Shown here: piece after piece, positions 1-32,596 of the stretch
Position numbering within the stretch: position 1 is the stretch's first letter
How the letters are laid out: each line of letters starts with the position of its first letter
NCBI GenBank assembly: GCA_016213945.1
Contig: JACQZF010000094.1
Location: forward strand, 1 to 32,596
Source: Nitrospirota bacterium
Lineage (GTDB): Bacteria > Nitrospirota > Thermodesulfovibrionia > UBA6902
Reading direction: 5' to 3'
Length of the DNA stretch: 32,596 nt
Position numbers and translations under genes: made by a program
Notes under the pieces: model-generated
Seen by the model: only the letters and a program-made list of their open reading frames with translations
What the model was told of the DNA's origin: nothing
The model's database searches: none

Positions 1-48
1 AAGCACTGCTTCGAATTTCAGCTTCAGATCATTCAGTATCTTCTTCAT
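1..48 (-). CDS. Partial CDS, N-terminal 16 residues of an unassigned protein
   Basis: A minus-strand reading frame starts with ATG at 48 and runs off the left edge of the window; it begins MKKILNDLKLKFEAVL. A purine-rich GAGGAGA just upstream (about 49-56) is a good ribosome binding site, and an in-frame TAG lies further upstream, so this ATG is the natural start. Sixteen residues are too few to name a family. The charged amphipathic opening resembles many small cytoplasmic proteins, including minimal nucleotidyltransferases, but that is a guess. It is divergent from the PP2C remnant at 120-545. Confidence 0.3.
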   Translation of the reverse strand, partial: MKKILNDLKLKFEAVL

Positions 49-119
49 TCTCTCCTCGGTTACTCCGTTTTGATTTTTAACCAAACTCGTTGTAACCTAT
101 TGTAGTATATGGCGTTTGA

Positions 120-545
120 GTTTATAAACAGACACTAATTAAGGACAGAACGGTTCATTTATGTCATGTCGGGGACAGCAGGGCATATCTTATACAAACC
201 GGAAAAGGGATCAGGCAGGTAACCGAAGACCACACATTTCAGAATTTTCTCAACGAACAACCCATGCTCGGCCATCTTTTCTTCAGGAAAAAAAAGCGGA
301 TTCTCATGCAGGCCCTTGGCATATCGAAAGAACTGTCTCCTGCGTCAGTCAGCATGAAAGTCAAAAGTGGCGATATTGTTCTCCTTTGTTCTGATGGACT
401 GACTGACATGCTTTCCGATGAGGAGATTCTGTCTATCATCAGGAAGCATAGCGGTGATATCGAAAGCTCTGCGGACAAGCTTGTTGAAACAGCAAATGCA
501 CATGGGGGCATTGACAACATATCTGTTGTGCTTGTCTCCCTATAA
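120..545 (+). pseudogene. 5'-truncated PP2C-type Ser/Thr protein phosphatase (remnant)
   Basis: The frame ending at 545 can be read back to a stop at 117-119. It encodes the C-terminal part of a PP2C/Stp1-like phosphatase: HVGDSRAYL (from about 165), then TEDHT, LMQALG, GDIVLLCSDGLTDMLSDEEI and the terminal GGIDNISVVLV. These are PP2C motifs including the late metal-binding Asp residues (SDG, GGxDN). The first 90-100 residues, with the DGMGG-type metal site, are absent. The 70 bases upstream do not encode them in any frame, and there is no convincing start codon with an RBS (the first ATG, at 264, lies after the GDSRAYL motif). I therefore read it as a remnant left by a deletion or rearrangement at about position 100. 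The surviving frame has no internal stop or frameshift, so the loss may be recent. An unannotated short protein from an alternative start cannot be excluded, but it could not be a complete phosphatase. Confidence 0.72.
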
Positions 546-565
546 GGTTTAAGTCGGAGGAAATG

Positions 566-1114
566 ATGAAATACATAATTCAGCATTCAGATATCGAACT
601 ATTACGAAACACAGGTGTTTCCGAAGATGATATAAAACACTGCAGGAAAGTTGCTGAAAAGGCACTGGAGCTTGCAGAGCGCACAGGCGCAAAAATGGAT
701 ATGGAGCTAATCGGAAGAGGCGCACTGTTTCATGACCTCGGAAAAGCAAAGACCCATGAAATGGAGCATGGCAAAATAGGCGCTGAACTGGGAAAACAAT
801 CAGGCCTGCCGCAGGAAATCACGGACATCATGGAAAAGCACATCCGCGGGGGGCTTACGAATAAGGAGGCAAAGGAGCTCGGCTTGCCTGTGAAAGATTA
901 TTCGCTCAGGCGCATTGAGGAAAGGATCGTGATTTATGCGGACCGGCTGGTGGATATAATCACTGACGGGATAGTTCATATTGAATCCGAAGCAGAGGCT
1001 GAGAAAAAGTTTGTGGAGATATTAAAAACCTATCCTAAATACGGCAAGAACGAAAAGACCTTGAGCCGCTACATCGGCTATCACATGGAGCTGCAGGGTT
1101 TGATGAAGAAATGA
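566..1114 (+). CDS. HD (HDIG) domain metal-dependent phosphohydrolase, cytoplasmic
   Basis: About 182 residues. The HD signature is complete: an early His in KHCRKVAEKA, the metal-binding HD pair in LFHDLGK, a third His in MEKHIRGG, and the late Asp in IYADRLVDI. The family acts as metal-dependent phosphatase or phosphodiesterase on nucleotides or similar substrates; the substrate here is unknown. It resembles the conserved HDIG hypothetical family found in bacteria and archaea. Two ATGs lie in tandem at 563 and 566; GGAGG at 556-560 is 2 nt from the first and 5 nt from the second, so 566 is preferred. Its stop overlaps the MFS start by 4 bases (ATGA), so the two are probably cotranslated. 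There is no signal peptide or membrane segment. Confidence 0.8.
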   Translation: MKYIIQHSDIELLRNTGVSEDDIKHCRKVAEKALELAERTGAKMDMELIGRGALFHDLGKAKTHEMEHGKIGAELGKQSGLPQEITDIMEKHIRGGLTNKEAKELGLPVKDYSLRRIEERIVIYADRLVDIITDGIVHIESEAEAEKKFVEILKTYPKYGKNEKTLSRYIGYHMELQGLMKK

Positions 1115-2298
1115 AATTCACTCCCTTCAGGTTTCTCTGCATTACCGGGCTTCTCGCCATATTCAGCTCCACCATATCAAAAAGCCCCGTGCTGCCCCTG
1201 TTCGCAGCTCACCTTGGAGCAGACCCGTCAGGGGTGGGGGTCATAGCATCGGTCTCAGCATTTACAGGGATCATTGCAAGTATTCCTGCCGGTATGCTTT
1301 CTGACCGATTCGGACGGAAAAGAATGCTGCTATTTTCAGCCATTATTTTTGCGACTGCTCCATTTTGTTATCTCTTCGTAAATCAGCTCTGGCAGCTTGC
1401 TGTCGTACGGTTTTATCACGGGTTCGCTACAGCTATATTTATCCCGGTCGCAATGGCATTGGTATCTGATCTGTTCCATAAAGAAAGAGGCGAGAAGCTT
1501 GGATGGTTTTCCACATCCACACTTGCTGGAAGATTCGTTGCGCCATTGGCAGGAGGGGGTATTATCGGTGCTTTAACATTTAACCCGGCATTAAGCTACA
1601 GGCTTGTGTATGTAATATGTGGAATTGCGGGGCTTGTTGTTTTAGTGCTTGCATTCAGGATAAAGGAATTTTCCAGTGAAGAGCATTCCGAAAGGCAGGA
1701 ATCAAAAAGGGGCTGGAGTGAAGCTCTCAGCAGGCTTAGAGCGGTCTTTTCAATCAAAGGGATTCTGACAACCAGCATTGTTGAGGCATCAATGCTTTTT
1801 GCATATGGGACCTTTGAGACATTCCTTCCTCTTTATTCGGTTCAGTCGGGTATTACCGCGTATGAAATCGGCATGTTCCTGTCTGCCCAGGTAATTACAC
1901 TTGCATTGACAAAGCCGGTCATGGGGAGATTTTCGGACAGACACGGAGGAAAGTCGCAGATATTATCAGGGGCCATGATCGGCGCAGTGTGTATCGGCAG
2001 CTTTTCTTTATTCAGGTCTTTTATCCCGCTATTGACTCTGAGCATCCTTTTTGGGCTCAGCCTCTCAATTGTCACCTCAGCCACCTCTGCTTTTATTGCT
2101 GATCTCAGCAGACGGGAATCCCATGGCTCCGCAATGGGTATACTCGGTTCGATCATGGATATCGGTCATACAACTGGTCCGCTTCTGTCAGGAATTATCG
2201 CTGGATCTTTCGGATTTGAAAAGGCATTTACCAGCGCGTCAGTTGTTCTCGTGCTTGCTGCGGGTATGTTTGGGCTGAGTATGGCCAAAAAAATATAA
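1111..2298 (+). CDS. MFS transporter, 12-TM, drug-efflux-like
   Basis: 395 residues, almost entirely hydrophobic segments separated by short charged loops, the normal length for a 12-TM major facilitator. The loop after TM2 carries the MFS motif A (GMLSDRFGRKRMLLFSA), and the equivalent loop in the second half reads GRFSDRHGGKSQ. A longer charged central loop (EEHSERQESKRGW) separates the two six-helix halves. Substrate cannot be told from sequence; the closest general resemblance is to MFS_1 multidrug or sugar efflux permeases. The start ATG overlaps the stop of the HD hydrolase gene by 4 bases, suggesting translational coupling. Confidence 0.85.
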   Translation: MKFTPFRFLCITGLLAIFSSTISKSPVLPLFAAHLGADPSGVGVIASVSAFTGIIASIPAGMLSDRFGRKRMLLFSAIIFATAPFCYLFVNQLWQLAVVRFYHGFATAIFIPVAMALVSDLFHKERGEKLGWFSTSTLAGRFVAPLAGGGIIGALTFNPALSYRLVYVICGIAGLVVLVLAFRIKEFSSEEHSERQESKRGWSEALSRLRAVFSIKGILTTSIVEASMLFAYGTFETFLPLYSVQSGITAYEIGMFLSAQVITLALTKPVMGRFSDRHGGKSQILSGAMIGAVCIGSFSLFRSFIPLLTLSILFGLSLSIVTSATSAFIADLSRRESHGSAMGILGSIMDIGHTTGPLLSGIIAGSFGFEKAFTSASVVLVLAAGMFGLSMAKKI

Positions 2299-2439
2299 GA
2301 TAACTTGCCATATCTCCTGCCATGCTTCATTGCCGTTATGGCAGAACATTTCTGTCACTATGACATTTTCCATTGGTGAAAAAGCATGTAGTTCGCTGTT
2401 TTATTTAGCTTTTCCCTGAGTATGTTATTTGCATGTTAA
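2299..2439. other. Intergenic stretch without a recognisable gene
   Basis: Between the MFS stop and the P460-like remnant I see no conserved reading frame, RNA gene or convincing terminator. There is a short imperfect inverted repeat around TGCCGTTATGGCA (about 2331-2343), without a T-tract. The stretch may be decayed sequence belonging to the lost 5' part of the remnant that follows. Confidence 0.4.
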
Positions 2440-2619
2440 TGGTATCTGAGGGACTACATCAATTGGGGCGATGGATGGGGATGGGCGCTATTTACACCAG
2501 AGTCATCAAAGAAAAATGCCTCTGCAGATTACAGGAACGACTGCCTTGGTTGTCATGAAGTGGCGAAGAATACTGAGGGGGTATTTATACAGGGATACCC
2601 GGCATTGAGAAGACCATAG
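2440..2619 (+). pseudogene. C-terminal remnant of a cytochrome P460-like c-type cytochrome
   Basis: With no start codon, this open stretch between an in-frame TAA at 2437 and TAG at 2617 reads ...NWGDGWGWALFTPES, then KNASADYRNDCLGCHEVA, then GVFIQGYPAL. The CLGCH is a CxxCH heme c motif. The surroundings (a W/G-rich strand, then D-C-x-x-C-H, then a Y/F-x-Q-G-Y-P-x-L ending) are the C-terminal signature of the cytochrome P460 family. Full P460 proteins have about 150-200 residues and a signal peptide; only about 55 residues remain, and nothing similar is visible upstream. The gene is probably dead, by 5' deletion, and sits next to the end of the convergent protease gene. The assignment rests on the motif context and is made from memory of the family, not from an alignment. 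Confidence 0.6.
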
Positions 2620-2637
2620 AGATAGATCAAAACTGGC

Positions 2638-4851
2638 TCACTCGATAGTTTTCTTGATACATCTGTCAGATTTCTTTTTCAACCGTATCATTACAAAAGA
2701 AGCAAAGGTCAACAAAACAAATATCGTTAAAGAAGCGTGAGGAAATGCCACACACATGACCAGCGGCATAAGCAGTACTCTTGTCATCAGCCTTAATTTT
2801 TCATTTCCTCTTATCACATCTGCTGCGGGTGGAGAATATTTGTAATAGAAGTGCACAAACACCCTGCCGATCACATTGGTCAACAAATGATGGTCCCTGA
2901 ATTCCCTCAATGCTTTCACATAGGGGTGCATGATGCTTCCGTATGCCGCGGTTGCTATGAAACATCCGCCTCCACCTCCCCCGCCTCCGCCTGAAGCCGC
3001 ATTTACGTTTCCGGGGTCGTTTCCATTTCCTGCGTCTATGTCGTTATTGCCTTCTGCCAGGCTCTCTTCTCCCTCCAGCAGCGACTTATAAGCATTCAGC
3101 CTCCCGCCTGTGGCGACCTTGCCCGTCAGTGAAGAAACAGGGTCAACGCCCCTTAGAAGGGCTGCTTTTATTTCAAGATTTGTTAATTGCGGCTTCAGCG
3201 CCTTGACTAAACCTGCTGCGCCTGATACATACGGAGCGGCCATCGACGTACCACTGTAATACGTATAACTGTAGCTGCTTATAATCAGCGGCGTTCTTGT
3301 CAGTCTCACTTCGTCTATATAAACTCCGCCTTTATTGCCGGATTTGTCTGTTGTCATGCCGAATCCGAAATAAAAGCTGTCATTCATCTCGGCGATGTCC
3401 GTAAAATCATCCGTTGAATCCGTGATATAATTTCCATTCGTTGAACCGCTCCTGTAGTCTGCCCAATCCCAGTCTGATCCGTTGGCTGAGTAATTAATAT
3501 CCAGGTAATCAACTCCGTCCTCAAGTTCTCCTTTCCACTCAAATGACAGAGTGTAAATATTATCTTTGACGGAAATAATAGGTGTTGCACAACCTGCCCA
3601 TGAAGTTGTGTTATCAAGATAATTTCCACCGGGGCTGTCTTCGAGGCTGTTAGTTCCGCCTGTTCCAGTTCCGCTTGATACAGCCCATGAGGAATTAACG
3701 CCTCCCCCGTTCCATCCTGACGGCAGGTTCCCTGATGAGCTGTCAAAACTCTCGCTGTATACAATCACCGGCTCCCCGAAACTGAATTGGGGGATTGCGC
3801 TGTAGATGCTATTTCCGGGAGCTGCCAGATCCACGGAGGCTGCGCCGTAATTTGAAAAATCCGCGAGGTTCTCGCTGGAGTCCGTAGCTGCCACTGATAT
3901 TATGTTGGCGCTCTCATAACTTGCCGGATAGAACGGCGCATTGTCATTGTCTGTACTGCCGTTTCCGGCGGCACAGACAACTACCGCGCTTGATGCTTCT
4001 ATGGCATCTTTGAGAGCGCGGCTGTAATTGCTCCCTCCCCAACTGTTATTTATTACATGCGCTCCCTTATTACTTGCATATAAAATTGCGGCAATAGCGT
4101 CTGCCGTCGTCCCGGAGCCGTTAACTCCCAAAAATCTCAACGGCATTATCTTCGCCTTCCACATAACGCCTGTTATTCCTATGCCATTATTCCCGGCTGC
4201 GGCTATTATCCCTGCCAAATGAGTCCCGTGTCCGTTGTAGTCGGTCGTATCGTTGTCATGGCCTACAAAGTCCCATCCGTGACAGTCGTCTGTATAACCA
4301 TTCCCGTCATTATCAATGGCGTCAGTACAATCAGTCTCTCCTGTATTTGTCCAGATGTTATCGCTCAAATCCGGATGGTTATATGCAACACCGGTATCAA
4401 CGACCGCTATGACAACATCGCTTGAACCAGTTGTCAGGTCCCATGCCTCAGGCGCGTGTATGCCGGCGCCTGTGATACTGCCGGTCTGCCCATCATTATG
4501 AAGTCCCCATAGCTGGCTGTAAGACGGGTCGTTGGGAACTGCAAGGGCGTGGACGATGAAATTAGGCTCGGCATATTCCACATTCGGGTCCAGTTCATAA
4601 TATTTAATGGCTTCTTCAACGCTCATGGTTTGAGGGAGCTTCACTTGATGAAACCTTGTATCACTGATGCCCATTTTCTTTAGCGTGCCAGCATCTGAGT
4701 GAAGCCCGTTTATTACAGCACTCACCGGGGTTTTTAGTTTGATTATCACTTCCCCGGGAACGTATTGCGCCGCACCGGCTTTACTGAACGCAGCAAGGAT
4801 TAATGTGAAGACCATCAACCCGCAGATAAACTTTTTCATATCCTTATCCAA
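2638..4851 (-). CDS. Secreted subtilisin-like (S8) serine protease with inserted beta-domain and CFI-box C-terminus
   Basis: 737 residues. A signal peptide (about 5-28, hydrophobic core [13 protein letters not shown]) is followed by a propeptide-like segment (30-105). The catalytic triad is complete: Asp152 in VVDTG, His208 in NGHGTH, Ser536 in GTSMAAP, with oxyanion Asn297 in [15 protein letters not shown] loop (about 180-189) looks like a calcium site. Between about 355 and 525, ahead of the catalytic serine strand, an extra domain of about 165 residues rich in Ser/Gly/Asp/Trp is inserted; it ends in [10 protein letters not shown], like jelly-roll/MAM-type beta-sandwiches. After the protease comes a Gly9 run (621-629), then [10 protein letters not shown] and a conserved block with LREFRD, YYKYSPP and a terminal hydrophobic helix ending in KKK. 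That block is the CFI-box-CTERM type region of secreted proteins. The enzyme is likely exported and surface- or envelope-associated. A second possible start is Met5. Confidence 0.9.
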
Positions 4852-4954
4852 ACCTGCCTGTTATTTTCAGTTATCCTTTCGGTAAAACAGACCGGTTACT
4901 TTAGACAGAAAAAAGAGTATTCGTATTTGTTATTAGAAGTGAAGGAAGGAAGTG

Positions 4955-5725
4955 TTAACTTGCGGAAGACGAGAGAATATTTGAGAGCCTCACGAAATCC
5001 TCTATCGTAAAATTTTCAGGCCGCAATTTCGGATCAATGCCTGCTTCCTGTAATGCGTCTTTGATGCCTTCAAATTTTTTCAAACTGTTTACGATGGTTT
5101 TTCTTCTCTGCGAAAATGCGGTTTTCATTACCCTCAAAAAAAATCCTTCATCGTTGACCGGGAAAAGTGGCGTCTGAGAGACTTCAAAATGCACGACCGC
5201 TGAATCCACTTTTGGAGGCGGCAGGAACGCCTTTCGGGACACAGTAAATTTTAGTGATGGTTTTGTGTACAACTGCGCAGAGATTGAGAGCACGCCGTAT
5301 TCTTTGTCTTCGCGGGAAGCAGCGATTCTTTTTGCGACCTCTTTCTGCATCAGCAGTGTCATGCTCGTGATCTTCTCTTTAAATTCGAGCAGCCTGAACA
5401 AAAGCGGTGTGGTTATGTAATAAGGGATGTTTGCCACAACCTTGAATTTCCCTTCAATCGAATCGTAAGGGAATTTCAGTGCATCGGCCTGTACGATCTC
5501 AACGTTGCTGCTCTCTGAAAGAATTCCCTCAAGCTTCCCGATCAACCTTTTATCAAGCTCGATCGCAATGACCTTTTTCGCATACAACGAAAGGAACCTC
5601 GTCAACGTCCCAAGCCCCGGGCCTATCTCGACAACAGTGTCATCCGTTGTTATACCGCTGCAGGCGATCATCTTCTTCAGGATGTTCGGGTCAAAAAGAA
5701 AATGCTGTCCGAATGGGCGTTTCAT
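4955..5725 (-). CDS. rsmA: 16S rRNA (adenine1518/1519-N6) dimethyltransferase RsmA (KsgA)
   Basis: 256 residues, normal for the family. It dimethylates two adjacent adenosines in helix 45 of 16S rRNA with SAM during late small-subunit assembly. Visible marks: N-terminal FGQHFLFDPNIL, SAM motif I VEIGPGLGTLT, acidic motif II IAELDKRL-like strand (VIAIELDKRL), the catalytic NIPYYIT motif, and the QKEVAKRI segment. The C-terminal helical domain with SQRRKTIVNSL is present. ATG at 5725 is the natural start because MKRPFGQHF matches the family N-terminus, although the Shine-Dalgarno is weak (AGGA lies about 14 nt away). It stands between the DUF262 gene and the protease gene on the same strand. 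Confidence 0.95.
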   Translation of the reverse strand: MKRPFGQHFLFDPNILKKMIACSGITTDDTVVEIGPGLGTLTRFLSLYAKKVIAIELDKRLIGKLEGILSESSNVEIVQADALKFPYDSIEGKFKVVANIPYYITTPLLFRLLEFKEKITSMTLLMQKEVAKRIAASREDKEYGVLSISAQLYTKPSLKFTVSRKAFLPPPKVDSAVVHFEVSQTPLFPVNDEGFFLRVMKTAFSQRRKTIVNSLKKFEGIKDALQEAGIDPKLRPENFTIEDFVRLSNILSSSAS

Positions 5726-5768
5726 TTAAGTCTGATATTCCTGATGGCGGTCACAATGGTGTCATTTA

Positions 5769-7451
5769 TCAGAACTGCAAACGCCATATAGATTTAGCTT
5801 CAACGGCTAATCGAGCTTGCCTTTGAGATATGGTTTCTTCAGTCCATTCATTGTAATCAGCTATAGACTTGGTAAGCTGAATACTGCTTTTGGCATAAAC
5901 AACTTTTTTATTGTCAAAACACTGCGTCCCGCTTTCCTTATTCAGGTTTTTTTCTAAAAGTGTTAGATTCCCCAAGCGATAAATGCATCTTTCAATGACT
6001 TCATCTCCAAGATAATTCCACTCATCTACGTCGCTTTCAGGAATTATATGCTCAACGGTATAAAGGTCGCTGGTTTGATCAATATCCGCATGATACTTAT
6101 ACCTCTCAATCTCAGCAAAAATGTATTTGACTATCCTGTGGTTTCTGGGGGTGCTTTTGAATATTGTTCTTGAAAATTCGGTTTCAAAACGCTCGTCGTC
6201 CGGATAAATATCTCTTAAATCATTCATATTAAGTTGCTTGTTCTTGCGGATGCTTAACGCTACTGCATTATAGGCTATTTCCTGTTCGTTAGGGTTCAGA
6301 CCACCAATGACATTATATCGGAATGAAATTATAGAACATGCCTTTAGAACACGTTTAAGATCATATTCTTCTAAAAAGTTGTAGGCGGTCAGCAGAAGAG
6401 AAAGGGGTTGTTTTACCTGAAACAATTTCAGTTCTCTCAAATAGTCTGCAATTTGCTTTTTCCCTTTCCAGAGATCATCTTCAGGATTTTGCATCGCCAT
6501 ATACACATCCGCATTGCTATCCAATGCACGAATCAGAGAGAAAGCATCTCCCTTCGTTTTAATATCTTTCCTGATGGCCTTAAAGAGGTCATTCTTTCTA
6601 ACAGTTTTATTCAGGCTATTCCAGTAACATCTCAGGAACTCAGGAAATTTTTCGCTTCCAAGCTTACCTGTAACTTTGCTCCATAGCAGTTCCATTTCCT
6701 CCAGTTCTGATTTATGAGGGTTGGTTGCATCTACCACTGAAAATAAATAATTTTTCAGTAAGTCAGATGACGAAAGCTTAACTCCTCTTGCATTCAGTGT
6801 TTCAAAAACCTTAAAGGCGTTTAACTCATCGGAGACTTTAATTACAGTAAAGAAAAGTTTATCAACAATGGCATCAACAAAACCTGCCAGTGATTCACCT
6901 GTGACATATTCTGTTTTTATTCTTTCATAGAACCACTGAAAGCAGCTTCTCATTTGCTTTTCCGGAATATTTATTTTCCTGCCAGGCAGACTTTGCAACG
7001 GCACAATGTAATTTCTGTAATAATCATCATTGTTACGGTTCAATCTCAGCTTGTTTTTTGATATAAGCGTAACAGGATCTAAATACCCTATGTAACTGCT
7101 CATCAATGCTTCTTTGCGTCTAAGATTTTGCTCACCGTCAATTCCCTTATCTGCCAACTCTTGCAGGCATTTTAAAACAGCAAGAATAAGTATGCTCAAG
7201 GTGGTAAGTCTTTGCTGCCCGTCAATTACCCGAAAATTTTTATTGTCCGAACTTTGCAGCACAAGATAGCCCATATAATGCTCGGATTCATCAAGGTTTA
7301 AGGAGCGTATATCCTGCCACAGATCATCCCAATGCTCTGATTCCCAGGAATAGTCTCTCTGAAATTTGGGAATTTCATATTGTAATCCATTGCCCATTAA
7401 CTGGCGATACGTTTCACTTGAAGTATCTCTTATGCCTTTCATGGTATTCAT
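5769..7451 (-). CDS. DUF262/DUF1524 (GmrSD-like) protein, putative defence nuclease
   Basis: 560 residues. The N-terminal DUF262 (ParB-like NTPase fold) has IPKFQRDYSW at 27-36 and DGQQRLTTL at 77-85. The C-terminal DUF1524 (HNH-like nuclease) has VEHIIPES near 466-473 and RLGNLTLLEKNLN around 492-504, then a Lys/Tyr segment as in the family. Both halves of the GmrS/GmrD arrangement are therefore in one chain. GmrSD enzymes are type IV restriction systems that cut glucosylated-hydroxymethylcytosine phage DNA using NTP; many single-chain homologues have unknown targets. GGAGGG upstream is well placed for ATG 7451. No methyltransferase or second defence gene is adjacent: neighbours are rsmA and addA. 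Base composition appears more A/T-rich than the flanking genes, which suggests acquisition by transfer. Confidence 0.85.
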   Translation of the reverse strand: MNTMKGIRDTSSETYRQLMGNGLQYEIPKFQRDYSWESEHWDDLWQDIRSLNLDESEHYMGYLVLQSSDNKNFRVIDGQQRLTTLSILILAVLKCLQELADKGIDGEQNLRRKEALMSSYIGYLDPVTLISKNKLRLNRNNDDYYRNYIVPLQSLPGRKINIPEKQMRSCFQWFYERIKTEYVTGESLAGFVDAIVDKLFFTVIKVSDELNAFKVFETLNARGVKLSSSDLLKNYLFSVVDATNPHKSELEEMELLWSKVTGKLGSEKFPEFLRCYWNSLNKTVRKNDLFKAIRKDIKTKGDAFSLIRALDSNADVYMAMQNPEDDLWKGKKQIADYLRELKLFQVKQPLSLLLTAYNFLEEYDLKRVLKACSIISFRYNVIGGLNPNEQEIAYNAVALSIRKNKQLNMNDLRDIYPDDERFETEFSRTIFKSTPRNHRIVKYIFAEIERYKYHADIDQTSDLYTVEHIIPESDVDEWNYLGDEVIERCIYRLGNLTLLEKNLNKESGTQCFDNKKVVYAKSSIQLTKSIADYNEWTEETISQRQARLAVEAKSIWRLQF

Positions 7452-7517
7452 CCTATCCCTCCGCTCGACACATCCATTTTACATGCAAGAAGTTCAGTTG
7501 AGCAAGAGTAAACGCAT

Positions 7518-10500
7518 CTAAACCTTAATTACCTCTCCAGTGTGGGTGAACACAATAAACGCCTGCACGCTTTTTGTGTTGTACAATTCCCGCACGGCCT
7601 TTTTATAGAGATTGAGCTGAAACGAATATTCCTTAAGCAAGTATTCAACTTCTTTTTCTTTCACGGGGAATGTTTTGTAGTCATAAATTTTATATACATC
7701 ATTCTCTTTTATCAGCCTGTCGATCCTTCCGGAATAAACAACATCTCCGGCTTCAAGTATGAACGGCAGCTCCGTGAATGAATCTTCTCTGGGCATTATG
7801 ATATTCTGCCAGATGCCTTTTTCTTTCAGCAGGGAAATATCGTTATCGATGATCGAAAGCTTTTCTTCAAGCTGCGCTCCGTGGGTCCCTTTTGACTCAA
7901 GCAGTCTCTTTGCCCTTGCGGCAATCTCCTGCTCTTGTAACATCCCTTTTGACACGCCCTCAAATATCCTGTGCATAATGTCTCCGAGGACCAGCCAGTC
8001 CTTGCCGTGCCGACGCCTGATGTCCGCGGTCTCCGTGACCGCCTTCCACGGGGCCTGCTCCGGGACGGTGACAGGAATGACGTCAATGCGAAGCGGGACT
8101 GCTTTTTCAGCTTCATATTTGTGCGCATGTTCATAGAGCATCTGCACATCTTCCTCCGACAATATTGCCAGCCCCTCAATATCCGCTTTTACGTTGAATA
8201 ATCCACCTTCCTTTTCAATATCAAGTCCCTGCCTTAGGAGGCTTAAAAAACTCCTGTCCCTGCCGTTCCAATGTCCGATGAGGACAAGCGCTTCCCCTGC
8301 CCTCGTTACCGCGACATAGAAAAGCCTTTTCTGTTCCTCTTCCTCTTTTGCCTGATGGACCTGGAAATCCTCATCCCCTTTGCGTATTGATGGTTCGGGG
8401 ATGGACTTGAAAAAAAATCCCCCTCCGTCCCCCTTTTCCAAAGGGGGATACATCTGGTTCCCCTCTTTGTAAAAGAGGGGTAAGGGGAGATTTTTTTCAT
8501 ACACAAGGTTCTCATTTGTTGATGTCTTGAATTGTTCTTCAATGCCGGGAATAAAAACAACCGGGAACTCAAGCCCTTTTGCCGCGTGGATCGTCATTAT
8601 CTTCACTGCGTCCATCCCCTCGGTATTCACGTTTGCCTTTGGCTCTTCATTCTTGTCAAAGGTCCTTTCAAGAAAATCCCTTATCTTGATAAGCGACTTG
8701 CCGCCCGCCTCAAGCTCCTCTATTATCCTTATGAACTTCTTGATGTTCGCCCTTCTCTGCGGTTCATGAAAATATCTCCACGCCTTTGTCCTGACAAGTG
8801 CCTGCTCGATGATTTCAGAGAGAGGCAAATACGCTGATTGTGTTAGCCAGTTTTGGAGGCTGACTACAGCATTGTTAATTGTCTCAGAGAATCCCCCTTC
8901 ATCCCCCTTTTTCAAAGGGAGAGATTCCCCTCTATCAAGAGGGGTTAGGGGTGTGTCCCCCCCTTTAGCAAAGGGGGGCAAGGGGGGATTTCCATTGACG
9001 CAATTCTTCATCTTTTCAAACAAACTGTCTCCCTCTCTGCTTATTAATTGGATGATGACACTTTCACCGATATTGAAAAGCAGGCCCTTCAGCAGGATGT
9101 AAAGGCTGTAGTCATCGCACGGGTTTGAGAGAAAAAATACAAGCGCCCTGAGCATGGCGACTTCCGGCTCCTGGTAGAAACCTATGCCTTTCACAGTGAC
9201 AAACGGGATGTTGCAGCTTCTTAACGCCTCTTCATATTTTCTCAGATGGGTCCTTTTCCTTAAAAGTATTACAATGTCCGTGTACCTGCAAAACCTCTGC
9301 TGCCCGGTATTCCTGTCCGTTATCTGAAAGTTTCCTACAAGGCTTTGTATCCTTTGCGCAAGGACATCAGCCTCCTTTTGTTTTGCCTCCTGGATTGGCT
9401 GGTCTTCTTCATTGAGCAGTACGACCTCAACCCTCCCCGTGTGGGGAATACCCGGCCTGTGCGCGCTGAAGGGGCTGTATCTCGTTTCCCATGAATAGCG
9501 GGCCTGCTCTGAGTACATGATCTTTGAAAAGACATGGTTTGTAAATTCAACGATCGCCGGAAGACTGCGGTAATTCTCCTTTGCCTCTTCATATTGAAAT
9601 TCATCGCCGAGCCAGTCCTGCATCTTTTCCCTTGCCCTGCGGAAGATCTCTACATTTGCGCCCCTGAAATAATAAATGGACTGCTTTTCATCACCCACAA
9701 GAAATATGGTCGGGCAGGTTCCTTCTTCCCTTTTTGCGCCCATGCCTGAACGCCATTCCTCTGTCAGCTTATCGATGATCGTCCATTGAAAAGTATTGGT
9801 GTCCTGAAACTCATCAACAAGGATGTGGTCTGTTTTTTCATCAAACGCGTACAGGATGTTGGCCCACTCTGGATTTTCTGTGAGGGTCTTATAGGAGATA
9901 TATTCGAGATCGCTGAAGTCGAGAGCGCCCTTTGCCTTTTTCCGTTCAGTGTACGCGGCCAGACATTTTTCAAAGATCCTCCTGGTCCTCTCCCCTCTCC
10001 GGGCGTATTCCCTGAATTTTTCTTCTTCCCAGTACTTGTACATTTTTGCGGCCCAGTCTTTAAAATCCGGGATTTTTTTAAGCGCCTGATGTGCCCTTTG
10101 GCGCGGGTCTTTTGCCTTGGTCATAAAATAGTCTTCCAATAAGACGATCTTATTAGAAGGACCGTCCTCAAATATTTTTTCATAACCATCAATCGCATCT
10201 TTTACCCCATGCCATGATCTCAGTTCCTCAATTAAAGAATCAGTAGCGGGCTGTGTGTAAATAAAAGATCGGGCCTCAGTGGAAAACGGCGTCTTCTGAA
10301 AAAGATAGTCAACCGTATTCTTGAGATAATCAAGCCCCCTGAACCCTTTCTCGCTGAGCGTTTGCAGAATGAAATTGTCTTCCTGAATATGTGAGGACGA
10401 TTTATGCAGCGCACCCGCAGGGTCGGGTTTGAAACCCGCCCCTACAGCCATCAAAACATCATGCAGTATCTCATCCCATTCCATGCCGGATTCAATTGCG

Positions 10501-10829
10501 TCCTGGGTTTTGTAATTTGGATCGATTGCAGCTTCAAAGGAAAAACGCCTCAGTAGCGTCCCGCAAAAAGAGTGAATGGTGGACACGCGCATGAGGGGTA
10601 TCTTTTCAAGGAGATGCCGGAAGAGCGGCTCGTCCTCGTTCTTGAGTATCTTGAGTATCCTCTGCTTCATCTCGGCAGAGGCCTTCTCGGTAAAAGTAAT
10701 GGCGAGAATCCTCTCAACCTCAACGCCTTTTTGAAGCAGGGCAATGTAACGCCTCGCAAGCTTTTCGGTCTTTCCCGACCCTGCCGGAGAGGAGATCATT
10801 ATGCTTTTGTCAGTGTCGAGATAACTCAT
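7518..10829 (-). CDS. addA: AddA-type helicase/nuclease (UvrD-like helicase plus PD-(D/E)XK nuclease)
   Basis: 1103 residues. Helicase motifs in order: Walker A SPAGSGKTEKL (about 14-24), AITFTEKA (Ia), HILVDEFQDTN (II), VGDEKQSIYYFRG (III), MTIHAAKGLEFPVV (V), RLFYVAVTRA (VI). The C-terminal RecB-family nuclease shows LGDIMHRIFEGV, the Asp in SGRIDRLI, and YDYKTF, so both catalytic activities look intact. With AddB it processes double-strand ends for RecA loading. The start ATG overlaps the addB stop by 4 bases. Three repeat elements are inserted in frame, giving NPPLPPFAKGG..KKGDEGGF at about 613-647, a second of this type at about 777-806, and VGAGFKPDPAG at about 128-138. They leave all motifs untouched, so they probably lie in loops. 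Confidence 0.93.
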   Translation of the reverse strand: MSYLDTDKSIMISSPAGSGKTEKLARRYIALLQKGVEVERILAITFTEKASAEMKQRILKILKNEDEPLFRHLLEKIPLMRVSTIHSFCGTLLRRFSFEAAIDPNYKTQDAIESGMEWDEILHDVLMAVGAGFKPDPAGALHKSSSHIQEDNFILQTLSEKGFRGLDYLKNTVDYLFQKTPFSTEARSFIYTQPATDSLIEELRSWHGVKDAIDGYEKIFEDGPSNKIVLLEDYFMTKAKDPRQRAHQALKKIPDFKDWAAKMYKYWEEEKFREYARRGERTRRIFEKCLAAYTERKKAKGALDFSDLEYISYKTLTENPEWANILYAFDEKTDHILVDEFQDTNTFQWTIIDKLTEEWRSGMGAKREEGTCPTIFLVGDEKQSIYYFRGANVEIFRRAREKMQDWLGDEFQYEEAKENYRSLPAIVEFTNHVFSKIMYSEQARYSWETRYSPFSAHRPGIPHTGRVEVVLLNEEDQPIQEAKQKEADVLAQRIQSLVGNFQITDRNTGQQRFCRYTDIVILLRKRTHLRKYEEALRSCNIPFVTVKGIGFYQEPEVAMLRALVFFLSNPCDDYSLYILLKGLLFNIGESVIIQLISREGDSLFEKMKNCVNGNPPLPPFAKGGDTPLTPLDRGESLPLKKGDEGGFSETINNAVVSLQNWLTQSAYLPLSEIIEQALVRTKAWRYFHEPQRRANIKKFIRIIEELEAGGKSLIKIRDFLERTFDKNEEPKANVNTEGMDAVKIMTIHAAKGLEFPVVFIPGIEEQFKTSTNENLVYEKNLPLPLFYKEGNQMYPPLEKGDGGGFFFKSIPEPSIRKGDEDFQVHQAKEEEEQKRLFYVAVTRAGEALVLIGHWNGRDRSFLSLLRQGLDIEKEGGLFNVKADIEGLAILSEEDVQMLYEHAHKYEAEKAVPLRIDVIPVTVPEQAPWKAVTETADIRRRHGKDWLVLGDIMHRIFEGVSKGMLQEQEIAARAKRLLESKGTHGAQLEEKLSIIDNDISLLKEKGIWQNIIMPREDSFTELPFILEAGDVVYSGRIDRLIKENDVYKIYDYKTFPVKEKEVEYLLKEYSFQLNLYKKAVRELYNTKSVQAFIVFTHTGEVIKV
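8410..8497. repeat. C/G-rich palindromic element inside addA (PPLEKG type)
   Basis: An 88-bp inverted repeat: an A8-TCCCCCT left end matches an AGGGGAGAT7 right end, and each half contains its own smaller hairpin (CCCCCTTTTCC-AAAGGGGG and CCCCTCTTT-GTAAAAGAGGGG). It is translated on the minus strand as part of AddA (about residues 777-806) without stop or frameshift. It belongs to the same family as the elements at 8890, 11142, 12344 and 23637. Confidence 0.85.
8890..8992. repeat. Tripartite C/G-rich palindromic element inside addA (PPLPPFAKGG type)
   Basis: About 103 bp made of three consecutive hairpin units, each C-run / 4-6 nt / G-run: around TTTTTCAAAGGGA, CTATCAAGAGGGG and CTTTAGCAAAGGGG. 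Read on the minus strand it gives NPPLPPFAKGG, then PLTPLDRGE, then LPLKKGDEGGF within AddA, between helicase motifs III and V. The different versions of the family (FAKGG, LDRGE, LKKGDEGGF) are lined up head to tail. Confidence 0.87.
10419..10446. repeat. Short palindrome inside addA (VGAGFKP type)
   Basis: GGGTCGGGTTT-GAAACCCGCCCCTAC forms an imperfect palindrome with a GGGTTTGAAACCC core. Read on the minus strand it gives VGAGFKPDPAG in the AddA N-terminal helicase region. Its arms resemble the GCAGGGGCG-type palindromes at 24955 and 25145. Confidence 0.65.
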
Positions 10830-13741
10830 TTTGCGCCCTCACACAGCGGGGCGTGATCGCAGTATCTGCATTCATTGCCGCTGCCCGGTTCAGAGGGGAA
10901 CGAGCCCTTTTTCATTCCGTCAACAAGCTCCCCGGTTTTTTGCAAAGCGTCCTGCATGAATTTCTCCATAGTATCTTTTTTGGGATACCATGTCACACTG
11001 CCGTCCTTTAGAGAATAATATCCGACCCTTTCCACCGCACCCTTGAAATTCTCCTGCCACATGCGGGCATACAACTGCATCTGAAGACTGTCGCTGTCCA
11101 TCGAGCCGGTCTTGTAATCAAGGAGGATGACCTTTGCGCCTGAAAAGCCCCCTTCATCCCCCTTTGCCAAAGGGGGAATATTTTTCTTCTGCTGACTGCT
11201 GACTGCTGACTGCTGACTCCTCACATCAATCCTGTCTATCTTTCCCTTCAGCCTGGTCCCGTCGATCTCTGCCTTTATGTTTTCTTCAATCTTGTACGGG
11301 ATGAACCCTTCCGCCCTTATTGCTGTTTCCTGTTCTTTAAGCAAGGGTAAAAGTTTTTTAAATATCTCTCTTGCCACATTCGACCAGAAATCCCCTATGG
11401 GAAATTCCTTCAGACTTTTTTCAAGTGACTGATAAAGTCTCTGCTCTAATGTGTCCAATGAAAATCCTTTGTCCTCAAACAGATACTCCATGGTCTTGTG
11501 CGCAAGGCTGCCCCAGAGTCTGTACTCCACTTCGAACCTCGGCGGTTCCTCTAATTCAAGTGAGAGGACCCTTTCGATATAAAAACGCAGCGGGCATTTC
11601 CTGTAGAAGTCAATATCGGTCACCCTGAAATAACCCTTTGACATTGCGCCGATCCTCCGCCGCAGGATCTCAAGCGTGTTTTTATCAAAGGACATTTCAG
11701 CGCCCCAGGACAATTTCGGCATCACCCCTGCGGCCCCTTCTCTAACGAGGATGTCTTCCTCTGTAAAGATGTTCAGCTCCACTGGACAGAGAGATTTCTC
11801 CCAGTCGAGAAAAGGCGAAGGCAGAAATATTTTGTCGCCCTCCGCGGAAGGGCATGAAAAATACGGATCAAGCGCTGAGGCATTGAGGAGCATTTTGAAA
11901 TACATTTTTTGCCTGTTAAAATAATATTCGAGATGGGGCATCCCCAATTCCCGTTTTACCTTCTCAGGCAATATGGGGTCTATTCCCGGCCTGGAAGGAA
12001 AATTCTCCTCTAATACCCCGCCGAAAAACAGCGCCTTGCTCTCAAGCCCGGCAGCTATTTCATAAGGCAGTATCTTGACTCCGCTTATGTCCTCATCCGC
12101 GGCGCTTATGCCCTGCAATAAATACCTCATATACGCGCCGGCTTTGTGCAAACCTGTTTCATGCAACCCGGCAAATTGTCTCAGCTCTGAAAACAAGTTC
12201 TCAACCGCGCGGGATATTTCGTCCTTGCTCCTCCCCTTATCTAAGGGGAGGCCGGGTGGGGTTACCTGTGAATTATCCAGATAACCAAAGAACCCTAATT
12301 TGTCTAATGCCGACTCAAAAGCGTCGATAAACGAGATCAGACCAAATCCCCCCATCCCCCCTTTGGCAAAGGGGGGCAAGGGGGGATTTTTTATACTTTC
12401 AAGAATATCAATGACCTGTTTGATACCCTTTTGAAATTCAGCGATCTTGTTTTTCTCATCTTCCGTTAAAGCCTCTTTCGGTGCATTCCTGAGCACTGCC
12501 TCAACGGAAAGCCAGGATTGTCTCCCTTTAATGGTCCCCGCCCGGTATGAATAAGTGACCGCCCGCTCTTTTACGCTTTCAGGTATCGACGGGAAACAGG
12601 GCGATGTTATCAAAGAGAGAAAATCATTTCTCGGATAATCATCCTCGATGCAGGCGAGTACCCCCTCAAGCGCCATGAACGGTTTTGTGGTTGAAAGATC
12701 ATATTCCCCAAGGCTGACCGGGATGCCGTGTTTCCTGAAGATCCTTTTGAGCATTGGAATGTAGCGTGAGGGCGAAGGGAAACACACGGTCATCTCCCAG
12801 GGTTTTACCCCGTCGATAATGAATTTTTTTATCCCCTTTGCAATGCCCTCGACTTCTTCTTCCATTGAAGGGTATGAATAATATCCTGTATCTTCCCGGC
12901 GTACAGCGCTCTCAAGCTTCTTTGTTGTAATTCCTTCTTTGTGCGTCTCAAAAAATTTCAGAAACTCCGTGCCCTCTCCTGCAATTATGTAAGACTTCCC
13001 TGCCCTGTCAATTAGGGCCGTTATGATCTCAAGCTCAACCGGCGTCGGATCAAAGAACCCGTCAACAACAAGAACGCCGACCTGGAACCCCTCTTTGTCC
13101 TTACCCTTATCTAAGGGGAAGATAGGTGAGGTTAACGGATTTCCTGACTTCTGACTTCCGACTTCTGACTTCCGACTTATTATCCTCAGCATATCTTCCG
13201 CATCAATCAGATTTTTTTCTTTCAGGAAATCTTCATACGCCTGCAGGACCTCGATAGCCTGCACCGCCCTCTCCTTCGTCTTCTCTTCAAATATCAGTTT
13301 TTTGATGTCTTCCTTTATTTGCGAAATATTTTTGTCCGGGATGTACTGCCTGATCTTCTGAAAGAGTTCCGACAAGAGCTGGGCATATCCGATGCTTTTT
13401 TCTTTAAGTATCTCGCACAGGACAAGCGTCCTGATCCTTGCGGAGATGGCGTTCCTCCCCTTATCTAAGGGGAGGTCAGGTGGGGTTATGTTTTCATGCA
13501 GATTTACAGCAAGCTGTTTTATGGTCAATGCCTGGAAGGGGACATACGCGGAGCTCTTGCGGACATTTTTTTGATACGAGAAGAAATGCCTTTTGGCTTC
13601 CGAGGCAACGTAAGTATTCGGAGCGAGATATAATACTGACGAAAAATCATTGTCAGGGCACAGGGAAACGATCTCTTTGAAGACTCTTTCCTTTTTGTTC
13701 CTTGCGCCAAGAGGCGATATGAAAAGCGTTCCTTCTTTCAC
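10826..13741 (-). CDS. addB: AddB-type nuclease subunit with Fe-S cysteines
   Basis: 971 residues. The N-terminus (FISPLGARNKKERVF) sits where AddB proteins have an ATP site, but I see no GxxxxGK[ST] motif, so this helicase-like half is probably not an ATPase. The C-terminal PD-(D/E)XK nuclease has GSLAHKTMEYLF, GKIDRID and LLDYKTG. The Fe-S cluster cysteines are visible as CPLRFY upstream and the terminal CRYCDHAPLC. It forms the AddAB end-resection complex with the next gene, which overlaps by 4 bases. At least five palindromic elements and two heptamer arrays are read through in frame: about residues 84-96 (TPPDLPLDKGR), 188-214 (SEVGSQKS..PIFPLDKGK), 450-466 (NPPLPPFAKGG), 492-505 (TPPGLPLDKGR) and 841-867 (between DRID and DYKTG). 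The last splits the nuclease core at what should be a beta-turn. Confidence 0.88.
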   Translation of the reverse strand: MKEGTLFISPLGARNKKERVFKEIVSLCPDNDFSSVLYLAPNTYVASEAKRHFFSYQKNVRKSSAYVPFQALTIKQLAVNLHENITPPDLPLDKGRNAISARIRTLVLCEILKEKSIGYAQLLSELFQKIRQYIPDKNISQIKEDIKKLIFEEKTKERAVQAIEVLQAYEDFLKEKNLIDAEDMLRIISRKSEVGSQKSGNPLTSPIFPLDKGKDKEGFQVGVLVVDGFFDPTPVELEIITALIDRAGKSYIIAGEGTEFLKFFETHKEGITTKKLESAVRREDTGYYSYPSMEEEVEGIAKGIKKFIIDGVKPWEMTVCFPSPSRYIPMLKRIFRKHGIPVSLGEYDLSTTKPFMALEGVLACIEDDYPRNDFLSLITSPCFPSIPESVKERAVTYSYRAGTIKGRQSWLSVEAVLRNAPKEALTEDEKNKIAEFQKGIKQVIDILESIKNPPLPPFAKGGMGGFGLISFIDAFESALDKLGFFGYLDNSQVTPPGLPLDKGRSKDEISRAVENLFSELRQFAGLHETGLHKAGAYMRYLLQGISAADEDISGVKILPYEIAAGLESKALFFGGVLEENFPSRPGIDPILPEKVKRELGMPHLEYYFNRQKMYFKMLLNASALDPYFSCPSAEGDKIFLPSPFLDWEKSLCPVELNIFTEEDILVREGAAGVMPKLSWGAEMSFDKNTLEILRRRIGAMSKGYFRVTDIDFYRKCPLRFYIERVLSLELEEPPRFEVEYRLWGSLAHKTMEYLFEDKGFSLDTLEQRLYQSLEKSLKEFPIGDFWSNVAREIFKKLLPLLKEQETAIRAEGFIPYKIEENIKAEIDGTRLKGKIDRIDVRSQQSAVSSQQKKNIPPLAKGDEGGFSGAKVILLDYKTGSMDSDSLQMQLYARMWQENFKGAVERVGYYSLKDGSVTWYPKKDTMEKFMQDALQKTGELVDGMKKGSFPSEPGSGNECRYCDHAPLCEGAK
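11142..11182. repeat. C/G-rich palindromic element inside addB nuclease domain
   Basis: The core CCCCCTTTG-C-CAAAGGGGG (11158-11176) is a perfect palindrome and is preceded by the family's CCCCCTTCATCC lead. Minus-strand reading is IPPLAKGDEGGF. It directly abuts the heptamer array at 11191. Confidence 0.85.
11191..11218. repeat. Heptamer array, 4 x GCTGACT, inside addB
   Basis: Four exact tandem copies of GCTGACT (AGTCAGC on the coding strand), with a partial unit before. Because 7 is not a multiple of 3, the coding strand runs through all three phases and gives SQQSAVSSQQ. The coding strand is the orientation without stops; the other strand contains TGA in one phase. Confidence 0.9.
12228..12265. 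repeat. Palindromic element inside addB (LPLDKG type)
   Basis: The core at 12230-12251 is a perfect 22-bp palindrome (CCTCCCCTTA, centre TC, then TAAGGGGAGG), followed by CCGGGTGGGGTTAC. The identical 22-bp core recurs at 13454-13475. Minus-strand peptide: TPPGLPLDKGR. Confidence 0.88.
12344..12392. repeat. C/G-rich palindromic element inside addB (PPLPPFAKGG type)
   Basis: A central CCCCCCTTTG / CAAAGGGGGG hairpin is flanked by AAATCCCCCC on the left and GGGGGGATTT on the right, giving a nested double palindrome. Minus-strand peptide: NPPLPPFAKGGMGGF. Confidence 0.88.
13100..13135. repeat. Palindromic element inside addB (FPLDKG type)
   Basis: A CCCTTATCTAAGGGG core with a GATAGGTGAGGTTA tail, a diverged copy of the elements at 12228 and 13454. 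Minus-strand peptide: TSPIFPLDKGK. It lies 8 bp from the heptamer array at 13144, making a composite insertion. Confidence 0.8.
13144..13178. repeat. Heptamer array, 5 units CTGACTT/CCGACTT, inside addB
   Basis: Units in order: CTGACTT, CTGACTT, CCGACTT, CTGACTT, CCGACTT. The coding strand (AAGTCAG/AAGTCGG) gives KSEVGSQKSG. It uses the same word as the arrays at 22262 and 23250 in the cobalamin operon 9-10 kb away. Confidence 0.92.
13454..13491. repeat. Palindromic element inside addB (LPLDKG type), second exact core
   Basis: The 22-bp core at 13454-13475 is identical to 12230-12251, and the tail TCAGGTGGGGTTATG is a close variant. Minus-strand peptide: ITPPDLPLDKGR. The core contains TTAGATAA on the coding strand, which has stops in two frames; only the frame actually used is open. 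Confidence 0.88.
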
Positions 13742-13800
13742 TCGAGTATCCCGATCAAATCTTACTTTCTTTCATGTTTTAGTTGAAGCGCAATTTTATA

Positions 13801-13882
13801 TAACCACTGAGGCACTGAGACACAGAGAAAAAATGGAGACTATATTCTTGTCTTTCTCCGTGCCTCCGTGTCTCTGTGGTTA
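13801..13882. repeat. Palindromic MITE-like element, left copy flanking the HhH/HIT gene pair
   Basis: Left arm TAACCACTGAGGCACTGAGA and onward to about 13832; right arm 13851-13882 ends CCGTGTCTCTGTGGTTA; a loop of about 15-18 nt lies between. The arms are built of 8-base words (GGCACTGA, GACACAGA; TGCCTCCG, TGTCTCTG). Positions 13848-13882 are an exact 35-base reverse complement of 15029-15063, so the element at 15029 is an inverted copy. It lies between addB and the HhH-GPD gene and contains no ORF. Confidence 0.9.
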
Positions 13883-13922
13883 TTTTAATGTTCTCCAACT
13901 TTTTTACAAATGAACCAATCTT

Positions 13923-14579
13923 TTATTTGAAAACGCGCAACGGGCATTCTTCGCAGCGCGGTTTAGGTTTGCAATAATGTTTGCCTGCCATGACAAACAA
14001 TGCGTGATATTCATTGAACAACTTCACATCCGCCGGCAGGTTGTTGTGAAAAAGTCCCTGAAGCTCATGGTATGTCGCCTTCTCCGGTGCAAGCTTATGC
14101 CGGGTGAGCACCCTTTTCGTGTAGGCGTCAATAACGAATACCGGTTTATCAAGCGCGTAAAGGAGAATGGAATCCGCAGTCTCCGGGCCTATGCCGTTTA
14201 CCTCAAGGAGCTGATGCCTGAGCGCGTGGACATCCTCTCCCCTCATCCTCTCCACCCTGCCCCCGTAATGATCTGAAAGAAAGGCGAGGAAATGCTTCAG
14301 CCTTTTTGCCTTGATATTGAAATACCCGGCGGGCTTGATTAATGCGGCAAGCTCTTTGTGCGGCATTTCATGAAGGGCCCTTGCGTTCAGGGCCTTTTGC
14401 TTCTTTAAATTATTTATCGCCTTTTCCACGTTCCCCCAGTTAGTATTTTGCGTGAGAATGGCGCCTACCGCTATCTCAAAAGGCGTCTCCCCCGGCCACC
14501 AGTGCTGCGGGCCGAAGAAGTTAAAAAGGGCGTTATAGATGTCAGTTAGATTTTTTTTGTTGGATTTTATTTTCTTCAT
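13923..14579 (-). CDS. Endonuclease III-related HhH-GPD DNA glycosylase (COG2231/MagIII-like)
   Basis: 218 residues. It has the HhH-GPD fold: an N-terminal AVGAILTQNTNW segment, the helix-hairpin-helix LLEVNGIGPETADSILLYAL (about 125-143), and catalytic Asp151 in FVIDAY. The catalytic Lys of true endonuclease III (GVGRKTA) is replaced by Glu133 (GIGPETA). This suggests a monofunctional base glycosylase, as in the MagIII branch that removes alkylated bases, rather than a lyase. Three cysteines near the end (203, 209, 212 in YCKPKPRCEECP) recall the Fe-S loop, but the chain ends at 218 with no fourth cysteine, so cluster binding is uncertain. Its position downstream of addBA on the same strand fits DNA repair, though a 180-bp repeat-bearing gap separates them. 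Confidence 0.85.
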   Translation of the reverse strand: MKKIKSNKKNLTDIYNALFNFFGPQHWWPGETPFEIAVGAILTQNTNWGNVEKAINNLKKQKALNARALHEMPHKELAALIKPAGYFNIKAKRLKHFLAFLSDHYGGRVERMRGEDVHALRHQLLEVNGIGPETADSILLYALDKPVFVIDAYTKRVLTRHKLAPEKATYHELQGLFHNNLPADVKLFNEYHALFVMAGKHYCKPKPRCEECPLRVFK

Positions 14580-14600
14580 TATATTTATAAATAAGAACTG

Positions 14601-14624
14601 GATTCCCGCCTTCGCGGGAATGAC
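14601..14624. repeat. Short palindrome, ATTCCCGC...GCGGGAAT family
   Basis: GATTCCCGCC-TTC-GCGGGAATGAC is a compact hairpin of a kind common in intergenic DNA. Close relatives lie at 25858-25889 and 26919-26942. Here it lies between the HIT and HhH-GPD genes; it has no T-tract, so I do not call it a terminator. Confidence 0.8.
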
Positions 14625-14654
14625 AACCGAGGTTTCTACCTAATCCCTTTGTCT

Positions 14655-14996
14655 TTACCCCGGAGGCCAATGCATGACCCTGCCTGCAAGGAGGTGAAGG
14701 TGTATATGAAAGACCGTTTGCCCGGATTCACGGTTGCAGTTCATGAGGAGCCTGAAACCCCTTTCGGCGACATTCCTGTCCTTCGCGATTTTATTTGCAA
14801 CCTGAAACATGTAACCGATAAGTTCATTGTCCTCGGATGTTATTTCAAGGGCAGTGGATATATGTTTCTTCGGTATCACGAGGACATGCACAGGGGCCTG
14901 GGGATTTATGTCTTCAAAGGCAAGGACACGGTCATCTTCGTAAACTGTCTTTGCGGAGATATTTTTCTCAATAATTTTACAGAACAAACAATTCAT
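14655..14996 (-). CDS. HIT family nucleotide-binding hydrolase (HINT-like)
   Basis: 113 residues, the typical size for HINT-type proteins. The N-terminus MNCLFCKIIEKNISA and DDRVLAFEDINPQAPVHVLVIPKKH are hallmark segments. The active-site histidine triad HIHLHLLAGR holds His97, His99 and His101; His99 would be the nucleophile equivalent. The family hydrolyses AMP-linked substrates such as adenosine phosphoramidates and aminoacyl-AMP. It is cytoplasmic. It is the first gene of a pair with the HhH-GPD gene (75-bp gap holding a short palindrome), and both are bracketed by inverted repeats at 13801 and 15029. Confidence 0.93.
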   Translation of the reverse strand: MNCLFCKIIEKNISAKTVYEDDRVLAFEDINPQAPVHVLVIPKKHISTALEITSEDNELIGYMFQVANKIAKDRNVAERGFRLLMNCNRESGQTVFHIHLHLLAGRVMHWPPG

Positions 14997-15028
14997 TTAC
15001 CGGTCTCCTTAATTTTTGTTTCATTCGT

Positions 15029-15122
15029 TAACCACAGAGACACGGAGGCACGGAGAAAGACAATAAAAAATCTTTATGTTTATATGGTTATTTTTCTCTG
15101 TGTCTCAGTGACTCAGTGGTTA
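15029..15122. repeat. Palindromic MITE-like element, right copy (inverted relative to 13801)
   Basis: Left arm 15029-15063 is the exact reverse complement of 13848-13882 (35 bases). Right arm, about 15091-15122 (ending GACTCAGTGGTTA), matches the reverse complement of 13801-13832 with one mismatch. The loop is A/T-rich, about 27 nt, and different from the other copy. It occupies much of the gap between the HIT gene and the histidine kinase. Confidence 0.9.
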
Positions 15123-15218
15123 TTTTTAAGTTTTTTCAACTTAAATACAAAAGAAAGAAACTTTTCACTTAATAAGTATAGTTATACTGAGCAAATTTTA
15201 AAAGAGGAGGATAGAGAA

Positions 15219-15302
15219 ATGAGAATCAGAAAAAGATCCTGGACATTCATCCTTCGTAGTACCACGGAGAACGGAAGCCGGAATGACAGCTTGAGGCGTT
15301 AA
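15219..15302 (+). CDS. Small ORF of 27 codons with a strong RBS, possibly a gene relic
   Basis: ATG at 15219 is preceded by a perfect GAGGAGG at 15204-15210 (8-nt spacer) and a short palindrome AGTATA-GT-TATACT at about 15177-15190. The product MRIRKRSWTFILRSTT and onward is basic and has no recognised family. From about 15256 the sequence (GTACCACGGAGAACGGAAGC then CGGAATGACAGC) looks repeat-derived, so this may be the 5' end of a lost gene overwritten by a repeat. Its stop overlaps the end of the convergent kinase gene by 4 bases. The excellent RBS is the only reason to list it. In the rest of the gap 14997-15298 I see only the repeat at 15029. Confidence 0.3.
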   Translation: MRIRKRSWTFILRSTTENGSRNDSLRR

Positions 15303-17590
15303 CCGACTCCCGTGATTATGCAGTTCAACAGCTTGCTCAGCTCTTCAATTTCGTAAGGCTTGGTGATGATGCCGCAGAAGCCGTGTCTACTAAAATCGGA
15401 CAACACGGTATCAGTGGAGTAACCGCTTGATGCGATTGCCTTGACAGCGGGGTCCAGTTCGCGGAGTCTCTTTATGGTCTCCTGCCCTCCCATACCGCCG
15501 CGGATGGTCAGGTCCATCATTACCACATCAAAGGGTTTTGAAGATCCTCTTGCCTGCTGATAAAGCTCGATGGCCTCAACTCCGTCTTTGGCAAGCACGA
15601 CTTCGTAACCAAGCTGCTTGAGCATCTTTCCGATAGTCGTAAGCACGGTGTCATCATCATCCATCAGGAGCACCCTTCCTTCCCCTTTAAGGATTTTCTC
15701 CGTCCTTCTGCGGGCTAATGATAATTCCCCTTTGACCGCCGGCAGGTAAATGTAAAAAGTTGTCCCGGCCCCCACGTCCGATTCCACGCCGATATATCCG
15801 TAATGGTTTTTAATAATGGAGTAGGTGCTCGCAAGTCCAAGGCCGCTTCCCCTCTGTTTTGTTGTGAAATAGGGGTCGAATATCTTGGGGATATAATCTT
15901 TTGGAATGCCGACTCCTTCATCTTTTACGGTTATCAAAATATGGTCCCCGTTAGGAATGGGCAGTTTGCTCTGCGTCCCCAGGACCACATTCTCGGCCTT
16001 TATGCAGATGGTCCCGCCTTTGGGCATTGCCTGGATGGCGTTTATCACCAGGTTATAGATGACCTGATTCATCTGTCCCTCGTCGATCTCCACAAGCCAC
16101 AGGTCGTCAGGGATAAGAAATTCGCCGTTTACATTGGAGCCTTTTAACGCAAAGCTCGCGGAATCTTTTAATTGGCCTTTAATGGATGCTGTCTTTTTGA
16201 TCGGCATCCCGCCCTTCGAGAAAGTGAGAAGCTGGCCTGTCAGGTCCTTTGCGCGCCTGCACGCGTCTTCCGCGTCAGCCAGCACTTCATAGATGTTTTC
16301 ATTTGTATTGGCAGATATCTTAGCAAGCTTAATATTCCCGACGATTGTAGTCAGTATGTTATTAAAGTCATGGGCTATGCCGCCTGCCAGAATCCCTAAC
16401 GACTCCAATTTCTCGATTTTCAGTTGTTCATCCTCAAGTTTTTTACGCTCGGTTATGTCCCTGCAGACCCCCTGCTCTCCCTCGACGCTCCCCTCTTTGT
16501 TTAGATAGAAGTGAGAGTTGATGCTGACAATGATGGTGCTCCCGTCGCCTCTCCGAAGCTCTGCCTCAAAATTTGTGACCTTGCCTTTATTCGATAACCC
16601 CTGGAGCAAAAACTGTCTTTTATTCGGATATGCAAAGAACTCTGAAAAATCGTGTCCGATCAGGTCATCGGTAGATCCATATTTCAGCATCTTTGCCGCT
16701 GAAGGAGAGGCCCAGATAATACGGCCTTCCTTATCAGTGCGGTAGAAACCATCCTGCATCTGGTTGAAAACCGATTGCAGCTTCTCCTCGCTTTCTCGCA
16801 GCGCCTCTTCCGTCTGTCTGCGGAAGTCCATCTCCTGGCGGATCTTTCCATATCCGTCCTTGATGGCGGTGCTCATGGTGTTGAAATGTTTCGCAAGCTC
16901 TCCGAACTCTGTTTCATCTTTGTATGAAGTTGTGGAGCCGAACTTTCCGGACGCAATAAGCCTTGTGGCGTTTACAAGCTCGTTTATCGGGTTTGTAATG
17001 GATTTGGTCAGACTGACGGCAACCATGACGCCGAGGAAGAAAGTTACCAGGACTGTTATCAGAAGCATTATCTTTACATAACTCAGCCTCCTCATCGCGT
17101 CCCTTGTCAGATCTTCAAGGCTCTTACTCGCGCTGTGAGACATTTCCCCTGTGAGAGAGAGAAGGGTTTTACCTATTCCGGCAGCGTCCGATTTGAGCTT
17201 CTCCATTCTTTCCGCGTTCGCAGACACCGTTATGTAATAGCTCAACGAATTTCTGTAGTTTTCTATAAGCGCCTTAACATTTTCTATGCGTGACAACAGG
17301 CGTTGGGGGTGATGGCAGGAAGTGCATTTCTGCGCAGTACTTTCAAGGTCCGCCGCCTCATTAACTATAAAATCAAGCTCATTGGCATACGGGGTATTAA
17401 CGGTATAGAGGTCTGTCTGAACATTCTGGATTTTTATTATCAAAGACCGCCTGAGTTGCTCCACCTCCTGCAGGGTGACAATATTTTTTAACTCCGCTAT
17501 ATTGCTTGACATATACACAGTGGCTATCACTGTGCCGACAGTGAAGAACAAAAAAAGGGCAAATAGCGATAAGATAATTCTCTTTCTCAT
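15299..17590 (-). CDS. Hybrid sensor histidine kinase with periplasmic c-type heme motif (CxxCH)-HAMP-PAS-HisKA-HATPase-REC
   Basis: 763 residues. TM1 is at about 5-27 and TM2 at about 173-195, enclosing a periplasmic helical sensor with CTSCHH at 89-94, a CxxCH covalent heme c motif. Then follow HAMP (about 196-248), PAS (about 265-385, closing with VCRDITERKK), the HisKA phosphoacceptor His407 in GGIAHDFNN, and an HATPase with NLVINAIQAM (N box), DEGVGIP (G1) and GSGLGLA (G2). A C-terminal receiver (about 640-763) has MDDDD and the phospho-Asp in VVMMDLTIRGGMGG, plus the conserved Lys in TKPYE. There is no DNA-binding output, so a separate regulator or phosphotransferase must exist elsewhere. 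It lies 10 bp downstream of the PhnD-like gene and is probably cotranscribed with it. Heme attachment would require export and a cytochrome c maturation system. The sensor may respond to redox state or a gas. Confidence 0.92.
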   Translation of the reverse strand: MRKRIILSLFALFLFFTVGTVIATVYMSSNIAELKNIVTLQEVEQLRRSLIIKIQNVQTDLYTVNTPYANELDFIVNEAADLESTAQKCTSCHHPQRLLSRIENVKALIENYRNSLSYYITVSANAERMEKLKSDAAGIGKTLLSLTGEMSHSASKSLEDLTRDAMRRLSYVKIMLLITVLVTFFLGVMVAVSLTKSITNPINELVNATRLIASGKFGSTTSYKDETEFGELAKHFNTMSTAIKDGYGKIRQEMDFRRQTEEALRESEEKLQSVFNQMQDGFYRTDKEGRIIWASPSAAKMLKYGSTDDLIGHDFSEFFAYPNKRQFLLQGLSNKGKVTNFEAELRRGDGSTIIVSINSHFYLNKEGSVEGEQGVCRDITERKKLEDEQLKIEKLESLGILAGGIAHDFNNILTTIVGNIKLAKISANTNENIYEVLADAEDACRRAKDLTGQLLTFSKGGMPIKKTASIKGQLKDSASFALKGSNVNGEFLIPDDLWLVEIDEGQMNQVIYNLVINAIQAMPKGGTICIKAENVVLGTQSKLPIPNGDHILITVKDEGVGIPKDYIPKIFDPYFTTKQRGSGLGLASTYSIIKNHYGYIGVESDVGAGTTFYIYLPAVKGELSLARRRTEKILKGEGRVLLMDDDDTVLTTIGKMLKQLGYEVVLAKDGVEAIELYQQARGSSKPFDVVMMDLTIRGGMGGQETIKRLRELDPAVKAIASSGYSTDTVLSDFSRHGFCGIITKPYEIEELSKLLNCIITGVG

Positions 17591-17600
17591 TTAAATAATA

Positions 17601-18470
17601 CTACTTATTATCGTATTCGTAATTCACGGTATTTATCCCGGCCTCTTCAGCCATTTTTAATACCGGTTCATAATCGCTTTCTTTAGTTTCGATAAACCGC
17701 AGGGCGCCGAAATTTTTCAGGACTTCCTTGCCGTCAGGGTCGCTGTCCATGTCAAGCAGGGCGCGTTTGATGTCGGACTTGACCCCGAAGGGAATATCTT
17801 TTCTCAGCCCGAGGCCGTTTGACGGCACATCAGGGGATCTTGCAAGTATGGTCAGATTTTCTTTTATCTCCGGATTTTCCTTGATAAGCCTGTCAAGCAT
17901 GCTGTTTTTTGCACAGCCGATATCGGCCTTCTTATCAACGACCGCGTATATAGCGGCATCGTGGCTGCCTGCAAAATAGTATTCCTTAAAATAACCTTCT
18001 ATGTTTTTCACGCCGTGCTGTTTGAAATAAGCTTTCGGAAATACATATCCTGCCGTTGTTGCCTTGTCAACAAAAGCGATCGTCTTGTCTTTCATATCGG
18101 CAACGTCTTTGATGACGCTGGACTTATGAACAAATATGAGGCCATGATAGGTTGAGTTTCCGTCGAGGTTCACAGGCCTTGCGAGAAATTCGATATTCAG
18201 CTTTTTGATCGCCATTGCCCCGGTGAAACTTCCCCAGAACGCGCCATCCATTTTCTTTTTGTAAAAATTCTCAATGATATTGCCGTACCTTGAAAGGACA
18301 GTGAACTTTATTCTCACGCCGGTTTTCTTTTCTATATAAGCTCCGAGCGGTTTGTATCTCTCCAACTGTTTAAAAATGTTTTGCTCAGGGATGAGACCAA
18401 TGGTCAATTCAGCCGCATGGGAGAAACCGGAAAACATGAACACAAATAAAAAAACAAACAGATACTTCAT
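17601..18470 (-). CDS. PhnD-like phosphate/phosphonate-type periplasmic binding protein
   Basis: 289 residues with a clear signal peptide (MKYLFVFLFVFMFSGFSHAA, cleavage after about residue 20). The mature part begins LTIGLIPEQN, followed by the ABC-type phosphonate-binding family (PhnD/SsuA/TauA superfamily) features: YKPLGAYIEKKTGV, DGAFWGSFTGAM, a hinge segment VDKATTAGYVFPKAYF and ADIGCAKNSMLDRL. No permease or ATPase gene (PhnE/PhnC) is nearby. The next gene, 10 bp away, is a sensor kinase with a periplasmic domain, so it more likely acts as a ligand-presenting sensor subunit than a transport component. AAGGGG 7 nt before the ATG is a good RBS. The ligand is unknown. Confidence 0.87.
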   Translation of the reverse strand: MKYLFVFLFVFMFSGFSHAAELTIGLIPEQNIFKQLERYKPLGAYIEKKTGVRIKFTVLSRYGNIIENFYKKKMDGAFWGSFTGAMAIKKLNIEFLARPVNLDGNSTYHGLIFVHKSSVIKDVADMKDKTIAFVDKATTAGYVFPKAYFKQHGVKNIEGYFKEYYFAGSHDAAIYAVVDKKADIGCAKNSMLDRLIKENPEIKENLTILARSPDVPSNGLGLRKDIPFGVKSDIKRALLDMDSDPDGKEVLKNFGALRFIETKESDYEPVLKMAEEAGINTVNYEYDNK

Positions 18471-18555
18471 GAGTTATCCCCTTTAATTAATTATTTATTC
18501 CCCTATCTTAAATAGGCCGGCATTAATCCCTTCAAACAAGATTGCAATGGGTGAA

Positions 18556-18597
18556 AACACCTATAGTGTTGACACTTTAAATTTATAGCAATATACG
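18556..18597 (+). promoter_or_regulatory. Sigma70-type promoter candidate upstream of the cobalamin operon, with overlapping inverted repeat
   Basis: TTGACA at 18569-18574, a 17-nt spacer, and TATACG at 18592-18597. An inverted repeat AACAC-CTATA-GTGTT (18556-18570) overlaps the -35 box and could be an operator. A transcript from here would have a leader of about 48 nt without a well-placed Shine-Dalgarno. I find no cobalamin riboswitch (no B12-box-like segment) in this 180-bp interval. Confidence 0.45.
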
Positions 18598-18634
18598 GAG
18601 AAAAATCAAGGAAAATGGAAATCGCGCGGCAAGG

Positions 18635-18643
18635 TGGTATAAT
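18635..18643 (+). promoter_or_regulatory. Extended -10 (TGGTATAAT) directly before the cbiET start
   Basis: TGG plus a consensus TATAAT at 18638-18643 ends 8 nt before the GTG start at 18652. Transcription from this box would begin at or beside the start codon, that is, a leaderless mRNA. No consensus -35 is visible at the right distance, but the extended TGn can substitute for one. Confidence 0.4.
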
Positions 18644-18651
18644 ATCTGCTC

Positions 18652-19956
18652 GTGACTAAAATCCATCTCATAGGAATCGGTTATAAGCCGCTTGATAAAA
18701 AGGCAAAGGAAGCTATTTTAAGGTCGGATGTCATCCTTGCAAACAGTAGGCTCCTTGAGGTCTTCAAAGAGTATAGCGAGTACGAAAGCGTGAAGGGCCG
18801 GATCAAGGTTTTGGGAAGTATTCATGAAACCATGGAATATCTCAAAACTGAAGTGCCAAAGCGCGGAAGCGCGGAAGTTCAGAAAGCAACTATAAGCCTC
18901 CTCGCATCAGGCGACCCTATGTTCTTTGGCATCGGGAGGTTAATAACCGAAGAATTTGATAAAGACGCAGTTGAGATATATCCTGACCTTTCGAGTATCC
19001 AGATCGCATTCTCAAGGATAAAAGAGACATGGGGCGACGCTTTTTTTATGAGCGTCCACGGCGGCCCGGACCCGGCAAAGAGAAGAAGGCTTGAATATGA
19101 AATCGCCGACATTCCCCATCTGCTTGCAACGCACAATAAACTTGCCATCCTGACCGATAAAGAAAACAATCCTGCGAAGATTGCAAAAGCGCTTTCTGGA
19201 CCTTCTGCACTTTTGCACTTTTGCTCTTCCGCTCTTAAAATCTTCGTCTGCGAAAGGCTTGGCTACCCTAACGAGAAGGTCATCGAAGGGACCCCTGAAG
19301 AGATCGCTGGACGTTCCTTTGAACATCCGAATGTGGTCTTGATAATAAACAGCAAAAAGCAAAGGGCAAAGAGCATAGAGGAGGGATTTGTCTTCGGTCT
19401 TAAAGAAGACGATATCCTGCATTCAAGAGGGCTCATTACAAAAAATGAGGTGAGGGCTGTTACTTTACACAAATTAAGGCTCCCTCAAAAAGGCGTGTTC
19501 TGGGACATCGGCGCTGGTTCAGGGGCTGTATCTGTAGAGGCTGCGAGGCTGATGCCTGAGCTAAAAGTCTTTGCCGTCGAAAAAGACGAAGAGCAAATAA
19601 CCAACATCTCTTCAAATAAAAATAAATTCAGCGCCTTGAACATCAAGATCGTGAAAGGAGAGGCGCCTGAGGCCTTGAAAGGTTTACCTGCCCCGGACAG
19701 GATTTTTATCGGCGGCAGCAGCGGGATGCTCGAAAAAATAATAGACTCTATTCCCGCATCTCGCCTTTCGTCACTTATTGTTGTTATAAATGCAACTACG
19801 ATCGAGACGTTAAATGAAGCGATGCAATGTTTGGAGAGGGACCATTTCAGCGTGGACATCAGCGAGGTGTCGGTATCACGGTCAAAGATGGCCGGGAATA
19901 AAAGGCACATGAGCGCACTCAACCCGGTTTTTATTATCACAGGAGAAAAGGACTGA
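18652..19956 (+). CDS. cbiET: CbiE-CbiT fusion: (cobalt-)precorrin-6Y/7 C5,C15-methyltransferase and C12-decarboxylase (CobL type)
   Basis: 434 residues, the usual length for CobL/CbiET fusions. The N-terminal CbiE half starts with IHLIGIGYKP and has the tetrapyrrole-methylase LLASGDPMFFGIGRL. The C-terminal CbiT half starts near DDILHSRGLITKNEVRAVTL and has SAM motif I WDIGAGSGAVSVEAA and FAVEKDEEQ. It methylates C5 and C15 of the corrin ring and removes the C12 acetate as CO2, in the cytoplasm. The start is GTG, with no RBS closely upstream. Three short-period arrays are read through: 18851-18882 (VPKRGSAEVQ), 19202-19233 (PSALLHFCSSA) and 19351-19378 (KKQRAKS). The first gene of the operon, 1 base before cobI. 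Confidence 0.95.
   Translation: MTKIHLIGIGYKPLDKKAKEAILRSDVILANSRLLEVFKEYSEYESVKGRIKVLGSIHETMEYLKTEVPKRGSAEVQKATISLLASGDPMFFGIGRLITEEFDKDAVEIYPDLSSIQIAFSRIKETWGDAFFMSVHGGPDPAKRRRLEYEIADIPHLLATHNKLAILTDKENNPAKIAKALSGPSALLHFCSSALKIFVCERLGYPNEKVIEGTPEEIAGRSFEHPNVVLIINSKKQRAKSIEEGFVFGLKEDDILHSRGLITKNEVRAVTLHKLRLPQKGVFWDIGAGSGAVSVEAARLMPELKVFAVEKDEEQITNISSNKNKFSALNIKIVKGEAPEALKGLPAPDRIFIGGSSGMLEKIIDSIPASRLSSLIVVINATTIETLNEAMQCLERDHFSVDISEVSVSRSKMAGNKRHMSALNPVFIITGEKD
18851..18882. repeat. Octamer array inside cbiET (AAGTGCCA/AAGCGCGG)
   Basis: Units AAGTGCCA, AAGCGCGG, AAGCGCGG, AAGTTCAG. Read in frame within the CbiE half as VPKRGSAEVQK. The same word family in the same orientation is at 24921. 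Confidence 0.8.
19202..19233. repeat. Octamer array inside cbiET (CTTCTGCA type)
   Basis: Units CTTCTGCA, CTTTTGCA, CTTTTGCT, CTTCCGCT, then CTTAAAA. It is the inverted orientation of the AAGTGCAG word and the same vocabulary as 23680-23711. Confidence 0.83.
19351..19378. repeat. Heptamer array inside cbiET (AGCAAAG type)
   Basis: Units AGCAAAA, AGCAAAG, GGCAAAG, AGCATAG. Read as SKKQRAKSI in the linker between the CbiE and CbiT halves. Confidence 0.72.
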
Positions 19957-19957
19957 A

Positions 19958-20713
19958 ATGCAAGGCAAACTTACTGTAATCGGCGTTGGCCCCGGAGACC
20001 CGGAGCTGTTGACCATCAAGGGATTAAATGCTCTGAAAAATACAAAGGTGATCTGTGTTCCAAAGGGCAGGGAAGAAGGAAGCAGCCTCGCCCTTTCGAT
20101 TGTGAGAAAGATAGTAAACCTTGACGGCAAGGAAATTATCGAAGCCTATTTCCCGATGATTAAGACCAGAAGACAGAACACAGAAGACAGAACACAGAAG
20201 ACAGAACACAGAAGACAGACAAAAGCCGGACTTGACGCAGAGTGGAATGCGACAGTTGAAACTATTTCAGTTAGGTTAAAACAGGGCAGCGACGTTGCCT
20301 TCATTACTCTCGGCGACCCGACGATTTACAGCACCTTTTATTATTTATACGACAAACTTGTTGAACTGCTGCCTGATCTGAATATCGAGATAATCCCCGG
20401 AGTCTCTTCCATAACCGCGTCCGCTGCAAGGGCAAAAATTTCTTTAGGGCTCGCTGATGAAAAGATCGCCATACTGCCTGCAAATTATATGGGCGATCTC
20501 AGATCAATATTGGAAACATTTGACACTGTTGTGCTCATGAAAGTCCACAAGGTGTTTAATCAAATAGTGGAGCTGCTGCAGGAGATGAACTTGCTTGATC
20601 AGTCCGCTTATATTGTTCGGGCGGGCATGGATGAAGAAAAGATATTCAGAAACATCAAAGATGTCAGGCAGGAGGATTTGGACTATTTCTCTATGGTGAT
20701 AATAAGAAAATGA
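19958..20713 (+). CDS. cobI: Precorrin-2 / cobalt-factor II C20-methyltransferase
   Basis: 251 residues (CobI in the aerobic, CbiL in the anaerobic naming). It adds a methyl group at C20 of precorrin-2 or its cobalt complex. Family marks: VIGVGPGDPELLTIKGL at the N-terminus, the SAM-loop FITLGDPTIYSTFYYL, and IIPGVSSITASAA. AAAGGA about 7 nt before ATG is a good RBS. In the loop after YFPM, at about residues 69-87, a heptamer array (20168-20220) is read as RRQNTEDRTQKTEHRRQT, lengthening a loop that is normally short and acidic. It starts 1 base after cbiET and overlaps the HD gene by 4 bases. Confidence 0.93.
   Translation: MQGKLTVIGVGPGDPELLTIKGLNALKNTKVICVPKGREEGSSLALSIVRKIVNLDGKEIIEAYFPMIKTRRQNTEDRTQKTEHRRQTKAGLDAEWNATVETISVRLKQGSDVAFITLGDPTIYSTFYYLYDKLVELLPDLNIEIIPGVSSITASAARAKISLGLADEKIAILPANYMGDLRSILETFDTVVLMKVHKVFNQIVELLQEMNLLDQSAYIVRAGMDEEKIFRNIKDVRQEDLDYFSMVIIRK
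20168..20220. repeat. Heptamer array inside cobI, alternating AGAAGAC and AGAACAC
   Basis: Seven full units in strict alternation (AGAAGAC, AGAACAC, ...) plus a partial AGAC. The alternation makes a 14-base super-unit. It has no stop in any frame on either strand and is translated as RRQNTEDRTQKTEHRRQT. Confidence 0.93.
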
Positions 20714-21507
20714 CTCAGGATGATCTGCTTTACTTTAAAAACTGGTTTGCTGATTTCACAAAAACATATTATTCATCCAATGAGGAAGACCAGAGAAATA
20801 TTATGCTCAAGGTAACGCATACTCACAATGTCTGCAAAAACGTTGTTGAGATAGCAAAGGATTTGTCTATAGATAACAATCAAAAACTCCTCGCTGAAAC
20901 CGTTGCGTTGTTTCATGATGTCGGGAGGTTCCCTCAATACGCAAAATACAAGACCTTTAAAGACGCTGCTTCCGTCAGCCACGGGCGGTTAGGGGCGAAG
21001 ACCCTGATCGAGGAAAAAGTCCTGCAACGCATTCCTGCTGACGAACAAGCTTTAATTATAAATGCGGTGAAATTTCACGGCGTACTATTAATCCCAGGCG
21101 TGATGGATGAAAAAACCGTATTCCTGCTCAAGCTGATACGCGATGCGGATAAGCTTGATATACTGCGTGTGTTCATAGAATTCTACGAGGCGCCTGAAGA
21201 TGAAAAGGCGTCTGCCACTGCTCACGGGATGCCGGACACACCCGAGTATTCTAAAGACATGCTGCAAAATATCCATGAGAAAAAAATAGCGTCATATTCA
21301 AAAGCGAAAAATCAGAATGATTTCAGACTCATGAAGCTCTCGTGGGTCTATGATCTTCATTTTCAGGGCACGTTCAGATTGCTGCAAGAGCGGGACTGCA
21401 TAAACAGGATCGCGCAAAAGCTGCCTCAGACAGATGAGATACTTATGACAATAAAAAACATACAGCAATATATATCGGAAAGGCTACAGACTGTCCATGC
21501 AAAATAA
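20710..21507 (+). CDS. HD-domain phosphohydrolase embedded in the cobalamin operon
   Basis: 265 residues. The complete HD signature: His in THTHNVCKNV, the HD pair in LFHDVGRF, His in AVKFHGV, and Asp in IRDADKLDIL, so a two-metal phosphohydrolase is expected. There is no signal peptide and no other domain; it is longer than the HD protein at 566-1114 and not obviously its paralogue. It overlaps cobI by 4 bases and cobM by 11, so it is translated as part of the cobalamin operon. No cobalamin enzyme of the known pathway belongs to this family. A link to a phosphatase step (for example adenosylcobalamin phosphate or alpha-ribazole phosphate dephosphorylation) or to nucleotide turnover is speculation from position only. 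Confidence 0.85.
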   Translation: MTQDDLLYFKNWFADFTKTYYSSNEEDQRNIMLKVTHTHNVCKNVVEIAKDLSIDNNQKLLAETVALFHDVGRFPQYAKYKTFKDAASVSHGRLGAKTLIEEKVLQRIPADEQALIINAVKFHGVLLIPGVMDEKTVFLLKLIRDADKLDILRVFIEFYEAPEDEKASATAHGMPDTPEYSKDMLQNIHEKKIASYSKAKNQNDFRLMKLSWVYDLHFQGTFRLLQERDCINRIAQKLPQTDEILMTIKNIQQYISERLQTVHAK

Positions 21508-22255
21508 AATCTACTTTATCGGCGCGGGCCCCGGCGACCCGGAGTTAATTACTGTCAAGGGTAAAAAGCTCATTGACGACGCTGATGTGGTTATATATGC
21601 GGGAAGCCTCGTCAATCGCGCGCTGCTTGACGGGATCAAGGCAGAGATACATGATTCATCCGGCATGACGCTTGATGACATAATTAATCTAATTAAAAAA
21701 TCTTTTGATATCGGCAAACTCGTTGTCAGGCTACACACAGGCGATCCCGCCTTCTACAGCGCGATATCAGAACAAATAGAGAAACTGCGTGAGTTGAATA
21801 TCCCGTACGGAGTCGTCCCCGGCGTATCTTCCGCCTCGGCAGGCGCGGCAGCGCTAAGGCAGGAGCTTACCATTCCAGAGATAAGCCAGACAGTGATCTT
21901 CACGCGCATCGAGGGAAGGACCCCTGTTCCTGAAAAAGAAAGGCTCGGCGAGCTTGCAAAACACGACGCTTCAATGGTGATATTTTTAAGCGTCGGGATG
22001 ATTGAAAAAGTGAGGGCTGAATTACTTCAGGGTTATCCTGAAGACACGCCGGTTGCAATAATTGAAAAAGCATCCTGGCCTGAGCAGAGGGTTTTCAGAG
22101 GAACATTGAGAAACATTGTTGACATTGTTAAAGATGCTGGCATAAAAAAGACCGCGTTAATTTATGTAGGCGCCGCACTGAAGGCGTCTGAGGAACAACT
22201 GAAAAAAGAATCGAAACTCTATCACAAGGATTTCAAACATGAGTACAGAAAGTAG
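21497..22255 (+). CDS. cobM: (Cobalt-)precorrin-4 C11-methyltransferase
   Basis: 252 residues (CobM/CbiF). It methylates C11 of precorrin-4 using SAM. Marks: YFIGAGPGDPELITVKGKKL, VIYAGSLVN, the characteristic IHDSSGMTLDDI, VVRLHTGDPAFYSAI, VPGVSSASAGAAAL and TVIFTRIEGRTPVP. It is unaffected by repeats, unlike its neighbours. It overlaps the HD gene by 11 bases and the cbiG-cbiH gene by 17 bases. Confidence 0.95.
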   Translation: MQNKIYFIGAGPGDPELITVKGKKLIDDADVVIYAGSLVNRALLDGIKAEIHDSSGMTLDDIINLIKKSFDIGKLVVRLHTGDPAFYSAISEQIEKLRELNIPYGVVPGVSSASAGAAALRQELTIPEISQTVIFTRIEGRTPVPEKERLGELAKHDASMVIFLSVGMIEKVRAELLQGYPEDTPVAIIEKASWPEQRVFRGTLRNIVDIVKDAGIKKTALIYVGAALKASEEQLKKESKLYHKDFKHEYRK

Positions 22256-24146
22256 TAAAAGAAGTCAGAAGTCAGAAGTCAGAAGTCAGAATAAAAGAAC
22301 CGCCGCGATTTTTTATATTACAGACAACGGTTTCAAGCTTGCTCAGGAGATCAGGAAACTTTATCCTGATGCACGGGTTTTTAAATTTAAGGCAGATGCC
22401 GTATCCAAAAGCTGGGGGGAAAATAATGCTCTCATCTTCCTCATGGCATCAGGCATTGTAGTAAGAACAATCGCCCCTTTGATAAAAGATAAAAAGACCG
22501 ACCCCGCTGTTGTGGTCCTTGATGAAAAAGGCAGATATGCCGTCAGCCTCTTAAGCGGTCATCTCGGAGGGGCAAACGGGCTTGCAAAAGAGATCGCCGC
22601 CTTTCTCAAAGGTGAGGCAGTCATAACGACCGCGTCTGATGTGCAGGGGAAGGTCTCACTTGACCTGTGGGCAAAAGACAATGATCTTTATATTGAGGAT
22701 TTTGAGAAATTGAAGAAGCTGAGTTCAAAGATCGTTAACGGAAAAAAGATCAAGGTCTGGCCTGACCATACGATAAAGGTCCCGGATGAATTCATTACTG
22801 TTGATTCAGCAAAGGGTGCTGAATTAATTATTTCTCATAAGCTCGTGAAATCGAATGCGCTTTTCCTGCGGCCAAAGACACTTATCACAGGCATCGGCTG
22901 CAATCGCGGGACTTCTGCGGCAGAGATTGAGAATACAATAAAGAAAGTCCTGCTAAAGGAAAAGCTGTCTTTCCATTCAATAAGAAATCTCGCCACGATC
23001 GATATTAAAAAAGACGAGAAAGGATTAACTGGCTTCGCAGGTGAAAACAAACTGGATATAAAATTCTTCTCAAAAGAAGAATTGAACAGCGCTGTATCAA
23101 CGTTTGACCTTGCACGATCAAAAACCGTTGAAGCTGCAACCGGCGCAATGGCTGTTGCAGAGCCAGCCGCGCTCCTTTCGGCAGGCTCTGATAAATTACT
23201 TGTACCAAAACAGAAGATCGGGAATGTGACGGTGGCTGTAGCTATAAGAAAGTCAGAAGTCAGAAGTCAGAAGTCAGAAAAGCAAAACCCGTCACTCGTC
23301 ACCCGTCACCCGTCACTTTTCATCGTCGGAACCGGGCCGGGGAATATCGAGCACATTACCCCGAGCGCGCAGGAAGCTATAAGGCGATCTGACGTTATCG
23401 TCGGTTATGGAACATACCTTGACCTGGTCCCGGAGTTGATCAAAGGCAAAGAAGTCGTCTCTACAGGTATGACTAAGGAAGTGGACAGATGCCGGAAGGC
23501 TGTTGAATTGGCATTACAGGGAAAAACCGTTGCCGTCATCAGCGGCGGCGACCCCGGCATTTACGCAATGGCCGGTCTGGTGTTTGAGATGATCAGAGCA
23601 GAAGAGCAGAAGAGCAAAAGAGCAAAAGAAACCCCACCTTGTTCCTCCCCTTGCCAAGGGGAGGATAGGAGGGGTCAAACTTCTGCACTTTTGCGCTTCG
23701 GCACTTCTGCACTTTCTGTCGAAGTCATTCCCGGCATATCCGCGTTGAACGCCTGTGCCGCGCGGCTCGGCGCTCCTCTCATGCACGACTTCGCTTCAAT
23801 AAGTCTTTCAGACAGATTGACCCCCTGGGAAGTTATTGAGAAGCGGCTTGAAGCGGCGGCGGCGGCTGATTTTGTTATCGCGCTTTATAATCCAAAGAGC
23901 AAAGGAAGGCAGGAACACATCAACAGGGCACAGGAGATAATCCTGAAACACAGAAGTCCTGACACCCCTGTTGGAATAGTAAAAGGCGCAATGAGAGAGA
24001 ATGAGGAGATCGTAATCACGGACCTGAAAAATATGCTCAGCCACGACATTGATATGCAGACAACCGTGATAATCGGCAACTCAAAAACATTTGTCTGGAA
24101 CAACCGGATTATTACGCCAAGAGGGTATGAAAAGAAAATACAGTAA
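22239..24146 (+). CDS. cbiGH: CbiG-CbiH fusion: cobalt-precorrin-5A hydrolase and cobalt-factor III/precorrin-3B C17-methyltransferase
   Basis: 635 residues. The CbiG part is about 20-336: TAAIFYITDNG, SGHLGGANGLAKEIA (106-120), GIGCNRGTSAAEIE (218-231). It opens the ring lactone and releases acetaldehyde. The CbiH part is about 360-635: FIVGTGPGNIEHITP, VISGGDPGIYAMAGLV, VEVIPGISALNACAARLGAPLMHDF. It methylates C17 with ring contraction. Both enzymes act in sequence-adjacent steps of the anaerobic pathway, and CbiG indicates that route. Repeat DNA forms the N-terminal extension (residues 8-17), the entire CbiG-CbiH linker (337-359) and a loop of about 40 residues in CbiH (453-493). AAGGA about 9 nt before ATG serves as RBS. 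It overlaps cobM by 17 bases and the next gene by 20. Confidence 0.93.
   Translation: MSTESSKRSQKSEVRSQNKRTAAIFYITDNGFKLAQEIRKLYPDARVFKFKADAVSKSWGENNALIFLMASGIVVRTIAPLIKDKKTDPAVVVLDEKGRYAVSLLSGHLGGANGLAKEIAAFLKGEAVITTASDVQGKVSLDLWAKDNDLYIEDFEKLKKLSSKIVNGKKIKVWPDHTIKVPDEFITVDSAKGAELIISHKLVKSNALFLRPKTLITGIGCNRGTSAAEIENTIKKVLLKEKLSFHSIRNLATIDIKKDEKGLTGFAGENKLDIKFFSKEELNSAVSTFDLARSKTVEAATGAMAVAEPAALLSAGSDKLLVPKQKIGNVTVAVAIRKSEVRSQKSEKQNPSLVTRHPSLFIVGTGPGNIEHITPSAQEAIRRSDVIVGYGTYLDLVPELIKGKEVVSTGMTKEVDRCRKAVELALQGKTVAVISGGDPGIYAMAGLVFEMIRAEEQKSKRAKETPPCSSPCQGEDRRGQTSALLRFGTSALSVEVIPGISALNACAARLGAPLMHDFASISLSDRLTPWEVIEKRLEAAAAADFVIALYNPKSKGRQEHINRAQEIILKHRSPDTPVGIVKGAMRENEEIVITDLKNMLSHDIDMQTTVIIGNSKTFVWNNRIITPRGYEKKIQ
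22262..22289. repeat. Heptamer array 4 x AAGTCAG at the 5' end of cbiGH
   Basis: Four exact units beginning 23 bases into the gene, giving SQKSEVRSQ right after the start of the protein. It is identical in word to 13144-13178 (opposite strand) and 23250-23277. Confidence 0.93.
23250..23315. repeat. Double heptamer array at the CbiG-CbiH junction
   Basis: Four AAGTCAG units (23250-23277), a 10-base spacer AAAAGCAAAA, then CCCGTCA, CTCGTCA, CCCGTCA, CCCGTCA (23288-23315). The two words share a GTCA core in the same register (GAA-GTCA and CCC-GTCA). Read through as RKSEVRSQKSE and then SLVTRHPSL, directly before the FIVGTGPG start of the CbiH domain. Confidence 0.93.
23595..23711. repeat. Nested composite element inside the CbiH domain
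   Basis: Outer arms: octamers AGAGCAGA, AGAGCAGA, AGAGCAAA, AGAGCAAA (23595-23626), and on the other side CTTCTGCA, CTTTTGCG, CTTCGGCA, CTTCTGCA (23680-23711), roughly complementary to the first. Between them sits a C/G-rich palindrome with core CCTCCCCTTG-C-CAAGGGGAGG (23644-23664), the family found in addB. The whole is in frame and adds about 40 residues. Confidence 0.9.
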
Positions 24147-25404
24147 CGCCCTTCTCTGGGATGAATCCTTCCTCTGGGGATTGATGGCGTATAAGGCTTT
24201 AAACTCCGCGAACCTGCCATTTGATCTTGTCCGTTCAGAAGATATAAAGAACGGCAAGCTCGAAAATTATAAAATGCTCTTTGTCCCCGGGGGATGGGCC
24301 TCGAATAAATTGAAGTCCCTCGGAGACACCGGTGTCAGCGAGATAAAAAAATTTGTAAACAACGGTGGCAATTACCTCGGCTTCTGCGGCGGCGCGGGAC
24401 TTGCCACACTTGACAGCATCGGGCTTTTAAATATCAAACGCAAACCCACAAAGGAAAGAGTCCCAAGCTTCAGCGGAAGGGTCCATTTAAATGTAAATAA
24501 ACACCCGATGTGGAATGGGATAACGACAGCACTCAGCAGTCAGCGATCAGCAGTCCGTAAAAAACCAACTCCTAATTCCCAACCCCTAATCCCTGTCTTT
24601 CACGCCTGGTGGCCTTCGCAATTTGTGGTTGATAATGATGACATTAAAATACTCGCTTCATACGGTGATGCCTTGCCTGACGCATTTAGTTCAGACCTGA
24701 ATGTCGGAGATGTTGAAGATAATCAAAACTGGCAGGAACTTGAAAAGGTCTACCGTATAAATCTCGACCCGAAGAGATTGCTCAATGAACCGGCCGTTGT
24801 TGAAAGTAGTTATGGGAAAGGGAAGGTGATTTTATCCCTCATCCACTTTGATACGCCTGACGACATCAACGGGCAGCAGGTGTTGAGAAATTTATGGGCG
24901 TACCTCGGAGATAAACAAAAAAGTGCAGAAGTGCAGAAGCGCAGCAGTGCAGAAGCAGGGGCGATTCGCGAATCGCCCCTGCTTAAAGAATTGGAACTAT
25001 CTGTCAAAGATTTAATCTCTCTTGGTGAGAGGAACTTCCTCTGGTTCTGGAGAAATCCCATGCTGCTTCAATGGAGGCGGGGTGTCAGGGGGCTTGAGTA
25101 TTGCACGTTGTATATGATGATGAAAGAGATTGAGGAAATCATTTGCAGGGGCGATTCGCGAATCGCCCTTACGCGGCATATTTCACACGTTAAACAATTA
25201 CTGATCCCATTCGTGGAGAAGGCAAAACGGCTTCTCATCCTTGAACGTCATGCCTTGCAGAAAGGCCCTATCACTTACGAAAGATGTGATGACCCGGATA
25301 TCCAGAAAATAAGGGCTGAGCTCTTCTCCGAATCCAAGAGCCACGGGGGGATGTTCAAAGAACTTATTGACGAAGTGGACAAGCTTTTATATTCGATCCT
25401 GTAG
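24127..25404 (+). CDS. BPL_N / class I glutamine amidotransferase-like protein of unknown function
   Basis: About 425 residues from ATG 24127; a longer frame beginning with TTG at 24091 would be inside cbiGH and is unlikely. The N-terminus (NALLWDESF, YKMLFVPGGWA, NNGGNYLGFCGGAGLAT) is like the biotin-protein-ligase N-terminal (BPL_N) domain, a class I amidotransferase-type fold with a nucleophile-like Cys87 in GFCGGAG. Further conserved-looking blocks are FHAWWPSQF and VVESSYGKGKVILSLIHFDTPDD. The last third is helical and unassigned. Four repeat tracts are read through: 24530-24592, 24921-24954, 24955-24982 and 25145-25172. It overlaps cbiGH by 20 bases and is the last gene of the operon; a cobalamin role is inferred from position only. 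Confidence 0.7.
   Translation: MKRKYSNALLWDESFLWGLMAYKALNSANLPFDLVRSEDIKNGKLENYKMLFVPGGWASNKLKSLGDTGVSEIKKFVNNGGNYLGFCGGAGLATLDSIGLLNIKRKPTKERVPSFSGRVHLNVNKHPMWNGITTALSSQRSAVRKKPTPNSQPLIPVFHAWWPSQFVVDNDDIKILASYGDALPDAFSSDLNVGDVEDNQNWQELEKVYRINLDPKRLLNEPAVVESSYGKGKVILSLIHFDTPDDINGQQVLRNLWAYLGDKQKSAEVQKRSSAEAGAIRESPLLKELELSVKDLISLGERNFLWFWRNPMLLQWRRGVRGLEYCTLYMMMKEIEEIICRGDSRIALTRHISHVKQLLIPFVEKAKRLLILERHALQKGPITYERCDDPDIQKIRAELFSESKSHGGMFKELIDEVDKLLYSIL
24530..24592. repeat. Two adjacent heptamer arrays inside the BPL_N gene
   Basis: CACTCAG, CAGTCAG, CGATCAG, CAGTCCG (24530-24557), then after TAAAAAA the units CCAACTC, CTAATTC, CCAACCC, CTAATCC (24565-24592). Read as LSSQRSAVRKK and PTPNSQPLIP. 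Two different 7-base vocabularies lie side by side, as at the CbiG-CbiH junction. Confidence 0.88.
24921..24982. repeat. Octamer array fused to a perfect palindrome inside the BPL_N gene
   Basis: AAGTGCAG, AAGTGCAG, AAGCGCAG, CAGTGCAG (24921-24952), followed at 24955-24982 by a perfect 28-bp palindrome with arms GCAGGGGCGATTCG / CGAATCGCCCCTGC. Read as KSAEVQKRSSAEAGAIRESP. Confidence 0.92.
25145..25172. repeat. Second copy of the GATTCGCGAATC palindrome inside the BPL_N gene
   Basis: GCAGGGGCGATTCG / CGAATCGCCCTTAC, the same orientation-less palindrome as 24955-24982 with two changes at the right end. Read in a different frame, as CRGDSRIALTR. Confidence 0.9.
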
Positions 25405-25408
25405 TCTC

Positions 25409-25813
25409 TCAGGCTTGGGCGGGCACAGGCTGCACATATATCGGAAGCGATGCCTCCTGCCTGCCGTCAACAGCAAGGTCTATGGAGTATTCGCCGTACT
25501 TCGGGAATTTAAGTCCCTGCAGATTCAGGATCATGTTTGCCGACATTGAAGTAAGCGGCGTCTCCCTGAACTGAATATTAACCCCGGCGTCAAGAGGAGG
25601 GACAACCGCCTTGCCGTCTTCATCAACGATATTGATCCTGACCTTATGCGCGCCTTCCTCTATTTTCGCAAACCTCACTCTCAATGCAACCGCGCACTGA
25701 GGATGCACCGCGGGGATCTGCTTGGTCCAGATCGCGTCAAAAGTGCCGAGTATATTCAGCTTGCCGTGATAATCAGTGGCAGCATCGCAAAGCACAAAAA
25801 GTTCAACCTTCAT
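25409..25813 (-). CDS. DUF6941-family small protein of unknown function
   Basis: 134 residues, no signal peptide or membrane segment. The sequence MKVELFVLCDAATDYHGKLN, then NILGTFDAIW, VALRVRFAKIEEG and NLQGLKFPKYGEYSIDL is typical of the DUF6941 family, a beta-rich protein (C2-like in appearance) found in many anaerobes. No function is known to me. It is convergent with the BPL_N gene, with only 4 bases between stops. Confidence 0.72.
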   Translation of the reverse strand: MKVELFVLCDAATDYHGKLNILGTFDAIWTKQIPAVHPQCAVALRVRFAKIEEGAHKVRINIVDEDGKAVVPPLDAGVNIQFRETPLTSMSANMILNLQGLKFPKYGEYSIDLAVDGRQEASLPIYVQPVPAQA

Positions 25814-25857
25814 TTTTTCTCCTAATGTGTCTTTTCATGAATTCAATTTATCTATTC

Positions 25858-25889
25858 GTCATTCCGGCAGTCCTTAAGCCGGAATCCGG
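25858..25889. repeat. Short palindrome, ATTCCGGC family
   Basis: GTCATTCCGGC and GCCGGAATCCGG arms around AGTCCTTAA. It lies between the ferredoxin and DUF6941 genes. Related to 14601 and 26919. The right arm includes the base before the ferredoxin stop region. Confidence 0.7.
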
Positions 25890-25891
25890 TG

Positions 25892-26194
25892 TCACTGTTT
25901 CTTTATGATCTCCTCAACCGCAGAGATGATCTGCTTGACGTCATTTGCCGAGACCCCTGAGAACCAGATCTTTTGAGGATATATCATTACATTCGGGCCT
26001 TCATCGCACGGCCCCAGGCAGCCGCTCTGCGAGACCCTGACCTGTTTCTTCCAGTCCCTGACGGCGGCCTCTTCTTTTAAAAGTTTCCTGACGAGCTTAC
26101 TGTCATTACCGCCACACGATGTTTCACCTTCGCCGCGATCATGAGTGCAGACAAAGATATGACATACAAACGGGGTTTCCTTCACCTTGGCCAT
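25892..26194 (-). CDS. Thioredoxin-like [2Fe-2S] ferredoxin
   Basis: 100 residues. Cysteines at 16 and 27 (CTHDRGEGETSC) and at 59 and 63 (GCLGPC) match the four cluster ligands of thioredoxin-like [2Fe-2S] ferredoxins (also seen in the NuoE C-terminal domain); Cys11 is extra. The closing GPNVMIYPQKIWFSGVSANDVKQI is the usual end of the family. It is a cytoplasmic electron carrier with partner unknown. It has its own gene space, with the next upstream minus-strand gene 56 bp away. Confidence 0.9.
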   Translation of the reverse strand: MAKVKETPFVCHIFVCTHDRGEGETSCGGNDSKLVRKLLKEEAAVRDWKKQVRVSQSGCLGPCDEGPNVMIYPQKIWFSGVSANDVKQIISAVEEIIKKQ

Positions 26195-26250
26195 AGGCTA
26201 TAAAATATCATACCCTGTCTGTTTAAACAAGGACACATTAGCTGCGGGTT

Positions 26251-26814
26251 TCACGAGAAAATGCTCAGATAATTATACGGCCCGGCATCAACAACCTTTT
26301 GCTGTTTAAACCCATAGGGTGAAACGACCTTCTCCAATTCTTCCGGCGAAAGCCTGATAGCGACAGGCGGCCCGGGCGGCCCTTCGATCTTTTTGAACTC
26401 TATGATCACAAGCCTTGCTCCCGGTCTTAATACCCTTGCGGCTTCCCTCAATGTCCCGTCATGAACATTTACCTCGATCAGGTCATGAAGCACAGTTGCC
26501 ATCAATACGATATCAATGCTCTTGTCTGCAACGGGAATATGTTTGCTCACATCGCTGAGGACCGGTTTGATATTCTCAATGCCTTTTTCTGCGATACTCT
26601 GCTTCAATGCATTGAGCCCATCTTCCCAAAGGTCAACAGCGTAAATCACGCCTTCATTGCCGATGATCTCAGAGGCCGCAATGGAATACCTGCCGACACC
26701 GCAGGCAACATCAAGCAGCGCGGTGTCCTTCTTCAGATCGAGTTCGGCAAAAACCTTCCTCCGATCCACAAGATCAAAACTGCTCTTGCCTGCTGCGATA
26801 GGATGGTCATGCAT
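26251..26814 (-). CDS. Class I SAM-dependent methyltransferase (Methyltransf_11/25 type)
   Basis: 187 residues. SAM motif I LLDVACGVGRYSIAA, the acidic residue after strand 2 (IYAVDLWEDGL), PVLSDVSKHIPV, motif IV-like IDIVLMATVLHDL, and the post-motif EAARVLRPGARLVIIEFKK. The overall arrangement resembles UbiE/ArsM-type small-molecule methyltransferases, but substrate-specific residues are not recognisable. It starts MHDHPIAAGKSSFDLVD. The 205 bp upstream contain two small repeats (26843, 26919) and the end of the higA gene. Confidence 0.8.
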   Translation of the reverse strand: MHDHPIAAGKSSFDLVDRRKVFAELDLKKDTALLDVACGVGRYSIAASEIIGNEGVIYAVDLWEDGLNALKQSIAEKGIENIKPVLSDVSKHIPVADKSIDIVLMATVLHDLIEVNVHDGTLREAARVLRPGARLVIIEFKKIEGPPGPPVAIRLSPEELEKVVSPYGFKQQKVVDAGPYNYLSIFS

Positions 26815-26842
26815 TGGGGATTATCCTAACTATGGAATTTGC

Positions 26843-26872
26843 CACGAATGTACACGAATTAACACGAATGAT
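26843..26872. repeat. Decamer array, 3 x CACGAATNNA type
   Basis: CACGAATGTA, CACGAATTAA, CACGAATGAT in tandem, between the methyltransferase and higA genes. It has the same style (short degenerate words in strict period) as the 7- and 8-base arrays, with period 10. Confidence 0.8.
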
Positions 26873-26918
26873 CTGCATCCAATTCACAAAGTTTGTTGTA
26901 GCCATGTTCTTTAATAAT

Positions 26919-26942
26919 GTCATTCCGGCTTGCGGGAATGAC
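26919..26942. repeat. Short palindrome, GTCATTCC...GGAATGAC
   Basis: GTCATTCCGGCT / TGCGGGAATGAC, an imperfect palindrome related to 14601-14624 and 25858-25889. Intergenic. Confidence 0.8.
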
Positions 26943-27020
26943 GGGTCTATGTGTTCTTACTTATGAACTACTTAGGAATATGGAAATATTCTAAGGATTG
27001 TATCTTTTTCTTCCAATTGA

Positions 27021-27326
27021 TTAAACAGCGGCGGCATAAACGTGGACTTCTTTGTTCAGCCTGTCGTCTAATTTGTCTTTTTCAGTTTCAAGGTCATACC
27101 GTGCCTGCAGATTTATCCAGAACCGTTCTGAAAGTCCGAAATAACGTGATAATCTCAAAGCCGTGTCAGGAGTGATAGACCGTTTGCATTGTACAATTTC
27201 GTTGATACGTCTTGCCGGTACACTGATGTCCTTTGCCAGCCTATACTGGCTAATTCCCATAGGCTCAAGAAACTCTTCCATAAGAATCTCCCCTGGATGA
27301 ATTGGCTGTAATTTTTGTTTAGTCAT
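27021..27326 (-). CDS. higA: HigA-family antitoxin (XRE-type HTH)
   Basis: 101 residues. The N-terminus KLQPIHPGEILMEEFLEPMG and the helix-turn-helix ISQYRLAKDISVPARRINEIVQCKRSITPDTALRLSRYFG are diagnostic of the HigA/VapI antitoxin family, followed by FWINLQARYDLE. It neutralises HigB and represses the operon. It lies 9 bp downstream of higB in the toxin-first order that is typical of higBA. Confidence 0.93.
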   Translation of the reverse strand: MTKQKLQPIHPGEILMEEFLEPMGISQYRLAKDISVPARRINEIVQCKRSITPDTALRLSRYFGLSERFWINLQARYDLETEKDKLDDRLNKEVHVYAAAV

Positions 27327-27335
27327 ATGCTCCTC

Positions 27336-27617
27336 CTAATGATAGTCAACAATTTCTACGTTGTAAGCATCTCCATCATGCCACTCAAAACATATGCGCC
27401 ATTGATTATTGATGCGTATGCTATATTTACCTTTTCTATCACCCGATAATTTTTCAAGATGATTAGACGGTGGTATACGCAAATCTTGAAGCGCCTCTGT
27501 TGCATCTAAAATCTCAAGTTTTCGCCGGGCAACTTGCTGGATGCTCTTTGAAATCTTTCGGGATATTTCACGGTTGAATAGTTTTTCTGTTTCCTTGCTT
27601 GCAAAACTTTTTATCAT
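27336..27617 (-). CDS. higB: HigB-family toxin (RelE superfamily mRNA interferase)
   Basis: 93 residues, normal size. It starts MIKSFASKETEKLFN and has KLEILDATEALQDLRIPPSNHLEKLSGDRKGKYSIRINNQWRICFEW, the HigB/RelE core with its conserved basic residues (GKYSIRINNQWRICF). It is expected to cleave mRNA on the ribosome when free of HigA. Transcribed from a near-consensus promoter at 27625-27653 whose -10 box ends only 7 bases before the ATG. Confidence 0.93.
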   Translation of the reverse strand: MIKSFASKETEKLFNREISRKISKSIQQVARRKLEILDATEALQDLRIPPSNHLEKLSGDRKGKYSIRINNQWRICFEWHDGDAYNVEIVDYH

Positions 27618-27624
27618 TTACCTA

Positions 27625-27653
27625 ATAGTATCGCATGGCGTTACTAATGTCAA
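27625..27653 (-). promoter_or_regulatory. Promoter of higBA
   Basis: On the minus strand TTGACA (27653-27648), a 17-nt spacer, TACTAT (27630-27625), then 7 nt to the higB ATG. Repeated CTAAT/ATTAG half-sites around both boxes are plausible HigA operator elements. Little or no leader is left for a Shine-Dalgarno. Confidence 0.65.
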
Positions 27654-27705
27654 ACGGTATTAGACAGATTACAAATATAGATGGGGGCAAGAGAAAAATT
27701 ATCTG

Positions 27706-28479
27706 CTATTTACTCCCGCGCTTGCGCGCAGTGACCAGCCAGTCCCACGGGAACGGGTCTTTCAGCCAGCGCGGCGGATTGCTGAATTCGGTTTCCCAGT
27801 CGTACTCAATCTTTATGATCTCCTGTATGTCAAAGTCGAGGCCCTGGAGCACGGCGTGCAGTTCTTCTTTCAGGTAATGCTTGGTCGGCACATGATCGAT
27901 ATTGACTATCCCGCGCTGAAGATGTGAAGCCTTTTGTTTGTTATTGCTGTTCCATACTGCCATGACTGCCGCGCCGGAACTGAGTCCCCTGCGCTTGTTC
28001 CATTCGACCTGGCGGATGTTTGAATAAATCGCGGATTCAAATGAGGGCACAACAAGTATCAGGTGACCGCCGGGATTTAGATGGCTGCTGATTGAACCGA
28101 AGAACCGGGCGCGCTGGGATATTGACGGCATGATAATGGCATTCACGCACAGGATGAGATCAACTTCCGGCATCCCGGATTTTTGTTTTGACAGATCGGC
28201 TTTGATATAGTCGACATTTGAAAGTCCGGCACAGTTGACGCGGGCCTGCTCCAGGCATTTGTCTGAGATGTCATAAGCGTTCACATGCCTGAAACTGTCA
28301 GAGAGTATCGGCAGGAACTTGCCGATCCCGCACCCCAGGTCTGATGCGGTCTTTCTGTATGACGCCAGCTCTTGAATACGGCTGCTTATGAGATTGCCCT
28401 CATCGTGCGCAAGGACACTGAATATCTCTTTGTCGTAGTTCTCGGCTACCTGGTTCCAATACGCCACGTCCATATTCAC
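27706..28479 (-). CDS. Class I SAM-dependent methyltransferase
   Basis: 257 residues. It starts MNMDVAYWNQVAENYDKEIF, an opening seen in many Methyltransf_11/23 proteins. SAM motif I ASDLGCGIGKFLPIL, strand-2 VNAYDISDKCLEQA, DYIKADLSK, IDLILCVNAI-like motif IV, and a post-motif LNPGGHLILVVPSFES. A segment rich in Trp and Pro near the end (NPPRWLKDPFPWDWLV) may shape the substrate pocket. No clear specificity; no relation beyond the fold to the methyltransferase at 26251. Confidence 0.8.
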   Translation of the reverse strand: MNMDVAYWNQVAENYDKEIFSVLAHDEGNLISSRIQELASYRKTASDLGCGIGKFLPILSDSFRHVNAYDISDKCLEQARVNCAGLSNVDYIKADLSKQKSGMPEVDLILCVNAIIMPSISQRARFFGSISSHLNPGGHLILVVPSFESAIYSNIRQVEWNKRRGLSSGAAVMAVWNSNNKQKASHLQRGIVNIDHVPTKHYLKEELHAVLQGLDFDIQEIIKIEYDWETEFSNPPRWLKDPFPWDWLVTARKRGSK

Positions 28480-28642
28480 ATTTTATCGGATAAACGTTTT
28501 CAAATCTTGATTTGTCACATGAAAATTTTACTACAAAAAATCTCTGCGCATACCCAAAGAAAAAAAGGAGAGATCAGAAAGGTAAAGGTTTTCCATAATT
28601 TACCCGATTATAAATGCACACATAGCTAACTATGGTCATAGA

Positions 28643-28672
28643 GAGATAAGTTGCATTTTTATCTCAGGAGGG
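28643..28672 (+). promoter_or_regulatory. Hairpin abutting the Shine-Dalgarno of pilT
   Basis: GAGATAA (28643-28649) pairs perfectly with TTATCTC (28659-28665), and AGGAGGG (28666-28672) starts at the next base, 3 nt before ATG. Just upstream is a second small palindrome, CATAG-CTAA-CTATG (28621-28634). This could influence ribosome access or mRNA stability, but no known riboswitch class fits. Confidence 0.35.
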
Positions 28673-28675
28673 AAC

Positions 28676-29767
28676 ATGGCTGGAGTTGATGTTTTTTTAC
28701 GGCACCTGGTTGAAAACAACGCAAGCGATTTGCATTTAAGCGCATGGGCCAAGGTAACAATACGGAAATATGGCGAACTTGTAGAGGCTCCCTACGAAGA
28801 GGTGACAAACGATGCTTTAAAAGCCATCCTTTTTGAAATACTAACCGAAGAGCAGCATAACCTCTTCATCGCAAACAAAGAACTGGATTTCGCGTATGAG
28901 ATCCCGGATGTCTCAAGATTCCGCGTAAATTATTTTTACCACAGGCAAGGCATAGGCGCCGCTTTCAGGACCATACCTACAAGTATACCCACAATGCATG
29001 AACTGGGATTGCCGCCGCAGATCTTAAGATTTACAAATCTGAACAAGGGGCTCGTTCTTGTAACAGGACCCACGGGAAGCGGAAAATCTACCACTATCGC
29101 TACAATTATCGACCACATCAACAGCAACAAAAGACTGCATATTATTTCTATTGAAGACCCTATTGAATTTATACATAAAGACAAAAAGTGTATCATCAAC
29201 CAGAGAGAGGTCGGCAGCCATACCAAATCCTTTGCCAATGCCCTAAGGTCGGCGCTGAGAGAAGACCCTGATATAATCCTGATCGGCGAAATGCGCGACC
29301 TTGAAACAATAGAACTCGCGATAACGGCTGCTGAGACAGGGCATCTTGTCTTTGCGACCCTTCACACAAATTCCGCAGCCAAGACCGTTGACAGAATAAT
29401 TGACGCCTTTCCGGCAAAGCAGCAATCCCAGATCCGGACCATGTTATCAAGTTCATTAAAAGGCATTATCAGCCAGGAATTATTGAAGAGGTTTGACAAG
29501 GCAGGACGTCTGGCAGCTATTGAGATATTATTCTGCAACTTTGCTGTCGCAAATTTGATCCGGGAGAACAAGACGTTTCAGATCCCATCTTTGATACAGG
29601 CCGGAAAAGGTCAAGGCATGCAGCTTATGGACCAGGTACTCATGGACCTCCTTAAACAGAATAGGATTTCCTCCGAAGATGCTTATTTAAAGGCAAATGA
29701 TAAAAAGCCTTTTGAAGAATTCTTAAACACGTCTGAAAGAAAACAATTGGTCGCGTGTTCATTTTAG
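28676..29767 (+). CDS. pilT: Type IV pilus retraction ATPase PilT
   Basis: 363 residues. The N-terminal PAS-like half starts with FLRHLVENNASDLHLSAWAKVTIRKYGEL. The ATPase half has Walker A GPTGSGKSTT (131-140), Asp box IISIEDPIEFIHKDK (156-170), Walker B DPDIILIGEMRD (197-208) with catalytic Glu205, and His box TGHLVFATLHTNSA (221-234). It forms a cytoplasmic hexamer that depolymerises the pilus and drives twitching. The C-terminus keeps ANLIRENKTFQIPSLIQAGKGQGM, near the AIRNLIRE segment important for PilT retraction. It stands alone with its own strong AGGAGG RBS; no other pil gene is in the window. Confidence 0.92.
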   Translation: MAGVDVFLRHLVENNASDLHLSAWAKVTIRKYGELVEAPYEEVTNDALKAILFEILTEEQHNLFIANKELDFAYEIPDVSRFRVNYFYHRQGIGAAFRTIPTSIPTMHELGLPPQILRFTNLNKGLVLVTGPTGSGKSTTIATIIDHINSNKRLHIISIEDPIEFIHKDKKCIINQREVGSHTKSFANALRSALREDPDIILIGEMRDLETIELAITAAETGHLVFATLHTNSAAKTVDRIIDAFPAKQQSQIRTMLSSSLKGIISQELLKRFDKAGRLAAIEILFCNFAVANLIRENKTFQIPSLIQAGKGQGMQLMDQVLMDLLKQNRISSEDAYLKANDKKPFEEFLNTSERKQLVACSF

Positions 29768-29774
29768 CGAAAGC

Positions 29775-29846
29775 CGTTATGAGTAATCCGTAATGCGTTA
29801 TGAGTAATTCTTTTCACCCATTACGCTTTACGCATCACGCATTACG
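29775..29846. repeat. Inverted pair of heptamer arrays (CGTTATG...CATTACG) downstream of pilT
   Basis: Left: CGTTATG, AGTAATC, CGTAATG, CGTTATG, AGTAATT (29775-29809). Right: CATTACG, CTTTACG, CATCACG, CATTACG (29819-29846), roughly the inverse complement. In this word CGTAATG contains TAA, and correspondingly the element is only intergenic. Confidence 0.9.
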
Positions 29847-29856
29847 ATCAATTAGA

Positions 29857-29896
29857 ATTAAAAAAAGAAGGGCTGTCCCTCACGGGACAGCCCTTC
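29857..29896 (-). terminator. Rho-independent terminator of hppA
   Basis: A perfect 13-bp stem GAAGGGCTGTCCC / GGGACAGCCCTTC with loop TCAC (29867-29896). On the minus strand it is followed by a run of T (complement of the A-tract 29860-29866). It lies 80 bases after the hppA stop. It has no T-tract on the plus strand, so it is less likely to serve pilT. Confidence 0.88.
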
Positions 29897-29975
29897 GGTC
29901 ATTTCATATGTGGGGCGAAGTTATCCCTCGCCCCTATCTCTCCTCCCATTGAAGAGAGAGTTTATTAGCTTTCAG

Positions 29976-32048
29976 CTATATTAACGGGACGATAAGCAGT
30001 GCAACGATGTTAATGACCTTGATCATCGGGTTAATTGCAGGACCTGCTGTATCTTTGTAAGGATCACCAACTGTGTCACCGGTTACAGAGGCCTTGTGTC
30101 CATCGCTGCCCTTCTTATGAACTTTGCCTTTGTCGTCGGTTACGCCGTCTTCAAAGGATTTCTTGGCGTTGTCCCAAGCTCCGCCGCCGCTTGTCATGGC
30201 AATGGCCTGGAAGAGTCCGGTCAAGATACTTCCGATAAGAACTCCGCCGAGGGCCTCTCTGCCGAGGAGAAGACCTACTGCGATAGGAACCACCACCGGG
30301 ATAAGAGCAGGGACCATCATCTGCCTGATAGCGCCTTTTGTGACAATGTCAACGCACTTGCCGTATTCCGGCTTTGCCTTGTATTCCATAATACCGGGGA
30401 TCTCCCTGAACTGTCTTCTGACTTCCTCAACAATGCTGCCTGCAGCCTTTCCAACGGCCTCCATAAGGAGTGAGCCGAAATAATAAGGGAGCAGCCCGCC
30501 GATGAAAAGACCGGCCAGGACCATCGGGTTCGAAAGGTCAAATAAAATAGGTGTGGAGAACGACCTGGAGTATTCTGCAAAAAGAACAAGGGCCGCAAGT
30601 CCTGCTGATCCGATAGCATAACCCTTTGTAACAGCCTTTGTTGTGTTTCCGACTGCATCCAGCGGGTCTGTGATGTTACGGATCTCTTCAGGCAGTCCTG
30701 ACATTTCCGCGATACCGCCTGCGTTGTCAGTGATAGGGCCGTATGAGTCAATTGCAACTACGATACCTGTCATTGAAAGCATCGAAACCGCTGACAGTGC
30801 GATAGCAAAAAGGCCGCCCGTCAAATCTCCTGCAAACCCTCCGCCCAATGAATAAGCGCCGAGGATTGAAGCGACGATAACGATAACCGGAGCTGCGGTT
30901 GACTTCATGCTGACTGCAAGACCTGCGATCACGTTTGTGCCGTGGCCGGTCAAGCTGGCCTTTGCAATGTGCTGAACGGGACCGTACTCTTTAGCAGTGA
31001 AGTATTCGGTTATGCCAACGATCAGGCCGGTCAATGCGAGGCCGATAAGTGACATAAGAAAAACGTTCATCTGTGTAAATGAAGGATGCGCTGCTATCGA
31101 TGCAGCATCAAGGCCTTCGAGAAATTTGCCAGTCACAACATAAAATGCTATTGCCGCAAGAACACCTGCAACAGCAAGCCCCTTATAGAGGGCGCCCATT
31201 ATATACTGGCTCTTGCCGAGTCTTACCGCAAAGGTCCCGATAATGGAAGCGATGATCGATATTCCGCCTAACATCATCGGAAATTCAACCCATGGGCTGT
31301 CAGCGCCGAATACAGTCTTTGCAAGCAGCATTGCTGCAACGAGCGTGACCGTGTATGTTTCATAGAGGTCTGCTGCCATGCCTGCGCAGTCGCCTACGTT
31401 GTCACCAACGTTATCAGCTATAACTGCAGGGTTTCTGGGATCATCCTCAGGAATTCCCGCTTCAACTTTTCCAACAAGGTCAGCTCCTACGTCAGCAGCC
31501 TTTGTATAAATGCCTCCTGCGATACGGGCAAACACGCTCATCAACGAGCACCCGAAGCCGAGACCGATCAGTGCATGGAATGCCTGATCAGGGGCTGACT
31601 GTTTTGCTATAAAATAAAAACCTGCAAGGCCTATGATTCCAAGACCGACGACCATAACGCCGGTAACCGATCCGCCCTTAAAGGCAAGGCCGAGCGCAGC
31701 CTGAAGCCCCTTGCTTGCAGCCGCTGTTGTACGTACGTTGGCCCTTACGGTGACCCACATTCCCACAAAACCGGCTAATGCGGAACCGACTGTGCCGATG
31801 ATAAAGCCCATGGCCGTCCATGTGCCGAGCTTCATCGCTGCGATAGCTACAACAAGAACTACTGCAACTATCGCTACTGTTTTATACTCACGTGCAAGAA
31901 ACGCGTATGCGCCCTCTTTGACTGCATTGGAAATCTCCTGCATCTTGGCATTTCCTGCGTCCTGCTTTGATACCCAAATTGCTGTTACAATAGCGTATAT
32001 AACGCCCAGTGCGCCGCAAAAAAGCGCAAACAAAATTGTACTGCTCAT
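29976..32048 (-). CDS. hppA: Membrane-bound proton-translocating pyrophosphatase, K+-independent type
   Basis: 690 residues, about 15-16 TM segments, as usual. The catalytic loop [45 protein letters not shown] holds the pyrophosphate and Mg2+ ligands; later motifs are [16 protein letters not shown] and the C-terminal [15 protein letters not shown] with [18 protein letters not shown]. The segment [15 protein letters not shown] has Lys where K+-dependent enzymes have Ala, which points to the K+-independent, H+-pumping subfamily. It uses PPi energy to pump H+ across the inner membrane, useful to an energy-limited anaerobe. It has its own RBS (AGGTAAGAAT before ATG) and a strong terminator. The upstream gene on the same strand is 77 bp away. 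Confidence 0.95.
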
Positions 32049-32125
32049 ATTCTTACCTACTTTTATTAGGTTTGAGATTTAATAATTTATTATTAATGGC
32101 ACTGTCATGCCTCTGACTGCCTGCT

Positions 32126-32596
32126 TTATTTTTTCTCCCTTCCCGAATATTTCATGAAGCATATTGCCGCCGACCTGTAAAACAGGTGGCCGAGCTTTGA
32201 AAATGGAAGGTACAGGAAAAGTGACAGCACAAAAACAAGATGTATAAAGTAGATCGAATAAGCCACCGGCGCAACGCCTGCAAGCCTTGTGATCCACGCG
32301 AGTATGCCGGACGCCATAATGGCAGAAACAATTGTTATCAGGAGCCAGTCGAAATAACTGCCGAGGCCGAGCTTTGCCGAGTGCTTGAACCTGTTGTTTA
32401 TCATCAGGAGCGCTCCGGTAAAAAGCCCTGCCGCGCCAATGAATCCGAAGAGTTTTACAGGCGTGCCATAGCCAAGCCTGAATGGAGACTCCATGTGAAG
32501 TATATCAATATAAAGGACACCTAATGCTGTTGCGATGCCTAAAGCGATGAAGCTGTAGAACACCAGGAAGTGCGCGATGAACCTGTCGGCATTCAC
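32126..32596 (-). CDS. qmoC: Partial: heme b membrane subunit, likely QmoC C-terminal (HdrE/NarI-like)
   Basis: 156 residues seen; the 5' part lies beyond the right edge, and the first codon in the window need not be the start. Four TM helices: AHFLVFYSFIALGIATALGVL, LFGFIGAAGLFTGALLMI, FDWLLITIVSAIMASGILAW and IYFIHLVFVLSLFLYLPF. Histidines suited to heme b lie in AHFLVFY, FIHLVF and KLGHLFYR. The ending LYLPFSKLGHLFYRSAA closely resembles the last helices of QmoC (quinone-interacting membrane oxidoreductase, electron input to APS reductase) and the related nitrate-reductase gamma/HdrE family. The specific call QmoC is from memory of the C-terminus; the FeS N-terminal domain that would prove it is outside the window. 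Confidence 0.55.
   Translation of the reverse strand: MNADRFIAHFLVFYSFIALGIATALGVLYIDILHMESPFRLGYGTPVKLFGFIGAAGLFTGALLMINNRFKHSAKLGLGSYFDWLLITIVSAIMASGILAWITRLAGVAPVAYSIYFIHLVFVLSLFLYLPFSKLGHLFYRSAAICFMKYSGREKK

Follow-up and report, generated by a model that had tools for sequence, protein, structure and literature searches.

Small repeats of several families inserted in frame in addA, addB and other genes of a Nitrospirota bacterium

The region described here lies on a stretch of 32,596 nucleotides (the window) that forms contig 83 of the 3.5-Mb, 101-contig draft genome of a Nitrospirota bacterium. On its reverse strand, the window carries addB (10826..13741), which encodes a nuclease subunit of 971 amino acids, and addA (7518..10829), which encodes a helicase/nuclease of 1,103 amino acids; the two genes overlap by 4 bp (ATGA, 10826-10829). 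Both were assigned from Pfam domains (UvrD-helicase, UvrD_C, and PDDEXK_1 in AddA, PDDEXK_1 in AddB) and from alignments of 16 AddA and 20 AddB orthologues taken from 20 related genomes. The helicase and nuclease motifs of AddA and the nuclease motifs of AddB, described as intact in the initial annotation, are indeed in place. Inspected by eye, AddA retains AGSGKT, DEFQD, and IDRLIKENDVYKIYDYKT, and AddB retains GKIDRIDV...ILLDYKTG together with the C-terminal cysteines. AddA is matched by the structure of Bacillus subtilis AddA (3u44), on which the inserts map to poorly aligned linkers; no sequence match to AddB was found in the PDB. In the nearest relative (G004, about 89-91% identical at the DNA level), addB and addA are separated by a 112-bp insertion with a palindrome of the ATCCACAGATT..AATCTGTGGAT type (window 10826-10829; L031).

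All of the roughly ten in-frame repeats that had been proposed for this gene pair were found, at most a few bases from the proposed positions and free of stop codons. Three kinds can be told apart: CCCCTT..AAGGGG palindromes, of which some are compound, a single palindrome of the form TAGGGGCGGG..CCCGACCC, and a pair of 7-bp arrays. All are read on the reverse strand. AddA contains three insert sites. A compound CCCC..GGGG palindrome with two hairpins (8410..8499, AddA ~777-806) is predicted to fold at -46.8 kcal/mol (z -4.9); G004 carries a different, shorter palindrome at this site, leaving a net difference of +30 bp. A second compound palindrome, with three hairpins (8886..8992, AddA ~610-648, z -3.6), is absent from G004 (net +57), and the TAGGGGCGGG..CCCGACCC palindrome (10416..10446, AddA ~128-138, z -3.6) is common to both genomes.

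The remaining seven elements are in AddB. Three of these are shared with G004: the 3' part of a CCCC..GGGG palindrome (11143..11179, AddB ~855-867), situated in the loop that precedes ILLDYKTG in the nuclease, a (TCAGCAG)n 7-bp array (11187..11219, AddB ~842-852) that reads as QQSAVSSQQ, and a CCTCCCCTTATCTAAGGGGAGG-type CCCC..GGGG palindrome (13453..13488, AddB ~85-96, z -3.65). A TAACCCCACC..CCTCCCCTTATCTAAGGGGAGG-type palindrome of the same family (12227..12264, AddB ~493-505, net +24) is not found in G004. The full 46-bp palindrome AAATCCCCCC..CCCCCCTTT-NNN-AAAGGGGGG..GGGGGGATTT (12344..12389, AddB ~452-467, net +36, -34.7 kcal/mol, z -3.6) is missing in all 20 AddB orthologues; here (NPPLPPFAKGGMGGF) sixteen residues take the place of four host residues (QAKD in G004). 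Finally, a degenerate CCCCTTATCTAAGGGG-type palindrome (13098..13134, AddB ~203-215) and a (GAAGTCA/GAAGTCG)n 7/14-bp array (13140..13179, AddB ~188-201), both lacking in G004, together account for a net +57 bp. The elements stand above chance: across the 3.5-Mb genome, 57 copies of the core CCCCTTTNNNAAAGGGG were counted, 4 of these within the 6.2 kb of addAB, but not one of its reversed control.

Alignment with relatives identifies these elements as true lineage-specific insertions. Most orthologues are shorter at the element positions, many AddB orthologues of the same family lack any element, and four insert sites (AddB 188-219, 452-467, and 493-505; AddA 610-648) have no counterpart even in G004, which does share the inserts at AddA 128-138, AddB 85-96, and AddB 842-867. 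In the DNA alignment with G004, which is 89% identical along the aligned part, the net length differences within addA and addB are 57, 36, 24, 57, and 30 bp, each a multiple of 3.

The same loops are used by different repeat families in different species, which marks the sites as tolerant loops. The AddB loop before ILLDYKTG in the nuclease domain, occupied here and in G004 by a TCAGCAG array plus a palindrome, contains GAAGTCA-type arrays in five relatives (G001, G006, G008, G009, and G021). In G032 its occupant is a TCAGCAG array, in G036 a GATTCAA array together with a palindrome, and in G038 an array of 8-bp units. Likewise, palindromes of the TAGGGGCG type occupy the AddA loop around residue 132 in this genome, in G004, and, judged by pattern, in G026, whereas G009 and G036 have CCCC..GGGG palindromes at this loop and G005 has a 7-bp array. 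The AddA loop around residue 610 harbors other palindromes in six relatives (G006, G008, G009, G018, G032, and G036). Orthologues vary in length where the elements lie: for seven of the eight insert sites, relatives show independent changes in length no more than 6 alignment columns away, compared with a background of about 21% of positions. This coincidence argues for tolerance of the sites rather than for a link with double-strand-end repair.

The initial annotation had held that the reading frame of these genes must be under selection, and this is borne out well beyond addAB. We sampled 1.19 Mb of the genome itself and about 0.77 Mb of G004, of which 240 kb could be aligned collinearly at about 90% identity, using longest-ORF gene calls and no trained gene finder. 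Genes in this alignment contain 42 indels that are 12 bp or longer, and the length of 40 of these is divisible by 3 (binomial p 3e-17 for an expectation of one-third), compared with 26 of 81 at gene edges or in intergenic DNA. One of the repeats described here is contained in 34 of the 42 large coding indels, ten times on both sides of the comparison, and in some of these two-sided cases one species has an array of 7- or 8-bp units where the other has a palindrome. Orientation is constrained as well. Period-7 arrays number 58 in the 1.19 Mb, 50 of them within genes and almost all readable; 35 of the genic arrays contain stops on one strand only, and every one of the 35 lies in the open orientation (p 6e-11). 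Among genic palindromes, just 4 of 54 are in the stop-prone phase (15- and 17-bp cores; p 7e-6). The elements are distributed over the whole gene length and not concentrated at the start, which speaks against an artefact of gene calls that extend too far at the 5' end. The argument for selection on the reading frame is therefore supported genome-wide.

Turnover differs between the families. Palindromes turn over fast (among 25 compared, 4 are shared, 12 absent, and 9 diverged), whereas the 7-mer arrays are longer-lived, with 11 of 20 shared. In the own-genome sample, palindromes amount to 54 per Mb in genes and 114 per Mb outside, and 7-mer arrays to 65 and 131 per Mb, figures that are approximate as genome-wide densities because the contigs were partly picked for holding palindromes. 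This roughly 2-fold genic depletion does not fit a model in which elements enter at random and those that shift the frame, introduce stops, or lie in the wrong orientation are then lost, for which a minimum of 3- to 6-fold is predicted. As possible reasons, intergenic copies could be replaced faster, by larger intergenic palindromes, or arrays could be frozen in genes, where dropping a single 7-bp unit would disrupt the frame.

Taken together, we consider it highly probable that small repeats from several unrelated families are inserted widely and then filtered by selection on frame, stops, and folding. In this bacterium and its relatives, the repeats enter at many genomic positions, now and then in exchange for a few bases of the host, and clean insertion sites show no target-site duplication. 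Selection presumably removes most insertions in genes; those that survive preserve the frame, lie in a phase or orientation free of stops, and fall in loops that tolerate extra residues. Judging from the intact frames, the surviving inserts would be translated and give short hydrophilic stretches, for example NPPLPPFAKGGMGGF or EVRSQKSEV. They are probably near neutral, and their entry before selection is probably random. Being long and having several tolerant loops, addA and addB collected ten elements. A stronger proposal, that the families are adapted to life in genes, being stop-poor in most phases, specifying hydrophilic loop peptides, sharing landing sites in loops, and causing most of the larger changes in protein length between sister species of the clade, seems to us possible but rather unlikely.

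Ten elements within 6.2 kb might suggest that AddAB is a preferred target, either because insertion occurs at the double-strand ends on which AddAB acts or because the elements gain from a disturbed AddAB, and an earlier survey found many of the intragenic REPs in genes for replication and repair, recBCD among them, and a site in recB of Xanthomonas that is used repeatedly (PMC3733652). The gene pair had also been singled out as the densest in the window, an assessment that did not hold. Under one detection rule, addB has 6 elements (2.06/kb) and addA 2 strict matches (0.6/kb), whereas a CbiG/CbiH-like cobalamin enzyme on the forward strand (22239..24146) has six (3.15/kb); the gene at 24091-25404 has three, and CbiD, at 4.19/kb, is denser still. 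addB is among the top genes. Counts per gene are over-dispersed, with 757 of 863 genes lacking elements and 32 having at least two. Genes with elements are longer and more diverged (identity 0.903 versus 0.919, p 1e-4). Of the 32 genes with several elements, about 8 resemble genes for cobalamin enzymes; the rest include those for LeuRS, GMP synthase, DnaX, TilS, chorismate synthase, and LpxK. With cobalamin genes heading the list and housekeeping genes making up much of the remainder, insert sites that are variable loops, and many AddB orthologues of the same family free of elements, the suggestion that the resection enzyme itself is the target finds no support, and we regard it as very improbable. 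A role of the inserts as useful peptides or RNA hairpins, kept for translation regulation or new protein contacts, is somewhat easier to entertain. The strength of the predicted hairpins, which in addAB reach a z of -4.9, the genic depletion of only 2-fold, and the age of some shared 7-mer arrays would agree with it. However, the fast turnover of palindromes and the replacement of one family by another at a single site mean that no particular sequence is conserved, and we think such a role improbable. That the elements reflect misassembly or decaying pseudogenes is hardly credible: the genome is a draft of 101 contigs, but frames are intact, motifs are conserved, like inserts arise independently in relatives, several are common to G004, and the elements are present in enzymes expected to be essential.

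A further alternative concerns only the mobilizing enzyme and is compatible with the selective filter, namely that the elements are REPs moved by the RAYT (Y1) transposases of the same genomes. RAYT-like Y1 matches are present in all ten genomes of the genus, and across these, Y1 gene and palindrome numbers, compared by hand, rise together (rank correlation ~0.7). Within the genus, palindrome copy number ranges from 2 to 162, and across the class the palindrome is patchy, occurring in 122 of 230 genomes, with almost no occurrences of the control. At 23 clean insertion/deletion sites, a set that includes non-element indels, no target-site duplication of more than 3 bp was detected; this sets the elements apart from a classical transposon or MITE and would fit single-stranded DNA transposition. 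Yet a survey of Y1 genes and their flanks across the genus showed no consistent association with the palindromes and led us to set RAYT mobilization aside: a CCCC..GGGG palindrome lies near 1 of 29 Y1 loci and a GGGGCG..CGCCC palindrome likewise near 1 of 29. Moreover, the complete Y1 gene of this genome (L073:1376-2150) is flanked by a different inverted repeat, GGGGACACATCCCATATTTT, and the CCCC..GGGG elements have no GTAG tag. Movement by RAYTs is thus rather unlikely, though not negligibly so. The GGGGACACATCCCATATTTT repeats at L073 resemble the GGGGWSAS terminal inverted repeats described in PMC3733652.

The families involved are CCCCTT..AAGGGG palindromes of ~35-100 bp, palindromes of the form TAGGGGCG..CGCCC, and tandem arrays with units of 7 or 8 bp. 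The window contains no Rfam match, and a literature search with the element sequences and peptides returned nothing relevant. By description, the families recall the dispersed repeats of Nostoc (Elhai and others, 2008), which are reportedly very small, mobile, and able to enter genes. The parallel with Rickettsia palindromic elements drawn at the outset is apt as an analogy. Those elements are in-frame palindromic repeats of several families, found in unrelated protein genes and specific to lineages (PMC10969869), and the same can be said of the palindromes described here. However, the latter measure 35-100 bp rather than ~150 bp, differ in sequence and in the kind of host, and are accompanied by tandem 7/8-bp arrays. 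Compared with RPE-4/6, no CGTC-tagged terminus was seen, and full copies are 46 bp with AAAT..ATTT ends. Small palindromes inside genes are likewise known as intragenic GTAG/CGTC-tagged REPs, which often add 20-30 residues, although most published REPs are intergenic (PMC3733652). The TAGGGGCG-type elements resemble such tagged REPs; TAGGGG precedes 23 of about 48 GGGGCG..CGCCC matches, and several copies read GTAGGGGCG. The main CCCC..GGGG family, in contrast, has neither GTAG nor CGTC tags and does not adjoin RAYT genes. The arrays, as tandem 7-bp units in many dispersed copies, are of the kind of the cyanobacterial STRR and the TAACTGA heptanucleotide repeats, which are likewise short, numerous per genome, and patchy (PMC4679880), but the TAACTGA repeats are mostly intergenic. 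PARCEL repeats also combine coding capacity with dyad symmetry but form tandem 25-residue domains, many in membrane-targeted proteins (PMC2996958), whereas here single inserts occur in enzymes. In-frame insertion of repeats is an already known kind of event, and it does not single out addAB. Among described phenomena it comes closest to Rickettsia palindromic elements and to intragenic REPs, and by sequence, length, and tags the main family belongs to neither.

The observations extend a process best known from Rickettsia to another bacterial group, with several repeat families acting at once. Given that about four in five of the larger coding indels between two sister species involve these repeats, the clade lends itself well, as a natural experiment, to learning which loops of proteins will take up foreign peptides and how a genome that is ~90% coding can be colonized by repeats.

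The repeat-rich cobalamin genes (CbiG/H, CbiD, CbiA/CobB, CbiB, CobQ, and CobD- and CobC-like) are among the richest sampled and lie at window 22239-25404, L059:13205-19594, L078:6734-7930, and L087:18259-19917. A 20-kb stretch of L059 has no DNA match in G004 at 1e-80. One gene in the window contains two identical GCAGGGGCGATTCGCGAATCGCCC palindromes (24955-24978 and 25145-25168), 190 bp apart. Larger palindrome families of ~100-190 bp (AACCACAGAG.., ATCCACAGATT.., GTCATTCC..GGAATGAC, and CTGTCCATAA..) occupy window positions 13800-13882 and 15029-15132 and many other intergenic sites, and a given site often has one of these families in this genome (G000) and another in G004.
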